Assembly (NCBI RefSeq): GCF_036567765.1
Contig: NZ_DATCTU010000008.1
Span: 1-64,000 of the forward strand
Length of the DNA: 64,000 bases
DNA from: Pseudobacteroides sp.
Lineage (GTDB): Bacteria > Bacillota > Clostridia > Acetivibrionales > DSM-2933
Reading direction: 5' to 3'
Within the stretch, counting starts at the first letter, position 1; each line of letters opens with the position of its first letter. Below are positions 1 through 64,000 of the stretch, one piece after another. The position numbers and the translations under genes are program-made. A model generated the notes under the pieces. The model had not been told where the DNA came from, did not search any database, and was given only the letters and a program-made list of their open reading frames with translations.

Positions 1-315
1 TAGTTAACTCCTTAGTAATTCTTGAACCTAAAGACCAGCCGACTACTTTTTTACTAAATAAGTCTTCAATACTAGCAAGATAGAGCCATCCCTCATCGGT
101 TGGTATATAGGTTATATCTCCAACCCACTTTTCATTTGGATTATTTGCACTAAAGTCTTGATTTAAAAGGTTAGGAGCAACTGGGTAGTTAAGATTCGAA
201 TTTGTTGTTGCTTTGTATTTTCTCTTTAATCTGCTTACAATTCCATTTTCGTTCATCAACCTCTTAATCCTTCTTCTTGAACAAAGTATTCCTTCTTTGA
301 TTAACAAGATTCTTT
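1..315 (-). pseudogene. IS3-family transposase OrfB fragment (edge of window)
   Basis: On the minus strand, from about base 315 down to base 1, one frame reads as the middle of an IS3-family OrfB transposase. It contains CSRRRIKRLMNENGI and then VGDITYIPTDEGWLYLA, the segment that carries the first catalytic Asp of the DDE triad. The frame runs off the left edge. Upstream (above about 315) stops and frame changes break the expected HTH-21 region, so the 5' part is decayed or deleted. It belongs to a different IS3 subgroup from the two copies at 12.9 and 54.9 kb. Whether the part outside the window is intact cannot be seen. Confidence 0.8.
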
Positions 316-846
316 ATGTATCCTATTTATTATTACAATTAAATCTTTATCTTTCTTCGTTCTATTACTTTCAGGTCGTTTTTGCCGTTCATACCTGCTA
401 TTGCTCGTTTTTCTCATTTGTATTTTTAGAGAATAAGAAAACCAGAAAATTTAATCCAACTCTTATATTCTCTGATGGTGTCTCGAAGGCAAAGTAAAAC
501 CCTAAAACTGCATTTACTACAGTTGGGGACTAAAGCTTACGGATAGATTTTACATTTAAAACTTTAAACTACTCTTTTTTTATTAACTTAAAACCATTAT
601 AATGTCAAATCGAAGTTTTCCAGGGTATTATCACTATAAAGGCATAAATAAAAACCGGAATAAATATATAGACTTTTATTCCGGCTCATTAATATTGAAG
701 GTTTATATTTGAGCAAAGCTATAATCTTTCTTCAAATCCTCTGCTTACAACTTTTAAAATCATTCTTTTTTCAGGAAGTCGTATTGCCAGAGACTTCTCT
801 GGTTGGCAACTTGTACATTTTTCATTACGGTTCTCTTTTAACTTTA
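316..846. other. Gene-poor stretch with decayed IS end
   Basis: No supported gene is present. The left part, to about 540, is probably the rest of the decayed IS3-family element, because short frames on the minus strand resemble transposase upstream sequence but are interrupted. Apart from the terminator at 645-684, nothing else is recognisable. Confidence 0.4.
645..684 (-). terminator. Rho-independent terminator
   Basis: Read on the minus strand, a 10-bp perfect stem (CCGGAATAAA / TTTATTCCGG, arms 655-664 and 675-684) is followed by a T-rich run. It lies about 160 bases downstream of the secreted protein gene that ends at 847 and probably ends its transcript. Confidence 0.7.
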
Positions 847-1413
847 TTAACCTTCCACAAATGTAGTCGTTGAGCCAACTACAAACCCCTCATATTGCTT
901 CATGGCATCCAATAAGCTGTTCAACTGCGAACTATTCATATCACGTATATAGGTACTTGCAGGCATCCCAGTTTTACTAACTATGTATCTTATATATGCA
1001 GCTGTATCATTTTCTGATGGTGGTGCATATTTATTCATCATTGCTTCAATGGTATAGTCCCTATATGTAGTGGTAATTAATGTCTTCTTTGCATTATAGC
1101 CTGTATCGTAATTAGGAAATATTGCAAATTGTCCATCAGTTCCAATAGCACCATTTGAAGAAGCAAAACTTCCATACTTTAGATTACCTGGGTTATTATT
1201 TCTCCATGATCGGCTACCTCCATAATTAATAGATACGAGTTTTCTGGAAGAATCAATATTTAATTCGTATCTAACCGCTATCTGGCCATTGTAAGTCGTA
1301 GAATATGCAGTAGTATAAGTTGTCGCAAACGCTGTCGCTGATACAATGAGCATGAACAAAGCTGTAATTGTCACCATCAATTTTCTTTTGTTTATTTCTA
1401 GTAATTTTTTCAT
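847..1413 (-). CDS. Secreted lysozyme-like protein with RNNNPGN motif
   Basis: The 188-residue product starts with a classical signal peptide (charged MKKLLEINKRK, then a hydrophobic stretch to about residue 30). The central part contains WRNNNPGNLKYG (around residues 70-81), a motif typical of a family of phage and bacterial lysozyme/transglycosylase-like proteins, and then a helical region of the kind seen in muramidase folds. The likely role is binding or cutting peptidoglycan outside the cell; the activity is inferred. AGGAG lies eight bases before the ATG. It has its own promoter (1489-1517) and a possible operator (1459-1477), and is not in an operon. Confidence 0.55.
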   Translation of the reverse strand: MKKLLEINKRKLMVTITALFMLIVSATAFATTYTTAYSTTYNGQIAVRYELNIDSSRKLVSINYGGSRSWRNNNPGNLKYGSFASSNGAIGTDGQFAIFPNYDTGYNAKKTLITTTYRDYTIEAMMNKYAPPSENDTAAYIRYIVSKTGMPASTYIRDMNSSQLNSLLDAMKQYEGFVVGSTTTFVEG

Positions 1414-1458
1414 ATTTGAATCTCCTTTTTCGTATGTTTTTAAGTTTTTAATTAAATT

Positions 1459-1477
1459 TAGCTATCGCGATAAGCTA
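1459..1477. promoter_or_regulatory. Palindromic operator candidate
   Basis: TAGCTATCGCGATAAGCTA is a near-perfect palindrome centred on ATCGCGAT, with TAGCT and AGCTA arms offset by one base. It sits between the -10 box and the start of the 847-1413 gene, where a repressor would block transcription. No regulator is identified. Confidence 0.35.
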
Positions 1478-1488
1478 TTTTGTTAAAA

Positions 1489-1517
1489 ATTATATCATAT
1501 ATTGTAAAATAATTCAA
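1489..1517 (-). promoter_or_regulatory. Sigma-A type promoter of the 847-1413 gene
   Basis: On the minus strand, TTGAAT (1512-1517) and a perfect TATAAT (1489-1494) are separated by exactly 17 bases, 76 bases upstream of the start codon. Confidence 0.7.
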
Positions 1518-1615
1518 TATAATCCAATATATTATAATTAACTAAATTGTAATTTTAGATAAGAAAAACTGAAAATTCTGCGTAGCCGAAATAAAATAGG
1601 TTTCTGAATTTTGGA

Positions 1616-1660
1616 AGTAAAAAAGCCCCCGAAGTTGTATTTTTGCATACAGGAGGCTTA
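1616..1660 (-). terminator. Rho-independent terminator
   Basis: On the minus strand, AAGCC near 1660 pairs with GGCTT near 1624 through an imperfect GC-rich stem, followed by a run of T. It lies just downstream of the toxin remnant that ends at 1696. Confidence 0.55.
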
Positions 1661-1695
1661 CTTCAAAGATATTCACGATCAGATTATTTAATTAC

Positions 1696-2049
1696 TTAAC
1701 CTATAAAGACAACAATTGCTTTATCCTGAAATGCCTTTTCAAGCATTGTTTCTAGCCGTGTAACTCTTTCAACCATATAGCAGTTATCACCTTCGCTTAA
1801 TTTGCTTTTTGACCATTCTTTAAGTTGGTAGGTTTCATTTAAGAAGTTGGGCAAATCTTCCTTTGTTAAATCTATTCCCACCGTAAGGCCTCTAAGCCAA
1901 TGTAAGTTTAAGGTGTTAATAGCAACCATCATGTCAACAGTACAGTTATTATGAACAAGTAATCCATTACTACCGACAAAATAAGTATGGAAATCCGCTA
2001 CGTTGAGGTATAAATTGGGTTCTACCCCTGTCCTGTTTTTCTTACTAAA
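1696..2049 (-). pseudogene. C-terminal remnant of a HINT-domain polymorphic toxin
   Basis: The open frame on the minus strand begins right after a stop near 2050 and has no start codon of its own. Its first part contains VADFHTYFVGSNGLLVHNN, the hallmark C-terminal end of the pre-toxin HINT (intein-like, self-cleaving) domain found just before the toxin tip in Rhs/WapA-like polymorphic toxins. The following ~78 residues (from MMVAINTLNLHW) have no recognised family and could be a small tip or a fused partner. A later in-frame Met at 1932 could give a 78-residue protein, but the HINT match shows that the frame originally began much further upstream. The 5' part is missing, cut off 30 bases from the KdpD gene. 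Confidence 0.65.
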
Positions 2050-2079
2050 TTAAATGGATATATTCCTTCTTGTCTTTAA

Positions 2080-3219
2080 TTATTTATCATTCGGAATAAC
2101 ATACACAGCTATATTTTTTGTCTTTTTCAATAGCCTTGTAATAGTAGATCCCCTTAGAAAGGTTTCAAGAGTTGTTCTTGCAGAGTGCCCAACAATTATT
2201 TGTGTTATATGTTTTTCCTGTGCAAATTTAGCAAGCTCTCCTGAAATACTTTCACCAATGAGTTCGGCAGTCTCAGCACCGAGCTGTTTTGCAAGAGCAA
2301 AATACTTATCAAGGGTTTCTTTGTGTTCTTTCTTATATCTAGGAGCAAATACATTTGTGCATTTTACACTAGCGACATACCAATCACATTTAAATCTCTT
2401 TGAAAGCCGTGCACCTATTCTTATGAGCTTTGTTGCCGACTTTCCTGTACTAATACATACCAGAACCTTTTCAGCAACTTGCCAATTATCTTTAATCCCA
2501 TGTTCATTCATATATTCCAGCATGTCTTCGTCTACTTCTTCGGCAGTTTGTCTCAAAGCAATTTCTCTTAGTGCATTGAGGTTTCCCTTTCTAAAAAAAT
2601 TCTTTAAAGCCTGATCTACTTTATCAAGCTTGTATACGCTTCCTCTTTTGAGTCTTTTTTGCAGGGCATCAGGAGTAATATCCACTACAACAATCTCATC
2701 TGCTTTTTCTACAACGATATCAGGAATTGTTTCACGTACTTTTATGCCAGTTATATCATAAACCATGTCATTAAGGCTCTCCAAATGCTGAACATTCAAA
2801 GTGGATATTACATCTATCCCATGGTTTAGGATCTCCTCAACATCTTCATATCTTTTAGCATATTTGGATCCAGGCACATTAGTATGTGCCAGTTCATCAA
2901 CAAGGACAACCTGAGGACTTCTTTCAATAATAGCATCTGTGTCCATTTCCTCCATACTCATACCGTTATACAGGATATTTCTTCTAGGAATAATTTCAAG
3001 ACTTCCTATTTGACTGTCTGTCTCAGCACGTTGATGGGATTCTACATAGCCAATTACGATATCCTTGCCTCTTTTATATCGTCTGTTTGCTTCATTAAGC
3101 ATGGAATATGTCTTACCAACACCTGGAGCATATCCTAAGAATATTTTAAGGTGGCCTCTTTTTTGGTCATTTACTATCTCAAGAGCCTCTTCTGGTGTTA
3201 GTCTGTCTTTTTCGCTCAT
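2080..3219 (-). CDS. Short KdpD protein (sensor N-domain plus USP domain), copy 2
   Basis: The 379-residue protein equals only the cytoplasmic N-terminal part of the potassium sensor KdpD. A KdpD domain with the Walker A sequence GYAPGVGKTYSM (about residues 28-40) and VLVDELAHTNVPG (Walker B-like) is followed from about residue 250 by a universal-stress-protein domain ending in HITQIIVGHSARTTL. The membrane segments and histidine kinase are absent. In Clostridia and Bacillota such stand-alone proteins regulate K+ uptake, and USP domains of this type can bind c-di-AMP; that role is inferred here. A GAGG site lies seven bases before the ATG. It is the second gene of a tandem pair, 26 bases after its paralogue. 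Confidence 0.85.
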   Translation of the reverse strand: MSEKDRLTPEEALEIVNDQKRGHLKIFLGYAPGVGKTYSMLNEANRRYKRGKDIVIGYVESHQRAETDSQIGSLEIIPRRNILYNGMSMEEMDTDAIIERSPQVVLVDELAHTNVPGSKYAKRYEDVEEILNHGIDVISTLNVQHLESLNDMVYDITGIKVRETIPDIVVEKADEIVVVDITPDALQKRLKRGSVYKLDKVDQALKNFFRKGNLNALREIALRQTAEEVDEDMLEYMNEHGIKDNWQVAEKVLVCISTGKSATKLIRIGARLSKRFKCDWYVASVKCTNVFAPRYKKEHKETLDKYFALAKQLGAETAELIGESISGELAKFAQEKHITQIIVGHSARTTLETFLRGSTITRLLKKTKNIAVYVIPNDK

Positions 3220-3245
3220 AATATAACCTCGTTGTAAATATATAG

Positions 3246-4388
3246 TTATTTTACTTCGTTTGCTATTAAATGAATATCAACATTGTTTAATTTTTTGATT
3301 AATTTACTTACAGTTGAACCTCTAAATATCAATTCAAATAAAGTCCTTCTGGGATAGCCTATAAAAATTTGGGTAATGTGTTTTTCGTTGCACCATTTAA
3401 CAATTTCCTCAGTAACACTCTTCCCTTCTAGAGTAGCAACTTCAGCCCCTAATTGCTTTGCTAACTGAAAGTGGGTGTGTAAAAGTTGTCTATCTTTTAA
3501 CGATTGCTTTTTAGCAAAACGGTTCGTACAGGTCACCGTGATTACATACCATTCGCACTTATAACGTTTTGCTATTCGGGCCCCTCTTCGAATAAGTTTT
3601 TTAGAGGATGGGCCTGCACTGATACATACAGTGATTCTTTCGGCAGTGTGCCAGTTATCCCTAATACCTTCCTTCTTCATGTACTCCGAAAGTTCTTCAT
3701 CTACTTCTTCCGCAGTTTGTCTTAAGGTAAGCTCTCTTAAAGCATTTAGATTTACCTTTCTGAAAAAATTCTTAAGAGCATGAGTAACCTTTTCTGGATC
3801 ATATATTTTTCCACGATTGAGCCTATTTTGGAGGGCATCAGGTGTAAGGTCCACTACTACAATTTCGTCAGCTTTATCCACTATATAATCTGGAATAGTC
3901 TCCTTTACTTTAATACCAGTGATTTGATAAACAACATCATTCAGGCTTTCAAGGTGTTGTATATTAAGAGTAGTAATTACATTTATTCCTTGGTTTAAAA
4001 TTTCTTCTACATCCATATACCTTTTCTTGTTTTTTGAGCCAGGAGCATTTGTATGAGCAAGTTCATCAATTAGTACAACTTGTGGTTTTTTTGCAATAAT
4101 AGACTCAGTGTCCATTTCATCCATTTCGGTTTTATTATAAAGAACTTTTTTTAGCGGAATTATTTCAAGATCACCTATTTGATCGTCTGTTTCAGTCCTG
4201 TTGTGCGATTCAACATAGCCAATAACTACATCCTGCCCATATTTTTTCCGCCGATTGCCCTCAGTAAGCATTGTATAGGTTTTTCCAACTCCTGGGGCAT
4301 AACCTATAAAAATCTTAAGATGGCCCCTTTGTTCCTTATCCCAAATTGTTATAGGCTCGTTAATTGGCAATTTATCTTTATTTTCCAT
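3246..4388 (-). CDS. Short KdpD protein (sensor N-domain plus USP domain), copy 1
   Basis: This is a paralogue of the next gene with the same architecture: Walker A GYAPGVGKTYTM, VLIDELAHTNAPG, then a USP-like domain ending HITQIFIGYPRRTLFE. There are no transmembrane or kinase domains. I place the start at the second in-frame ATG (4386-4388), because GGAG lies six bases before it while the first ATG at 4398-4400 has no site. No kdpFABC genes are visible near this pair, so the transporter it would control must be elsewhere. The two copies differ most in the USP half, which would let them sense different signals; that is inference. Confidence 0.85.
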   Translation of the reverse strand: MENKDKLPINEPITIWDKEQRGHLKIFIGYAPGVGKTYTMLTEGNRRKKYGQDVVIGYVESHNRTETDDQIGDLEIIPLKKVLYNKTEMDEMDTESIIAKKPQVVLIDELAHTNAPGSKNKKRYMDVEEILNQGINVITTLNIQHLESLNDVVYQITGIKVKETIPDYIVDKADEIVVVDLTPDALQNRLNRGKIYDPEKVTHALKNFFRKVNLNALRELTLRQTAEEVDEELSEYMKKEGIRDNWHTAERITVCISAGPSSKKLIRRGARIAKRYKCEWYVITVTCTNRFAKKQSLKDRQLLHTHFQLAKQLGAEVATLEGKSVTEEIVKWCNEKHITQIFIGYPRRTLFELIFRGSTVSKLIKKLNNVDIHLIANEVK

Positions 4389-4413
4389 GACATTCTCCAT
4401 AATTATTTATCTT

Positions 4414-4929
4414 CTATTTATTTTTAATAGCACTGGTTTCCTCATACTCATTAATATATCTATAAAGAGTTGCCCTGCTTACACCTATCAATTTTGCAAA
4501 CTCTGTAGCGTTTATTTCTTGCTGATTTCACTTCTTATAATACTTTTCAAAATCTTTTGGTATAGTTCTTTCCGGCCTGCCAATAGCAATGCCACTTTTA
4601 GTTCCAAACTTTTTCGCCTTTTCAATTCCGTACCTTACTCTTTCAACAATGATTTCTCTTTCCATCTCCGCAACAGCTTCAAGGATAGCAAGTAAGAACT
4701 TATACATATTTCCGTCAGTACTGAAGCCTTCTTTTATAAAATGAACAGTAACACCCTTTTCTTTGAAATATTCAGTGATCTTGCGAAGATCATCAACGTT
4801 TCTACCAAGCCTGCTAATACTTTCAACATATATATTGTCACCCTTTATAGATTCGACCATAAGTTTATTTAACTGTGGTCTATCTGAGTTTTTTCCAGTA
4901 GCTTTATGAATATACTTCTTGTCAGACAA
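4414..4929 (-). pseudogene. Serine recombinase/resolvase, N-terminally truncated with internal stop
   Basis: The frame carries the second half of a resolvase/invertase catalytic domain (KATGKNSDRPQLNKL, ESISRLGRNVDDL, EAVAEMEREIIVERVRYGI). The N-terminal part with the catalytic Ser is missing; the frame has only a TTG near 4929 and no ribosome site. At 4528-4530 an in-frame TGA interrupts it, yet the same frame continues for 37 codons through a typical DNA-binding HTH (ATEFAKLIGVSRATLYRYI) to a TAG at 4414. So it is a family member broken at both points, probably the residue of a lost transposon. Confidence 0.8.
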
Positions 4930-4937
4930 GCTGTTTG

Positions 4938-5050
4938 CTAATATCTAATCATATTCGAATAATCATTCGCAATCTTTAGGCTATCAAGAATTTGGCTTAT
5001 TTGCCCTCGATGATGTGTTTGATGATTGAACACATGCAAAAGTAATTTCC
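4938..5050 (-). pseudogene. DinB-family C-terminal scrap
   Basis: About 37 codons on the minus strand read GKLLLHVFNHQTHHRGQI followed by a short helix and a TAG. HVFNHQTHHRGQI matches the metal-binding C-terminal helix of DinB/YfiT-like four-helix proteins (the His-x3-His part). Nothing upstream in this frame continues the domain, so only the tail remains. Confidence 0.55.
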
Positions 5051-5151
5051 CTTTCGTATAAGAATATGTATTCCGTTATTACACCTGCAAATATAATAAT
5101 TATGGCACCTATTAATAATAAAATTTTTGAACTTGTTTTTGCTCTTTTCAA
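4984..5151 (-). CDS. Possible small single-span membrane peptide
   Basis: A 55-codon frame starts with TTG at 5149-5151, eight bases after GGAG. It has a basic N-terminus (LKRAKTSSK) and one hydrophobic segment (ILLLIGAIIIIFAGVI). Its 3' half overlaps the DinB scrap in another frame, so the tail is probably accidental. It may be the start of a gene cut by the same rearrangement. Confidence 0.25.
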   Translation of the reverse strand: MKRAKTSSKILLLIGAIIIIFAGVITEYIFLYEREITFACVQSSNTSSRANKPNS

Positions 5152-5199
5152 ATACTTTACTCCTCTATTAAAATCTGCATTTTCCTATTCACTGTTCTT

Positions 5200-6255
5200 T
5201 CAATATGGAGGAAGCATTCTCCTAATAACATAAAATACAATTACAGGAATAAAAATAAGGTTTCGACATAGGCTCAGGCCCCAAAAAGGTTCTTTAATCT
5301 GAATTTCAGAAATTCTCTTGCTTCTATTACCAAGTACTTGTGCTATATCTTCAAAATACTTCGTGGGATATGGAAATAAGTAGAAGTTCTTTTGCAAGTC
5401 TTCCGGAATTCCTGCCGCTGTTACACTTCCTCCCAGAATACTTCCTAAAATAGCTGCTGTAGTATCAGTATCGCCACCACATTCGATCATTTCTATAATA
5501 CTTCTTCTAAAGTCCCCCTTATAACTTAGCCATGAATGAATAACTACAGGAACAGTATGATATATATATCCGCTAATTCCTTTTTCTAATCCTATCCGTT
5601 TCACATATTCCTTAGAACTTTCTCCATTGTAAATACTCTTTACAACATCTTCAATAAGCTTAAGAAACTCGTTGCTTTCATAATCTATAAGAAGTTTTTT
5701 TAATCCCTCATGAAAACTTGAAGGTTCTACTGTCTTTTGTGTACTAGCAATAAAAGCAGCATATGCAATGGTTAAAGCACCAATTTCAGCTTTTGGATCA
5801 GTATGGGTAATCCTTGTAGAAATTCCCACCAGACTTTTCATTTTATCGTTATCATTACCATAAATAATTCCTATCAATGCACTCCTCATGGCAGGACCAT
5901 TCCCAGCTGAAAAAACACCACTCTTTTTTGGTGAAAAACCAAAAAGCAATTTCACACATGCTCTTAACGATGCAAATCCAACCCCCAAAGGCATTGATAT
6001 TATCCATTTTCTCAAGGATTTTGCAAGATGTTTTAAAAACATCACTTCATCTCCTGAGGAATGGTATAAAGCATGAGCAACCATCAGTGTATGCTCTGTA
6101 TCATCAGAAATAAGGCTTTTGCCCATAAAAAACTTTTGACAATGGATATTTTTATAAAGTTTTTTTTGATGCTGTGCTGATAACCCTTCATATAATAATC
6201 CCAATGAATCCCCAACAGCCGCTCCCATTATTGATCCTAAAACTATTTCTTTCAC
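5200..6255 (-). CDS. ADP-ribosylglycohydrolase family protein with C-terminal membrane segment
   Basis: The 351-residue protein belongs to the DraG/ARH family, which removes ADP-ribose from proteins or small substrates using two Mg ions. The N-terminal GAAVGDSLG, the metal site SDDTEH (about residue 50) and the second site ECGGDTDTTAAILGSI (about residue 260) are all present, so it should be active. The last ~30 residues (NLIFIPVIVFYVIRR) form a hydrophobic segment that would tether the enzyme to the membrane, unusual for this family. The start is GTG at 6253-6255 after GAGGGGAG. It is the last of three closely spaced genes (5200-7692) with no repeats between them. The substrate is unknown. 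Confidence 0.85.
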   Translation of the reverse strand: MKEIVLGSIMGAAVGDSLGLLYEGLSAQHQKKLYKNIHCQKFFMGKSLISDDTEHTLMVAHALYHSSGDEVMFLKHLAKSLRKWIISMPLGVGFASLRACVKLLFGFSPKKSGVFSAGNGPAMRSALIGIIYGNDNDKMKSLVGISTRITHTDPKAEIGALTIAYAAFIASTQKTVEPSSFHEGLKKLLIDYESNEFLKLIEDVVKSIYNGESSKEYVKRIGLEKGISGYIYHTVPVVIHSWLSYKGDFRRSIIEMIECGGDTDTTAAILGSILGGSVTAAGIPEDLQKNFYLFPYPTKYFEDIAQVLGNRSKRISEIQIKEPFWGLSLCRNLIFIPVIVFYVIRRMLPPY

Positions 6256-6320
6256 AATTACTCAGATCTCCCCTCGGAAATTGATTATTCGATATTAAAA
6301 ATCTTTAATGATGCGAATTA

Positions 6321-6647
6321 TTAATCTTCAAAATATTTTATCATTGCACTTATTAAAATTAATAGTATGCTTACTATGAGTGAATAGTTGAAATAACTCT
6401 TAAATAGGTTATAACTCCAGCCATCTTCACCGATAATCCAGTATGCTATAGAATTATTAATTGAATAGCTTCCATCAATTAATGAAGTTGCACCAACAAA
6501 ATTCAAACCAAGACATATGGTTACAATAATAGATATCATGGTCAATAAAGGTAAAGAGTTTGAGAGCTTAAACCCAGTGCCTTTTCTTTTCATCATAGAA
6601 AAGGTGTATATTCCCCAAACAACAAGAACTAAAATTACAAAAAGCAA
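6321..6647 (-). CDS. Small membrane protein, three segments
   Basis: The 108-residue product has hydrophobic segments at about 2-15, 33-52 and 85-103, and no recognised domain. The start is TTG, well supported by GAGGAGGG just upstream. It sits between the NHL-propeller gene (40 bases upstream) and the ADP-ribosylglycohydrolase (65 bases downstream) on the same strand, so the three are probably co-transcribed. Function unknown. Confidence 0.6.
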   Translation of the reverse strand: MLFVILVLVVWGIYTFSMMKRKGTGFKLSNSLPLLTMISIIVTICLGLNFVGATSLIDGSYSINNSIAYWIIGEDGWSYNLFKSYFNYSLIVSILLILISAMIKYFED

Positions 6648-6687
6648 AGAAATCCCTCCTCAAATCACAATTTAAATATTCCTTTTA

Positions 6688-7692
6688 CTATACTTGAGAA
6701 TCCCTGAAATATTCATTTGTAAGAACTATTAAATCACCATCCCAATCAGGTATATAAAGACTTCCATTGTAATAATCCATGCTGCAAATTTTAGGTAAGT
6801 TCAATTTTAAAGGATCAGTTTCTAGAGGGCTGTTACGCTCTTTAGGAGTAATAAATGTTTTCCCAGCAATTGTTGAAATAATATTTGTATATCTATCTAT
6901 CATTCTTAATACATGGTTCTGTGTATCGCCAATATATATGTTACCTTTCTCATCTAGAGATAACGACCATGGACCATCAAATTCTTCATTAGGATTGCTT
7001 CCAAATGTCGCCTTTAGTGCACTGCCTCCATCACCAGAATACCCGGGTTTTCCTGTCCCTGCAATAGGAATCACGAGTTTCCTTCTAATATCAATCATTC
7101 TTACTGCATAATTTTTGCTATCCAATACATATATATTTCCTTCTGGCCCTAAACGAACATCATAAATCCAGTTGAATTGTACATCTCCAAACTTACATGC
7201 TTCATCCTGAAACCCCGTTTGACCGTTTCCAAGTGCCTGAATAGCATGTCCTTCTGCGGTAAACTGCCATATTCTACATCCCTGTATATCATTTATCCAT
7301 ATGTTGCCATCATGGTCAAGAACACAATTACCAACACTTGTTAGTCCAAATTCGTTACAGTCAATTAGAACTGCAATCTCCCAATTACTAGTATCCAATT
7401 TATATATTTTCTTATTTCCAGAACTCGATACCAATATCTTTCCTTCCGGAGTATCTGTAATATATACTGGATAAAGTAAGTCAAAGGTTATATGAAAAGG
7501 ACTGTCTTCTATATGTTTACTTCCAGCTGTCCACCTTAAATTATTATCAGAATCTATACAACCAAACCAGCTTTCATTAGTGTTAATCGTATAGTTATTT
7601 CCCTGAGTATTATGAAACCCAAATTGGGCATATCCATCCTTCCATAACCCACCAAACTCAAAATTAATAATTTTTTTAATTTTCCAATTCAC
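6688..7692 (-). CDS. NHL-repeat beta-propeller protein
   Basis: The 334-residue protein is made of NHL-type blades: GNIWINDIQGCRIWQF, GNIYVLDSKNYAVRMID and GNIYIGDTQNHVLRMID, with the usual AGTGKPGYSGDGG between blades. There is no signal peptide or enzyme domain, so it is likely a cytoplasmic binding scaffold. The start is GTG at 7690-7692 with AGGAGGAG a few bases upstream. It resembles other propeller cargo nearby (PQQ-type at 15589). Ligand unknown. Confidence 0.8.
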   Translation of the reverse strand: MNWKIKKIINFEFGGLWKDGYAQFGFHNTQGNNYTINTNESWFGCIDSDNNLRWTAGSKHIEDSPFHITFDLLYPVYITDTPEGKILVSSSGNKKIYKLDTSNWEIAVLIDCNEFGLTSVGNCVLDHDGNIWINDIQGCRIWQFTAEGHAIQALGNGQTGFQDEACKFGDVQFNWIYDVRLGPEGNIYVLDSKNYAVRMIDIRRKLVIPIAGTGKPGYSGDGGSALKATFGSNPNEEFDGPWSLSLDEKGNIYIGDTQNHVLRMIDRYTNIISTIAGKTFITPKERNSPLETDPLKLNLPKICSMDYYNGSLYIPDWDGDLIVLTNEYFRDSQV

Positions 7693-7754
7693 TTGTCTCC
7701 TCCTGAACTAACCAAATAGAACAAATTAAATTTATTACTTTGTGTAAAATAAAC

Positions 7755-7935
7755 TTCAATGCCCTGCTTATTCAAATCCGTGAGTGCCGCTGTGCGGCCG
7801 GTGACACGGTTTGGTACTGATCTTCTATATGGAATGGCCAGCAGGGCAATTCTGCATGAATTTCTACCTGCACCTTCACGATCATGTGTTGATATACGTG
7901 GCCACATGGCCCTATATTCAGAGAAGCACAGAACG
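7755..7935. repeat. Palindromic intergenic repeat, copy A (divergent)
   Basis: A GC-rich block lies in otherwise AT-rich sequence between the genes starting at 7692 and ending at 7944. It begins with the shared CTTCAAWGCC-like edge (ttcaatgccctgctt) and contains CCGTGAGTGCCGCTGTGCGG. Its right part resembles the TTGATATRYG segment of copies G and L. It abuts the downstream stop codon within ten bases. Confidence 0.55.
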
Positions 7936-7943
7936 TAATTCTC

Positions 7944-8366
7944 TCATTCTTTAATGCCGTATTTATTCATAATCTTTTTCATTTCATCGCTCACAATTAA
8001 GAATTGTCCACCTTTATATGATGTCTCAAATATGTTTCCACCCCAGTATTGAAAATGTTGTAGGGCTCCACTTTTAAAGGAAAATGTAATTACAGTTCCT
8101 GTTGGTCCTTCTTTACGCCAATTACTTCGGTAAAAGCTAGCTCTCGACAGTGAGTTAACTAATTCTAATTTTTCACTTTCCATAAGTTGGATTTGAAAGC
8201 CTGTTATTTCAACATTATCAATCTTATCCCATTCAAAATCATCTCTCAATTGTTTCCATTTCACACTATCTGCAAAATTGTGATAATAATCACTTTGAGA
8301 AAACACAGAAAAACCTACTATAAGGATTAAAATTAATGTTACAGATATAAAGACTACCTTTTTCAT
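7944..8366 (-). CDS. Membrane-anchored small protein, unknown
   Basis: The 140-residue product has one N-terminal hydrophobic segment (VVFISVTLILILIVGFSVF, residues 4-22) and an extracytoplasmic domain of about 115 residues without a known family. There is no lipobox Cys, so it is an uncleaved anchor or a signal peptide. A GGGGGG tract before the ATG serves as ribosome site. It is a lone gene between repeat copy A and the intron fragment. Function unknown. Confidence 0.65.
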   Translation of the reverse strand: MKKVVFISVTLILILIVGFSVFSQSDYYHNFADSVKWKQLRDDFEWDKIDNVEITGFQIQLMESEKLELVNSLSRASFYRSNWRKEGPTGTVITFSFKSGALQHFQYWGGNIFETSYKGGQFLIVSDEMKKIMNKYGIKE

Positions 8367-8394
8367 GTCCCCCCCTTATTTAACTAAAAGTATA

Positions 8395-8842
8395 TAATTC
8401 GACTCCTGTATACTGGGTATCATCGGTACTATGATAGTATCCGACTACCTTCATGGCATTTGCTTTTCTTGCTTCTTCAGCTTGTCAAGCATACTTCTTT
8501 CGAAGCCCTGATGGTTCTGCCTGAGTTCTCATACATTCATGATTTTCGACTAGGTAGTGCATTTGACCCCGGGTGAGTCTCTTTAGGCTTGCCATTAATG
8601 CCCAAATCAATACTGCTTTCCACACATTTGACTGCATCAGTCTCATCTAATACGGCACTTTTCGGGGCTCAATACATTTCACTGCTGGTTGCCAAGTCAG
8701 TCAATTCTACCTGACTGACTTTCTGTCTACGCTTAAAGTGCTTCGTTACCTAACACTTCCAAGACTCGATACAAGGCTGCTGGCTAAGCTTTGTCTTGAC
8801 AGGGGTTACACCTGCTTGAATGTATGCCACTTCAGGACGCAC
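8395..8842 (-). mobile_element. Group II intron 5' fragment (probable)
   Basis: On the minus strand the block opens at 8842 with GTGCG, the conserved 5' end of group II introns. It continues for ~450 bases of GC-richer, structured sequence with local stems such as AGTCAGTCAGG / TTGACTGACTT. Near its end, phrases resembling the intron-protein leader (CTTGACAAGCTGAAGAAGC, then ATGAAGGTAGTCGGATACT) are followed by AT-rich host sequence. No reverse transcriptase and no domain V were found. It fills the gap between the genes starting at 8366 and ending at 8870, where other gaps carry the palindromic repeats. Confidence 0.45.
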
Positions 8843-8869
8843 CGGATGATAGACCCTCAAATAAACCTT

Positions 8870-9826
8870 CTATTGGATTCCTAATCCATATTTCCGTATG
8901 ATATTTAATTCCTTTGCATTAAATAATCCTGCATCATACAAATTAATAAATTCTTGTGAAACACTTTGACCAAAAACTAAAATATCATCAGAATTAACTG
9001 TAACTTTTATACCATGATCAAACAAGGTTCTAATTGGATGATCTTTTATACTTTCCACTCGATTTAACATAACATTACTTGTAGGACATATATTTAACTG
9101 AATTTTATTATCTGAAAGCCAGTTCATTATTGCCGGAGACTTGTAAACAGAAATTCCATGTTGTATTTCATTTAACTCTAGCTCTTCAACCGCTTCTTTA
9201 ACAGAATCTGCACAACCCCATTCGCCTACATGAGCTTTCAGCAAAAGTCCTTTTTCTTTGGCTTTTCGGTAAATTGGTTTAAAATTTTTGATTGGCTGAG
9301 CCATTTCATCTCCATACAAATCAATTGAAAAAAAACAATCCTTTTCTAGAAATGGTGCAATCCATTCCTCAAGCATGTTTACCGGACAATGCCTAGATAG
9401 ACCAATTTGAAATCGAAATTCTATTTTTGGAGCAAACATTTCTTGCATTTCCTGAAATGTTTCAATTAACAGATTTACGTTACCGCCATAAAAATGTCCA
9501 TTTGCCCAAACATCATCACCAATTTCCAAAACAGTGACACCATCATCATTTGCCTGAACAAAAGTAGCTTCAATCGCTAATCTTCTTTTATCAGTAGTAC
9601 CGAAAATATCACCAATATTTTGCCCAACCCATGTGTGCATTTCATCCATGCTATGCAATTTATTACTTAGTTTAGGTATTGTAATACCTAAACGCTTATT
9701 AATATATTCTCTATTTCCACCGAGGAAAAAATGGTTATGTAAGTCTGATTTAGGAATCAATTTTAATGTTTGTATATCCCTATTCTCAATGGCACTAATA
9801 AATAACTTATCATAGTCTGACATCAT
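8870..9826 (-). CDS. Adenosine deaminase-family amidohydrolase
   Basis: The 318-residue protein has the full active site of the adenosine/AMP deaminase family. PKSDLHNHFFLGG supplies the metal HxH pair (about residue 30), KAHVGEWG the next metal His and the catalytic Glu (about 200), IQHGIS the further catalytic His (about 225) and VNSDDI the metal Asp (about 285). It should deaminate a purine nucleoside or related base in the cytoplasm; the exact substrate cannot be told. It is slightly shorter than typical (330-350), ending soon after the last helix. It is a single gene with repeat copy C just upstream of its start and the intron fragment just downstream of its stop. Confidence 0.85.
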   Translation of the reverse strand: MMSDYDKLFISAIENRDIQTLKLIPKSDLHNHFFLGGNREYINKRLGITIPKLSNKLHSMDEMHTWVGQNIGDIFGTTDKRRLAIEATFVQANDDGVTVLEIGDDVWANGHFYGGNVNLLIETFQEMQEMFAPKIEFRFQIGLSRHCPVNMLEEWIAPFLEKDCFFSIDLYGDEMAQPIKNFKPIYRKAKEKGLLLKAHVGEWGCADSVKEAVEELELNEIQHGISVYKSPAIMNWLSDNKIQLNICPTSNVMLNRVESIKDHPIRTLFDHGIKVTVNSDDILVFGQSVSQEFINLYDAGLFNAKELNIIRKYGLGIQ

Positions 9827-9844
9827 ATCCCATCCTTTACTTTA

Positions 9845-10010
9845 ATCTTCAAAGCCCTTCTCAATCCATCTGTGCAGGACGCACGGATTTTTGCGTGGCA
9901 TTTCATATATCGTTTGCATACAAGAAGCGACCTGTGATTCATTTCTACCCTTGTATGCGTTGTTATGCAAAGTCGCACCCCTAGTCTCAGAGGCCGACAG
10001 GACGCCATTA
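9845..10010. repeat. Palindromic intergenic repeat, copy C
   Basis: It starts with CTTCAAAGCCC, then a small hairpin (GTGC AGGAC GCAC, 9872-9884), then TTTCATATATCGT. A long stem follows: GCATACAAG (9916-9924) pairs perfectly with CTTGTATGC (9950-9958), flanked by a second pairing of TGCG..GCAT with ATGC..CGCA. It ends in CAGAGGCCGACAGGACG, shared with copies J and K. It lies within ten bases of the TGA that ends the neighbouring lipoprotein frame. Confidence 0.8.
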
Positions 10011-10017
10011 ACAATCA

Positions 10018-10470
10018 TCATTTTTTAACATCTATCTTATACTTTTTTACAAGCTGTAAATCCATCTTGTCATCAAATTTAAATTCCACATACTTAGCAT
10101 CATCATCAACATTAAGTTATACATTAGTAGTTGTTCTTCCAATTTCTAAATCATCTGCATTATATGCTTTTGCTATTAATGTACTTTCAACAGCTTTCGA
10201 TGCAATAAAATATACAGAAAAACCTTTTCCATCATTCAAAGTTTCTTGCTTAGAAACAGTTTTTGAAATACCAAGATCTGTTACTTCTTTAGATAGTTCA
10301 ACCTCCACCATTAATTCTTTGTCTATACCTTGCCCTATTCCAGAAACAAATTTTGTTAACCCTTCTCCAACCTTATTTCCAGCATCCTTTTCGCCTTTCC
10401 TACAACCTACACATATAGTGCAAATTAAAGTAGCAACTAATAATACCCTTTTTATGAAATATTCCCCCAA
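10018..10470 (-). pseudogene. Lipoprotein gene with in-frame stop
   Basis: The frame starts with a lipoprotein signal ending LICTICVGC (lipid-anchored Cys at residue 23), followed by a short Gly-rich stretch and a beta-rich domain. After 117 codons a TAA (10117-10119) interrupts it. The same frame stays open for 32 further codons that read as a good protein end (DDDAKYVEFKFDDKMDLQL) and stop with TGA at 10018-10020. The 150-codon frame then ends right at repeat copy C, as intact genes in this array do, so the TAA looks like a recent nonsense mutation. The short form could still be made. Function unknown. Confidence 0.65.
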
Positions 10471-10574
10471 TGTTTATTTAGTATTAAGTTCTTCAAAAAA
10501 TTATTTTATAAATCATTAATTAATCATCTTATCAGAACCATATTACGTTTATCAGAACAGAGGTTAAATCCCCG

Positions 10575-10680
10575 ATCCTTACAAAGCCGTGCTTTCACCA
10601 ACGCTGCAGGACGAGGCGGCTCGCTGCCTATATCGTGTACATGCCCGACGCCGTTTGAGCTGGACCCGCGAAGCAATCTT
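10575..10680. repeat. Palindromic intergenic repeat, copy D (short)
   Basis: A GC-rich block begins CTTACAAAGCCGTGCT and has a hairpin region around GCTGCAGGACGAGGCGGC. It contains TATATCGTGTACATGCCCGACG, nearly the same as in copy L, and GAGCTGGACCC, as in copy H. The second half of the long stem is missing, so this copy seems deleted. It ends eight bases before the stop codon at 10688. Confidence 0.7.
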
Positions 10681-10687
10681 TATCCCC

Positions 10688-11254
10688 TTACTCAATCAAG
10701 TTTTTGTTATGATCTTGAATTTGTGATTCCATACTAATATATTTATTAATCTTTTCTACTACGTTAATAGCATCCGCAAGCGATTTCAAGTAACCGAAGC
10801 GTAATTTTTTACCTTTATAATTGAATTCACATTGAGTCCATATATCAGTTCTTCTCAAAAATTGATATGGTAGCAACGAATCTGAAGCAATAAAAGTTGA
10901 CATATCTCGGTAATAAAATCTTTTTGTTACTCTAATTTTAAATAATGCCATTTTATAACTAAAGATTCCTCTCTTATTATCAAAAATCAAAATTTCCTTG
11001 CCAAAAGTATTAAATAACCAGTAGGTTACTCCATATCCACAAGATACGACTAAAAATACACCAAGAACTATGAACATTACTGAAGTATCTATATTTTTTA
11101 AAAATGCTAAGAATACAATATATATTAATGTCAAACCACAACTAAAACCAAGAAATACAAATATCAACATAGGCAAAATCCACTTTTGGCTATCTCTTAC
11201 TGAAATTTGGATTTTTAGGTACTCGCTATTTTCATAGAAGTTAACGCTTTTCAT
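10688..11254 (-). CDS. Two-span membrane protein with PH-like tail
   Basis: The 188-residue protein has two adjacent membrane segments (about residues 26-50 and 58-82), then a ~100-residue basic, beta-rich cytoplasmic part (GKEILIFDNKRGIFSYKMAL). Order and length resemble small bacterial PH-domain membrane proteins, but no diagnostic motif is present, so this is only a likeness. It is a single gene with repeat D abutting its stop and repeat E upstream of its start. Confidence 0.6.
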   Translation of the reverse strand: MKSVNFYENSEYLKIQISVRDSQKWILPMLIFVFLGFSCGLTLIYIVFLAFLKNIDTSVMFIVLGVFLVVSCGYGVTYWLFNTFGKEILIFDNKRGIFSYKMALFKIRVTKRFYYRDMSTFIASDSLLPYQFLRRTDIWTQCEFNYKGKKLRFGYLKSLADAINVVEKINKYISMESQIQDHNKNLIE

Positions 11255-11302
11255 TTTAATACCTCAACTTCGCTAAATTAAATATACATAAACTAACTTA
11301 AA

Positions 11303-11500
11303 TCTTCATAGTCCCTACTTTCAAAATCGGTGCACGGATGCACCGACTTCCTCCCATGTAGTAGAACGTCTCGCATGGAAGACGTCGTTCGAACCAGCCC
11401 CAGTAGAAAGACCCGTGAGCGGCAGCTTGTCTGCCCCGCTAAGCAAGAACGGCAAGGATGCTGTGGCCTTACATAATCCTTACCTTAGCAAATACCTTTC
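11303..11500. repeat. Palindromic intergenic repeat, copy E
   Basis: It starts CTTCATAGTCCC, followed by a perfect hairpin CGGTGCACGGATGCACCG (11328-11345, loop CGGA). Then come CGTCTCGCATGGAAGACG and the shared AGTAGAAAGACCCGTGAGCGG. It ends a few bases before the stop at 11504. Confidence 0.75.
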
Positions 11501-11503
11501 TTT

Positions 11504-11980
11504 TTACAGAGCCTCTTTAATCTTCTTAATTCTCATTGCTTCATTCAGTACTTTTAGACTCCAATCTTTATCATCTTTAGATATAATTAATACATTGAAA
11601 CCAAACTGTATTCCATTTTGTTTAACCGAAATATCATCATCAATATGTAAATCAATTCTAAATTTTGATGGTACTTTCGATGGCATAACTTCTTTTCTTG
11701 TTCCCTGAACAAATTCTTTATGAACCTTTTGATTTATAACATTACTCAACTTTATACGGTAAACGCCAAATAAGTGCTTTATATAACTAATACTTCTTTC
11801 TGATGTTGTATAAACACAAATATCAAATCCTAAAGATTTTAGTTCTTCACACAAAACTATTATTCCTTTTCGTAGCTTTTCTTTATAAAATAAAGCTTTA
11901 AAGCCCCTAACTGGCTTTTCATATATTGCATCCTTGTCAGTCAATATTAATGTATCATCTAAATCAAATGAAATCTTCAT
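11504..11980 (-). CDS. HAD-superfamily hydrolase, NLI/FCP-like
   Basis: The 158-residue protein has the HAD signature FDLDDTLI at its N-terminus (nucleophile Asp6, acid Asp8), motif II VYTTSE (about residue 57) and the acidic motif HIDDD (about residue 112). It lacks a large cap domain, like small CTD-phosphatase-type HADs. It should be a phosphatase or phosphotransferase of unknown substrate. It is a single gene flanked by repeats E and F. Confidence 0.8.
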   Translation of the reverse strand: MKISFDLDDTLILTDKDAIYEKPVRGFKALFYKEKLRKGIIVLCEELKSLGFDICVYTTSERSISYIKHLFGVYRIKLSNVINQKVHKEFVQGTRKEVMPSKVPSKFRIDLHIDDDISVKQNGIQFGFNVLIISKDDKDWSLKVLNEAMRIKKIKEAL

Positions 11981-12006
11981 TTAAAACCTCACTGTTGTAG
12001 AAATTT

Positions 12007-12232
12007 CTTCAAAGGCATACCCTAAAACCCCGGCCATGGATGGCCGACAATGCGTGGTATTACACAGAACCGTTCGCCATTTGCGTCGTCGAAGAATCGG
12101 GCTTACAAAGCCCTTCTACTTTAGGCGGTGCTTGCACCTGATTGTTCGATGAGGGCAGAATTACTTCATACCTCTGCTCCAGAGAGCTTTCTTTGTGCCT
12201 TGCCCTTGATGTGCCCCTTAAACTATAAAATC
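12007..12232. repeat. Palindromic intergenic repeat, copy F
   Basis: It starts CTTCAAAGGCATACCC with a perfect hairpin CGGCCATGGATGGCCG (12031-12046, loop TGGA). The middle has GGCGGTGCTTGCACC and CTGCTCCAGAGAG, shared in part with copy H. The end GATGTGCCCCTTAAAC matches the GATGTG...CTTAAA end of copy H. It lies between genes starting at 11980 and ending at 12277. Confidence 0.75.
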
Positions 12233-12276
12233 CCAAAATTCAATCCCTAGTAAAAAACAATATTAACTTTCTCATA

Positions 12277-12711
12277 CTACCTTTTATGTTCTGCAAGTGA
12301 GTTTTTATTCTCTTTCATAGCTTCTTCTATTTTGTTATATGTATTATCTGAAATTTCAACTACTGTCCGGTCTTGTTTTAATACAGTTCTACAGTCATCA
12401 CCAGCTATCCATAATTTGGTTATTTCTTCTTCGTTTTTTGAAATAGTAATTTCATTATCAAAAGGACATGCTGCTGCAATTCCTTTAAAATCCTTGGAAG
12501 AAATAATAATAGGTTCTCCTTTAATACTACCAACATCATCTAATATTATATTTGATAAGTTATTACTTTTAACTTTAACTTCACCTTTATTATTTTTGAT
12601 ATGAACTAACATTTCATGTTCTTCTCTTTTTTCATCACTTCTTTTTGATAAACATGATGTAAATAGAGCTAATATACAAGCAATCAATATAACAATAATT
12701 ACATTTTTCAT
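12277..12711 (-). CDS. Lipoprotein, unknown
   Basis: The 144-residue product has a lipoprotein signal ending LALFTSC (Cys at residue 20) and a ~120-residue extracytoplasmic domain. Two further cysteines (AAACPFD and GDDCRTV) could form a disulfide. No family recognised. It is the last gene before the IS copy at 12.9 kb. Confidence 0.65.
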   Translation of the reverse strand: MKNVIIVILIACILALFTSCLSKRSDEKREEHEMLVHIKNNKGEVKVKSNNLSNIILDDVGSIKGEPIIISSKDFKGIAAACPFDNEITISKNEEEITKLWIAGDDCRTVLKQDRTVVEISDNTYNKIEEAMKENKNSLAEHKR

Positions 12712-12917
12712 AAACTAAAAATACTCCCTTTATTTAAGATAGCTATTTGCAATTCCCCCAATTGTCAAGACAATTTTTTTGTTGCTCTAAGTTAGGTCTC
12801 CTTTCTTTGTTTGTATTTTATGTTTCACTAGCTCGATTAGGTATCGAAATTTTGAAAATGTAGGGAGGGTGTAGCCCGAGGGGAATTTTCAAAATTTTGC
12901 CGCTTCGCGGGATGGAC

Positions 12918-13327
12918 CTAAATAGCCGCTTTAATACTTCTGGCATTAAAATAGATATCTGCTGGTGTTTCATAGCCCAAGGATTCATGTGGTCTTACAT
13001 TGTTATAGTATTCTATATAGTCCTTTGTAATCTGCTTTAATTTAGATCCAGCATCATAATCCTCCAGATAAAGCTTTTCCCATTTATATGACCTGAAAAA
13101 CCGCTCTATCCTTTGATTATCTAGTGCTCGTCCCTTTCCATCCATAGAAATCTTGATGGAACCCCTTTTAAAAGGCTTATATATTTTTCGCTTGTAAATT
13201 GTGCCCCTTGGTCCCTATTAATTATTTCCGGTGTCCCATGTCTTTTAATAGCTTTTTTAATAGTGTCTGTTACAAAACCCGATATACTTAATTTCTTATT
13301 CGTTTTTTCGATCATTTTTATCCGGTC
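12918..13327 (-). pseudogene. IS3 OrfB transposase, deleted and frameshifted (copy 1)
   Basis: Two overlapping frames make up the remnant. The first starts MIEKTNKKLSISG, as OrfB of the other copy does, but jumps straight to the segment before RDQGAQFTSEKY (second catalytic Asp), so about half the protein including the first Asp is missing. A frameshift near 13140 then leads into MDGKGRALDNQRIERFF (catalytic Glu) and the usual HESLGYETPADIYF end. Confidence 0.85.
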
Positions 13328-13347
13328 TTCACGGGGACAGGAATCGG

Positions 13348-13629
13348 CTAGATTTTTTTAAGCCAGGATACCTCATATGAGAGTTGTCCTATTTGCTTTA
13401 AAAGCTCATCTTTCTCCTTATCATGTGACTGTTTCACCTTTTCCACTTCATCACTTTCTTTGCTGAAGGCTCTGCCTGTATTCTGGATGAATTCCGCTTT
13501 CCATCGGCTAAGCTGGTTAGGATGCACTTCATAATATGCAGCTATTTCGGTAAGCGTTTTTTCTTCCCTTAAGACCTCAAGTACGATTTTTGCTTTTTGT
13601 TCCGGTTTGTAATTTCTTCTCTTTTCCAT
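13348..13629 (-). CDS. IS3-family OrfA (HTH) protein, copy 1
   Basis: The 93-residue protein has a helix-turn-helix (RRNYKPEQKAKIVLEVL, then TEIAAYYEVHPNQLSRWK) followed by a leucine-zipper-like helix. This is the usual DNA-binding partner of IS3 transposases. The A7 run near its 3' end is where these elements make OrfAB by -1 frameshifting. Nearly identical to the OrfA at 55740. Confidence 0.85.
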   Translation of the reverse strand: MEKRRNYKPEQKAKIVLEVLREEKTLTEIAAYYEVHPNQLSRWKAEFIQNTGRAFSKESDEVEKVKQSHDKEKDELLKQIGQLSYEVSWLKKI

Positions 13630-13682
13630 AACATAATTCTAACTTATTTTTGTGTGTTTGTCTGTACAGTTTTCTGGTATCA

Positions 13683-13952
13683 TTATACCCCACTACTTCC
13701 TGACAAACCCGCTTTTTTAAATACATCAATTTTAAAACAAAGGTCAATTCTAAGAATTAAAGCTAAAGTTGTCGGGTGGTGTTCAATTGTAAAAAACGGC
13801 TCAATTATTTCAGAAGTCGCCCATATTTTGAATGGAGGACGTGGATTAGGAATCCAGGGAAGCCGCTCCCAATTACCTCCTTTGGGTAATCCATATTGCC
13901 GAATATCTTTCAAATCATCACCACCTATAATACAAAAAATTGGGATAAGCAT
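13683..13952 (-). pseudogene. Unknown gene truncated by IS copy 1
   Basis: The frame gives a plausible soluble protein (around GGNWERLPWIPNPRPPFK) but ends in the IS terminus, where the stop is supplied by the TATAATGATACC end sequence. The start is either 13952 or, better, a TTG at 13913 after AGGTGGTGATGAT. The 3' end of the gene is not found on the far side of the IS. No family recognised. Confidence 0.45.
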
Positions 13953-14028
13953 TTTATAACTTGTTCGTACTTTATAAACTTTGCGACCTAATTAGAGTAA
14001 TAAAATGTGCATTATCTAATTGTTGATA

Positions 14029-15156
14029 TTATACACCATTACTATTAGTAACAAGTTGCTTAAATAAATAAATCTCATAATATGCGAGACTTTTAATCTC
14101 TTCATTTTGGTATTCTTTTATATAAACTTTATTCTTTTCAAGATGATGATAGTCAAATAAATCATTTTGGCATATCAAAGTTTCCATATCTCTCAGATAG
14201 TTGTAATTCTTCCTAAAAATAATTCCATTATATTGTTTGAAAAGCCAAGGTGCGGTTGTATACATAAGAAAACTATCAACCCGATTTATGATACTCATTA
14301 TAAATAATGGCATTGAACCTTGTATACCGCTTTCAATGATTGTATATTTTCTTTTTTCCATAATAGAATCTATATAATTAAATGCATCGTTTTTTGCTTG
14401 TTGTAGGCATATAGATTCACATTTATTGAATTCTTGTTTATACATCCTGCAAATATCACAATAAGAAATATCTGGGTTTTGTGATATAATATCATATATC
14501 GGAGGGGTAATAAACTTGTAAAATATATCTCCATAATTTGAAAAGAACTTTCTGTTCAGCATTACAGGAATTACACAAGTTTGTGACATATTTTCCAAAT
14601 GCTTAAAATTCAAGTATAATAGAAGTGTATCCCGCAATAAAAATATTAGGTCATTATTAAATTTGTTATTTTCCCGTATCCATTGTGCATATCTATGCAT
14701 TTCGTTTAATACAAGAGTCGTTTTTTCTACCCAATCTTGAGATGCAATTTGTTTTATTACGTCAAAATTTATATCATTTGGACTAATATTTCTCAGAATA
14801 TTTAAGTAGTCATTTAGCTCGTAAATTTTAACTGGACAAGTATCTTTTTCAAAATGAAAAGATACCTTTTTAGGGAATAAATAAAAAAGGTTTTCCTCTT
14901 TACCATTTAAAATAGTTAATCCTCTATTAATAACAGTATCTAATCTATTAATAGCATCTAATCCTATACAAAAAGCATCATATGTATCTTTATATCCTTC
15001 TTCTTTATTATCATTCAAAAATTTTTTTAGTGACGATGCTTCACTTAATGTATTCAATAAAGTATCCTTATCTAATTGGCTAAATTCTAAACTTTCATAA
15101 TGCAGCAATTTATCTATATAATAATTATATATGTAATCGAAAAAGTCCAATACCAT
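14029..15156 (-). CDS. Unknown soluble protein, 375 aa
   Basis: There is no signal peptide or clear membrane segment. The first ~260 residues are mostly helical. A conserved-looking stretch ESGIQGSMPLFIMSIINRV near residue 275 and MYTTAPWLF after it look like a catalytic or ligand pocket, but I cannot assign a family. CDICRMYKQEFNKCESIC (about residues 230-247) has four closely spaced cysteines that might bind a metal. It is a single gene, with repeat G upstream of its start. Confidence 0.6.
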   Translation of the reverse strand: MVLDFFDYIYNYYIDKLLHYESLEFSQLDKDTLLNTLSEASSLKKFLNDNKEEGYKDTYDAFCIGLDAINRLDTVINRGLTILNGKEENLFYLFPKKVSFHFEKDTCPVKIYELNDYLNILRNISPNDINFDVIKQIASQDWVEKTTLVLNEMHRYAQWIRENNKFNNDLIFLLRDTLLLYLNFKHLENMSQTCVIPVMLNRKFFSNYGDIFYKFITPPIYDIISQNPDISYCDICRMYKQEFNKCESICLQQAKNDAFNYIDSIMEKRKYTIIESGIQGSMPLFIMSIINRVDSFLMYTTAPWLFKQYNGIIFRKNYNYLRDMETLICQNDLFDYHHLEKNKVYIKEYQNEEIKSLAYYEIYLFKQLVTNSNGV

Positions 15157-15277
15157 CCCTCCTTATTATTAATAAATATGCTCTTCTGGAATTTATGTTA
15201 TATCCTGTTAATCCATAAGTTAAGTTTACGAAAAAATATATTACGTTAGCATAATATAACTAATGTGAACTTACTAA

Positions 15278-15568
15278 ACTTCAAAGCCTAACCCGAGAAC
15301 CGTGACAAGGATGTCACGGCAATTGCACCTAGCTTTCATATATCGTGTGTATCTGAGACGTCGATGAATTGGACCCATAAGGAATACCCGTGAGCGGCGT
15401 AAGCCCGATGAATCGATGTGGGCAGAATGACCCGTAAGCATGCCCTTTACTCAGATACTTTGATATGTGAAGGCCAGGTGCCCCGCGAAGCCGAAGCCGC
15501 ACGGACGCGGCCCTTAAGAAAAACTACATCAGCCACTTTGTTTCGCTTTATATAAAGATTGCGAACCA
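15278..15568. repeat. Palindromic intergenic repeat, copy G (full length)
   Basis: This is the best-preserved copy. It opens CTTCAAAGCCTAACCC. Next is the perfect hairpin CCGTGACAAGGATGTCACGG (15300-15319). A long interrupted stem follows: CTTTCATATATC (15333-15344) pairs with GATATGTGAAGG (15462-15473), and GTATCTGAG (15349-15357) with CTCAGATAC (15450-15458). Near the end GCCGCACGGACGCGGC forms a second small hairpin, followed by CCCTTAAG. The last ~60 bases (ACATCAGCCAC and onward) are also found in copy L. It abuts the gene ending at 15589. Confidence 0.85.
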
Positions 15569-15588
15569 ACTTTACTTGGCATTAATGC

Positions 15589-16593
15589 TTATACTGCACT
15601 ATAGCAATCTACTTGTCCCTTATCACTTAACAAAATCATTTTGTCCTCTGTAAAAACAATATCACGTGCATAGGACACCACTTTTTCTTTAAAGATTTCA
15701 TCTCCACTTGTCATATCCAATTTATAAAAGTAATTATCCTCAGAAGATAGGTATACGAAACTATTTAAAATTACTACTCTTGAACTAATTGTATCACTAG
15801 CTTTATATTCCCATATTTTATTAATCTTAGATTTTTCCGTAACAAATTCCAAGCAGTACACCATACCAAAATCATTACCGATGAAAATCTTATTATCTTT
15901 GATAATTGGCTCTCGGTATATAGCACCGCCTGTATCAAAGTTTGTAATTTCTCTACCAGATGAACTTTCTAAAACATAAACGATGCCGTTTGTTGCACAA
16001 ACAATAATTAAAGTGCCTAAGAGAAAAGCAGCAGACTTAAAATAAAGATTTTCTCCAAAAGTCCATTTGATTTTTTGTTTTATTAAGTCAAAACAATAGA
16101 AATACCCATCACTCAATCCATGATAAATAAAGTCCTCTTTTACAAGTATATGGCAACTTGAATGATTGGAAGGATGCTGGTAAGTCCACAAGACATTCCC
16201 TGTTGATTTATCAATATTAAATAGCTCTCCATTAAATGCTAGTATGCTCTTGTCAGTAACACCAATATGCCAATCTGGGTTTCGGTCTCCAAATTTACAT
16301 TCCCATTTTATTGACAAATCTATATAATCAATACAATACAAGATTGCATTGAATGAGTTAATATATAAATACTCGTTATCAAACAAAACAGTGTTTCTGA
16401 TAAGATGAGGAACTACTAAAATGATATTTTCTGCACCAGTATCTAAATCTACGGCAATCAACTGACTTTCATAAAAACCACCTTTGTCATATTTCACGGC
16501 AAAAAATAGTTTGTTGTCCAATACCACTCCTTTATCAGATATCATTGGTTGTCTGATTCCCTTTATTTTATAATTAAATAACGGTTTTTTCAT
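15589..16593 (-). CDS. PQQ-type (quinoprotein-like) beta-propeller protein
   Basis: The 334-residue protein consists of PQQ-like blades: IDKSTGNVLWTYQHP, CFDLIKQKIKWTFGE, VLESSSGREITNFDTGG and KLDMTSGDEIFKEKV. There is no signal peptide and no enzyme domain, so it is probably a cytoplasmic scaffold, not a dehydrogenase. GGGGATG precedes the ATG. It is a single gene between repeats G and H. Partner unknown. Confidence 0.8.
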   Translation of the reverse strand: MKKPLFNYKIKGIRQPMISDKGVVLDNKLFFAVKYDKGGFYESQLIAVDLDTGAENIILVVPHLIRNTVLFDNEYLYINSFNAILYCIDYIDLSIKWECKFGDRNPDWHIGVTDKSILAFNGELFNIDKSTGNVLWTYQHPSNHSSCHILVKEDFIYHGLSDGYFYCFDLIKQKIKWTFGENLYFKSAAFLLGTLIIVCATNGIVYVLESSSGREITNFDTGGAIYREPIIKDNKIFIGNDFGMVYCLEFVTEKSKINKIWEYKASDTISSRVVILNSFVYLSSEDNYFYKLDMTSGDEIFKEKVVSYARDIVFTEDKMILLSDKGQVDCYSAV

Positions 16594-16681
16594 TTCATTT
16601 ACATCCCCTTATATAAATTCTATACTTCCCAATCTCCAACTTATTGGTGCTGCGTGATTTAAAACTAACGCGAACTAAAAA

Positions 16682-16960
16682 ACTTCAAAGCCTTACCCAA
16701 AAACCGTGACAAGGATGTCACGGAAATTGCACCTAGCTTTCATATATCGTCCCGCATGGCTGAAGTTCCAGAGCTGGACCCTTTAGAAAGACCCGTGAGC
16801 GTGCTTGCACCGGCGATGGAATTTGGTGCGGCATTCTTCATGCTCCTGCTCCAGAGAATTTACTTCGTGATCTTCTAACCCGCACCTTTACTGCCATGCA
16901 TTGTTCTCTGATGTGCGGCGGGCCCGCGTAGCCAGAGCAGCACGGATGCTGCACTTAAAT
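16682..16960. repeat. Palindromic intergenic repeat, copy H
   Basis: It opens CTTCAAAGCCTTACCC, with the same hairpin as copy G (16704-16723). It then has AGCTTTCATATATCGT and a stem GCATGGC (16754-16760) / GCCATGC (16893-16899). A terminal hairpin GCAGCACGGATGCTGC (16937-16952, loop CGGA) is followed by ACTTAAAT. It ends six bases before the stop codon of the next gene. Confidence 0.85.
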
Positions 16961-16965
16961 TCAGT

Positions 16966-17613
16966 TTACGGAAAAGATATCTGATACTTTAAGTATGATC
17001 TTCTAAAATCGCCACACAAGTCTTTTCTTCTTTCATTAATAACAGGATGGAATTCAAACTCTTTTAATGTTTCATAAAAAGTACCTTCTTCTCCAAATTC
17101 ATCTTTAGATGCTATAGGATAAACTTCAGCTATAAGTTTTTTAACGTTTATTCCTTTTTCTTCAGCAGAAATATAAATATCTGATAAAGCGGTTAATGTA
17201 TCCCTATAATCAAAATTACCATTCTCGATTATTAGTGCAACAAATCCCTTTTTTGCATTTATAAATTCTCCTACCTGTAATTTCTCAGCTACAAAATAAG
17301 CATAAGTAAACAAATAACTCATAACAACGTTATTACTTTGTATCTGTTTTCTAACATATTCTCTTTGGGCATCACTATTGTCAATATATAGCACACATAA
17401 TTTATCAATTAGCTCAATAATACACTCAAAACTACTTGAAAGTCTCTGCTTTTCTAAATATTCATTTACCTCTTTTTTAAACATATCAAAGCAATAATCT
17501 TCAGAACCTAACATACTAGATTTCTTTTCAACATATTCGCTTACACCATCATACCATGCCGAATAATGCTTATGGTAAGATTCAAGCTGTTTAACAATCT
17601 CAATAATATCCAT
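16966..17613 (-). CDS. Unknown soluble helical protein, 215 aa
   Basis: A largely helical cytoplasmic protein with no signal peptide, no membrane segment and no motif that I recognise. It looks like the immunity- or adaptor-type proteins often seen as lone accessory genes, but that is only a resemblance. Repeat H follows its stop and repeat I precedes its start. Confidence 0.6.
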   Translation of the reverse strand: MDIIEIVKQLESYHKHYSAWYDGVSEYVEKKSSMLGSEDYCFDMFKKEVNEYLEKQRLSSSFECIIELIDKLCVLYIDNSDAQREYVRKQIQSNNVVMSYLFTYAYFVAEKLQVGEFINAKKGFVALIIENGNFDYRDTLTALSDIYISAEEKGINVKKLIAEVYPIASKDEFGEEGTFYETLKEFEFHPVINERRKDLCGDFRRSYLKYQISFP

Positions 17614-17641
17614 ACTTACTTATCACTCCAAAATATAAATC

Positions 17642-17715
17642 TACAAAGCCTTTCTTTAAAACTTGCACCCATGGATGGGTGCATTTTCCGCCGCATTTCC
17701 AGAGAACATCCCATA
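17642..17715. repeat. Palindromic intergenic repeat, copy I (partial)
   Basis: It begins CTACAAAGCCTTTCT and has a perfect hairpin TGCACCCATGGATGGGTGCA (17664-17683, loop TGGA). After ~30 more bases the similarity to other copies stops, so only the left end remains. This is the last copy before the exopolysaccharide region. Confidence 0.7.
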
Positions 17716-17827
17716 TCTGTAATAATTACGCCTATGCAAAAAGGCCTGATGCAATACCGTAAAAACTTTCGTATATGCAGCTATGAATTTACTCGTAATA
17801 AAACAACTATATTCATAGAATATTTTA

Positions 17828-18034
17828 TCAGATTATATACATATAAGTCCAATTATTTAAATAAAAAAGGACTCTCAATGAGGATCCCGTTATAAATCGA
17901 GCTGCATCGCTTAATAAAAACGCGACATCGTTATCTAATACACCTTTAAAGCTACAATAGTCAGATTCACCCATTGTTACAGCAATGCTTGGTATGGCAG
18001 TTATGGAAATGATACTGCTGGCACTATTACATGC
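17828..18034 (-). pseudogene. Possible short-chain dehydrogenase tail
   Basis: A 68-codon open frame without a start codon reads DNDVAFLLSDAARFITGSS, close to the C-terminal cofactor-loop pattern of short-chain dehydrogenases (VAFLxSDxAxxITGQ). Neither the Rossmann half nor the catalytic Tyr-x3-Lys is present. It may be a remnant of a lost gene; the stretch from 17716 to 18102 holds nothing else that I can see. Confidence 0.3.
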
Positions 18035-18102
18035 TTACCTCTAAAGTGATGTGATTTTCCTGATCAAGCTTATCTGAATTTCCTTCAACAAATACTACAC
18101 AA

Positions 18103-18552
18103 TTATGTATTTTTTCTGTTTTTCATCTTAGAAGCACACCAATATATTACTATTCCTAAAAAAGCCCCTGTACTATCAATAACTACATCGGTTACTTGTG
18201 TACTTCTGCCCGGCACATACATCTGGTGTATTTCATCCGATGCTGCGTAAACAATACAAATTAACTGTGCTAACAAGAAACTCATGTGCCGATTGGTTCC
18301 ACTGCGTCTCAATGCATTAAATACAAGTACTCCCAGAATTAAATATGCAATAAAATGGGCATTCTTGCGTACTAGATGATTTAAACTTTCCAGATTAATG
18401 TCTAAATTGGAATCAACTTTCTTAACAACATTATCAATTATCTCTGTTATACCTGTGCTTAATTGGTTGGATTGCTCGGCAACCTGGGACGAGAGGTTAA
18501 AAATAAGCAGCATCCAAAGAAACACAGATATCCAGGAAAGAATTTTTCTCAT
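18103..18552 (-). CDS. VanZ-family membrane protein
   Basis: The 149-residue protein has four membrane segments and the VanZ hallmarks: NLSSQ near the N-terminus, RKNAHFIAYLILG (residues ~62-74) and SDEIHQMYVPGR (~105-116). VanZ-like proteins change envelope properties and can give low teicoplanin resistance; the mechanism is not known. It lies 44 bases after the exopolysaccharide operon on the same strand and may be its last gene. Confidence 0.85.
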   Translation of the reverse strand: MRKILSWISVFLWMLLIFNLSSQVAEQSNQLSTGITEIIDNVVKKVDSNLDINLESLNHLVRKNAHFIAYLILGVLVFNALRRSGTNRHMSFLLAQLICIVYAASDEIHQMYVPGRSTQVTDVVIDSTGAFLGIVIYWCASKMKNRKNT

Positions 18553-18596
18553 CTACTAGTGTCCTTTCATATAGTGACCTTTTATTGAGGGTGGTT

Positions 18597-19769
18597 TTAT
18601 ATGAGTCCCCTTATACGCTTCAAAATATAAATTACAAGCCTTCTAATTCTTTTTATAAAACCATAATGTGTATATTTTTTTGTTATATAATTGAAACCGT
18701 GATGCAGATAATCGCTCCAGAATTCAGCCCTTTGAGGATTAATAGGTGTTGGGGAGTGAAGATTGTTCTGCCTTGATGCACAATCATTAATATTGCTTTT
18801 AATATATTCCATACAATCCGCTGATTCTAAAAAAACTTCTTTGCCTTTATTTGTATTAATTAATATAGCTGAAACTCCCAGCTTATCATAGAACTTTGGA
18901 AAGTATTTTTCTACTCCCCAATAATCAGCAATTGTTATGTCTGCAGGTCTTGCAATGCATGCGTATTTGCAGTTATAGCAAGAAGGTCTTAGACATAAAT
19001 CAGAATAAAACAACTCTTTATGTGCTTGTGACAACCTTGAAGTATAATCATTTCTTCCATTTTCAAATACAGCTTCTTCAGTATGCCCCCAACCATTTAC
19101 CTTTGAACGAAAGAAATATTGTTTTATCTTGCTTCTATTTTTCTTTTCCAGGTAAAAAATATAATCTTTGAAAATATTGGGACTTGGCACTCCATGGCAT
19201 ATGAGATCTACAGTTATTAGTTTTTTGGTATCTACATGGGCATTTTTTAAATAACTTATTAGTCCGGCTGCCTGGCATCCTGTTCCTGTAAATAAAACAA
19301 TTCTATCATTTGTTAAGTCTTCCTTTATATCAATGAATGCATTATTTAAGTCACTTTGAACATACTTGGAACCCCTTAACTCATCTCGTTCTTTTGTGGT
19401 TTGAGCTCTTTTATGAACGACTCGAAAGCTTTCATCATAAGCTGCCCCGTAAACCACACCGTTTTTTAATAGGATATGATCAGATATTGCGGTAAATGCC
19501 CCCCCGGATGAACTTTTTTTTCTGACATCATCATCTTTATGTTTGGCAGCGTAGACTTCCGGCACTCTAATGCTATCAGCTGTATAGTTTTTATTCTGAA
19601 AAGCACAAATCCTTTTGCAAAGTCCACAGCTAATACATTGCTCGTGATTTATATCAGGATATAAAAACCCTTCTTCATCTGCAATCATGTTTATGGATTG
19701 TACAGGACATATACACTTACAAGCTGTGCATCCACAACAAACTTTTTTATTATCATATACAGTCTGCAT
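18597..19769 (-). CDS. FrhB-like iron-sulfur protein of exopolysaccharide cluster
   Basis: The N-terminal ~60 residues hold two 4Fe-4S ferredoxin motifs (CCGCTACKCICP and CISCGLCKRICAF). The rest is the coenzyme F420 hydrogenase/dehydrogenase beta-subunit (FrhB/FdhB) domain, with GTGCQAAGL and DLICHGVPSP. Such proteins are frequent in polysaccharide clusters next to pyruvyl transferases and flippases and are thought to do redox work on a glycan precursor; the reaction is unknown. Confidence 0.85.
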   Translation of the reverse strand: MQTVYDNKKVCCGCTACKCICPVQSINMIADEEGFLYPDINHEQCISCGLCKRICAFQNKNYTADSIRVPEVYAAKHKDDDVRKKSSSGGAFTAISDHILLKNGVVYGAAYDESFRVVHKRAQTTKERDELRGSKYVQSDLNNAFIDIKEDLTNDRIVLFTGTGCQAAGLISYLKNAHVDTKKLITVDLICHGVPSPNIFKDYIFYLEKKNRSKIKQYFFRSKVNGWGHTEEAVFENGRNDYTSRLSQAHKELFYSDLCLRPSCYNCKYACIARPADITIADYWGVEKYFPKFYDKLGVSAILINTNKGKEVFLESADCMEYIKSNINDCASRQNNLHSPTPINPQRAEFWSDYLHHGFNYITKKYTHYGFIKRIRRLVIYILKRIRGLI

Positions 19770-19819
19770 TATTACAACACCTTTTCCTATATTTTTACAA
19801 CTTTCTACTTAATAATACC

Positions 19820-21328
19820 TTACTTTACAAGTAGCTTGAACCGTGATAAAACATTATTAACTTCCTTCTTGTCAAACAAAAAACCAGTAAAACCAACTAC
19901 AATAAATGAATAAAGCATTACATTACATGATAATACAAACCATGTTAGATAATTGCTTATATAATAATTTATAACGACAAAAGGAAGTATAATTAAGTCT
20001 ACTGAAAGAAAAATTCTAATTATCCTGTAAACAGTTGATTTTACAGGTAAATTTGTCAATTTTCTTGGTATATAAATGACAAGATCTATTACTCTGTACA
20101 AATTTGATAATATGGAAGCAGATAAAACACCATATATTCCAAGTACAGGTGTTAATACCAAACCTACAATTACAATAATTAGTGCTTGAATGGTTGATTG
20201 CATTCTGGTTTCCTTAAACATTCCAGATGCAATAACCAGCATTCCTTGAGGGGTTTTGATATTGTACAACAATCCGTTAAGTACAAATAAAAAGCCTATG
20301 ACAGGCAAGTTATAATTTATATCTTTAATACCTGACGTATAGATTTTAATAAACGGTATAATAGTAACAAAAGCGACTGAATAAAATATAGATAAAAGTC
20401 CGTAATAAAGAAATTCAAATTCTCCATATGTTTTCTGCAAGGTTGCCTTCTCACCTTTAGCGATAACATCACCGAAGGAGGCGGATACACCGTTTACAAA
20501 AATACTCAATAATCCATTCAGTGAGGCTGCCACCATGAAATAAATACTATAAACACTAACAATTTTTAGATCATTTGCCATAATTGTCAGTATGACAACA
20601 GGAGCACCCGTCTGCACAGCACCCAGTATTTGCAGGTATAATGCATCCCATCTTTTATCTAGACATTGGAAGTTGGGTGTTTCATTAAATAATAAATATC
20701 TATACTTTCTTTTTACATAGATCATTAAAATAAATGATCTTAAAAAAATTGAAAGAAGGGCAACAAAACGTTGTACCACTATGTTTATACCCATTATTGC
20801 CATAACGACAACTATTATTGTATTAACTATAATATATACGATTGAAGCTGCAGATATAACATAAGTCTTTTGGTCTGCAGTGAGTAAAACTCTATACTTG
20901 GCAAGGGTAAAGAACTCCAGAGCTCCGTTAATGCCAAAAATTAAAACCAATAACGCAATATCTATTTGAGAAATTTTGTTTGACTTTACCATAACTGGAT
21001 ATATTATAGCCAAACCGATTGTTAAAGATATAAAAATGTATCCCGATTGTATATAGAATTTCTTTGCAGCAGCCACAACTCCGTTGATAGCTTTGTGATC
21101 ATTCTCTGCCAAAGGCTTGTATAAAGCGTAAATGGCAGCACCTGAAAGTCCTGCTTCTACAAGGTTAAAATAAACAACAAACTGATTTATTGAGGAAACC
21201 AAGCCGTTTATCTCCGACCCATAAAACATTAGCATAACTCTAGGGATGATAAGCCCTGCAATCATAACGATTATTTGATAAAAGGCCGTTGATATTGAAT
21301 TATAGAAAAAATATTTAGTCCTATTCAT
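19820..21328 (-). CDS. Polysaccharide flippase (Wzx/MATE-like)
   Basis: The 502-residue protein has about 12-14 membrane segments and the layout of the polysaccharide transporter family (N-terminal NSISTAFYQIIVMIAGLIIP, then GLSGAAIYALYKPLAEN). It should flip the lipid-linked repeat unit to the outer face of the membrane. It starts a few bases inside the upstream pyruvyl transferase gene, so the two are coupled. Confidence 0.88.
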   Translation of the reverse strand: MNRTKYFFYNSISTAFYQIIVMIAGLIIPRVMLMFYGSEINGLVSSINQFVVYFNLVEAGLSGAAIYALYKPLAENDHKAINGVVAAAKKFYIQSGYIFISLTIGLAIIYPVMVKSNKISQIDIALLVLIFGINGALEFFTLAKYRVLLTADQKTYVISAASIVYIIVNTIIVVVMAIMGINIVVQRFVALLSIFLRSFILMIYVKRKYRYLLFNETPNFQCLDKRWDALYLQILGAVQTGAPVVILTIMANDLKIVSVYSIYFMVAASLNGLLSIFVNGVSASFGDVIAKGEKATLQKTYGEFEFLYYGLLSIFYSVAFVTIIPFIKIYTSGIKDINYNLPVIGFLFVLNGLLYNIKTPQGMLVIASGMFKETRMQSTIQALIIVIVGLVLTPVLGIYGVLSASILSNLYRVIDLVIYIPRKLTNLPVKSTVYRIIRIFLSVDLIILPFVVINYYISNYLTWFVLSCNVMLYSFIVVGFTGFLFDKKEVNNVLSRFKLLVK

Positions 21329-22412
21329 TGTTTATATTCATTGCCTTCTTAATAAAATCTATAGACTTTTTCTTTTCAATGTTAAGTAGCTCATTAACTT
21401 TTTCGTATTGTATTACAGGATCATAATTGAAATTATTTGTATCACTTATTAGTCTGTCGGTTAATCCCAATTTTGAAAGAAGCTCAACCATTCTAGAGGG
21501 CTTTGTTTTATTAGGTATGGTATAAAAAGGTTTTTTATAAATCAACGAAAATACAGTTCCATGAAATGAATCTGTTACTACAAACTCAGCTGAACTTATT
21601 AATCCTAGAAATTCACTAGGACCTGCATTTCTAACAATTTTATGATGCTTTTTACTAAAGGGCTTAAAATTCTTTGTTGAAACCTCCAATATATTCAAGC
21701 CGGTCATCTTCGAAACCTTGTAAGCTATTTCATAAGTTTCATTATGGCCGGATATAGAATATAAAAGTAAGTATTTACCATGATTCTTGTTAATTTTGAT
21801 GTTATCCCATTCTTTTATATCTAAAAGAAGAGTTGGATCTAAAACTACTTCTACACGCTTATCAGTTAAAGCTGATATTATCTGATGTGCACTATTTTCT
21901 CGAACGCTTATATCGTCCAACTTTTTTATTAGAGCTTTTAATTGGTAATTTTCCTCTTTTGTTAATGAAGATATGCCAATACTGGCCCCATAGGAGATTT
22001 TTTTGCAGTTCTTGCCTGCCATGAAATCTCCAAAATAAACCCCGTCATAACCACCGGTTATCCTTGGATTCCATATTTGGTCACTGCCTGCAAAAACATA
22101 ATCACTATCTATAGCAAATTCTTTTGCTAAATATTTAAATTGCGAGGGTGACAATTTATAATATCGATTCTGAAAACGCTTAAATTTTTTGTACCTTAGC
22201 CATGTTGGTAAAACATTATATAAAGATAGTATGAAGCCTTTTAGTGAATGTGTATTTAAAAGTTTGTACTCTCCAGTCAGAGCTTTTGGTCTATAGTCCA
22301 ATATTTCTACATCTACTAAAAATTTTTCCAATGTTTTTTGCAATGCAAACGCTTGTAAGTTGGCTCCAAAGTTTGGTACACAGTGAAATGTAACAATTAA
22401 TGACTTGCTCAA
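21321..22412 (-). CDS. Polysaccharide pyruvyl transferase
   Basis: The protein belongs to the CsaB/WcaK family that transfers pyruvate from PEP onto a sugar as a ketal. FHCVPNFGANLQAFAL at the N-terminus, AGSDQIWNPR (about residue 115) and VTDSFHGTVFSLIYKKPF (about 280) are the family's conserved blocks. I choose the TTG at 22412, seven bases after GGGTG; an upstream TTG at 22430 has no ribosome site. It would decorate the polymer with acidic pyruvate. Confidence 0.85.
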   Translation of the reverse strand: MSKSLIVTFHCVPNFGANLQAFALQKTLEKFLVDVEILDYRPKALTGEYKLLNTHSLKGFILSLYNVLPTWLRYKKFKRFQNRYYKLSPSQFKYLAKEFAIDSDYVFAGSDQIWNPRITGGYDGVYFGDFMAGKNCKKISYGASIGISSLTKEENYQLKALIKKLDDISVRENSAHQIISALTDKRVEVVLDPTLLLDIKEWDNIKINKNHGKYLLLYSISGHNETYEIAYKVSKMTGLNILEVSTKNFKPFSKKHHKIVRNAGPSEFLGLISSAEFVVTDSFHGTVFSLIYKKPFYTIPNKTKPSRMVELLSKLGLTDRLISDTNNFNYDPVIQYEKVNELLNIEKKKSIDFIKKAMNINNE

Positions 22413-22416
22413 AATA

Positions 22417-23376
22417 TCACACCCTAACAAATTTGTACTTAATATTAAAGAGAAAGTAATATAATTTAGGATTAAATGTTAAAATCAAAAGGTAGAGCTT
22501 TTTAGTTAATTTATAGGACTTACTGAAAATTACATAAGTTAATATATTTTTTGCATTTAACCGGATCCTTGAATCGCATTCTTTTGAGTGGTTTGGGTCT
22601 TTTGCACCTAAAGTCGCCAATTCAAACAAAAATTTGACCTTCATATCGGTGATTATACTAGCAGTATAATTGTCGCCAACCTTTGTAAGTTGTTTGAAAA
22701 TCTCTGGAATTTTCAAGCAGGACAGTTTTTTTTCATTAAGGGTATTATGTGTAATACTGCCTTCCCTGTAATGATAAAGGGGTTTTGTGTTGATTACAAT
22801 TTTCTCCGATTTATCAATTAAGCGATACTGATACTCTAAATCCTCCCAATAATGGATGCTTTCGTTTAAATAAAGTCCGTCTATTATAGATCTTTTATAT
22901 ACACACATCCACAATGAGGTTGAGAATTGAAATTTGAGCAAAAGTTCCTTTGCCTCTTCTGATGAGTAAATGGATTTGTCTAGTGGTATGCCAATATTTT
23001 TAATATCTCTGTCATTTCTAAAATATGAATTACTTACAACAATATCTGAACTACTAGTTTGAACCAACCCAATCAGAATATCATAGGTGTTTTCTTCCAG
23101 CCAGTCATCGCTATCTACAAATGTTATATAATCACCTTTAGCAATATCTATACCAAGGTTTCTGGAAGCTGAAACTCCAGCATTTTCTCTATGTATAACA
23201 ATTACCCTTCCATCTGTATTTGCAAAATAATCACAAATTTCACCGGACTTATCCTGCGAACCGTCATCAACTAAAATCAACTCCAATTGTTTATAGGTTT
23301 GCCCTAATATAGATTCAATACACTTTTTTAGATGTTTCTCAGTATTATAAACCGGAACAATTACTGAAAGCAGCAT
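22417..23376 (-). CDS. Family 2 glycosyltransferase
   Basis: The GT-A domain begins at once: LSVIVPVYNTEKHLKKCIES, ELILVDDGSQDKSGEI, and the metal-binding VDSDDWLEE near residue 93. The C-terminal ~120 residues are helical. The chosen ATG overlaps the stop of the upstream polymerase gene by one base (TAATG), so translation is coupled; 28 further in-frame codons upstream lie inside that gene. It transfers one sugar of the repeat unit. Confidence 0.88.
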   Translation of the reverse strand: MLLSVIVPVYNTEKHLKKCIESILGQTYKQLELILVDDGSQDKSGEICDYFANTDGRVIVIHRENAGVSASRNLGIDIAKGDYITFVDSDDWLEENTYDILIGLVQTSSSDIVVSNSYFRNDRDIKNIGIPLDKSIYSSEEAKELLLKFQFSTSLWMCVYKRSIIDGLYLNESIHYWEDLEYQYRLIDKSEKIVINTKPLYHYREGSITHNTLNEKKLSCLKIPEIFKQLTKVGDNYTASIITDMKVKFLFELATLGAKDPNHSKECDSRIRLNAKNILTYVIFSKSYKLTKKLYLLILTFNPKLYYFLFNIKYKFVRV

Positions 23377-24632
23377 TATGTACTTAGCCCCCTTTTTGGA
23401 GATATGCTTTGTGTAGTTTGATGGGACTTGGAAGCAATACCGCCATTTACAAATTGCCACATCCAGAAAGTAACAATAAGCATAAAGTATGTGGGATATA
23501 TAATAAGATGACTAAACATGGACATAACTAAAAAAATTGTAAGGGATGCAGAAAAAGCACCGGCACATTTACTCTTTGTCTTTATAAGAAAAATATTGTA
23601 TTTTATAATATTAAATATCATAGCTAAATAAAGAGACAGACCGAGTATGCCATAATCATACAACACCTCTAAAAAGTCATTATGAGCAGAAAGCTCAACA
23701 CTACTGGTGAGTTCGACTCCATTAAAACCCTTTCCAATTATCAAAGATTTTATATCAAATGTGCGTATTTCATTCCATACTACCTGATAAATCGTATCTC
23801 TGCCTGAACCGCCATCAGTTTCAAGCCTTTGAAATCTTAACATAATATCCATATTGTATTTTTCAAGAATAAAGTTATACATGTATATACTTATAAGCAA
23901 GACTAGAAACACTGAACTTATCAGATAAAATCTTTTTGTGATTTTTTTATTGCTTACAAAATAATCGACTATAAAATATACAAAAAGCGAGCCGATAAGT
24001 GCAAGAAAAGCAGTTCGCTTAAGAGAAAGAAAAGTCGTAAATGAGATAAGCAATATACATATATTTCTGATTGAAGCGGTTTCAAGCATCATAATAAATG
24101 GCAAGAAAAGTAATACATAATAAATTGAACCGGCCATAGAAGGAGTTACAATATTATGACTTTTTATATTTATTGCATATTGTAAGTACAAAATAAAAAT
24201 AACACAGAAAAATATTAGATGTGTTCTGCTGACGAATTTATCATCATTATTTTTTCTAAATGCTACAAAACTAATAATTAAAACACTCCACCAAAATGAC
24301 TGAATTGTTATAGGTATCAAAATATTATGTTGTTGAGTATTATAATTCATTAGTGTTGAAATTGCAGAAAAAAATGCAAATCCTGTAGCTGTCCAAATAA
24401 CAGCCGGGAGTTTGAGTTTATTTAGTAGACTACTCTGCACACTAAAAAAAGCTATTAACAACATTAAAAACATGATTGCATTGCTATACTCTATATTAAA
24501 TGATATCGAACTCATGCCGTATATAGATAGCATATATGACACAAATAAATATAAAAGTGAACTAATCAGCAGTACAAACATTGACTTTTGACCTTTTATA
24601 TCCGATCTTATTTTTCTAATATCCTTTTTCAT
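23376..24632 (-). CDS. O-antigen polymerase/ligase-like membrane protein (Wzy)
   Basis: It has about 11-12 membrane segments and, before the last ones, a long outside loop containing GSGRDTIYQVVWNEI and the typical SAHNDFLEVLYDYG (His plus Asn/Asp) motif of the Wzy/WaaL family. It should join repeat units into a chain. The start at 24632 is set by AGGAG six bases upstream; an earlier in-frame start has none. Confidence 0.85.
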   Translation of the reverse strand: MKKDIRKIRSDIKGQKSMFVLLISSLLYLFVSYMLSIYGMSSISFNIEYSNAIMFLMLLIAFFSVQSSLLNKLKLPAVIWTATGFAFFSAISTLMNYNTQQHNILIPITIQSFWWSVLIISFVAFRKNNDDKFVSRTHLIFFCVIFILYLQYAINIKSHNIVTPSMAGSIYYVLLFLPFIMMLETASIRNICILLISFTTFLSLKRTAFLALIGSLFVYFIVDYFVSNKKITKRFYLISSVFLVLLISIYMYNFILEKYNMDIMLRFQRLETDGGSGRDTIYQVVWNEIRTFDIKSLIIGKGFNGVELTSSVELSAHNDFLEVLYDYGILGLSLYLAMIFNIIKYNIFLIKTKSKCAGAFSASLTIFLVMSMFSHLIIYPTYFMLIVTFWMWQFVNGGIASKSHQTTQSISPKRGLST

Positions 24633-24672
24633 TTTGTACTCCTTTTTTACCTTGGATAAAATAAAAAACAAT

Positions 24673-25686
24673 TCATAAATACCTTAATTCTTTTCTTACA
24701 TACTCAAGTGACAACAGTTTTTCTTTTATCTTCTCAATACCCAGTCTTTCTACGTTATCAGAATTGTATTCTTCATTAAAAGATAGCTTTTGATCTCCAT
24801 CTACAAAGTATTTATCATAGTATAGATCTCTTTTATCAGCAGGCACCCTGAAAAAGTCTTCCATATCTTCTGCTACAGCAAACTCTTCTTTTGTGAGAAG
24901 TGTTTCATATACCTTTTCTCCATGTCTGGTGCCTATAATTTTTATTTCATTATCCGCATTAAATAGCTCTTTAATAGCCTGGGCCAAATCCCCAATAGTA
25001 GCTGACGGCGATTTTTGAACCATAATATCTCCTGCATGAGCATTTTTGAATGCAAAGACAACAAGTTCTACAGCTTCTTCTAGGCTCATTAAAAATCGTG
25101 TCATGTTTGGGTCTGTCACTGTTAAAGGGTGCCCGCTCTTAATCTGCTCAATAAAAAGGGGAATGACTGAACCTCTTGAAGCCATTACATTTCCATATCT
25201 GGTACCGCAAATAAGTGTTTTTCTGGAATCAACAATCTTAGACTTTGCTACAAACACTTTCTCCATCATTGCTTTGGATATTCCCATTGCATTTATTGGG
25301 TATGCACTTTTGTCGGTTGACAGACATATTACTTTTTTCACTCCATTTTCAATTGCAGCTGTTAGGACGTTATCTGTCCCTAGGATATTTGTTTTTACAG
25401 CTTCAAGAGGAAAGAACTCGCATGATGGCACCTGTTTTAAGGCTGCAGCATGAAAAATATAGTCCACCCCATAAATTGCGTTTTTTACGCTGGCTAAGTC
25501 GCGCACATCCCCTATATAAAACTTCAGCTTATCATTTTTATATTTTTTTCTCATATCATCCTGCTTTTTTTCATCCCTGGAAAAAATGCGGATTTCTTTT
25601 ATATCCATACTTAAAAACTTTTTCATGACAGCATTTCCAAAAGAACCAGTGCCGCCTGTTATTAAAAGTGTTTTTTCTTTAAACAT
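24673..25686 (-). CDS. UDP-GlcNAc 4,6-dehydratase/5-epimerase, CapE/FnlA type
   Basis: An extended SDR enzyme: LLITGGTGSFGNAVMKKF is the NAD-binding loop, AALKQVPSCEFFPLEAVKTN a family signature, and CLSTDKSAYPINAMGISKAM holds the active-site region. Similarity is closest to CapE/FnlA, which makes a UDP-keto-deoxy-hexosamine towards L-FucNAc-type sugars. The start ATG (25686) follows GAGGTGTGGT. The usual partners CapF and CapG are not nearby, so the product may be used in another way or finished elsewhere. Confidence 0.85.
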   Translation of the reverse strand: MFKEKTLLITGGTGSFGNAVMKKFLSMDIKEIRIFSRDEKKQDDMRKKYKNDKLKFYIGDVRDLASVKNAIYGVDYIFHAAALKQVPSCEFFPLEAVKTNILGTDNVLTAAIENGVKKVICLSTDKSAYPINAMGISKAMMEKVFVAKSKIVDSRKTLICGTRYGNVMASRGSVIPLFIEQIKSGHPLTVTDPNMTRFLMSLEEAVELVVFAFKNAHAGDIMVQKSPSATIGDLAQAIKELFNADNEIKIIGTRHGEKVYETLLTKEEFAVAEDMEDFFRVPADKRDLYYDKYFVDGDQKLSFNEEYNSDNVERLGIEKIKEKLLSLEYVRKELRYL

Positions 25687-25754
25687 ACCACACCTCATAA
25701 ACCACAAAACTATATATCAAAATTTATTTAATCGTTTACATATTGAAATCACAA

Positions 25755-26939
25755 TTAAAATAATTTGTTTATTAATTCAATAATTTTTGCGGCTTGACAT
25801 ATATTGTTTTTTTTATTTAAAACAAATTCCTTTGCTCGTATGCCCTTTTCATGTAATTCATCTTTTGAAATAGATAGTATTTCTCTTAATCTTTTAGCCA
25901 TTCCTACAACAGTTTCATCTTCAAAAGTATATATATAGTCCAGATATTCACCCGGCATCCCCGGAAGAAATGTTGTAAGAACCGGGGTTCCTGATGCCAT
26001 GTACTCCATGTTTTTTGAAGGGAATGAATATTTTGTAAACTCTTCTTTTGATGGTCTCGGATTAATAAGCAAAGTTGCTTTTGTTTCTTCTTCAACAATT
26101 ATTTTATTTGGTACAACTCCTAAATATCTTATAGAACTAATTTTTTTACTTAATTCTATTAACTCTTCATCATAATCTCCGCTACCATATATATGAAGCT
26201 CCGCATTTAAACAATTGGCTTCAATAAAGGCTTTAACAAGAGTTTCTATACCATAAGCCTTTTGTGTCATTCCAGCATATATACATACCATTTTATTGTA
26301 TTTCTTTTCTTTTATATTTGTTACATTTTTCATTTTATAATCTACTTGTCCCTCAATAACAACAAATGGCTTATTATTCTTATTTATTAAACTATTCATT
26401 TGATCTGTAAGGAATATATACGAATTAAAATTTTTAATTATAAAGTTATTTATCCTTGTAACAAATGAGCTTGGTTTACTTACAATTAGTCCAGGAACAT
26501 CAGTAACTATGCCAATAATTTTTGTATTTGATAGTTTTGATGCTATTACACACCCAATAGCCAAAGAAATATTTAATACATCGCAAATAATAACGTTTTT
26601 ATCCTTTGGATTTTTAAGCTTAATACATCTGTATGCTATGCCAATACATGAGCATAGATTTTTAATCAAAGGCAAATTGAAAAGTGAAGTGTAATAGTAC
26701 TTTATATCATTTATTATTTCTACTTTTCCTTTTAAGAATCTTTTGGGATAATTTTGCAGCGTTATAGGCACTCCGGATAAAACATCAATTTTAAGATTTT
26801 TTATATTGGAAAGTCCCTCTACCATAAGCCTGTGATATTTTTGAACCTGCTGGCCAGGAGCCTTCTTAGCATTTGAAAATAGCTCAAAAAATTGTTTCTC
26901 AGAGCACAGGCTGGAGACATAAATAATATGCAATGCCAT
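25755..26939 (-). CDS. GT-B fold glycosyltransferase (family 4-like)
   Basis: The 394-residue protein has a GT-B layout. The C-terminal donor domain includes VCIYAGMTQKAYGIETLVKA, LHIYGSGDYDEEL and the LLINPRPSKEEFTKYSFPSK / EYMASGTPVL pair that contacts the nucleotide sugar. GAGG precedes the ATG. It is cytoplasmic or membrane-associated and adds one sugar to the lipid-linked repeat unit. Confidence 0.85.
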   Translation of the reverse strand: MALHIIYVSSLCSEKQFFELFSNAKKAPGQQVQKYHRLMVEGLSNIKNLKIDVLSGVPITLQNYPKRFLKGKVEIINDIKYYYTSLFNLPLIKNLCSCIGIAYRCIKLKNPKDKNVIICDVLNISLAIGCVIASKLSNTKIIGIVTDVPGLIVSKPSSFVTRINNFIIKNFNSYIFLTDQMNSLINKNNKPFVVIEGQVDYKMKNVTNIKEKKYNKMVCIYAGMTQKAYGIETLVKAFIEANCLNAELHIYGSGDYDEELIELSKKISSIRYLGVVPNKIIVEEETKATLLINPRPSKEEFTKYSFPSKNMEYMASGTPVLTTFLPGMPGEYLDYIYTFEDETVVGMAKRLREILSISKDELHEKGIRAKEFVLNKKNNICQAAKIIELINKLF

Positions 26940-26941
26940 AA

Positions 26942-29278
26942 TTAGACCTCGTTATTACAATTTTTGTCAGAAAATAACCCTTCAAATTTTTTTATTCCCT
27001 CATCATATTGATTAAGTATTTTACAGAGTACCTTGTCACACCGATCTATAAACGCATTCCAATCTATAGATATATAATACAAGTAAACACTTTGTGCATA
27101 ATCTTCACTATTTGGATCTAAAGTAAGCCCCATATTATTTTCATGAACTTTTTCCCCCATAAAAGAGCCTTCATTGCAAAGTTGCGGAATATAAAATAGC
27201 ATTCCGTCATAATACTTGTTTGATATAGCATTAGTCATTGTCGTGTCGTTTTCATAAACGTTATGTAAAAGGTCTGTCTCTTTAGCAAATTGATATCTGT
27301 CCTCAGGTTTATACTCACCATGGAAATAAACATTTTTTATATTGTTCATTTCACAGTATCCTCTTAACATTAAACCTACTTTTTGCTCACGCCCATGGTA
27401 ATGAAGTTCAAACCTTTCATCATTAGCAAATCTGTCTATTAATACCATGTTTATTTCTTCATGTCTTATTAGCCCCCAGAACCTTATCCTTATTGGATAA
27501 TTGCTGCGTTTATTAGTTCTGAACTCATCTCTATATTTTAAAGAATCTATCAATAAGTTATGTGAGGTATATATTTTGCTTGTTTCAGGCAGGAATTTTC
27601 TAAATGCGTCGGAACTGACAAAGGTAAGGCTTGATCTTTTTACCAAACCATGAACAATTTTTTTAAAGAAACCTATATGTTCAAAGGTACAATCTCTATA
27701 ATCTAATATAAAACGATTCTTAAAGCCCTTCCTTAAAATGTTATAAAGCAGAACTCCCGGAAGAGTGTGTAAGGTTATTACAAAATCAAAATCACCCGAT
27801 TTTATGATCTTATTTGCTTTCTTTCTATACCCTAAAAATGCCCTTATTTTTCTCCACTTTGGAATAAAATCTTCCATGAAAAATTCATATTTATATGATG
27901 TAACATCTTCAGGAACAGGGCAATCCGGTTTCCCGTCTCTGTCCCAGTATAAAAGATGAGTCTCACATTTTGTTTCTCTTAACCTATCCAAATAAAAATT
28001 CAAATATGGCATATATGATATTTTGCCAAACCCAATAATTAAAACCTTCATTCTGTTTTTGCCGCTTTCTTGGACAATCTTTTTAAATAGTTCGATATAT
28101 TTAATAGTATTTGAACTTCTTGCATAATACATCTCGCCAAATTTCTGACCGTTTTTAGCTAACATTCCACGCTTTTCTTCATTCTTATACAAATTCAGTA
28201 TTGCTTGGGCTACAGCTTTAGGATCATCATTTGAGACGGCAACTCCTATATGGTTCTCATTAAACATTCTAAAGTAACTTGAGTCTTTATCAACACAATT
28301 AACAATAGCCCGGTTACACGCCATCAACAATCCGGCTTTACTTGGCACAGAATTACCGATGATGCCCTTCTTCAATGGAATGAGGCAAACAGAGCAGGCA
28401 CTATAAACATCTGAAACCATATTCTGAGGCTGGAGAGGGTAAAATGCTATATTATATAGCCCCATTTCATCCATCTCTTTGATGAAGTCAAATTTCTGGC
28501 TTCCCTGACCTATCATTTGGAACTCTATATTCTTATACTCTTTTAAAAACAGTTTTGCTACATTTAAGACCATCTTGTAATCAAAAACATAACCCATGGT
28601 ACCTGCATATTGAATATAAAATTTATCCTTAGTCAGATTGTATTTTTTTACAAATCTGTTTTCTTCCCAGGATACCTCACGAACTGAACTATCATCATAC
28701 CAGTTTACTATTGTGACTATTTTTTTATCTGGAACTCCTTGTTCAATAACTCGCTGTTTCATATCTTCAGAAATAACTACAATACTGCTTACAACCTTAT
28801 AAGCTATCTTTTGCAGCTTATAAAATATAACTTGCATTAACTTGTTTTTCATTATTCCGCTGTGTATTGAACTTCCAGGAAACATATCCTGAATGTTATA
28901 AACAATAGGCTTGTTCTTTCCAAAAAGTTTTGCGGCGAGTATAACATATAAAGCAGTGGGACTTGATTGCACAAAAATAACATCATGATCTTTTGATTTT
29001 TTTATAGGCTTTACACATGCAAACGCATAACCAATGCCCTCAAGATAACGTTTTGCAAATGCGTTTTTTGGGATTTTTTTGCGTGGTACTATACCATATG
29101 ATAATTTTTCGTATTTTTTTAGATTATCTGGAACATCACTGTTCTTTCCAGTTATACGGCTCGCTATCATATGCACCTCAATCCCGCTTTTTAGGGTATC
29201 TTCAATAAGAGCATTCATTAAATGAATAGAAGGATTTGGTGTGTCAAAGCCTTCACTGAAAAGGAAAAGTGCTTTCAA
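26942..29278 (-). CDS. Fused double glycosyltransferase
   Basis: A single ~778-residue frame joins two GT-B enzymes. The first ~410 residues resemble WbuB-like family 4 enzymes (YNIQDMFPGSSIHSG, IQYAGTMGYVFDYKMVL, SVPSKAGLLMACNRAIV). After a short link, MKVLIIGFGKISYMPYLNFY starts a second, shorter transferase of about 355 residues. The start is TTG at 29278, placed by AGGAGG seven bases upstream; codons upstream of that overlap the previous gene. No stop or shift lies at the junction, so this is a true fusion that could add two sugars in turn. Confidence 0.8.
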   Translation of the reverse strand: MKALFLFSEGFDTPNPSIHLMNALIEDTLKSGIEVHMIASRITGKNSDVPDNLKKYEKLSYGIVPRKKIPKNAFAKRYLEGIGYAFACVKPIKKSKDHDVIFVQSSPTALYVILAAKLFGKNKPIVYNIQDMFPGSSIHSGIMKNKLMQVIFYKLQKIAYKVVSSIVVISEDMKQRVIEQGVPDKKIVTIVNWYDDSSVREVSWEENRFVKKYNLTKDKFYIQYAGTMGYVFDYKMVLNVAKLFLKEYKNIEFQMIGQGSQKFDFIKEMDEMGLYNIAFYPLQPQNMVSDVYSACSVCLIPLKKGIIGNSVPSKAGLLMACNRAIVNCVDKDSSYFRMFNENHIGVAVSNDDPKAVAQAILNLYKNEEKRGMLAKNGQKFGEMYYARSSNTIKYIELFKKIVQESGKNRMKVLIIGFGKISYMPYLNFYLDRLRETKCETHLLYWDRDGKPDCPVPEDVTSYKYEFFMEDFIPKWRKIRAFLGYRKKANKIIKSGDFDFVITLHTLPGVLLYNILRKGFKNRFILDYRDCTFEHIGFFKKIVHGLVKRSSLTFVSSDAFRKFLPETSKIYTSHNLLIDSLKYRDEFRTNKRSNYPIRIRFWGLIRHEEINMVLIDRFANDERFELHYHGREQKVGLMLRGYCEMNNIKNVYFHGEYKPEDRYQFAKETDLLHNVYENDTTMTNAISNKYYDGMLFYIPQLCNEGSFMGEKVHENNMGLTLDPNSEDYAQSVYLYYISIDWNAFIDRCDKVLCKILNQYDEGIKKFEGLFSDKNCNNEV

Positions 29279-29294
29279 TTTCCTTCCTCCTGTC

Positions 29295-30044
29295 CTAAAG
29301 ATTCCACAAATGATAGATTTGATGACACCCGATTTGTTCACATCCAACCTTATGGTAAAAATTAATTGCTCCCATATTTCTAACCTGAGTGCCAACCCTT
29401 ATTTCATCACAGCCGCGTTCATACGCTGCGTATTCCACATTCCTGAATAAACCTGAACCTATGCCTCCGTTAGTCTTATTCTTGGAAACTGCAATCAGCT
29501 CAACGATACATTTGTTTTTCTCATAAGAGTGGAGCAGGAATCCGTTTATTTCATTATCACAGCCCCGGGAAACAGCAAAGTATTTATCGTTTTTTCCAAA
29601 CGAGTTAACGATCCACTGATGATATACCTCCGCCCCCCCTCTCTTTAAAAGCTCAGGATCTTCTGTAAATTTTGAAATTTTAAAATCAGCTATTTCTAAG
29701 ATTCCTTTTTCTTCCTTGAGGTTCTGATGAATTTTAATAGTGTCTTTCCATCTGTATATATCATTTTGCCTAGAAGAAGTATTCAATTTCTTTCTAAACT
29801 GGATATTAACATCAGCTAGAAATGCAGTTGTGTCCTTACCTATCATCTGAGCATTAGATGGATTCGAATCAATATTTTCAATTGAAACAAACTGGTAATT
29901 GCCAAATTTTCTTTTTAAAACTGTCCATTGGCTTTGTAAGATAGGTTTTGTTAAAACAGCTTTAGAACAAGCTAATCCAAAATATTTTGTATCCCAAGGT
30001 AAATCAAAGAAAGCAACCCCATCATCTATGTTTTTGTTACTCAT
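29295..30044 (-). CDS. GNAT acetyltransferase (WecD/RffC-like)
   Basis: The 249-residue protein has an N-terminal domain with LPWDTKYFGLACSKAVL, typical of dTDP-fucosamine acetyltransferase relatives, and a C-terminal GNAT fold with VSKNKTNGGIGSGLF for acetyl-CoA. It probably acetylates the 4-amino group made by the neighbouring aminotransferase; this pairing is inferred from position. Confidence 0.78.
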   Translation of the reverse strand: MSNKNIDDGVAFFDLPWDTKYFGLACSKAVLTKPILQSQWTVLKRKFGNYQFVSIENIDSNPSNAQMIGKDTTAFLADVNIQFRKKLNTSSRQNDIYRWKDTIKIHQNLKEEKGILEIADFKISKFTEDPELLKRGGAEVYHQWIVNSFGKNDKYFAVSRGCDNEINGFLLHSYEKNKCIVELIAVSKNKTNGGIGSGLFRNVEYAAYERGCDEIRVGTQVRNMGAINFYHKVGCEQIGCHQIYHLWNL

Positions 30045-30061
30045 GAATCGCTAAAAGCCTC

Positions 30062-30679
30062 CTACATTTTTTTATTGTCCAATGTCTGGCTTTTTGTCAC
30101 ATATATACCTCTCTGCCATAATACAGATATAACTGTTTTAATAAAAATTTTTATATCAAACCAGATTGAAAGGTTATCAATATAATAGATATCGTACTGA
30201 ATTCTTTCTTTCCATGGAATTGTATTCCTGAAATATGCCTGGCTATATCCTGTAATACCAGGTCTTATCTCAAGTTTTCTTCCTTCATTTCCTTCATACA
30301 AAGCTAAATGTTCAGGTAAGTCAGGCCTTGGTCCGATAATCGACATATCTCCCTTAATGACGTTTATAATCTGAGGAACTTCATCAATACTTGTTTTACG
30401 TATAAACTTTCCTACTTTTGTCATTCTTGGATCATTATTAGAATTAAAAGTTGAACCGTCCTCTTTTCTTATATCTGGAGCATTCATCTTCATAGAACGA
30501 AATTTATACATCTTAAAAGTAACACCGTTTTTACCCAACCGTGAAGCTCTATAGAATATTGAACCTCTATCATTTAAATAAATGATTGGACCAATGATAA
30601 ATAAAATTATTAACAAAAACGGAAGGGCAATTATAGATAGAATTAAATCTAACAATCTTTTTACTACTCGAGTATACAT
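30062..30679 (-). CDS. Priming undecaprenyl-phosphate sugar phosphotransferase
   Basis: The 205-residue protein is a monotopic PglC/WbaP-catalytic-domain-type enzyme: an N-terminal membrane hairpin (LLDLILSIIALPFLLIILF), MYKFRSM, DEVPQIINVIKGDMSIIGPR, and RPGITGYSQ. It puts the first sugar phosphate on undecaprenyl phosphate, starting each repeat unit. It lacks the large N-terminal region of WbaP and is close to the PglC length. Confidence 0.9.
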   Translation of the reverse strand: MYTRVVKRLLDLILSIIALPFLLIILFIIGPIIYLNDRGSIFYRASRLGKNGVTFKMYKFRSMKMNAPDIRKEDGSTFNSNNDPRMTKVGKFIRKTSIDEVPQIINVIKGDMSIIGPRPDLPEHLALYEGNEGRKLEIRPGITGYSQAYFRNTIPWKERIQYDIYYIDNLSIWFDIKIFIKTVISVLWQRGIYVTKSQTLDNKKM

Positions 30680-30715
30680 ACTTTTTCACTCCACTTGCTA
30701 AACAAACGCAAACTA

Positions 30716-31918
30716 TCATGAATAAATCAATATCCGTCTTAAATTATCGCAAATATATTCAACATCATCTTCACTTAGTAAAGAATAAAGAGGCAAAGAA
30801 ATTTCATTTTTATACATTTCATATGAATTTGGATAATTACTTATATCGAATCCAAGGTTTTTGTAAGCGGTATGCATAGGGAGAGGCTTGTAATGCACAT
30901 TAGTGGCAATACCTCTCTCAGCCATTTTTAAGATTATCCTATTTCTATATTCTTCATCCTTACCGTTTAATCTAAGAAGGTATAAATGACCGCTTGAAAA
31001 TGATTCTTCTGTAAAATGTTTAAGGCTTGTAGTATCGGTTTCTTCAAGTAGTTGATCATACAATTGGATAAGGCTTTTTCTCTTTTTTAATATCTCAGGA
31101 TACCTTTTTAGCTGAACCAGCCCTAAAGAAGCCAGAATATCAGTCATATTGCATTTATAATTGGGCTCTACAATATCATATTCCCAATTGCTTAATTGTG
31201 TTTTTGCAAGAGCGTCTTTTGACTGTCCATGTAGAGATAAGAGCATAAACTTTTTATAGATGTCTTCATTTTCTATGCCATCTATATCTCCCCAGGTAAT
31301 TGCTCCTCCTTCAGCAGTAGTAAGATTCTTTACTGCGTGAAAAGAAAACGATGTAAAATCAGAAACACTTCCGCACTTTTCCCCTTTATAAACTGCACCG
31401 AGTGAATGTGCAGCATCTGCAATAACAGCAACCCTTCCAATGGATTCTTGTAACTTTGAAGAAGGTTTAAATAAATCCCTCTTATTATTTATGGCTTCAA
31501 ATATCCTGTCATAATCACACATAACCCCAGCAATATCGATGGGAATGATAGCTTTTGTCCGTTTAGTAATGCTATCTGCTACTAAATCATAATCTATATG
31601 AAATGAGTCTTTTCCACAGTCAACCAATACAATCTTAACACCTAGATGATGAATTACACTTGCAGATGCCGAATATGTATAAGATGAAGTAATTACTTCA
31701 TCTCCAGGCTCAACTCCAAGAAGTCTTAATGTCATTTCCATGCATGAGGTTGCAGAGTTCATAGCTGCTGCTTTAGAGGTGTTGCAATACTCGGCTATTC
31801 TATTCTCAAATAATTTAGTTTTAGGACCAGTGGTGATCCATCCGGACCTTAGTGTATCTGTTACTTCATCTATCTCAGCCTGGGTAATATCTGGAGGTGA
31901 AAATGGAATAATCTTCAT
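30716..31918 (-). CDS. DegT/DnrJ/EryC1/StrS sugar aminotransferase
   Basis: The PLP enzyme has IPFSPPDITQAEIDEV at the start, DAAHSLGAVYKG for cofactor binding, and SFHAVKNLTTAEGGAI with the PLP lysine (about residue 198). It aminates a 4-keto sugar; the dehydratase gene directly upstream very likely makes that substrate, giving a UDP-4-amino sugar of the bacillosamine/QuiNAc4N type. Confidence 0.9.
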   Translation of the reverse strand: MKIIPFSPPDITQAEIDEVTDTLRSGWITTGPKTKLFENRIAEYCNTSKAAAMNSATSCMEMTLRLLGVEPGDEVITSSYTYSASASVIHHLGVKIVLVDCGKDSFHIDYDLVADSITKRTKAIIPIDIAGVMCDYDRIFEAINNKRDLFKPSSKLQESIGRVAVIADAAHSLGAVYKGEKCGSVSDFTSFSFHAVKNLTTAEGGAITWGDIDGIENEDIYKKFMLLSLHGQSKDALAKTQLSNWEYDIVEPNYKCNMTDILASLGLVQLKRYPEILKKRKSLIQLYDQLLEETDTTSLKHFTEESFSSGHLYLLRLNGKDEEYRNRIILKMAERGIATNVHYKPLPMHTAYKNLGFDISNYPNSYEMYKNEISLPLYSLLSEDDVEYICDNLRRILIYS

Positions 31919-31957
31919 AGCTATTCACCTTTACTTTAAAAAAATTTTAATCCAATT

Positions 31958-33850
31958 TTATTGATCTGACTTTTTGTATTCAGGAATTATACGCTTGATA
32001 AAATCTGTTATATCTTTTGGGTCGTTGAGTTGTTTGTATCTTATTCTATTTATTTCACTAATAATTTTTTCGTAATCAAGTTCTACAGATTTTTCAATAA
32101 AAATGTTATTGTTTTTTGTAATGTTTACGCTATCGTTATTTATTAACAGCTCTTCATGAAGCTTTTCTCCCGGGCGAAGACCGGTAAACATAATGTTTAT
32201 ATCTACATCCGGGGTTAGTCCTGACTGGGTAATCATTATTTTTGCCAGATCAAGTATCCTAACCGGTTCACCCATATCCAAAATAAATATCTCTCCTCCC
32301 TTAGCCATTGTTCCTGCTTGAATGACCAAGCTTGCCGCTTCAGGTATTGTCATAAAATATCTTGTTACTTCCGGATGAGTTACAGTAACAGGACCTCCCT
32401 CCTCAATTTGCTTTTTAAATAAAGGAATAACACTTCCATTACTTCCTAACACATTTCCAAACCTCACAGCCGTGAAGATAGTTTTACTTTTTTTATCCAT
32501 ATATTTAATCAGTATTTCGGAAATTCTTTTTGTTGCTCCCATTATGTTTAGTGGGTTAACAGCTTTATCTGTGGAAATAAGAACAAATTTTTTGCAGTTA
32601 AATTTGTCTGCACACTCAGCAAGATTTAATGTTCCAATAACATTGTTTTTAATAGCTTCCCCAGGATTATCTTCCATAAGCGGGACATGCTTGTGTGCAG
32701 CCGTGTGAAATATAACAGAGGGCTTATATCTTGAGAAAACACTATCCAGCCTTCCCCTGTCTCTTATAGAACCTATAATTATATCCATATTCAGTTGTAG
32801 ATTATATTTTTTTAGCAATTCATTTTGTAGATCATAAACTCCATTTTCATAAATATCAAATATTAAAAGTCGTTTAGGTCGAAATCTAGCAATTTGTCTG
32901 CATAGTTCTGAGCCTATTGAGCCTCCACCACCTGTTACAAGAATTACCTCATCTTTTAAATAGATAGCTATCTCATCTAAATTTAAATCTATCTTGTCCC
33001 GTCTTAATAAATCTTCGATATTGAAATCTTTTAACTCTTTGATATCAAAATCATCTTTCAATAAATCAAAAACTTGAGGGAGTATTTTTAATTTGCATTT
33101 AGTCTTTTTGCATATATTAAAAATAATTTCTATATCCTTCTTTTGAACTGATGGCATAGTAATAATTATTTCATCAATTTTAAATCTCTTAACCGCCCAA
33201 TGAATCTTGTCTCTTCCGCCAATTACTTTTATTCCATTTATCTTTGTTTTATGTTTTGAATTATCATCGTCTATTGCTACTACTGGAGTATATTTTGAAT
33301 TTGTGTTGTTTTTCATTTCTTTTATTATTAGTGAACCAGCTACTCCTGCACCAACTATCATTATTTTTTTTGTGTGTTGGTCTGAAGTTAATTGCTTTCT
33401 TATATTAAAATAAAAACGAGAACTTAGCCTAAACCCTCCTATAAAAACAAATGTTATCATAAAAAAAATCAAATTGGCGGAAATAGGTAAATACAATGGG
33501 ATAATTAATTCCACAATAAATGTTAATAGTGCTCCAGTAATTGTCGCTAGTAAAATTTGAATAAGTTCTTCAATGCTTGCATAATTCCAAAGCTTTGAAT
33601 ATAGCCCGAATAAGCTGAAAGTAGATATGTTGACTAGAGTTATCATAAAAAATATTCTTGGCAATATATCAATATAGCACTTTGGGATTTCAGTATCAAA
33701 CCTTAACAATAGGGCTGCATAAATTCCAGCATTCAAAATTATGCAATCACCTAATAAAAATAATATTTTTTTTACAGTTAATTGCAATTGTGTTTCCCCC
33801 ATTTGTTCAAATAAATCTATATAAAGATCAAATATTTTGTTCAGTTTCAT
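31958..33850 (-). CDS. Membrane nucleotide-sugar 4,6-dehydratase (PglF/WbpM/CapD type)
   Basis: The 630-residue protein has four membrane segments in the first ~130 residues, then a first Rossmann domain (IMIVGAGVAGSLIIKEM) and a catalytic SDR domain (ILVTGGGGSIGSELCRQI near residue 305; STDKAVNPLNIMGATKR). This is the full long form. It makes UDP-4-keto-6-deoxy-GlcNAc at the membrane. The start overlaps the end of the cpsB-like gene by 23 bases. Confidence 0.9.
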   Translation of the reverse strand: MKLNKIFDLYIDLFEQMGETQLQLTVKKILFLLGDCIILNAGIYAALLLRFDTEIPKCYIDILPRIFFMITLVNISTFSLFGLYSKLWNYASIEELIQILLATITGALLTFIVELIIPLYLPISANLIFFMITFVFIGGFRLSSRFYFNIRKQLTSDQHTKKIMIVGAGVAGSLIIKEMKNNTNSKYTPVVAIDDDNSKHKTKINGIKVIGGRDKIHWAVKRFKIDEIIITMPSVQKKDIEIIFNICKKTKCKLKILPQVFDLLKDDFDIKELKDFNIEDLLRRDKIDLNLDEIAIYLKDEVILVTGGGGSIGSELCRQIARFRPKRLLIFDIYENGVYDLQNELLKKYNLQLNMDIIIGSIRDRGRLDSVFSRYKPSVIFHTAAHKHVPLMEDNPGEAIKNNVIGTLNLAECADKFNCKKFVLISTDKAVNPLNIMGATKRISEILIKYMDKKSKTIFTAVRFGNVLGSNGSVIPLFKKQIEEGGPVTVTHPEVTRYFMTIPEAASLVIQAGTMAKGGEIFILDMGEPVRILDLAKIMITQSGLTPDVDINIMFTGLRPGEKLHEELLINNDSVNITKNNNIFIEKSVELDYEKIISEINRIRYKQLNDPKDITDFIKRIIPEYKKSDQ

Positions 33851-34541
33851 TTCTCAAAAGTAATTCCTGGTTTTTTCTGTAAAGTGCATCAGCATAGTCG
33901 GTACCCACCCACCTTATTACCTTGTGATAGGAAGGCAAAAACAAGCTAATGTAGTCCTCGGATGAATGGGCATCAGAAGCGATAAAATGGGCCAATCCAA
34001 GCTTTAAAACTTTTTTGCAGAAAGCCTTGACCCTTCTTCCGTGATAACCTATAATGCTTCCAGCATCAAGCTGTACCATGCAGCCGGCTTCAATAAGATT
34101 TATAAACATGTCGAAATTTCTCAGAAAGTAAACATACCTTTCAGGATGAGCAATTATAGGTATAATATCATTAAGATGCATCTTCAATATAATATCTATT
34201 GTATTATTGGGATAAATATCAAAAGGCAGCTCAAACAAAAGATAATTTGAAGCATTTAGTGTAAACATTTTTTTATTCACAATACAATCTGATAAAATTG
34301 AATCCACAAAAACCTCATACCCCATCTTAAGTTCGATATCACAATTTTTCATTCTAACAACCAGTTCCTGAAAATTTCTTTCAGCATTTTTAATATCAAA
34401 GTATTTTTTATTATAGTGAGGAGTAGCAATAATAGTTTTGATACCGATTTTTTCAGCTTCAAGTATCATACGCATCGATTCTTTTACGGTTGAAGGTCCA
34501 TCGTCCACACTAAAAATGATATGACTGTGTATGTCAATCAT
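33828..34541 (-). CDS. CpsB/CapC-type PHP protein tyrosine phosphatase
   Basis: A PHP-domain metal enzyme: MIDIHSHIIFSVDDG (metal HxH), ATPHYNKK, PIIAHPERYVYF and ASDAHS carry the metal ligands. It takes phosphate off the tyrosine kinase encoded just upstream and so tunes capsule chain length. Start and stop overlap those of the neighbours by a few bases. Confidence 0.88.
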   Translation of the reverse strand: MIDIHSHIIFSVDDGPSTVKESMRMILEAEKIGIKTIIATPHYNKKYFDIKNAERNFQELVVRMKNCDIELKMGYEVFVDSILSDCIVNKKMFTLNASNYLLFELPFDIYPNNTIDIILKMHLNDIIPIIAHPERYVYFLRNFDMFINLIEAGCMVQLDAGSIIGYHGRRVKAFCKKVLKLGLAHFIASDAHSSEDYISLFLPSYHKVIRWVGTDYADALYRKNQELLLRNETEQNI

Positions 34542-35275
34542 ATTTGATCCCTCTTTTTTATCAATTGCTTTTTAAGCAATTTGCTAATTTTTTTCCCTTT
34601 AGAGCCATAATAGTCATAGCCACCATAATAGTTTTTATAATCAAGCTTACTTACTTTATTGAGTATTGCACCTATTATATTTGCATTAGCTTTCTCCAGC
34701 TGATCTTTCATCATAATTGCGTTCCTTAACTTGACCTTGTTTTGGGAAATGACTATAATGGAAGCATCTGTAATTGATGCGATTAAAGCTCCGTCAATTA
34801 CACTGCCTAAAGGCGGTGTATCAACAATAACAAAGTTGTATCTATCTTTCACCATGTCAAGAAGCTCGCCTAATTTTGGTGAACATATAAGTTCTCCAGG
34901 ATTATGAGTCTTAATTCCGCATGAAATAAAATGGAATCCTTCTATCTCAGTCTTATTTATGATTTCATTTAACTCAGCATGCCCCATCAAATAATTTGAC
35001 AGACCTTTAAAATCTCTACTGACAAGGCTTTTAAAAAGCATGGGCTTTCGTATGTCTGCATCGACATAAAGAATTTTTAGTCCTGATTTTGCCATGGAAA
35101 CTGATAGATTTGTGGAAGCAAAAGATTTACCTTCATCAGGACTATAGCTTGTTATAGAAATTGTTTTATACTTATTTTCAGGATCACAAAAATTGATATT
35201 TGCCCTTAATACCTTAAAAGCTTCTTCAACTGTCTCATTCATTACAAATATAGAATTATTATTGGCATCTGCCAT
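34538..35275 (-). CDS. CpsD/CapB-type bacterial tyrosine kinase
   Basis: The 245-residue BY-kinase has Walker A SYSPDEGKSFASTNL (about residue 45), Walker A' LYVDADIRKP and Walker B FVIVDTPP. Its tail has the tyrosine cluster YKNYYGGYDYYG, the autophosphorylation site. It works with the membrane activator encoded upstream to control polymer length and export. Confidence 0.9.
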   Translation of the reverse strand: MADANNNSIFVMNETVEEAFKVLRANINFCDPENKYKTISITSYSPDEGKSFASTNLSVSMAKSGLKILYVDADIRKPMLFKSLVSRDFKGLSNYLMGHAELNEIINKTEIEGFHFISCGIKTHNPGELICSPKLGELLDMVKDRYNFVIVDTPPLGSVIDGALIASITDASIIVISQNKVKLRNAIMMKDQLEKANANIIGAILNKVSKLDYKNYYGGYDYYGSKGKKISKLLKKQLIKKRDQI

Positions 35276-35327
35276 TGTAATACCCCCTTATCAACCAATT
35301 TATATTATATATTGTTCTTGAAAAATT

Positions 35328-35996
35328 TTACTTATTGGTTTTTACTAGAGGTATAGTACCTAAAACACTTATTGATAGATACTCTTCTATGTCTTCTTTA
35401 CTCTTTATTCTATCGTTGAAATACTCAAGAAAATATATTGTACCAAGTGTAAGTATAAGGCTTAGAAACAGTGCAAGTACTGTATATGTAAATGGTTTTG
35501 GTTTCTCTGGAATTTTAGGAAGTTCAGCAGTATCAACAACATTTATATTATCAACACTCATTAGGCTGACAGACTTCTCTATAAATTTTTCACTAACTTT
35601 ATTTGTAAGGTCCATAGCTTTCTTTGGATTTTTATCTTCAACACTAATCTGCAATACCCTTGTATCGGTTTTTAGACTAACACTGATTTTTTTTGCCAGT
35701 TGATCATGACTCAAATCTTTTATATTCAAGTCTTCAAGAGCAGCTTTAGTTACATTTCTGCTTTTTATAAGCTCTCTATAGTCTTTTACCAGTTGTTGGT
35801 TTGTAAGAATATCATCATAATTTATTGACTTCTGTGCATCACTCTTGTTTATAATATAAAGTGTTGTTGTGGTCTTATATACAGGATCTATCAAAGTTAG
35901 GCTGGCAATTAAAGTTATAAAGGATACCAGCAATGGAATAGCTATTATAAACTTTATCCTCTTAAAAAGCAAATAAGAAATTTGATTTAAATTCAT
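35328..35996 (-). CDS. CpsC/CapA-type Wzz chain-length regulator
   Basis: It has two membrane segments (about residues 15-40 and 170-190) around an outside Wzz domain (DPVYKTTTTLYIIN at its start, PKIPEKPKPFTYT before the second segment). It lacks a kinase domain, which is the separate gene downstream. The start ATG at 35996 follows AAGGGTG; 16 in-frame codons upstream have no site. It is the first gene of the exopolysaccharide operon. Confidence 0.85.
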   Translation of the reverse strand: MNLNQISYLLFKRIKFIIAIPLLVSFITLIASLTLIDPVYKTTTTLYIINKSDAQKSINYDDILTNQQLVKDYRELIKSRNVTKAALEDLNIKDLSHDQLAKKISVSLKTDTRVLQISVEDKNPKKAMDLTNKVSEKFIEKSVSLMSVDNINVVDTAELPKIPEKPKPFTYTVLALFLSLILTLGTIYFLEYFNDRIKSKEDIEEYLSISVLGTIPLVKTNK

Positions 35997-36129
35997 TTTA
36001 TCACCCTTATTATTTATTATTTGAAATGGAAAAAAGTCTATCATAGCTTAAACATATGCGTTGATCATATTTTTCGTGCATAGCCAACGAGAAATTTTAA
36101 ATGTAATATATTAGCTGCTACCAAAGTAC

Positions 36130-36215
36130 AAGGGGCTGTTGCATAAATGAACAGAACAAAATCATGAAATGATTTTGTCAACTTTGATTAAGCAGAATTT
36201 TACAACAGCACCCTT
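36130..36215. repeat. Small inverted-repeat element (MITE-like)
   Basis: The ends AAGGGGCTGTTG (36130-36141) and CAACAGCACCCTT (36203-36215) are imperfect inverted repeats. Inside is a perfect 10-bp hairpin ACAAAATCAT/ATGATTTTGT (36156-36178). The size (86 bp) and GGGCTGTTGCA-like end fit a non-autonomous element derived from an IS. It fills the gap between the exopolysaccharide operon and the gene at 36263; the hairpin could also end the latter's transcript. Confidence 0.5.
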
Positions 36216-36262
36216 AAAAAGAATAAGAGATATTATATTTATAAAATTAGAAGTATATTATC

Positions 36263-36595
36263 TTATTCTCTGCAGCAATGGTGTTTAATCTTAGTACATT
36301 TGCATAGTATACCAACAATTATGCCAAGTATTATTGCCAGTACAATAGACAATATTGCAAACTTGACTGTAAAGCTTAAGCAGTTAAAATAAACCAGAAG
36401 ATCATCAATGGTCTGTATTAATTTGATAAACCTAAGCCAAAAAAGGTTGATAATAAGTAGTACCAAATCAAACATTAATGCTCCCCAAATAAACTTAGAG
36501 GTGTATTTCGTTCTGTGTCTTGAAACGAATTCACTAGCTGTCATGGCAAAAAGTCCAGGCACTAATAAAATTAGTAAATAGAATAAAATTAACAT
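36263..36595 (-). CDS. Small membrane protein, three segments
   Basis: The 110-residue protein has hydrophobic segments at about 1-18, 36-55 and 75-97 and a short Cys/His tail (CKCTKIKHHCC) that might bind a metal. The 5' region is AT-rich, and the gene is divergent from the STAS-like gene. No family recognised. Confidence 0.55.
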   Translation of the reverse strand: MLILFYLLILLVPGLFAMTASEFVSRHRTKYTSKFIWGALMFDLVLLIINLFWLRFIKLIQTIDDLLVYFNCLSFTVKFAILSIVLAIILGIIVGILCKCTKIKHHCCRE

Positions 36596-36799
36596 TAGAT
36601 CCTACCTCTATAGAATAAGTTTCCTAGATTATAATATGTAATTCACAGGGATTTGTTCATGTTTATGAAATTATTGTAAACTACACTATAACCTGTAACA
36701 ACAACTTAGTAGTTATTTATTATTTACTAAAATATAATGTTCAGTAAACATAAAATCTTGCCGATATATAGTATATATATTCTTGAAGGAGTAACAATT

Positions 36800-37207
36800 A
36801 TGGATATGTTGAGGTTTACCAAAGTCAGTATGAATAATTCCTATGAGCTGTCATATGATGAGTCTTCCAATTGCTTATTTGTAGCTTTATTTGGATTGTG
36901 GGACAAAATGTCACAATTGGACTATTATATTGACGATATTAAAGCTACCATATCACATTCCAAGCCTAGCTTTAACATCATATACGACTTGACACAGTAC
37001 AAGGGCTGTATAACCCAATTGACTAACCTTCAGGTAGAGGCTCAGAATTTATTACTGGCGGCTGGATTGAATAAAACTGCTGTATTGATAAAGGAAAATC
37101 AGCTATTAAAAGCTTCTGTCGAGATTATATTCCAAATGTCCGGCATATCTGCGACTTATTTCAGCAATATCGGTACTCTTCAAAATTGGCTGGATAGCTT
37201 TAAATAA
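36800..37207 (+). CDS. STAS/SpoIIAA-like single-domain protein
   Basis: The start is the ATG at 36800, eight bases after AGGAG; 21 upstream codons have no site. The 135-residue product has the alternating strand/helix pattern of SpoIIAA-like proteins: SNCLFVALFGLWDKMSQLDY, NIIYDLTQYKGCI and a C-terminal helix pair. Such domains usually work in partner binding or membrane association. No kinase partner is next to it. The assignment is tentative. Confidence 0.5.
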   Translation: MDMLRFTKVSMNNSYELSYDESSNCLFVALFGLWDKMSQLDYYIDDIKATISHSKPSFNIIYDLTQYKGCITQLTNLQVEAQNLLLAAGLNKTAVLIKENQLLKASVEIIFQMSGISATYFSNIGTLQNWLDSFK

Positions 37208-37236
37208 AGAACAAAACCATAATATCCTAGAAATTT

Positions 37237-37276
37237 AAAAAACTGTAAGATGGTCCTAAACCACCTCACAGTTTTT
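37237..37276. terminator. Bidirectional terminator
   Basis: AAAAACTGTAAGATGG pairs with CCACCTCACAGTTTTT, giving a stem with A-runs on the left and T-runs on the right. It lies between the convergent genes 36800-37207 (+) and 37306-39726 (-) and can serve both. Confidence 0.75.
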
Positions 37277-37305
37277 ATGCTGCTTTATGAAATAATAGTT
37301 ATACC

Positions 37306-39726
37306 TTAAAAAATTACTTCAGGATAATTTGAGGATGTCATACTGAAATGCTTTGCTATTATCAGTATATCGCTCATATTTATTGAACCGTCGGCATTAA
37401 AGTCTTGCTCTGCAACATACTTTGAAGAGTCAGTTGTAGAGTTGAAGGCTTTTGCTATTTCTATGACGTCAGCCATGTTTATTGATCCATCCTGTACTCC
37501 GCTTCTTGTGATGTCACCTGCCCAAATATCAACCGGTGATGACGATGTACCGATGATTGCATTTTTATTTGTAGGAATGTCTTGAATTATCCTTGTAAGA
37601 TACCCGGGTTTACTAATCTTAAGATCAAATGTATCGGAATTCAGTATTGGATTCCTTATTTCAAAGTATCCATTCTCGTCTGTTATTGCATATATAGATA
37701 CATCACCCGAAACTTCTATCTTAAATCCTGCCTTTACTTTTGAAGCAGCTGAGGTTGAATATGTGAAATCAGGTGAGATATAACCCTTTGTTTTAGGTAA
37801 AGTGCTCGAAGGCACTGGAGTATTTGTAGGCTTTGATGTACTTGGTACAGGAGTTTCGCCTGGCTCAAGGCCTGCCACCTTTACCCCATTCTTGTATATT
37901 GCTATTTTGTCTGTCCTAGTATATTTGGTTGTAGTGAGATCGGTAATAGAGTAATCATTTGCTGCATTCCATTTGCCGCTGTAATTTGCCAATGCAAACT
38001 GGATGTAGCTTCTTGAGTATAGCTTTTCATTAGGGAATGAAAACTCTATGTAATAAATATTCTTAGCCTTATCAAAGACTTTAACTTCGGAATACTTAGC
38101 TCCCTTTATGGGTGAATAATAAATGTCCGCTTTTGTAGATGTTGGGTCAACATTAGCACTTACCAACTCCGATAAGTCCATGAAATATCTGAATGATAAA
38201 CCTGTCTCAAATCTAGGCGGTGCAGTCAGAATGTTATACATATTTAAATCAATAACGGTACTTTGAGCATCCTGCTTGTAAATCTTTGCTTCAGCATAAT
38301 AAAGGTCAGGCTCGCCTTCTATTCCTGGTGTTGCCTCAGGCTTTTGTCCTGCACCATAGTATTTCGACATGCCTGCAAGGGCACCTACAAGACCTGCATT
38401 GTAATCAAGACCTGTTTCGGTATAAACATATTTATCTATATCGTCATAATAAACACCGCTTTTATCAGGTCCTCCTACCAAAGCACCATATAGAATATGT
38501 CTTTCAGGTGCAACCTTCTTTTCATCTGCCGGAGGTCCTTCAAGCATACCGCTTGCCGCCCTGTGATGAGGGAATTTAGGATATTTTTCTCCAAAACCTA
38601 CCATGTAAGACATGTTGTTGGGATTTTTACCGAGAATGAAGTCTATCTGGCTTTTTGCATAGTCAAGATATTTCTGATCCGGTTTGATTTTATAGTATGT
38701 AAGTGCGAGCATAGCTTCTGCTGCAGGGTATTTTGCAACACCCCAACTGTCAAGATAGCTTAAGCCGCCAGGAACTTTTGATAGGGTATTCATCCAGTAA
38801 TCAAGGTTTTCTTCTACTATTGTGATGTATTTTGGCTTTTTGGTTACTTCTGCCATCTTTAATGCAACTCCGCCAAATATATCGTCCCAGCAGTTTGTCC
38901 AATGGTTTTGGTAAGTATTGTCTCCACCCAGACCTTTTTCATCCATGAGCTTTTCTATATCGTCCATGTATTTCTGTTCATTTGTAGCAATATAGAGCCA
39001 TATACCTCCCCACATGAGTTCATCATAATAGCTTCTTGGAAGATAGTAGCTCTGACCTTTGCTGTTACCTCTGTAAGCCTGACCGAATGCATACAAATCC
39101 TTTGCATATGTGAGGCATTTTGCAGCATATGTTGGATCGCTGTCTTTCATATTGAGATATGTAAGTGCCAAAGTAGCGGCTGCGGAACCGGCTACATCAG
39201 AGCCAGGGTTTGAAGGTGTTGCAGCATAATATGCAGGCCTGGTATAAGTTTGAAGCTCCGGAGGACCCCAGAATTTGTGGTCTTCGTCACCATCACCTAA
39301 CTGGTAATAGAATGTTGTTTTGTTTGGAAAACACTTCATAAAATAATCCGCAAAATGTTTCACAATATTAAGCATGTACTTGTCCTGCCCCTTTTCGATA
39401 AAGGTGTCCTTGAACTCATAATAGGCCCAAGCTAATGCAGAAGCAGAAGTACACTGAGGCAAACCAAACTTCACATGGTCACCGCAGTCATGGAAGCCAC
39501 CGGTCAGATCAAGTCCCACATCCTTACCATCCTCTATGTGGCAAGGTCCGCGCCATTTGATTCTGTTATTGCCAGCGTCAGGTCCGCACCAGTTTGCCTC
39601 ATAGAAAAGAATGGATTTTGCAAATGCGTCAACATAGTTAAGGCCACCTGCTGCAGATGCAGTTTTTGGAATTATGCTTGCGAGATAAACAAAAAGCAGA
39701 GTGATAATTAAACATTTTTTCTTCAC
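37306..39726 (-). CDS. Cellulosomal GH9 endoglucanase with CBM3c-like module and dockerin
   Basis: The 806-residue secreted enzyme has a signal peptide (1-25) and a GH9 catalytic domain (about 28-460). The latter has GGFHDCGDHVKFG with the catalytic Asp80 and Asp83, and the general acid in YTETGLDYNAGLV near 430. A CBM3c-like module (475-620) and a Thr/Pro linker (about 630-652) follow. Next come a carboxypeptidase-regulatory-like (CnaB-type) domain (GYISPDFTYSTSA onward) and a C-terminal type I dockerin with two Ca loops (SINMADVIEIAKAFN and SINMSDILIIAKHFS). The GH9-CBM3c layout is that of processive endoglucanases. The start is GTG after AGGGGG. Confidence 0.92.
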   Translation of the reverse strand: MKKKCLIITLLFVYLASIIPKTASAAGGLNYVDAFAKSILFYEANWCGPDAGNNRIKWRGPCHIEDGKDVGLDLTGGFHDCGDHVKFGLPQCTSASALAWAYYEFKDTFIEKGQDKYMLNIVKHFADYFMKCFPNKTTFYYQLGDGDEDHKFWGPPELQTYTRPAYYAATPSNPGSDVAGSAAATLALTYLNMKDSDPTYAAKCLTYAKDLYAFGQAYRGNSKGQSYYLPRSYYDELMWGGIWLYIATNEQKYMDDIEKLMDEKGLGGDNTYQNHWTNCWDDIFGGVALKMAEVTKKPKYITIVEENLDYWMNTLSKVPGGLSYLDSWGVAKYPAAEAMLALTYYKIKPDQKYLDYAKSQIDFILGKNPNNMSYMVGFGEKYPKFPHHRAASGMLEGPPADEKKVAPERHILYGALVGGPDKSGVYYDDIDKYVYTETGLDYNAGLVGALAGMSKYYGAGQKPEATPGIEGEPDLYYAEAKIYKQDAQSTVIDLNMYNILTAPPRFETGLSFRYFMDLSELVSANVDPTSTKADIYYSPIKGAKYSEVKVFDKAKNIYYIEFSFPNEKLYSRSYIQFALANYSGKWNAANDYSITDLTTTKYTRTDKIAIYKNGVKVAGLEPGETPVPSTSKPTNTPVPSSTLPKTKGYISPDFTYSTSAASKVKAGFKIEVSGDVSIYAITDENGYFEIRNPILNSDTFDLKISKPGYLTRIIQDIPTNKNAIIGTSSSPVDIWAGDITRSGVQDGSINMADVIEIAKAFNSTTDSSKYVAEQDFNADGSINMSDILIIAKHFSMTSSNYPEVIF

Positions 39727-39768
39727 ATAAAATACCCCCTATTTTAAAATTATCTATGACTTAAGATA

Positions 39769-39797
39769 ATCTTACCATATTTTATTTTTTGCTACAA
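39769..39797 (-). promoter_or_regulatory. Possible promoter of the GH9 gene
   Basis: On the minus strand, TTGTAG (39792-39797) and TAAGAT (39769-39774) are 17 bases apart, about 40 bases upstream of the GH9 start. Both boxes are imperfect. Confidence 0.35.
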
Positions 39798-39876
39798 TTG
39801 TAATGGGTGTATATGTAGGGGCAAAGCGAGATTTTTGCAATTTTCGATAGCAATTATACTTGTTTTCAAATGCTTA

Positions 39877-39905
39877 TTTCAAAATATTACAAAAAACTGT
39901 ATAAT
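39877..39905 (+). promoter_or_regulatory. Probable promoter of the RiPP operon
   Basis: A perfect TATAAT (39900-39905) lies 17 bases after a weak TTTCAA (39877-39882). The precursor ATG follows 55 bases later, with GGGAGG eight bases before it. Confidence 0.5.
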
Positions 39906-39960
39906 TAAAAAGGGAGTCTAAATTTCTGGAAAAGAATTTTAATATTAGGGAGGTTTAAAT

Positions 39961-40194
39961 ATGGATAAAGAATTGAGAACTTCAGCAGAAATGACTGATG
40001 AAGAATTAATGGACATGTTTGGTGGTTTTGAAGAAACTCCAGTTGTTACAGAGCCTATAATTGTTAAGCCATTATACGGTATCAAACCGCCTATTGACGT
40101 AAAGCCATTATACGGAATTGTTGTAAGACCCTTATACGGAATTAAGCCTATGTATGGAATTAAACCTTTGTATGGCATAAAGCCTACTGAGTAG
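39961..40194 (+). CDS. RiPP precursor with double-glycine leader and five XYG core repeats
   Basis: The 77-residue peptide has an acidic leader, MTDEELMDMFGG (residues 11-22), that fits the double-glycine export rule: hydrophobic residues at -12 (M11), -7 (L16) and -4 (M19) before G21-G22. The 55-residue core has P(L/M)YGI five times, with Tyr at 39, 51, 59, 65 and 71, mostly spaced by Lys-Pro. There is no Cys, Ser-rich or Trp-based core, so lanthipeptide or thioether chemistry is unlikely. XYG is the site cut by radical SAM spliceases, which remove the Tyr-derived tyramine unit and leave an alpha-keto-beta-amino residue. This chemistry is inferred. The start is fixed by GGGAGG. Confidence 0.85.
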   Translation: MDKELRTSAEMTDEELMDMFGGFEETPVVTEPIIVKPLYGIKPPIDVKPLYGIVVRPLYGIKPMYGIKPLYGIKPTE

Positions 40195-40448
40195 TATTAG
40201 TCTTTTTTATAATAGAAGTATTAATTATATAGAAGATTTATGTTAGATACTTACATAAAAGGAAAACCAGTTGTCCGGAATATTTAGACTATCAGGTGCA
40301 TGGTACGGGTATTTAAATGAGCAGCAATAAAGCTTTATTAATACAGCCATGCACCACCCCAAATTTTAAATATCTAGGAAATGCGACAATAATCAAGGGT
40401 GTAAAATGCAAGAAATTCTGTTATTCAAATTTTTGCGGGAGGGGTATT

Positions 40449-41996
40449 ATGAGTATAGATTACAGGCCAATTACAGGTGTGTGGGAGATAACAATGGGAT
40501 GCAACATGAGGTGCAAGCACTGCGGTTCTTCCTGTGAAAATAGATTAAGCGGAGAGCTTACAACCGACGAGGCCTTAAAGCTTTGTGATGACTTGGCTGA
40601 GCTGGGATTTAAGTGGCTTACACTGTCCGGAGGTGAGCCCACAACCAGAAAAGACTGGGATATCATTGCAAAAAGGCTTAATGATAATGGGGTTATACCC
40701 AACATGATAACAAACGGCTGGCTGATAGATGATGAGATAGCCAAAAGAGCAAAGGCTGCGGGAATAAACACTATAGCCATAAGCCTTGACGGTCTACAAA
40801 AGACTCATGATTTTATCAGGCGTGAGGGTTCATATGAAAGAATAATGAATGCCTTGGACATATTAGTGGCAAATGAAGTAAACTGCTCTGTTATTACGAC
40901 TGTAAACAAAATGAATCTTGGTGAACTGGAAGAAATGCACAAAATCCTGTGTGAAAAAGGAATATACGGCTGGCAGTTCCAATTGGGGCTTCCTATGGGG
41001 AACATGGTCAAAAACAGTGAGCTTGTGGCACAGCCTCATCATACCGATGATGTTATTAATTTCGCCTATGATGCCATGCAAAAGGGTGGCGTGGATATAC
41101 AACTGGCCGACTGCATGGGGTACTTTAACAAAAAGGAAATTGAAGTAAGGAAAAAATCCGATTCATCCGATGAGTACGACTGGAACGGCTGCGGAGCCGG
41201 AAAGTATGTTATGGGAATACTTCATAATGGCGATATAGTGGGATGTACTTCTATAAGAGACAGAAACTTCATAGAAGGAAATATTAAAGAAACACCTATA
41301 CTTGATATTTGGAACAATCCTGAAAAGTTTGCCTGGAACAGGAATCTTACTAAAGAAATGCTTCAGGGAACCTGCCAAAAGTGCCAGTATGGCAATCGCT
41401 GCCACGGTGGATGCGGCAATACAAGGCTTACAATGGAAGGAACAATATACGGGCAAAACAGATACTGTTCCTACAATCTTGTCGTTAAGAAGGCTGAAAA
41501 GCAATTTGAGGGTATTAATGACATTGATGAGTTAATGAATAAAGCTCGCAAATTTGCACCACAAAATCAGCACCAGCTTGCGGAAATATTGCTGTCAAAG
41601 GTTCTTTCCCTTGACCCTGAAAATGAAGAAGCATTATCATTATACGGATATACTTCCTTTATGCTGGAAAACTACAAAAATGCTGTGGAAGCAAATGAAA
41701 AGCTGCTTCAAAAGGACAGCAGCAACATATACGCAAATAAAGGTTACGGACTCTCCATTTCAAGGCTTGGGATGGTTGATGAGGGCATAAAATATCTTAA
41801 AAAGGCAATTGAATTGTCAAAAGGTACTTACCTGGACCCATACTATGACCTTGCAGTGGTTTATTTTGAAAACGGAAAACCGGCCAAAGCTATGGAAGCC
41901 TTAGAGGAAGGGTTTAAGGTTTCTGATGAGTTTGAAAAGAGCTATCGGGATTTTTACAATCTTCTACAAGAACAGGTTAAGGAAGGACAGGCATGA
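40449..41996 (+). CDS. Radical SAM/SPASM peptide maturase with C-terminal TPR (splicease candidate)
   Basis: From the ATG at 40449 (GGGAGGGG just upstream) the enzyme has 515 residues. The radical SAM cluster motif CNMRCKHC (Cys18, 22, 25) is near the N-terminus; SGGEPTTRKDW follows. A SPASM region (about 255-365) has the Cys set starting CGAGKYVMG, then C-TSIRD and CQKCQYGNRCHGGC, for auxiliary Fe-S clusters. Residues ~385-505 form three to four TPR repeats (e.g. ALSLYGYTSFMLENYKNAV), unusual for maturases and perhaps the precursor-binding part. A longer in-frame start at 40317 adds 44 residues with four Cys but has no ribosome site. It overlaps the exporter by four bases. Confidence 0.88.
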   Translation: MSIDYRPITGVWEITMGCNMRCKHCGSSCENRLSGELTTDEALKLCDDLAELGFKWLTLSGGEPTTRKDWDIIAKRLNDNGVIPNMITNGWLIDDEIAKRAKAAGINTIAISLDGLQKTHDFIRREGSYERIMNALDILVANEVNCSVITTVNKMNLGELEEMHKILCEKGIYGWQFQLGLPMGNMVKNSELVAQPHHTDDVINFAYDAMQKGGVDIQLADCMGYFNKKEIEVRKKSDSSDEYDWNGCGAGKYVMGILHNGDIVGCTSIRDRNFIEGNIKETPILDIWNNPEKFAWNRNLTKEMLQGTCQKCQYGNRCHGGCGNTRLTMEGTIYGQNRYCSYNLVVKKAEKQFEGINDIDELMNKARKFAPQNQHQLAEILLSKVLSLDPENEEALSLYGYTSFMLENYKNAVEANEKLLQKDSSNIYANKGYGLSISRLGMVDEGIKYLKKAIELSKGTYLDPYYDLAVVYFENGKPAKAMEALEEGFKVSDEFEKSYRDFYNLLQEQVKEGQA

Positions 41997-44176
41997 TATT
42001 TAAGAAAATTTTGAGCTTGACCAAAAGGTACCCTGTAGTTAGGCAGCATGACGTAACAGACTGCGGTGCCGCGTGTCTTGCTTCAATTGTGAAATATTAC
42101 GGCGGAAATATCTCAATAGCCAGGCTAAGAGAATACTCAGGTACAGGTAAAGAAGGTACAACAGGGTTTGGGCTTGTGAAGGCATTGCAAAGACTTGGGT
42201 TTACTGCAAAGGGCCTTAAAGCTCAGCTTGAGCAGTTGGTAAATGAGGAATTTCCGCTGATTGCACATGTGATAAAAGACAATGACGGTAAAAAGCTTGA
42301 GCACTATGTTGTGGTTTATAAAATAGATGATAGCAGTATAACTTTCATGGACCCTGCTAAAGGAGTTGTCAGGGAGAAACTTTCCCTTTTTTATGATGTT
42401 TATACGGGAAGGGTAATATCCTTAAAGCCGGGAGATAGCCTTGACATAAAAACAAGTAACAACAGGGCTTTATTTGGGTTGATAGCATCCATAGTTAAAG
42501 TACTTAAGCTCTCCATTTTTATTATTGTTTTGATATCCTTTGTATTTACAGGGCTTGGAATATTAAGCACCTATTATATGAAGTATTTGTTTGATACGGT
42601 TATCGGAGAAGGGGTATTTAATCAGCTTACTTACGTATCCCTTTTCTTTATCGGTATTTTCTTTTTCCAGCTCCTTTTAGGGATATTAAGAAGCCTTATG
42701 GTTACCAAATTGGCATTAAAGATAGATAAAGAGCTTATGCTGAGCTATTTTAAGCATGTATTAAGGCTTCCCATGAGCTTTTTTATTTCCAGGAAGGACG
42801 GCGAGATAATATCCAGGTTCATGGATGCCTCGAAAATCCGTGAAGCCATATCAGGCATAACCCTCACCCTTTCCATCGACACAGTTCTTGCTATAGCTGG
42901 CGGAGTTATTCTGTTTATGTCAAATAGGTTTCTCTTCTTTATAACATTATGCATCATGGTGCTGTATGGAATAACTGTGTTGTGTTTTATAAGGCCCCTA
43001 AGAAAAATAAACACGCTTCAGATGGAAAGCAATGCACATCTTACCTCTCATCTTGTTGAGAGCTTAAATGGTGTTGAAACATTAAAGTCATTCAATGCTT
43101 TAAATGAGACTGATAAGACTGCGGAAAAAAACTTTGACGATCTCATAAAAAAAGTATATAAAGGCAGCATACTCTACTCTGTGCTGACTACCCTTACATC
43201 TGCCATCAATGGTCTTGGTACCATATTGATACTTTGGTTCGGTATTATTGAGATTTCTACAGGAAAGATGTCTACCGGCGATCTTCTTGCCTTTAATGCA
43301 TTACTCCAATACTTTCTTACCCCTGTCAAAAATCTCATTGACCTGTCATCGGAGATACAAACAGCTGCAGCTGCATCAAGCAGGCTTGGGGAAATATTAG
43401 AAATAGAAGGGGAAAAATACATAGACCCTGAAAGAAGTGTAATACCTGACACCTTGTCGGAGGATATTGATATAGACAGCATAACATTTAGATACGGATA
43501 TAAACGGCCTGTAATAGAAAATCTGTCCCTCCACATAAATGCGGGAGACAAGGTTGCTGTTGTAGGTGGCAGCGGATCGGGAAAAACAACACTTGCAAGG
43601 CTGATTATGAATTATTACCTTCCAGAGAAGGGCACAATAAAGATCGGTGGAATTGACTTAAGAAATATACCTTTAGAGACTATCAGGAAAAAAATTGCAT
43701 TCATATCCCAGGATGTGTTTCTTCTAAGCGGCACAATAGCAGATAATATAAGACTTGGCAATCCTCATGCCTCCATGGAGGAAGTGATGGAAGCGTCTCA
43801 ACATGCAAACTGTCATGAGTTTATTGAGAAGCTGCCACTAAAGTATGAAACCTACATAGAGGAAAACGGTTCAAACCTTTCAGGTGGTCAAAGGCAGCGA
43901 ATTGCTATTGCCAGGGCCTTCTTGCTAAAGCCTGATGTTCTAATTATGGATGAGGCCACAAGCAACCTTGACACCATCACCGAAGAGGCCATATCAAATA
44001 CCCTCGACCTTTTTGATAAAAAGGTTACAAGGATCATAATAGCTCATCGCCTATCTACAATAAAAAGATGCCGGAGAATATTCGTACTTGAAAACGGCAG
44101 AATATCCGAATCCGGCACCCATGAAGAACTCCTTTTGAATAACGGGCTATATAAGGAAATGTTTAATTTATTGTAA
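41993..44176 (+). CDS. C39-peptidase ABC exporter (PCAT) for the RiPP
   Basis: The 727-residue protein has an N-terminal C39 peptidase domain with catalytic Cys24 (TDCGAACL), His104 (EHYVVV) and Asp120 (MDPAKG). Six membrane segments (about 165-430) follow, then an ABC ATPase with VGGSGSGKTTLARL, LSGGQRQR and LIMDEATSNLD. PCAT proteins cut double-glycine leaders and export the core in one step, which fits the GG at residues 21-22 of the precursor. ATGA overlap with the maturase gene shows coupling. All active residues are present. Confidence 0.93.
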   Translation: MIFKKILSLTKRYPVVRQHDVTDCGAACLASIVKYYGGNISIARLREYSGTGKEGTTGFGLVKALQRLGFTAKGLKAQLEQLVNEEFPLIAHVIKDNDGKKLEHYVVVYKIDDSSITFMDPAKGVVREKLSLFYDVYTGRVISLKPGDSLDIKTSNNRALFGLIASIVKVLKLSIFIIVLISFVFTGLGILSTYYMKYLFDTVIGEGVFNQLTYVSLFFIGIFFFQLLLGILRSLMVTKLALKIDKELMLSYFKHVLRLPMSFFISRKDGEIISRFMDASKIREAISGITLTLSIDTVLAIAGGVILFMSNRFLFFITLCIMVLYGITVLCFIRPLRKINTLQMESNAHLTSHLVESLNGVETLKSFNALNETDKTAEKNFDDLIKKVYKGSILYSVLTTLTSAINGLGTILILWFGIIEISTGKMSTGDLLAFNALLQYFLTPVKNLIDLSSEIQTAAAASSRLGEILEIEGEKYIDPERSVIPDTLSEDIDIDSITFRYGYKRPVIENLSLHINAGDKVAVVGGSGSGKTTLARLIMNYYLPEKGTIKIGGIDLRNIPLETIRKKIAFISQDVFLLSGTIADNIRLGNPHASMEEVMEASQHANCHEFIEKLPLKYETYIEENGSNLSGGQRQRIAIARAFLLKPDVLIMDEATSNLDTITEEAISNTLDLFDKKVTRIIIAHRLSTIKRCRRIFVLENGRISESGTHEELLLNNGLYKEMFNLL

Positions 44177-46142
44177 AAGTCAGGTTGTATATGTTGGGTG
44201 AACTTGGCTTCGGACAGAACAGGGTCAATGTATTCCCTTCTTCTCTAAGCCTTCCGTAATCAACCAGGGGATCTGAGAAAAACTTATCCTGATACTCTGT
44301 ACTGATCATTTTCCAATCACTCCAATTTGACGATGCTGATGCTGCGGCAATTCGAAGATTTGGCAGTATTGCGTAAATATTGTTTGATTTTGAAAATGCC
44401 AGCTTGCCTCTGAAGTTTAAGACTGAAGGGAAAGTAGTGTTTGTTCGGTGCCATACACCGCTTGCATCCCTCCAATAATGGAAGTAAACAGTCTTGTTCC
44501 TTGCGTTGGTAAAATTGGAGTCGTCAGCCTGGGAATCAGGCAAATGGGATAAAAGAACATGTATCTGCCCGTTATTATCCACCATTTGTGCTTCCTGGTT
44601 GATAAGCCCCCTGTTTTGATTAATTGTCCAAACCTTGACCCCCGTCGTATTTTTATTCACAAAACTTGAACCGGTAACTGCTACGGTTGTTCCGGCATTA
44701 TTCTTCCAGGTACGGCCGTTATCGTCACTATAAATATACATAAGATCGTGGTTGGTTGTTGCATCAGGGGTTTCACGCCAGCACCAGGTTTCATGGAGCC
44801 TGCCGTTTTTGTCATAGGTAATGCCATGGGCGTAGGCATTATTATTCTGGGATATCCCATCTATATATTTACCTAAGGAAGTCCATTTTTTAGTTGATCC
44901 GTCATACTCCAACAGATACTGGTCTCCGCTTCCGCTCTGGCCATATCTGTATTCAAAGAGAAGCTTGTTGGACGGTGTTGTTATAAATCTTGGGTATGTA
45001 ACAAGTGTTATTTTATTACCAGGTATGAGACTGCTGGTAACTGCACCGAAAGTTGACGCATTCCATGTAAAGTTTTGAGGGTTTGCAGCAAGGCCTGGTA
45101 CCGATACACGATAGTGAAGGTCATTGCCGTGGTGGTCAAAAGCAAGGTGAATTGTTCCGTCCTGAGGGCAAATTCCTATAGATATTGTGTTATGTGCGTC
45201 AACGGCTGACAGAGGGTGGTCTGTAAATTCGAATTTTGCCCACTCGCCGTTCGGTAATTTCCTTCTGCACATTACAACATGCTTGTTTGTGTTCCAGAAG
45301 GCTGAATACTGGTATCCATTGTAAGATACTATTCCATCCTGCTGAAAGGATTCTCCGTTTAAATATCCTCCGTATGATACGCTTGTAAGCCCTGAATATG
45401 TCATTAGTGAGTCTTCTGTTTTAACTAAAGACGGCATAACATTTTGTATTGTAGGTGTTGGTGATTTGGTTGGAGTCGGAGTCCAAGCTGGAGTATTTGT
45501 GGAAGTTGGAGTGTAGGTTGAAGTTGGAGTATAAGTTGAAGTTGGAGTACCTGAAGGTATTGATGTTATATAGCTTGCAATTATTACGGGATACTCTGAC
45601 GAAACTTTATTAAAATTGGCGGCTATAAGAATCAGGTCTGTCATGTTGATAGCATTATCTTTATTTAAATCATAATCTGCCTTATACTTCGCATCACCTT
45701 TAACTGCGTTGAATACCTGTGCCATAAGTATTATATCCGACATATTTAAAGAACCGTCGCCATTAAAATCTCCAGGCCATAAGTATATCGGTGAACTCTC
45801 GGTTCCCAGCTGCAAACTACCTGTTAACTGAATGCTTTGTGAGCTTCTTGAAAGGTATCCTGTCTTTATAAATTTTATCACGTAGCCGTTTGCGTTTGCA
45901 GGAACATTAGGAATTGTAAAGTAGCCATTTTCATCGCTTAAGGCCCATAACCCTGTGCCGGATATTTCTACTCTGGTCCCTGAAAGGATAAGCTGGGCAG
46001 CAGATACAGGGTATGTAAAACCGCTGTTTACATAGCCGGAAATGGAGTTCCCTGCCCCATCTGCGTTTACAGGTACAAACAAGCCGGTAATTAATGCTGA
46101 TACTATCAATAATATAACAAATAGATTTTTCTTGTGAAACAT
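44163..46142 (-). CDS. Dockerin-bearing BNR_4 beta-propeller (polysaccharide lyase/hydrolase-like)
   Basis: The 659-residue secreted protein has a signal peptide (1-27), a carboxypeptidase-regulatory-like domain (from ISGYVNSGFTYPV) and a type I dockerin (GSLNMSDIILMAQVF and NAINMTDLILIAANF). A long TPTSTYTPTS linker follows, then a ~430-residue BNR_4-type propeller with SFQQDGIVSYNGYQYSAFW, DAHNTISIGICPQDGTIHLA and FDHHGNDLHYRVS. The His-rich DHHGN block resembles PL24/PL25 ulvan-lyase-like propellers, so it may be a lyase or a glycosidase on an acidic glycan; this is inference. The dockerin at the N-terminal side is uncommon. Its 3' end overlaps the exporter's by 14 bases. Confidence 0.8.
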   Translation of the reverse strand: MFHKKNLFVILLIVSALITGLFVPVNADGAGNSISGYVNSGFTYPVSAAQLILSGTRVEISGTGLWALSDENGYFTIPNVPANANGYVIKFIKTGYLSRSSQSIQLTGSLQLGTESSPIYLWPGDFNGDGSLNMSDIILMAQVFNAVKGDAKYKADYDLNKDNAINMTDLILIAANFNKVSSEYPVIIASYITSIPSGTPTSTYTPTSTYTPTSTNTPAWTPTPTKSPTPTIQNVMPSLVKTEDSLMTYSGLTSVSYGGYLNGESFQQDGIVSYNGYQYSAFWNTNKHVVMCRRKLPNGEWAKFEFTDHPLSAVDAHNTISIGICPQDGTIHLAFDHHGNDLHYRVSVPGLAANPQNFTWNASTFGAVTSSLIPGNKITLVTYPRFITTPSNKLLFEYRYGQSGSGDQYLLEYDGSTKKWTSLGKYIDGISQNNNAYAHGITYDKNGRLHETWCWRETPDATTNHDLMYIYSDDNGRTWKNNAGTTVAVTGSSFVNKNTTGVKVWTINQNRGLINQEAQMVDNNGQIHVLLSHLPDSQADDSNFTNARNKTVYFHYWRDASGVWHRTNTTFPSVLNFRGKLAFSKSNNIYAILPNLRIAAASASSNWSDWKMISTEYQDKFFSDPLVDYGRLREEGNTLTLFCPKPSSPNIYNLTFTIN

Positions 46143-46531
46143 TATAACTCCTCCTTAACTAAAACTTAGATAAACTGAAATATTAAAAGATTTATCATTC
46201 GTGCTTTAATATATAAATTACGAAAAATCGATTACATTCCGTTTTCGCACGTATCCTTGAATCGTTGGTTACATGCTCGCCGTAATGTAAGATTTTTATC
46301 GTAATTTATTTAGTTATATTTTAACATATAATTTATGTCAAATTCATTAATATAGATTTTTAAGTAAAAATTACACCTTAGATTCTTCATATGCATATTA
46401 GAAGTATTATTTTATTTAACACTTTTTCACCGTTTGACAATCTTTTCATTATTAATTACCATATGATATAATTTAAATAATAGTATAAGAAACTAAAAAC
46501 CATAATTTTCTTAAAGGGGTGTATGTAAAAT
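46143..46531. other. Intergenic region between divergent dockerin genes
   Basis: The region contains a long imperfect inverted repeat (46214-46308, listed separately). It also has promoter-like boxes for the GH26 gene: TTGACA at 46434-46439 and TATAAT at 46467-46472. These are 27 bases apart, too far for one sigma-A promoter, so the true -35 is unclear. Confidence 0.4.
46214..46308. repeat. Long imperfect inverted repeat
   Basis: A 28-base left arm (46214-46241, opening TAAATTACG) pairs with the right arm (46281-46308, closing CGTAATTTA) with only a few mismatches and bulges, around a ~39-base loop. There is no T-run suitable for termination. It could be a small mobile element or a structured leader or operator shared by the two divergent cellulosome genes. 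Confidence 0.6.
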
Positions 46532-48289
46532 ATGGGGGAATTTTTTAGAAGAGTACTGTCTTTGTTAACAGCCATTACAATGGCTTGTTCAGTACTTTTA
46601 ACCATGCCTGCAACAGTTCAGGCAGCCAATTCAGTACCTGTAGATGTTGAAGCGGAAGCTTGTACTCTCAGCAACGGTGCTGTTGTCGTTACCAATGTCT
46701 ATGGGACTAATTATCCTGGGTACTCGGGAAACGGATTTGTTTGGGCAACCAATGCAGGTACAATATCGCTGGAGGTAAATGTTCCTAAAGACGCTATGTA
46801 TGAGCTTAAAACAAGATGTTGGATGTATTTAGGAAAAGAGGGCGAAACCAGGCTTCAGGCTGTTACCGTCAACGGCGTATCATACAGCGATTTCTATATT
46901 CCAAATAAAAATGGATGGATTGATTACAGTTTTGGATTTTTCTTTCTTAAAGCAGGTACAGCAAAAATTGAGATCGGCACTTCCGGAAGCTGGGGCTATA
47001 TACTTTATGATAAAGTGAAATTTGACTATGCAGACATGCCAGATCTTAAAATCGACCCGGCTACATGTGATACTAAAGCAACTTCTGAAACAAAGGCTCT
47101 TAAAAAATACCTCACCAGTGTATACGGCAATAAAATTATTTCCGGTCAACAAGAAATTTACGGCGGCGGAAATAACGGAAATATGGAATTGGAATTTGAT
47201 TACATATATGATAAAACAGGCAAATTGCCTGCAATCAGAGGCTTTGATTTTATGAATTACAATCCTCTATACGGATGGGAAGACGGTACAACAAATCGCA
47301 TCATCGACTGGGTAAAAGAGAAAGGCGGAATTGCAACAGCATGTTGGCATATCAATGTTCCATCTGATTTTACAAGCTATAAAATCGGTGATAAATTGGA
47401 TTGGACAAAATGTACATATAAGCCGACAAAAAGCTTTAACACGGCAAACTGTCTAGATAAATCAACAAAGGAATACGCTTACCTGATGCTTGCAATTGAT
47501 GATCTTGCCAAACAGCTCCTCATTCTTCAGGAGGCAAATGTTCCTGTGCTTCTGCGCCCTTTCCATGAAGCAGAAGGCAACAACAACACCGATGGCTCAG
47601 GAGCATGGTTCTGGTGGGGTACCGGTGGTGCGGAGGTTTACAAAGAGCTATGGAAACTTCTTTACACTACACTAACTGAAAAGTATGGTATTCATAATGC
47701 TATATGGGAAGTAAATCTTTATCTAAATGCAAATTCAGCACAATGGTATCCTGGAGATAAATATGTAGATATCGTTGCATATGATAAGTATGAAGGATCA
47801 CCTTATACATGGAAAACAAGTGCAGCTACAACAGCATTTCTTAAACTTGTAAATTACACAAACGATACAAAGATGGTTGCAATGACTGAAAATGACGTTA
47901 TTCCCGATATTCAGAACATGGTTAATGAAGGTGCTTGGTGGCTGTATTTCTGCCCATGGTATGGTGAGTTTATTACCAGTCCAAGCAAAAATGATCCGAA
48001 ACTTCTCAATACTATCTACAACAGCCAATATGTAATTACGCTGGATGAACTGCCGCCAAATTTATATGAATTCACACAAACTGTTACACCAACGCCAACA
48101 CCTGCAAACAGTCTTGACTTAAACCATGACGGTGCCATAAACATGGCAGATGTCGTTATTTTGGCGAAAGTATTTAATTCAGTCCGTGGTGATTCAAAAT
48201 ATGTTGATGCATATGACCTGAATAAAGACGGAGCCATAAATATGTCGGATGTAATAATGCTTGCATCTAAATTCAACACTGTTGTTTAA
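46532..48289 (+). CDS. Cellulosomal GH26 beta-mannanase with N-terminal CBM35-like module and dockerin
   Basis: The 585-residue enzyme has a signal peptide (1-32). A CBM35-like carbohydrate module (about 35-165, VDVEAEACTLSNGAVV at its start) precedes the GH26 domain (about 180-520), with acid/base Glu346 in RPFHEAEGN and nucleophile Glu453 in VAMTEND. A short TPTPTP linker and a type I dockerin (GAINMADVVILAKVF and GAINMSDVIMLASKF) end the protein. It hydrolyses mannan backbones and is assembled onto scaffoldin through the dockerin. Unlike the GH9 and BNR proteins it has no regulatory-like domain next to the dockerin. Confidence 0.92.
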   Translation: MGEFFRRVLSLLTAITMACSVLLTMPATVQAANSVPVDVEAEACTLSNGAVVVTNVYGTNYPGYSGNGFVWATNAGTISLEVNVPKDAMYELKTRCWMYLGKEGETRLQAVTVNGVSYSDFYIPNKNGWIDYSFGFFFLKAGTAKIEIGTSGSWGYILYDKVKFDYADMPDLKIDPATCDTKATSETKALKKYLTSVYGNKIISGQQEIYGGGNNGNMELEFDYIYDKTGKLPAIRGFDFMNYNPLYGWEDGTTNRIIDWVKEKGGIATACWHINVPSDFTSYKIGDKLDWTKCTYKPTKSFNTANCLDKSTKEYAYLMLAIDDLAKQLLILQEANVPVLLRPFHEAEGNNNTDGSGAWFWWGTGGAEVYKELWKLLYTTLTEKYGIHNAIWEVNLYLNANSAQWYPGDKYVDIVAYDKYEGSPYTWKTSAATTAFLKLVNYTNDTKMVAMTENDVIPDIQNMVNEGAWWLYFCPWYGEFITSPSKNDPKLLNTIYNSQYVITLDELPPNLYEFTQTVTPTPTPANSLDLNHDGAINMADVVILAKVFNSVRGDSKYVDAYDLNKDGAINMSDVIMLASKFNTVV

Positions 48290-48312
48290 GTTCCGGATTG
48301 ACATACAATAAA

Positions 48313-48347
48313 AACAGGTTACCTATAACCATGGTAACCTGTTTTTT
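48313..48347. terminator. Bidirectional terminator
   Basis: AACAGGTTACC and GGTAACCTGTT form an 11-bp perfect stem, with TTTTTT after it on the plus strand and TTTTTATT on the minus strand. It serves the convergent GH26 gene and the coiled-coil protein gene. Confidence 0.9.
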
Positions 48348-48372
48348 ATGTAAAGCCAATTTTTGATCGGGC

Positions 48373-49275
48373 TTAAGCTTTTTTAGCAGCTGAAGCAGTA
48401 GTCTTGATGCTCTTAACCAAGGCATCATAAGCTGTCTTCTTATCTTTAAACTCTTTGTAAAGCTTAAAAAGCTGATCATTCAAAGACTTGATTTTTGCTT
48501 TGTCCTTAGGCTTTGTTTTAAGAGCTGTTTTCAAATCTGCATTAACAGTTTTGATTTTTGCGTTTACAGCAGCAACATCCTTATCATATGTTGCTTTAGC
48601 AGTTTCCAATTTGGCTACTGCGTCAGCACCATACTTTGCTATCATTTTAATTTTTTCAATGGATGAATTTAAAGCCTTTTTCTTATCAGTCATATCTTTG
48701 CAAACAGTTTTGATCTGATCTTTCAAGCTTTTAACCTTTTCTTTGTCAACTGTTGTAGCTTTAAGAGCTGCATCCAGATCTTTATCTAAAGTATTAAGCT
48801 TTTCCTTTAATGGAGCAATATCCTTTTCGTATGCTGCTTTAGCTGCTTCGATTTTAGCAACAGCATCAGCACCATACTCCGCTGTCAACATTACCTTCTC
48901 GATTTCTTTAGCCAAAGCCGCCTGCTTTGTGCCGATTTCCTTCTTTATTGATGACATAAGGTCTTTGAGTGCAGTAACCTTAGCGGAATCTACAGGATTT
49001 GCTGCCTTTGCAGCGTTCAAATCGGCTGTGACAATTTTTAACTGCTCGTTTAAGGGTGCTACCTCTTTATTGAAGGCATCCTTCAAAGCCTGTATTTTTG
49101 CCTGTGCCTCAGCGTCAAGCTCTTTAACGGGTTTTTTAGAAAACTTTAAGCCTTGATCACCCAGCTTTTTAGGAGCAGCGTTTTTTACCTGAAAGTTTCC
49201 TTTACATGCAATAGCACCGGTTGATATAGTAAGTAGCATGGCCGCAGCTGTAATCCCAGAAATAAACTTTTTCAT
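48373..49275 (-). CDS. Secreted coiled-coil protein with three ~80-residue repeats
   Basis: After a signal peptide (1-24, ending GAIAC, a borderline lipobox) the 300-residue protein is almost wholly alpha-helical and Lys/Ala/Asp-rich. Three tandem units of about 78-81 residues start KIQALKDAFNKEV, KIEAAKAAYEKDI and KLETAKATYDKDV; the first two end in AEYGADAVA and AKYGADAVA. Each unit would form a helical hairpin, giving a rod on the cell surface. No enzyme motif is seen. It lies between cellulosome genes, but any link is unproved. Confidence 0.75.
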   Translation of the reverse strand: MKKFISGITAAAMLLTISTGAIACKGNFQVKNAAPKKLGDQGLKFSKKPVKELDAEAQAKIQALKDAFNKEVAPLNEQLKIVTADLNAAKAANPVDSAKVTALKDLMSSIKKEIGTKQAALAKEIEKVMLTAEYGADAVAKIEAAKAAYEKDIAPLKEKLNTLDKDLDAALKATTVDKEKVKSLKDQIKTVCKDMTDKKKALNSSIEKIKMIAKYGADAVAKLETAKATYDKDVAAVNAKIKTVNADLKTALKTKPKDKAKIKSLNDQLFKLYKEFKDKKTAYDALVKSIKTTASAAKKA

Positions 49276-49529
49276 TAATAAATCATCTCCTTCTTAAAAC
49301 TAATTAATTAAGTTACACTAGAATATACAGCCTTCGGGATCGTTTTATGACGTATATAATATTTACAGTTTTGTTACATCAATATCACAAAATTATTACA
49401 CGATTACTTATTTTAAAGTGTTTAATCCAATATTTAGCTAAAATGGTAAATGGTGTCTTCTTTGATCTTCATTAAAAATTCTGCATCAAAAGTACCCCAA
49501 CCCTGCTAAAGTTAAAAACATTTATCAGA

Positions 49530-50138
49530 TTAGTTTATGTTACCATATTGTTCTACTACATAGCCGGACGTAACCATCTCACCATACCAGTTTGCAATCA
49601 TTGTACCATCTATAGGATTTGATAGAGTGGGACAGTTTTCGAGCGTAACCGTAGTGCTTACTTCCTGCAGTATTTTAAAGCCTATCTTTGAAACAATCCC
49701 GGTAGTTTCAGCTATACCACCATCTCTGTAACCAGCCAGATACATATATCCCCTCATAGCGTCTATTGTGCCATTGGAATGATCAAACACAGCTGCTTCA
49801 TATGGGTAATAAGCACTGTTTAACAAAATCTCTCCCATTAGTTTGTTCTCAAAATTTATTGAATTAACTCTTTCTGGATATGGCTGTCCTGTCACTAGAT
49901 CTACTGCTTGTAAAACTGTAGGATCATACTCTAAGTGGAATTGGATTCCAGAGAAGTTAGAAATGTTTTCCACGTTGATATTAGCAGTAATGATCTCCCC
50001 AACAGTTGCATTAGATCTGTCAAAGCTTAAAATTACTTTAGAAGGGGGTACATCAGTGGCACTGACTGGTAAAAAGTTAAAACAAACCATTGATATTGCT
50101 AGAAAAAACATACAAAACGACTTTAACCTCTTATTCAT
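49530..50138 (-). CDS. Secreted single-cohesin protein
   Basis: From the ATG at 50138 (AGGAGG upstream) the product has 202 residues: a signal peptide (about 1-28) and one cohesin module. Its strands include SKVILSFDRSNATVGEIITA, GIQFHLEYDPTVLQAVD and GIVSKIGFKILQEVSTTVTL. There is no dockerin, SLH, sortase motif or further cohesin, so it is a free monovalent cohesin. It could bind a dockerin enzyme in the medium or act as a small adaptor. Its own strong promoter lies at 50175-50203. Confidence 0.82.
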   Translation of the reverse strand: MNKRLKSFCMFFLAISMVCFNFLPVSATDVPPSKVILSFDRSNATVGEIITANINVENISNFSGIQFHLEYDPTVLQAVDLVTGQPYPERVNSINFENKLMGEILLNSAYYPYEAAVFDHSNGTIDAMRGYMYLAGYRDGGIAETTGIVSKIGFKILQEVSTTVTLENCPTLSNPIDGTMIANWYGEMVTSGYVVEQYGNIN

Positions 50139-50168
50139 AATTATACCTCCTAATGTAAATAATGTCAT

Positions 50169-50601
50169 AAATTAATCATAGCATTATATGATATTAATGT
50201 CAACTATACCAGTTTGCTACAAATCAAGCTTATAGAATGGATTCAGCGATTCAAGCACCCTAATCAGCACACTTAACTACTATATCTAAGCAATATTCAA
50301 CCAATTTCATGTGTGGTGTATAATGGATTTCTAGTGTGTTTATATTTCTCTATGTCAATTTCCACAATTTCCATTATTTTGCACATTAATTCATCACTTC
50401 TTCTAATAACATCCATCTTGCTTTTTAGCAAAAGAAGAATATGATTCTTTGGAAACGTTTATTGCTAATAAAATGCGAATTGCTGAGTTCATCATTGTAT
50501 TGATTTGACTCACGGTATGCGTAAATGCTAAGGTCAGTAGAATCTTGAGTAAACCTTCTTTGGGCATATCCGTCAAATAATACCCCACTGCTATAATGAA
50601 A
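50169..50601. other. Intergenic region upstream of the cohesin gene
   Basis: Apart from the promoter at 50175-50203, no supported gene is seen. A 61-codon minus-strand frame (50403-50588) has no ribosome site or family and probably is decayed sequence. Confidence 0.35.
50175..50203 (-). promoter_or_regulatory. Strong sigma-A promoter of the cohesin gene
   Basis: On the minus strand, a perfect TTGACA (50198-50203) and TATGAT (50175-50180) are exactly 17 bases apart, about 37 bases upstream of the chosen start codon. Confidence 0.8.
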
Positions 50602-50892
50602 TTACTGTACCAAAATCAAAATAATGTATTCGGGATTTTGATTTAGTTCTTTAACAGTATTGATTGAGAAATTACTATGCCCGCCAAAACCAATTAGAAT
50701 GCCCAATTCTTTACATCGGAAGGCAAGAATGTACGATGTTTGATTATCTATAGTTTTCTTAATCCTGTATGAGTCGGAAATACTTAGAGAGTCAACTAGA
50801 TCTTTGCTTTTTCTTGAAAGAATCGATAAAATTTTTTCAGCACAAATTGTACGAACTTTACCCTCAGACTGTATATGGGTCTTTGCATTCAC
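50602..50892 (-). CDS. Doubtful small protein, 96 aa
   Basis: The frame has protein-like composition (SEGKVRTICAEKILSILSRK, then FRCKELGILIGFGGHSNF) but starts with GTG lacking a ribosome site and matches no family that I know. It may be the tail of a decayed gene at the edge of the second cassette-like array. Confidence 0.3.
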   Translation of the reverse strand: MNAKTHIQSEGKVRTICAEKILSILSRKSKDLVDSLSISDSYRIKKTIDNQTSYILAFRCKELGILIGFGGHSNFSINTVKELNQNPEYIILILVQ

Positions 50893-50991
50893 TGCTGTGT
50901 TTCAGGATGCACCAGATGGCGTTCCCCTGCTCAAGACCTCCAAGTCATAGCTCTCTTTTATTAAAAAATTTACCTCAAAAGCTTAATGTCA

Positions 50992-51369
50992 TTATTTATT
51001 TTTACCAAAAATCTTTTCTATCCATGATATACTTTTTTTCTTTGTTGCATTAACCACTTCTTCCTTTTTATTTCCATCATATAATTCACCATCATCACCT
51101 TGGACTACGGCACAAAAATACTTTGCTATTTCAATCATTTTAGAAATTAAAATCTCATCAGGATTTTTTGTATAGATATTACCTTCAAACCAATCAAGCC
51201 AATATTCCTGTTGACTATTGTGTTTCCAAATAGCAAAGTATTGACCATTTACATGATCAAAAGAAAACTCTGAATTGCTTTCAACAAACTTAATCCACTC
51301 ATCAGCGGTAATATCTTGTCCTTCCTCACACCAAAATTCTTTTCTTGTTATATGTAAATCATAGCCCAT
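50992..51369 (-). CDS. Small soluble protein starting MGYDLHITRK
   Basis: The 125-residue protein opens MGYDLHITRKEFWCEEG, typical of a widespread family of small uncharacterised bacterial proteins, often lone accessory genes. It is acidic, without signal peptide or membrane segment. It is the first gene of the second repeat-separated group, with repeat J upstream of its start. Function unknown. Confidence 0.65.
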   Translation of the reverse strand: MGYDLHITRKEFWCEEGQDITADEWIKFVESNSEFSFDHVNGQYFAIWKHNSQQEYWLDWFEGNIYTKNPDEILISKMIEIAKYFCAVVQGDDGELYDGNKKEEVVNATKKKSISWIEKIFGKNK

Positions 51370-51446
51370 ACGATTACTCCATTCTAAAAGATTTTAATAG
51401 CTTTACAAAAACTCTATTGTTTTAACATCTGCAAATCAAATTAAAA

Positions 51447-51562
51447 GTGCCGCAATAATATCTGCACCAAGGATGTACGAGCGACCTGTGATTCATTCTA
51501 CTCATGTATATGTAAAGATGCGTGTCTCCTAGTCCAGAGGCTGACAGGACGTAAGCCTCTTA
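51447..51562. repeat. Palindromic intergenic repeat, copy J
   Basis: The left edge is worn (GTGCCGCAATAATATCTGCACC). It shares GCGACCTGTGATTCATT with copy C and CCAGAGGCTGACAGGACGTA with copy K. It ends about 25 bases before the stop codon at 51589. Confidence 0.7.
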
Positions 51563-51588
51563 TAAAATAGCTTCAGTATGCTATAAAT

Positions 51589-51999
51589 CTACTGGTTACT
51601 TTTTATTTTCAAAATACTAAAATACAAAAAAGTAAATACTAATCCAATTATTTGTCCAATACCAAATACTATGAGAACTAAGCCTCTGAAGTCGAAATCA
51701 AATAGGTCTCCTTCAATACTAACTCTTGGTTTTAAACTCTCAAGCCACGTATAAATACATATATAAATAATATTTAATACAAACGCCCCTATTATATAGG
51801 CTTTGGCTTTTGAGATGTTTAATCGAATTAATATAAAAGAAACTAGTATTATTGCAACAATAGGACTTATAATCCAAGTAAACAGTAAAAAGTTTGTGCC
51901 TTCCACATTAATCATAATTGGTATAAATAACCCAAACAAAGCATATACTAAAATAATACCTATATTTACAATGATTTGTGATAACAACTTTTTGAGCAT
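51589..51999 (-). CDS. Four-span membrane protein
   Basis: The 136-residue protein has four membrane segments (about 8-30, 38-58, 67-87 and 110-130) and short loops. No conserved motif is seen. A lone gene between repeats J and K. Function unknown. Confidence 0.6.
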   Translation of the reverse strand: MLKKLLSQIIVNIGIILVYALFGLFIPIMINVEGTNFLLFTWIISPIVAIILVSFILIRLNISKAKAYIIGAFVLNIIYICIYTWLESLKPRVSIEGDLFDFDFRGLVLIVFGIGQIIGLVFTFLYFSILKIKSNQ

Positions 52000-52019
52000 A
52001 ATATTAACCCCATCGAAGT

Positions 52020-52215
52020 CCTTTTATGTTTTAATTTACACGCGATTTTATATATCGTCAGCATACAAGAAGCCTTTGAGGGGTTACATAGCTCTTATGT
52101 CCCCGAAAAGGTTTGCTGAGCTACCCGTAATTCATTTCTACCCTTGTATGCATTGTTATTTAAAATCGCACGCCTTCGAAGTTCAGAGGCTGACAGGACG
52201 TAAGCTTCTAAACTC
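52020..52215. repeat. Palindromic intergenic repeat, copy K
   Basis: The long stem is very clear: GCGATTTTA (52042-52050) pairs with TAAAATCGC (52161-52169), and GCATACAAG (52061-52069) with CTTGTATGC (52143-52151). A third, inner stem is formed by GGGGTTACATA and TTATGTCCCC. It ends CAGAGGCTGACAGGACGTAAGC. The inner stem pair is the same as in copy C. Confidence 0.85.
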
Positions 52216-52289
52216 AAAATTGGCTTACATACTAATATTTAATTTACACACATAACGCAATTCCTATTATACAGAATACCTACGTGTTA

Positions 52290-52715
52290 CTAATTCTCCT
52301 GCCTTTTATTTTTTTGACTAAACGTTCTAAATAGTGTAAGAAGAAAAAATAAACTAATAATAATTCCTAAAAGATTAAAGATACCTACCTTCTCATGTAA
52401 TTCTGGGCTGTTAAATCTAAAAGCATCAATTGGTCCACCATTTTTAAAAATCACTAAAAATGAGGCAAGTAAGATAAAGTACCAAATAACAAAAAGAATC
52501 TTAACTCTACTTTTTATATTTATATACTGCTTTATTTTTATCAAAAAAGTTATTGTTCCAAGTATCATAAATGCACTAGCAAAAAATGAAGAAATCTCCA
52601 TTATAGCTACAGAGCCTTGAGATACCTCCCAATCTGGCCCACTTTGACAAACTGAAAGTAGGTTTATCAAAAACAATGAACATATGAATAAAAAAATCAC
52701 AGAACTTCTTAACAT
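52290..52715 (-). CDS. Four-span membrane protein, unknown
   Basis: The start at 52715 is set by GGAGG five bases upstream. The 141-residue protein has segments at about 3-20, 40-58, 70-90 and 112-130, with a possible signal-anchor first. No family recognised. A lone gene between repeats K and L. Confidence 0.6.
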   Translation of the reverse strand: MLRSSVIFLFICSLFLINLLSVCQSGPDWEVSQGSVAIMEISSFFASAFMILGTITFLIKIKQYINIKSRVKILFVIWYFILLASFLVIFKNGGPIDAFRFNSPELHEKVGIFNLLGIIISLFFLLTLFRTFSQKNKRQEN

Positions 52716-52744
52716 TTTAACCTCCACATTTTATGCTAATTCTT

Positions 52745-53070
52745 GAAAATTTCTTAAGGGCACATCTCCAATAACACGACATAGGACGCATCGGGTCTGC
52801 ATGAGATTTTATATCGTGTACATGCCCGACACTGCTTGAGCCGGAACCCAAAGGAATACCCGTAAAAGTCGATTTGCGGCCGGCGAAACGGTGTAGTGCG
52901 GTTCTTCAACTTGGGATGATCTCGAAGCAATTCTTCATGGTCTTCTACCCGCACTTTAACGGGCGTGTATTGATATGTGAAGGCCAGGTGTCCCGCGAAA
53001 CCAGAGACGGACGCAGCCATTTAGGAACCCACATCAGCCACATTGTTTCACTTAATATAAAGTGTAAGAG
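52745..53070. repeat. Palindromic intergenic repeat, copy L (full length)
   Basis: GTACATGCCCG (52818-52828) pairs with CGGGCGTGTAT (52960-52970) with two G-T wobbles. TTATATCGTGTACATGCCCG matches copy D; AAGGAATACCCGT matches copy G. The last ~100 bases, from TTGATATGTGAAGGCCAGGTG through ACATCAGCCAC to AATATAAAG, follow copy G closely, though they lie ~37 kb apart. It abuts the gene ending at 53090. Confidence 0.85.
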
Positions 53071-53089
53071 GTAAAGAGTATTCTAATAA

Positions 53090-53545
53090 TCAATTATACT
53101 TGCAAGTTCTAAATTTACCCTCTATCCAAAAAGTCGCTTCTATTGTGCGAAACTTTAGTAAACGGAATTTTGGATCAACAATGCCTTTGCTGAAAAATTT
53201 TCTATGAGACTCATTCCAAAGCTGTTCTTGCAATTCCCTATCATCAACAAATTCGACATTTCCAATCAAAGTAACACTATCTCCACCCAACGTATAACAA
53301 ACACTTGCTTTACTGTTTTTTTCGAAATGGGTTACTTTACCATTTAATTCAGAGCGTTTTGAAGTAATAAAATAAATATCAGAGAATTTTGTTGCTTTCA
53401 GCTTTGAAATTGCACAAATTCGAGGATATCCATTTTCATTGATGGATGCAAGGGTTAAAACAGAGCATTTTTCTAATAATGCACTTGCTTTTTCTTCAAT
53501 CTCTTTTCTTCTTTCTTTTTGAATTTCACTTGCTGCTTTTGGCAT
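53090..53545 (-). CDS. Pyridoxamine 5'-phosphate oxidase-like flavin protein
   Basis: The ~151-residue protein has the split-barrel FMN-binding fold of the PNPOx-like family: KCSVLTLASINENGYPRICA, KFSDIYFITSKRSELNGKV and SKASVCYTLGGDSVTLIGNV. These are typically small flavin or F420 reductases; the substrate is unknown. The start ATG at 53545 lies 11 bases after GGAG; other in-frame starts are possible. It is 53 bases downstream of a MerR-type regulator on the same strand, which may control it. Confidence 0.82.
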   Translation of the reverse strand: MPKAASEIQKERRKEIEEKASALLEKCSVLTLASINENGYPRICAISKLKATKFSDIYFITSKRSELNGKVTHFEKNSKASVCYTLGGDSVTLIGNVEFVDDRELQEQLWNESHRKFFSKGIVDPKFRLLKFRTIEATFWIEGKFRTCKYN

Positions 53546-53598
53546 AGTAATCATTTCTCCTATCGGTGCAATTTGCTTATTTGGCAAATCACAGACGT

Positions 53599-54570
53599 TT
53601 ATTTTATCTTTATCGGTGTCAGCAAATCGAGTTGAATAAATTGTTTTGCCTTTTCATTACCTGCAAAATATGAATATGCGTTAAGATGCTCTTCTAAGCA
53701 ACCATTCATTCCGAGTGGTTCCCGTGCATCATATTCATATTCGCTACTGTTCATAACCCATTGATCAAGAAGATGCCATTCGTGGAAATGACCCATCTTG
53801 ATACAATGAGCTGCATACAAGCCGCCCTCGAAGGATTTTTTTTGTAACGAAGATGGCACATCCAAATCATCAGGAATGGTTACCCACAATTCATAACCAT
53901 ATGTTTCATTACCAGTTGGCGAAGGATTATTAAACCCAAACATTCTCAAATCGGGTTTTATTTTTTGAAGCTCAATGCTTCTAATAAATTCATTGAGTGG
54001 TTTCCCTGCATTATCTTCGGGATTTTCGCCAAAATAGTGGCTTGCCGCAACGGTGCAAGGGGGTAGATAAATAATACGCACATTCTTTAAAGTTGATAAA
54101 GTTTCATTTGCTTTGTTTAGGTCGTCCACAGAGCACTCCCCCTTAAAATTAATTTTTGAAAGACTAAGCGTTTGAATAACACTCATGATATCAGCATCAT
54201 CGAGCATGTCAAGTTTGATGTGTGTGTGCACCACTGAATTTAATCGTGTAATAAATATACTCAAAATATCCCTTATTGTTTGAAGTGCAGTTATCTCATC
54301 ATCAAGCTCATCTATACCTTCCTGAAAAATTTCAATAATTTTTGTTTGCTTGATATCATTAAAAATTAAAGCGATTTTTTTCAACGAAATACGAAGTTTC
54401 CGCAGTGTGATAATCTGTTGCAGGCGTCTTATAGCAAACTCATCATACACACGATACGCATAGTCTTGCTTGCGAGTGCTGGGCAATAGTCCAATTTCAT
54501 CGTAATATCGAAGCATTCTTGTTGAAACATTAAAAGTTTTTGTAACTTCGCTGATTGTCATCAGTTTCAT
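53599..54570 (-). CDS. MerR-family regulator with GyrI-like effector domain
   Basis: The N-terminal winged helix (MTISEVTKTFNVSTRMLRYY, then LLPSTRKQDYAYRVYDE) is of the MerR type. A coiled-coil linker (about 80-115) and a C-terminal ~150-residue GyrI/BmrR-like ligand domain follow. Like BmrR it would turn on nearby genes when bound by a small hydrophobic molecule; the flavin-protein gene downstream is the natural candidate. AAAGGAGG precedes the ATG. Confidence 0.85.
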   Translation of the reverse strand: MKLMTISEVTKTFNVSTRMLRYYDEIGLLPSTRKQDYAYRVYDEFAIRRLQQIITLRKLRISLKKIALIFNDIKQTKIIEIFQEGIDELDDEITALQTIRDILSIFITRLNSVVHTHIKLDMLDDADIMSVIQTLSLSKINFKGECSVDDLNKANETLSTLKNVRIIYLPPCTVAASHYFGENPEDNAGKPLNEFIRSIELQKIKPDLRMFGFNNPSPTGNETYGYELWVTIPDDLDVPSSLQKKSFEGGLYAAHCIKMGHFHEWHLLDQWVMNSSEYEYDAREPLGMNGCLEEHLNAYSYFAGNEKAKQFIQLDLLTPIKIK

Positions 54571-54696
54571 CTGTTCGCCTCCTTTCTGAAATTATTGTAA
54601 TGGAAGACACGACGTCAAAGTCAATAGGCTTTCATAAATATTTTAATGTTATAAATAATCGCAAGTTCGCAATATAAAACTACCGTGAAGCAAAAT

Positions 54697-54890
54697 AGTC
54701 TTCATAGCCTCACCCTTATAAATCCGTGATAGCCATAGGTAAGCCTTTGAAGTAATCTCAGGCTTTTCCCCTGCTCCAAACCGGACAGGAAACTTTCGCT
54801 TCATCCGGCTTTCCAACAAACTAACCTACTTACCCCCATCGGCTTTCAACCCTGCTACTTCACAATAGCAGAATGTTTCAATTCTTTGAC
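54697..54890. repeat. Palindromic intergenic repeat, copy M (divergent)
   Basis: It starts CTTCATAGCCTCACCC and is followed by ATCCGTGATAGCCATAGGTAAGCC, again the CTTCAAAGCC-type edge, and then CTTTGAAG in reverse sense. The middle is unlike other copies. IS copy 2 begins at its right end. Confidence 0.5.
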
Positions 54891-54950
54891 AATGTCTGTA
54901 GCTGCTTTTCAAAATTTCGCCGCTTCGCGGAATGGGCCCTAAATAGCCGT

Positions 54951-55760
54951 CTAAATACCTCTGACATTAAAATAAATATCTGCTGGTGTTTCATAACTCA
55001 AGGATTCATGTGGTCTTATATTGTTATAGTATTCTATATAGTCCTTTGTAATCTGCTTTAATTGGGATCTAGTATGATAAAGCTTCTCCCATTTATATGA
55101 CCTAAAAAATCGCTCTATCCGTTGATTGTCTAGTACTCGTCCCTTTCCATCCATAGAAATTTTGATAGAATTCCCTTTTAAAAGGTTTATGTATTTCTCG
55201 CTTGTGAATTGTGCTCCCTGATCACTACTAATTATTTCCGGTGCCCTATGCTTTTTATTAGTATCTATTACAAAACCCATTTCAAGGGTATTTGAAAGTG
55301 AATATCCTACTATATAGCGTGAATACCAATCTATAATTGCAACCATGTACATAAATCTATGATGCATCCTGCAGTAAGTTATATCAGCTGACTATACCTG
55401 GCTTGGGTGATCAATTTTCAAGCCTCGAGGTAAGTATGGGTAAAGGTATTTAACGTGTAACCTTTTGCTAAGATTCGGTCCAGGACAAAATCCATGAAGC
55501 CCCATTTCTCTCATGTATCTGCGTGTACGCTTTCTGTTGATCCTGATGTTAAAATCCCTGTTTAAGAATATTGTCATCCTACGGTAACCTAAGTCTGGGT
55601 GTTTGTATATAGCTCATCTATTTTTCGTTTGATATATAACTCTTCTTGGCTTATGGACACAGGTATATAGTACAGGCTTGTACGGTTGATTGTAAGCAAC
55701 TCAGCCTGCTTTGATATGCTTAATTTTTCATTTTCTTTTTCAATCATTTCTACCCGGTCT
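54951..55760 (-). pseudogene. IS3 OrfB transposase with frameshift and stop (copy 2)
   Basis: It starts MIEKENEKLSISKQAELLTI near 55750. A shift near 55607 moves it into RINRKRTRRYMREMGLHG. A TAG follows HPSQV, then it resumes with SADITYCRMHHRFMYMVAII. Catalytic residues appear in AIIDWYSRYIVGYSL (Asp), SSDQGAQFTS (Asp) and NQRIERFFRSYKWE (Glu). Two lesions make it inactive. Confidence 0.85.
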
Positions 55761-56063
55761 TTTCGGGTACAGGAATTGGCTAGATTTTTTTAAAAGCCAG
55801 GACACTTCATATGAGAGCTGTCCTATCTGCTTTAAAAGCTCGTCCTTTTCCTTTTCATGGGACTGTTTGACCTTTTCCATTTCATCAGTTTCTTTTCTGA
55901 AGGCTCTGCCTGCATTCTGGATGAATTCCGCTTTCCACCGGCTAAGCTGGTTAGGATGCACTTCGTAATATGCAGCTATTTCGGTTAGCGTTTTTTCTTC
56001 CCTTAAGACCTCAAGTACGATTTTTGCTTTTTCTTCCGGTCTATAATTTCTTCTCTTTTCCAT
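55740..56063 (-). CDS. IS3-family OrfA (HTH) protein, copy 2
   Basis: The 107-residue protein has the same helix-turn-helix (TEIAAYYEVHPNQLSRWK) and zipper helix as copy 1. A two-base difference in the A-rich slip region gives it a longer tail in another frame (SWLLKKSSQFLYPKRPG). Confidence 0.85.
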   Translation of the reverse strand: MEKRRNYRPEEKAKIVLEVLREEKTLTEIAAYYEVHPNQLSRWKAEFIQNAGRAFRKETDEMEKVKQSHEKEKDELLKQIGQLSYEVSWLLKKSSQFLYPKRPGRND

Positions 56064-56152
56064 AGCATAATTCTAACTTATTTTTTTGTATTTGTCTGTA
56101 CAATTTTCTGGTATCATTATACCTCCGCACAAAACATTAATTATAAAAGATT

Positions 56153-58648
56153 CTACTCAATCAATCCATATTTTATCTTTATTCTCTCCAATTTTTCTAT
56201 CATTGGGACAGAAATAACCAAGAGAAAAAAAACTGTTGCCAATGCATGTATGAGATCAAAAGGAATTCCCATGAGATATGAAGAAATAAACATATTCGTT
56301 GTAGGCTTTGCCTGCCATATTATAACCGAAGCAGTGTTCATGACACTTCCATATATTAAAAATGTTGCAAAGCCGCCGAATATACACAGTGAGCTTCTTA
56401 ATTTCATCAAAAATCCCTTTTGAGAAAGAATACCTGCTAGAAAACCAATTATCCCAAATGCAAACATCTGCCATGGAGTCCATGGCCCCTGTCCAAAAAA
56501 CATATTGGAAACAAAACCTGTTACGGCTCCAACAAGGAATCCTGTCTCACCTCCAAAGCAAACACCAGAAATAATGACTATAGCTACCACAGGTTTGAAC
56601 TGAGGCAGCATGAAAAATGCAGCACGCCCAGCAACTCCCAAAGCACAGAGAACAGAGATAACTATAAGTTCCCTTGCTTGAGGCTTTCTCCTCTCAAAAA
56701 CTAAGACAAAGGGCAGCATAGTTTCTAAAATGATAACTAGACTGATAAAGTAATATTTTCTGTCACCCAAGAAGTAGATTCCCACATATATTGTTAACGG
56801 GATGGCTAATAGTATCATAGCCATAGCTGCAAGTGTACGTTTGGAAAGCTTGTGCTCATTTCCTTTATGGCTTAAAGAAGGCTTCACCTGTTTATGATTA
56901 ACATCAATGTTACTAGGTATAAACAGCCCATTTTCGCCCACAGCTGGCATTTTAGCTGGTTCATCGACCTCGCCGCCCAAAGCCATAATAATATCTTCTG
57001 GAAGGATGGCTGTGGAAAGCAGGTTTCGTGCCATACGGTTTGCGGTAGTGGTATAAAAGTTCTTTCCCGAGAAAAAGCGGTGGGGCGTGTCCTCGCTTAC
57101 TATGCTTCCATCAAAGAACATCCCGCAGCAGTCGGCATAGCGGGCACAAAAATCAATGTCATGGGATACCATAACTACCGTTGTTCCAGAAGCTATAAGG
57201 CTCTTTAATATTCCCGCCAATTTTTCTTTCAAGTATGCATCAAGGCCCTTTGTAGGCTCATCCAATAACAGTATCCTGGGCCTGCCAAGAAGCACCTTTG
57301 CTATGGCAGCACGCTGCTGCTCGCCTCCTGATAGATCGTAGGGATGCATTGAAAGAAGACCATCAAGCTCACAAAACCTCGACACTTCCGCAATAAGGTA
57401 TTTTTGCTGATCTTTACATACTTTTCTGCCTGCAAACATCTCAAGTAGGTCCAGCTCAACTGTTTTTTTTACAAACAGAGCCTTAGGATTTTGAGGCAAT
57501 ATGCCTAGAAGTCCATTGTATTTCTCATAATCAGTAATATCTGAAAGCAGCCGTCCACATATCTTCACCGTTCCTCGATATGGTTTTAATATACCTGATA
57601 TTAAAGAAAGGCTGGTAGTCTTACCAGTACCATTGCCTCCAACAATGGCATAAACCTTGCCTGGATAGATTTTAAGAGTCAGGCCTTTTACCACGTCTGG
57701 CAGATACTTGTCATACTTAAACCACACTTCTTTTATTTCAATTACAGGATCTATAGCAGATTCATTGACAGATTTCTGCAAAGAGTCATATGGTATTGCA
57801 GCTTCGTTAATGGTTCTTTTTTCTGCAATTTGCTTAAGCCAATTCCTTCCTTCTCTCACTGTAACCGGACACTCAAGATCATTATCAATATGGGCATAAA
57901 CCCGCATAGGAGCAGGCATGGCCATAAACATTTGGTGCCCAAGTTCCTTTAGCTTTTTTCCAACAACCTTAGGTGTTCCGTCGGCTATTACGTGCCCTTT
58001 GTCCAAAACAATAACCCTGTCCGAAATTGGTAAAGCTTCTTCCAGTCGATGCTCTGTGAGAAGTATTGTTATTCCAAGCTCCCGATTTATTTTTTCTATT
58101 GCTTTTAAAAAGTCGTTTGCAGCAATAGGATCAAGCTGACTTGTAGGTTCATCCAGTATAAGTACTGAGGGCTGCATTGCCATGATTGCAGCTAGATTTA
58201 GAAGTTGTTTTTGACCACCGGATAGTTCGGTAACACTTTTGTGGAACCATGATTGTATTCCGAAAAATGAACTCATTTCAGCCACTCTTGTACGTATTTC
58301 TTGTGTTTCATAGCCAAGGCTTTCCAAACCAAAGGCCAGTTCATGCCACACCTTGTCTGTAACAATCTGATTGTCGGGACTTTGTAGAACAAATCCGATT
58401 TTTTCACTTTGCGATCTATGGTTAAGAAGTTCAATCTGTACACCTTCATAAAGTATTTTTCCCTCTATGACACCGTGGGGAGTAAGAGAACTTTTAAGAA
58501 GACGAAGAAGGGTTGTTTTTCCGCAGCCAGATTTTCCACAGATGGTCACAAATTGCCCCTGTTCGATGCCAAGGCATATATCCTTCAAGGCCGGTTGGGA
58601 CCTACCAGGATACGTAAATGTTAGGTGCTCGATTTTAAAAGTTTCCAT
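56153..58648 (-). CDS. ECF transporter A-A'-S fusion protein
   Basis: One ~831-residue chain carries two ABC ATPases and a membrane substrate-binding (S) part. The first ATPase (about 3-235) has GKSGCGKTTLLRL, LSGGQKQ and LILDEPTSQLD. The second (about 305-530) has GGNGTGKTTSLSL, LSGGEQQR and LLLDEPTKGLD. The S part (about 630-815) has about six membrane segments and GQGPWTPWQMFAFGIIGF. The start ATG (58648) follows GGGAGG. The two ATPases and the S component of ECF transporters are usually separate proteins. With EcfT downstream of the surface proteins, it should import a vitamin, possibly a corrinoid; substrate inferred from neighbours. Confidence 0.88.
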   Translation of the reverse strand: METFKIEHLTFTYPGRSQPALKDICLGIEQGQFVTICGKSGCGKTTLLRLLKSSLTPHGVIEGKILYEGVQIELLNHRSQSEKIGFVLQSPDNQIVTDKVWHELAFGLESLGYETQEIRTRVAEMSSFFGIQSWFHKSVTELSGGQKQLLNLAAIMAMQPSVLILDEPTSQLDPIAANDFLKAIEKINRELGITILLTEHRLEEALPISDRVIVLDKGHVIADGTPKVVGKKLKELGHQMFMAMPAPMRVYAHIDNDLECPVTVREGRNWLKQIAEKRTINEAAIPYDSLQKSVNESAIDPVIEIKEVWFKYDKYLPDVVKGLTLKIYPGKVYAIVGGNGTGKTTSLSLISGILKPYRGTVKICGRLLSDITDYEKYNGLLGILPQNPKALFVKKTVELDLLEMFAGRKVCKDQQKYLIAEVSRFCELDGLLSMHPYDLSGGEQQRAAIAKVLLGRPRILLLDEPTKGLDAYLKEKLAGILKSLIASGTTVVMVSHDIDFCARYADCCGMFFDGSIVSEDTPHRFFSGKNFYTTTANRMARNLLSTAILPEDIIMALGGEVDEPAKMPAVGENGLFIPSNIDVNHKQVKPSLSHKGNEHKLSKRTLAAMAMILLAIPLTIYVGIYFLGDRKYYFISLVIILETMLPFVLVFERRKPQARELIVISVLCALGVAGRAAFFMLPQFKPVVAIVIISGVCFGGETGFLVGAVTGFVSNMFFGQGPWTPWQMFAFGIIGFLAGILSQKGFLMKLRSSLCIFGGFATFLIYGSVMNTASVIIWQAKPTTNMFISSYLMGIPFDLIHALATVFFLLVISVPMIEKLERIKIKYGLIE

Positions 58649-59511
58649 TTTCTTTCCTCCCAAAGTTCAATTGCTATCGGCCATATTCCTAGTAAAAAAT
58701 ATGCAACCAAAACGCTTAAAGAGTAGTTTGTTAACCTTGTGCCCTTCATGGATGGGAAGTACCGCCACTTAAGTGATCCTATAAAGAAACCAATCAACAC
58801 ATATAAACCCGTGCCCCCAATGACACATAATGTTCTTTTATCTCTTTGGTCAAAACGGAATATGGAAAAGGCTGTACGGCCTGTTAGTCCATATCCGCGG
58901 CTTTTCATGCTATCTGCTGTCTCAATGGCATTTTCCAATGCCCAGGTAACCATAATCGACAATATTTTAATGCCATGCCTTGCTCTTGCTAGGACTCCAC
59001 CATTGGACACATCCCGTCCAATACACTTTTGTGCATTGGATATGACCTTTAACTGTGCCTTGAATCTTGGTACAAGACGCAGCGTCATGGAAAGAATAAG
59101 GGATAATGCAGGTATTAATCGTCCAAACAAGTATATGAACTTATCAGAAGTCATGATTTCATTGTAGCAGGAAAACCAACATAATACTGTAAAGATCATG
59201 GTGGATGCTGCTATACCATAGACTATTGATTCCAGTGTCAGAGGATTGCCGCTTTTGAGATAAGTGATAATGGTTACGCCTTCATGATTGAACGCAGGAT
59301 TGATAAGTGCAGCAACTATAATCATCGGTAACATATATTTAAGGTTAAAAACCAAAGCTTTTTTTCCTTTTAACATCACTGAATAGGTAAAAGCACAAGA
59401 AAGCGAAATTGCCAGGCAAACTGGATGCATAAAGAACATGGAACAAAATAGCACAAGGGTAAAATATAAAAAGTTTATTATCGGATGATATCCTGCGAAT
59501 GCTTTATTCAT
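58621..59511 (-). CDS. ECF transporter T component
   Basis: The 296-residue membrane protein has about six to seven membrane segments and the cytoplasmic coupling helices with RARHG and SMKSRGYG, the Arg-Gly motifs by which EcfT grips the two ATPases. Its end overlaps the start of the A-A'-S gene by 28 bases, and its start lies three bases after the gene upstream. Confidence 0.88.
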   Translation of the reverse strand: MNKAFAGYHPIINFLYFTLVLFCSMFFMHPVCLAISLSCAFTYSVMLKGKKALVFNLKYMLPMIIVAALINPAFNHEGVTIITYLKSGNPLTLESIVYGIAASTMIFTVLCWFSCYNEIMTSDKFIYLFGRLIPALSLILSMTLRLVPRFKAQLKVISNAQKCIGRDVSNGGVLARARHGIKILSIMVTWALENAIETADSMKSRGYGLTGRTAFSIFRFDQRDKRTLCVIGGTGLYVLIGFFIGSLKWRYFPSMKGTRLTNYSLSVLVAYFLLGIWPIAIELWEERKWKLLKSST

Positions 59512-59514
59512 ACC

Positions 59515-60450
59515 CTAACCTCCAATAGCACTGTGTCCACCCACATCATTGCCCAAATCACAGGTGTAAACCCATTCAATAGCATCTCCCTGTTTTAACT
59601 GATAACGAGAACAGCCATAATTGGGAAACCAACCGTTGACCTTGTACATCCAGCCTGAAAGCTCTCCACAGTCAAACTCATAAAGATTACCTATACCCTC
59701 TATATAAGCACTATTGTATATGGGTGTATTTACAAATTCCATGTGTATCTTGTTCCCCTTCATTTCCCTTAAAAGAACATTAAATACGCTCTCTCCCTCA
59801 TAGAAAGCAACTTCTTTTTTCCCAAAGATAACACCATCACCAGGAACCAGTTCCACTTTTTCAGGGTCCAGCCGTTTTATATTCTTAAGAATGGTGTCAC
59901 ATCTCACAGTGAGCGTGCAGGTATGTATCTTATCTGATATATTTACATTTTGCGGTTCCACTGGAATAGGCTTACCCTTTGGCACTGGATTAGTGAGGTA
60001 CTTATCTTTACCAGTATCAGAATCAATTTTCATTCCCTTTGATTGAGAATAACCTATATTACCTGGCTCTACACTCTCTTTAGTACCTTTTGGAATTTCC
60101 GCAGTCAGATTAAGCTTTTCTTCTGAGGTAAGTAATCCCTTTTCTCCACTTGGCATACTCCTATTTATGAGGACTGTTCTTGGTGTTGTGATACTCTTTA
60201 CCAAGGGTGTATTTAAAGGCTTTGAGGAACCGTTTGGAGTATTGTTCGACGGTAATACAGTTGATATTTGGTCTGTATTAAGGATAGTATCAGGTCTGTT
60301 CGTTGATCCAGCTACAAGCTGGAATGGAGAACTTTTTGGGGTCTCATCAACATCTCCAGACCCCGGTGCGTTTCCGCCCTCAAAAAACGATATTACCAAT
60401 ACTGCGGCAATGATTAAAGTTATTAGGATTTTTACAGCATTTTTTTTCAT
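59515..60450 (-). CDS. Membrane-anchored protein with transcobalamin-like DUF4430 domain
   Basis: An N-terminal anchor (residues 5-24) and a long Pro/Ser/Thr-rich region (about 30-185) lead to a DUF4430 beta-grasp domain at the C-terminus: SVFNVLLREMKGNKIHMEF, IEGIGNLYEFDCGELSGWMY and KVNGWFPNYGCSRYQLKQGD. This domain is the one found at the C-terminus of animal transcobalamin and intrinsic factor. It would sit outside the membrane near the ECF transporter and may present the ligand to it. The role is inferred. Confidence 0.8.
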   Translation of the reverse strand: MKKNAVKILITLIIAAVLVISFFEGGNAPGSGDVDETPKSSPFQLVAGSTNRPDTILNTDQISTVLPSNNTPNGSSKPLNTPLVKSITTPRTVLINRSMPSGEKGLLTSEEKLNLTAEIPKGTKESVEPGNIGYSQSKGMKIDSDTGKDKYLTNPVPKGKPIPVEPQNVNISDKIHTCTLTVRCDTILKNIKRLDPEKVELVPGDGVIFGKKEVAFYEGESVFNVLLREMKGNKIHMEFVNTPIYNSAYIEGIGNLYEFDCGELSGWMYKVNGWFPNYGCSRYQLKQGDAIEWVYTCDLGNDVGGHSAIGG

Positions 60451-60464
60451 TTATTATCACACCA

Positions 60465-62099
60465 TTAAAGTAAATTTGCTTTTTCCAGCATTCTATAAAA
60501 CATCTCTGCAATTTCACAACGCTTTATTGCTTTTTGAGGCAGTATTGCCAAATCATTTGAAGAAAGAATATCTTTACTGTAGCAGAAAGCCAGAGAACTC
60601 TGTGCCCAGTTACTGCTTTTTACATAGTCGCTAAACTGTGCAAGTATATCTCTTATCTCCCCAGCATCCGCACTTATATCCATTCCGCATAGCTTTGCCG
60701 TTCTTGCCATCATGGTCGCTGCTTCCTCTCTTGTAATTGTACTGGCAGGATTGAAACTGGCAACTGAGGTACCGTTTACAATGCCGTATGCGTAGGCTGT
60801 ATTCACATAGGAAATATACCACGATCCAGCCGGAACATCGTTAAACACATTATTTGACTTAGTAGGCAATCCCAATCCCTTCACAACAATGGTGGCAAAC
60901 TCTGCACGGGTCATTGTAGCGTCAGGAACAAAATCCTTGTCAGTTTTTCCGTTTAGTATGCCTCGTGCTGCCAAATCTTCAATGGCTGGCTTATTTACAT
61001 GGGTACTAATGTCAGCGAAGGTTTTACCGGATGCTTTCAAAGGCATGAATTTCACATCTGGACTTTTATCCGGAAGTCCTTTCTCTACCTTAGCTACCCC
61101 ATTATGGACTCCCTGGGATGCTGTTTCTTCGCTCATACGGTATAAGCTTTTTTTGCCATCTCTCATCCGCTGTGCGGCCACAAGTGCATAAAACGCCTGT
61201 TCTGTTGCCATTTGATTAAGTCCTTCCTTGCTGTAGGTATGAAGAAAACCGCCCTTCTTTATATAATAGGTCATAAGGTTATCAAATAAAGTATATCCGT
61301 TTTTCACAAACCTTTGGTCATCAAGTGAAATACCAAGCTCACATAGGGCAACAATAACCTGAGCCACGCTTTCTGAATTGGATGTCCCCCAGCTAAAGTA
61401 TCCCCCTTCTTCCCCCTGCATTTTAGAAAGACATGCTATCGCTTTATCTATTGCAGCTGCCACATCACTGCGATTTTGATATTTTGACAGGGCTTGCAAG
61501 GCCATAGCCGTGATATCCGGATCAGAACTTGTCCCGCTTAAATTAAAACCTCCATCTTCAAGCTGCTTGGATAATATTGCCTGGATGTACAAATCCCGTG
61601 TTGCCTGAGTTTTGGCACTACTGTTTGCTGGAACTTCATAGTTTCCGCTGTCAAGTGCAATCAGTGCCCATACAGGACCATTTATACCCTGCCAAATTGT
61701 CTTTTCGTAATCTCCCAATGCATTTAAAAGATTGTATCCTGCCACCTTTGCAGGGTCTTTTCCTATAGAGGTCAATGCCAAAATAACACGGGAATATTCG
61801 GTGTACTTCTTTAAATGAAGTACACCATTACATGCCTTTACATATGATTCCAAAGAGTCATAGTACGTATTATAATAGTTATCATCCACATGGAAGCCAG
61901 AACGTGACAGACCTAATATAACCCATTCGCCGCCAATAGAACCCACCTGAGGATTTTTTACTGTTTTAAGAAGGTATTCCGCTGTGTTATTAATAGCATC
62001 ATCCAATATATCATTAGTTGAACCAAATGATGTAACAAAACAGCTTGAAATTATGATAATTATGATAAATTGGACAATAGCCTTCATGGATTTTCTCAT
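60465..62099 (-). CDS. SLH-anchored prenyltransferase/transcobalamin-like alpha-barrel protein
   Basis: After a signal peptide (1-26), residues ~30-310 are helical repeats of the prenyltransferase/squalene-cyclase type: NGPVWALIALDSGNYEVP, QLEDGGFNLSG, ITAMALQALSKYQ and GGYFSWGTSNSESVAQVIVA. The alpha domain of transcobalamin has the same alpha-barrel fold. The last ~180 residues form three SLH domains (e.g. TFADISTHVNKPAIEDLA, VPDATMTRAEFATI) that bind the cell wall. No terpenoid-enzyme Asp motif is seen, so ligand binding is more likely than catalysis. Confidence 0.82.
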   Translation of the reverse strand: MRKSMKAIVQFIIIIIISSCFVTSFGSTNDILDDAINNTAEYLLKTVKNPQVGSIGGEWVILGLSRSGFHVDDNYYNTYYDSLESYVKACNGVLHLKKYTEYSRVILALTSIGKDPAKVAGYNLLNALGDYEKTIWQGINGPVWALIALDSGNYEVPANSSAKTQATRDLYIQAILSKQLEDGGFNLSGTSSDPDITAMALQALSKYQNRSDVAAAIDKAIACLSKMQGEEGGYFSWGTSNSESVAQVIVALCELGISLDDQRFVKNGYTLFDNLMTYYIKKGGFLHTYSKEGLNQMATEQAFYALVAAQRMRDGKKSLYRMSEETASQGVHNGVAKVEKGLPDKSPDVKFMPLKASGKTFADISTHVNKPAIEDLAARGILNGKTDKDFVPDATMTRAEFATIVVKGLGLPTKSNNVFNDVPAGSWYISYVNTAYAYGIVNGTSVASFNPASTITREEAATMMARTAKLCGMDISADAGEIRDILAQFSDYVKSSNWAQSSLAFCYSKDILSSNDLAILPQKAIKRCEIAEMFYRMLEKANLL

Positions 62100-62130
62100 A
62101 ACTTGTTATTCCTTTCCTTTATCATACCCC

Positions 62131-64000
62131 TTAATCATGCCTTAGCAAATTGTAGAGAACCTGAACCATCTGGGAACGGGTCATAGTATCTTTCGGCTTT
62201 ACAAGCATATTGTTTCCAACGACTGCACCACTTGACACAAATGTCTCAATGGCAGTCTTTGCGTAGTCTGAAATTTCCGAAATATCCTTATAGCTTTTAA
62301 GATTCTTGCCTTCTAACGCTTCTGGAAGTTTGCCGAGCTTTAAAAGAGTATTGTATAGTAGTGTAAACATGTCTTGCCTACTTATGCTGCTTTCCGGCCT
62401 AAACATGTTTCCTCCCACTCCCTTTGCAATTCCAAGTCTTTTTGCCGCTGCAAGATATTTAGTATAATATGTTTTTCCTGCGTCAGTAAAGTTGGCAGTA
62501 GTATTTTCAGCAACATTTTCATCAGTATTTATATCATAGGCACTCATGAGCATAACTATAAACTGCCCCCTTGTAAGAATTCCTTCAGGGTTGAACTTAT
62601 TATTGCCGATTCCTTTCGCAATTCCACGTGCAGTACAGAAAACCACCGCATCCTTGTACCAACCTGTATCATTAACATCAATAAAGGTAGCTTTGTTATA
62701 ACCAACAGCATATTTTCCTAATGAATTTACACTAAAATATACTGCTCCTGCTGATGAGTTATAAATGCCGGATATTGTTTTAACTCTTTCCGAATCATCA
62801 ATACTGCATGCTACAACAGCGTTTTTATCTTCACCTGCCCCTAAAACATATGGCATTTTTATATTGATATTACCGTTTAAGCTTGATATTTTTTTGTTAC
62901 CGGCATTAATAGAGATATCCTTTACTGGACGGATGCCAACCAAATCCTTTATTTCTTTACTAGGTTTATTGATATCTACCTTGGAAATTGAAATGGTAAT
63001 ATCCTTGCTATCAGCAGAAGTGATGATACTGTCAATTGCTTTCCTGTCAAATGTCAGATATCCCAAATCCGTCCTTATTTCCAATAACATATTTTTTGCA
63101 TTGCCAAGCAAACCTACGGCAGAATATGGTATTGTGAGATTTAACCCCCTTATATCCTTTCGAGAAATTAAGGTAATCGATGCTATATTACTTTTATTAG
63201 TTTGACCTGATGAAATAGACTTTTTGAAATTGTCCAAACTGTCTCCAGAAAGGATACCGATTGCTTTCCCTCTTTTTTCATCATATACTGTTATTACTTT
63301 AGTATCCGGAACCATATCAGGTCCGGTAGAAATTTCTGTACCTGGAATTTTTGTAGGTTCGTTGGTTATACTATTTTGAGGACTTGTATTTACATTGCTG
63401 CTGTTTGAAGCAACGGTAATTGTCACAGGCTGAGGCCTTACAAGCAAACGCTGTCCCAGGCTGTCCGATTTTTCTGCTGATAACACATATGTACCGGGGT
63501 TGTCTATTTTTATCTTTGCTTTACCTTGACTGTCGGTAGTTAAAAATTTATCTCCTACCTTATAGGGCTCATTATTTACATAAATTGTAGCACCTGATAC
63601 AGGTTCTTTTGAAGTTGCTCCGGATTGGTTTCCTGACATATCAGTCTTAATACCGTTTAATGTAATTGTAACCTCTTCCCCGGGAACCATGGCCGTTTTG
63701 TCTGTTTGAATCTTTGAATATACCGTGTCGAAACCGGTTCCATAATACCAGACAATTTCATCGCCGTCCTTTATTTCAGTTGCTTGACAACCAACATTTG
63801 GCATATGATCATTTACCCTGTACATCCAGCCTGAAGTACCACTCTGATCAAATTCACTTTCTCCGTTGATCATTGCAATATACAGGCTCCAGCCATAATC
63901 CTGCAATTCATATTTGATATTTGCACTATTGAGTGCCTTTACCAGTGCATGTGCCACCGTAGGATGTTTGAATTTGTCTATTCCCCAACCGGTGGAAGAA
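62131..64000 (-). CDS. SLH-anchored protein with DUF4430 domain (5' end outside window)
   Basis: The frame is open through base 64000, so the N-terminus is missing; the first in-window residues (TGWGIDKFKHPTVAHALVKA) already belong to a DUF4430 domain, which ends around GWMYRVNDHMPNVGCQATEI. A beta-sandwich domain (EEVTITLNGIKTDM onward) and a beta-rich middle region follow. The C-terminus has three SLH domains (NKFNPEGILTRGQFIVML, NMFRPESSISRQDMFTLL, MLVKPKDTMTRSQMVQVL). Its stop lies 31 bases before the next gene. It is a wall-bound partner in the same uptake system. Confidence 0.82.
   Translation of the reverse strand, partial: SSTGWGIDKFKHPTVAHALVKALNSANIKYELQDYGWSLYIAMINGESEFDQSGTSGWMYRVNDHMPNVGCQATEIKDGDEIVWYYGTGFDTVYSKIQTDKTAMVPGEEVTITLNGIKTDMSGNQSGATSKEPVSGATIYVNNEPYKVGDKFLTTDSQGKAKIKIDNPGTYVLSAEKSDSLGQRLLVRPQPVTITVASNSSNVNTSPQNSITNEPTKIPGTEISTGPDMVPDTKVITVYDEKRGKAIGILSGDSLDNFKKSISSGQTNKSNIASITLISRKDIRGLNLTIPYSAVGLLGNAKNMLLEIRTDLGYLTFDRKAIDSIITSADSKDITISISKVDINKPSKEIKDLVGIRPVKDISINAGNKKISSLNGNINIKMPYVLGAGEDKNAVVACSIDDSERVKTISGIYNSSAGAVYFSVNSLGKYAVGYNKATFIDVNDTGWYKDAVVFCTARGIAKGIGNNKFNPEGILTRGQFIVMLMSAYDINTDENVAENTTANFTDAGKTYYTKYLAAAKRLGIAKGVGGNMFRPESSISRQDMFTLLYNTLLKLGKLPEALEGKNLKSYKDISEISDYAKTAIETFVSSGAVVGNNMLVKPKDTMTRSQMVQVLYNLLRHD

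Follow-up and report, generated by a model that had tools for sequence, protein, structure and literature searches.

Three genes on the forward strand encode a precursor peptide, a radical SAM maturase and a peptidase-containing exporter in the window (the whole 64,000-nucleotide stretch of Pseudobacteroides sp. DNA that was analyzed), with a predicted hairpin in between (Table 1). The flanking genes on both sides are in opposite orientation and code for dockerin-bearing enzymes (GH9 and BNR), and the host genome carries genes for cellulose-degrading enzymes.

Table 1. Genes and predicted features of the locus, in window positions.
Feature	Position	Strand	Remarks
Precursor ORF	39961..40194	+	77 aa: 22-residue double-glycine leader, 55-residue core, five P(L/M)YGI sites
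Hairpin (predicted fold)	40295..40354 (approximate)	+	in the precursor-maturase gap; arms GGTGCATGG / CCATGCACC, then CCCC
Radical SAM/SPASM maturase, C-terminal TPR domain	40449..41996	+	515 aa from the likelier start at 40449; ORF open from 40317
C39 peptidase-containing ABC exporter, PCAT1-like	41993..44176	+	727 aa; Pfam, NCBIfam and PCAT1 match

In the ORF translation, the leader of the precursor terminates in TDEELMDMFGG, and the core contains PLYGI, PLYGI, PLYGI, PMYGI and PLYGI in this order. XYG motifs behind a leader, as expected for a spliceotide precursor of the PlpX type, are present. All five tyrosines of the core lie inside YG, and all seven basic residues directly precede a proline. 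Five YG were not reached in any of 200,000 shuffles of the core, the shuffle maximum being four. A sibling locus in the same genome encodes a peptide with five KYGI sites.

Pfam models for Radical_SAM, SPASM (40.6 bits, cut-off 21.5) and several TPR families exceeded their cut-offs in the maturase, as did Peptidase_C39, ABC_membrane and ABC_tran in the exporter, whose ATG (41993) and the stop codon of the maturase share an ATGA overlap. The initial annotation had described just these elements, a 77-residue precursor with a GG leader and five P(L/M)YGI motifs, a radical SAM/SPASM maturase with TPR domain and a C39 exporter coupled by ATGA, and the ORF and domain matches bear it out. Its Lys-Pro spacing between the sites holds for four of them, whereas site 3 is preceded by Arg-Pro.

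The maturase probably starts at ATG 40449, since the alignment with relatives about 510 aa long begins at this codon, GGGAGGGG lies 5' of it and the region further upstream gave a poor, gap-rich alignment in the two closest relatives. For the same alignment reasons, 40317 was rejected as the start. The cysteines of the CX3CX2C motif and seven SPASM cysteines, which define SPASM radical SAM enzymes, are kept across 121 aligned sequences. A Foldseek comparison of the predicted model, run against the PDB only, matched the radical SAM part, with PqqE, anSME, SkfB and SuiB among the hits; the model is weak at residues 300-344, the region with the late SPASM cysteines.

The fold of the intergenic hairpin is not significant (z -1.35; equal stability in 18 of 200 shuffles), and stems of altered sequence are found at the equivalent position in three related loci (L037, L038, L069). 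Of the known RNA families, one alone matched within 39600-44400, at 23.5 bits against a gathering threshold of 88, and this hit was taken as chance.

Family placement of the maturase

The best NCBIfam model for the maturase was TIGR04103 (nif11-class maturase 3), which we take to be the family of PlpX and the same entry as IPR026482; the score of 224 bits stays below the curated cut-off of 725. TIGR03913 (GDL maturase) gave 207.5 bits and likewise did not reach its cut-off of 591.75. A literature search for the two names IPR026482 and TIGR04103 returned a single paper, which contains IPR026482 alone. A review gives IPR026482 as the PlpX family.

In the tree, the maturase is nearest to the TIGR04103 and GDL maturases, with the MftC and NirJ rows outside. 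The branch uniting its group with them has a support of 92/82, and two alternative arrangements were not rejected (p-AU 0.224 and 0.0765); in a larger tree, the maturase's own group is supported at only 44/4. All 36 rows of the maturase's group carry a WQxQ motif, as do 6 of 6 TIGR04103 rows and 3 of 3 GDL-type rows, compared with 1 of 11 other rows. The maturase may be said to sit beside the TIGR04103/GDL maturases without firm support, and the spliceotide-like reading proposed initially stands as far as this proximity and the separation from MftC and NirJ are concerned, but not as a firm placement.

A Nostoc TIGR04103 locus served as a stand-in for PlpX in the comparisons. Its maturase gene, identified by annotation, follows a Nif11 precursor ending in GGRGSIALYGLPPELF, and the name Pleurocapsa was absent among the best 120 of 7631 proteins matching the Nostoc enzyme. 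As PlpY query we used a 71-aa ORF adjacent to the maturase gene of this Nostoc locus; the ORF is called PlpY-like by position only and is without an NCBIfam match at E 1e-30. With this query, tblastn detected no PlpY-like partner near the maturases examined (window 36001-48000 and related loci; best E 0.61).

YG precursors at related loci

At 32 of 56 related loci, a double-glycine ORF whose core contains YG was found on the same strand, whereas the opposite strand has one at 1 of 56 loci. For two or more YG in the core, the counts are 19 and 0. Nine other dipeptides put to the same test reached at most 10 of 56 loci. XYG-bearing precursors recur beside homologues of the maturase. The remaining 24 loci lack a precursor by the rule used, and in nine of them the flanks are cut off. 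Two of the 32 ORFs (L054 and L065) are by appearance probably chance ORFs. The pattern used to find the related loci contains GY, so that this motif is partly built into them.

A rule-based search covered 105 relatives of the precursor that were hits of a profile built from YG-bearing precursors, and the frequency of YG among them (409 sites) is therefore partly built in. The residue before YG is Leu at 210 sites, Lys at 123, Met at 24 and Phe at 13, and the residue after it is Ile at 322 and Val at 76. Two relatives, which end just after the leader, have no YG, and one has a single YG. Three or more sites were present at 17 of 27 loci with a TPR-bearing maturase compared with 0 of 7 loci without TPR (Fisher p 0.007, uncorrected, for 34 hand-entered loci that are related by descent).

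The exporter and its relation to PCAT1

The exporter combines the C39 peptidase, membrane and ATPase domains of a PCAT and scored 600.4 bits against TIGR01193, above the cut-off of 523.85. Its closest solved structure is PCAT1 (E 3.1e-228), and the precursor is related to CtA, the PCAT1 cargo in structural work (E 4.8e-6). CtA of Acetivibrio thermocellus has four YG sites, KYGV three times and MYGI once; its gene follows those of a TPR maturase, 61% identical to that of the window, and of the PCAT1 exporter, and thus comes last, unlike the window precursor. The connection to PCAT1 and CtA was absent from the earlier reading of the locus.

Nor was this connection, with the TPR maturase gene beside PCAT1 and CtA, found in the PCAT1 papers readable for this analysis. 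The CtA used in the PNAS work came from inclusion bodies, in passages that make no mention of a maturase, and a review (PMC10885120) calls the modified form of the PCAT1 cargo undetermined. A review that counts spliceotides among the RiPPs that PCATs process also cites Scott et al. (2022), and PCAT-linked spliceotides may therefore already have been described.

Discussion

The locus holds a precursor, an enzyme with three SAM-cluster and seven SPASM cysteines and an exporter, in a pairing that recurs. Its reading as a spliceotide-like system, with splicing as a predicted step, is partly supported, because the maturase is nearest to TIGR04103/GDL and its relatives recur beside XYG precursors. 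According to PMC10533398, which mentions 939 predicted splicease systems, PlpXY acts at XYG and splicing there removes about 135 Da. PlpXY of Pleurocapsa sp. PCC 7319, with PlpX under accession WP_019503880.1, likewise combines a radical SAM/SPASM enzyme with a leader precursor containing MYG or LYG. In contrast, the window maturase ends in a TPR domain, the search for a PlpY-like partner found none, the precursor has a short double-glycine leader and five sites in one core, and the operon includes a C39 exporter. The GDL maturases share the WQxQ and GY motifs with the window enzyme, which scores below their cut-off (207.5 vs 591.75 bits). Two of three DUF1843 peptides of the TIGR03913 system in Azospirillum lipoferum have YG near the N-terminus, but this system lacks the double-glycine leader of the window precursor.

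We consider it probable that the three genes form a system in which tyramine is excised at the five Leu/Met-Tyr-Gly sites, followed by leader removal and export. The maturase would hold the leader via its TPR domain, which may substitute for the PlpY partner and allow one enzyme to serve several sites, and would cut the tyramine unit from each of the five. The C39 exporter is then predicted to strip the leader and to secrete a 55-residue peptide bearing up to five ketoamides. By calculation, the unmodified core has a monoisotopic mass of 6177.50 Da, and excision of about 135.07 Da at each of the five sites (about 675.3 Da in all) would lower it to 5502.16 Da.

Whether spliced or not, the exported peptide could instead be a bacteriocin or a signal, with protease inhibition incidental. 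The double-glycine leader and an exporter of TIGR01193, a subfamily named for bacteriocin export, speak for this, but no immunity gene was recognized among the neighbors, which on both sides are GH9 and BNR dockerin enzymes on the opposite strand, and we regard it as somewhat unlikely. Unlikely, too, is that the maturase acts on the YG tyrosines by other radical chemistry (Tyr crosslink, cyclophane or oxidation) and leaves them in the peptide. PqqE, SkfB and SuiB, SPASM enzymes of different known chemistry, are among the best fold matches, the TIGR04103 cut-off was missed and the tree permits other arrangements; on the other hand, MftC and NirJ fall outside the group joining the maturase with TIGR04103 and GDL, an invariant Tyr-Gly preceded by a variable residue is in keeping with XYG, and a crosslink would need a fixed partner residue, of which none stands out.

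Trypsin cleaves bonds before proline poorly. Release of several small products from the spliced precursor by a trypsin-like protease, also proposed at first, fits the repeated cores of similar build, but was rejected as the main route and is very improbable: every basic core residue is followed by Pro, no protease gene was recognized within the operon, and Lys/Arg stands before Pro at 205 of 542 positions in the cores of the 105 relatives (14% on average after shuffling, and at most 17.5% in 200 shuffles). A further 125 of these 542 residues precede YG and 185 other residues, so some relatives have open basic sites.

For the predicted tyramine excision, the product is likely an exported multi-ketoamide peptide whose inhibitor position is Leu/Met in this locus and Lys in the sibling. 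Such a peptide might inhibit extracellular proteases in a multi-headed manner, P2 being Pro and P1 Leu or Met; the sibling five-KYGI peptide and CtA would present mostly Lys at P1. Peptides with Leu/Met would be expected to act on elastase- or subtilisin-like enzymes, and those with Lys on trypsin-like ones. We infer protease inhibition from the chemistry and from a review passage, and no protease target was found in this analysis.

Taken together, it is possible, though tentative, that a TPR-guided splicease installs five ketoamides per peptide and thereby yields a multi-headed, trypsin-proof protease inhibitor that is secreted from among cellulosome genes, that a Leu or Lys ahead of Tyr sets the target of the sibling peptides, and that studies of CtA have lacked its true, spliced form. 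If so, PCAT1, the best-studied peptidase exporter, would gain its missing biosynthetic partner, and its natural cargo would be a spliced peptide. A single enzyme would equip one chain with several ketoamides and rely on a TPR domain instead of a separate recognition protein, which would be useful for making protease inhibitors of a chosen P1 residue.

Organization of the operon

The initial annotation had described a double-glycine precursor with five P(L/M)YGI motifs, a radical SAM/SPASM/TPR enzyme and a C39 exporter coupled by ATGA, and all of these were recovered in the sequence and by domain models (see table). The listed start of the maturase is probable: the alignment with relatives about 510 aa long begins there, and the position is closely preceded by a GGGAGGGG site. 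Five YG dipeptides were never reached in 200,000 shuffles of the precursor core. The genes flanking the operon are in opposite orientation. One neighbour combines GH9 with dockerin and cellulose-binding domains, the other BNR with a dockerin; a GH26 dockerin protein comes next. The same locus is present in another genome of the genus.

Between precursor and maturase, a hairpin is followed by CCCC, a run that could pair with the Shine-Dalgarno site of the maturase. Hairpins differing in sequence occupy the same position in three relatives; the fold in the window is no better than that of shuffles (z -1.35), and by eye no comparable hairpin was found in the related loci L078, L039 and L093.

Features of the operon and of loci with related maturases from other genomes (L handles)
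Feature	Position	Strand	Description
Precursor, 77 aa	39961-40194	+	Double-glycine leader, 55-residue core, five P(L/M)YGI sites
Intergenic hairpin region	40195-40448		Hairpin, then CCCC
Radical SAM/SPASM enzyme	likely start 40449	+	Second gene, C-terminal TPR domain
C39 peptidase exporter		+	Third gene, joined to maturase by ATGA
Hairpins in relatives	L037 5818-6000; L038 254-533; L069 5836-6000
VYG/IYG ORF, Anaerobacterium	L055 5648-5854
PVMYGTGVRM ORF, Agathobacter	L034 4698-4904
PVMYGTGVRM ORF, Blautia	L083 5710-5904
Stretch with radical SAM enzyme, Tropicibacter	L096 2168-4976
GDL/DUF1843 stretches	L036 3064-3764; L035 3159-3872

Maturase and XYG precursor recur together

A maturase relative (E <= 1e-60) was present in 14 of 100 related genomes, and a scan of named genomes yielded 56 related loci from Bacillota, but also from Bacteroidota, Spirochaetota, Pseudomonadota, Thermodesulfobacteriota and others. 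As precursors we counted ORFs of 30-140 codons with GG, a hydrophobic residue at -4 and YG after the GG, at most 2.5 kb before or 4.5 kb after the maturase. The pairing of maturase homologues with XYG precursors, a check proposed in the initial annotation, does recur: such an ORF was found on the maturase strand in 32/56 loci versus 1/56 on the other strand. Two of these 32 ORFs resemble chance finds. At least two YG in the core were observed in 19 of the 56 loci on the same strand compared to none on the other, and a same-strand control with nine other dipeptides reached 10/56 at most (LG). Nine of the 24 loci without a match have shortened flanks, and several contain YG ORFs missed by the rule (e.g. 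L055, L056, L074, L083, L085).

In Syntrophomonadaceae (L051, L058, L061, L076, L089), single AYGV or AYGI cores follow long leaders, which we read as NHLP-type and which would tie the TPR enzymes to proteusin-like precursors. An ORF of an odd precursor type precedes the related maturase in Anaerobacterium; it has VYG/IYG repeats with Ser or Thr as the next residue, many Cys and no double-glycine leader. Near-identical small ORFs ending in PVMYGTGVRM precede TPR-less relatives in Agathobacter and Blautia, with an MFS transporter gene alongside in Agathobacter.

A profile search collected 105 precursor relatives, 102 of them with at least two YG and most commonly four (37), an abundance that is partly built in because the profile came from YG-bearing precursors. 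Across their 409 sites, the residue before Tyr is Leu in 210, Lys in 123, Met in 24 and Phe in 13 cases, and the residue after Gly is Ile in 322 and Val in 76. Pro stands before Leu in 180/210 Leu sites and before Lys in 12/123 Lys sites; both types of site occur together in 59/105 precursors. Pro follows 7/7 basic residues in the window core and 205/542 in the family cores (14% in shuffles), the remainder of the latter being located before YG (125), before other residues (185) or at the C-terminus (27).

Classification of the maturase

The best NCBIfam model for the maturase was TIGR04103, with 224 bits and thus below its cut-off of 725 bits, followed by TIGR03913 (GDL, 207.5 bits) and TIGR04133 (185.1 bits). 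Five more group members or stand-ins gave the identical order wherever they belonged to the TPR group.

In a 56-row tree, the maturase fell within a 48-row group including TIGR04103, GDL and TIGR04133 (support 89/92; split just below 97/90), with TIGR04053 and TIGR04347 outside. In a second tree, from which four rows were removed as long or doubtful, its own group of 35 rows had a support of 98/96, and grouping TIGR04133 with either side was not rejected (p-AU 0.224 and 0.0765). The tree check proposed in the initial annotation gives partial support: the enzyme groups with TIGR04103/GDL and apart from MftC and NirJ, but this union (92/82 in the second tree) is not firm.

WQxQ occupies one alignment place in 36/36 rows of the maturase group, 6/6 of TIGR04103 and 3/3 of GDL, and in 1/11 other rows, a Tropicibacter row placed among TIGR04103 relatives. 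GY is found at another place in all WQxQ-bearing group rows and 2/11 others, one being TIGR04133; as GY belonged to the pattern that found the loci, only WQxQ is free evidence. The Tropicibacter gene, which encodes both motifs, lies directly before trypsin-like and M23 peptidase genes. In an alignment of 121 relatives, the cysteines of the SAM cluster and of SPASM are invariant and N408, N416, K431 and D467 of the TPR part are conserved at 98-100%. The AlphaFold model shows a TPR superhelix with confidence (341-514) and is weak at 300-344 (mean pLDDT 77.2).

Comparison with known systems

According to a review (PMC11002830), the SPASM enzyme PlpX acts together with PlpY to excise tyramine from Xaa-Tyr-Gly. 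A plasmid of Nostoc carries a gene with TIGR04103 annotation after a Nif11 precursor ending in GGRGSIALYGLPPELF; the end of this gene is overlapped by a 71-aa ORF. Nothing resembling PlpY turned up next to the window maturase or in the other loci searched, and the TPR domain is a candidate replacement for PlpY. Of the small DUF1843 peptides encoded next to GDL-type maturases, 2/3 in Azospirillum lipoferum and 1/3 in Aureibacter have YG close to their N-terminus, so XYG may be a site of action for GDL enzymes as well.

The closest solved structure to the window exporter is PCAT1 of Acetivibrio thermocellus (E 3.1e-228), and the window precursor matches its cargo CtA (E 4.8e-6). In one genome, a 90-residue CtA agrees letter for letter with the final part of the UniRef CtA entry for A. 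thermocellus ATCC 27405. Its gene lies 102 bases after that of PCAT1, and the PCAT1 gene comes immediately after one for a maturase with 61% identity to that of the window. PCAT-like exporters (at least 46% identity) occur in 11/19 loci with multi-YG precursors, two of them truncated where the locus or contig stops. The text of the eLife paper on PCAT1/CtA mentions neither radical SAM nor an operon or gene cluster, and the word 'radical' is absent from the PNAS paper. Among the papers searched, the one that contains both PCAT1 and radical SAM is a review, which calls the modified PCAT1 substrate undetermined (PMC10885120).

Proposed function

The sequence establishes the three genes, the XYG sites, the recurrence of the pairing and the exporter family, and the operon probably works like a spliceotide system. 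The TPR domain would hold the leader, tyramine would be lost at every XYG and the leader would be cut after GG prior to export. The predicted product consists of linked Pro-Leu(or Met)-ketoamide-Gly-Ile units, P1 being Leu or Met. According to passages in PMC10373908, a single precursor can undergo several splicing events and spliced residues of this kind give potent protease inhibition. Elsewhere in the genome, another maturase, 62% identical to the first, is accompanied by a KYGI precursor. No exporter lies in the roughly 6 kb before or 12 kb after it, so the two systems may share a single exporter. We conjecture that the peptide protects secreted cellulosomal enzymes. The direct value of these findings is that the cargo of PCAT1 gains a named candidate maturase.
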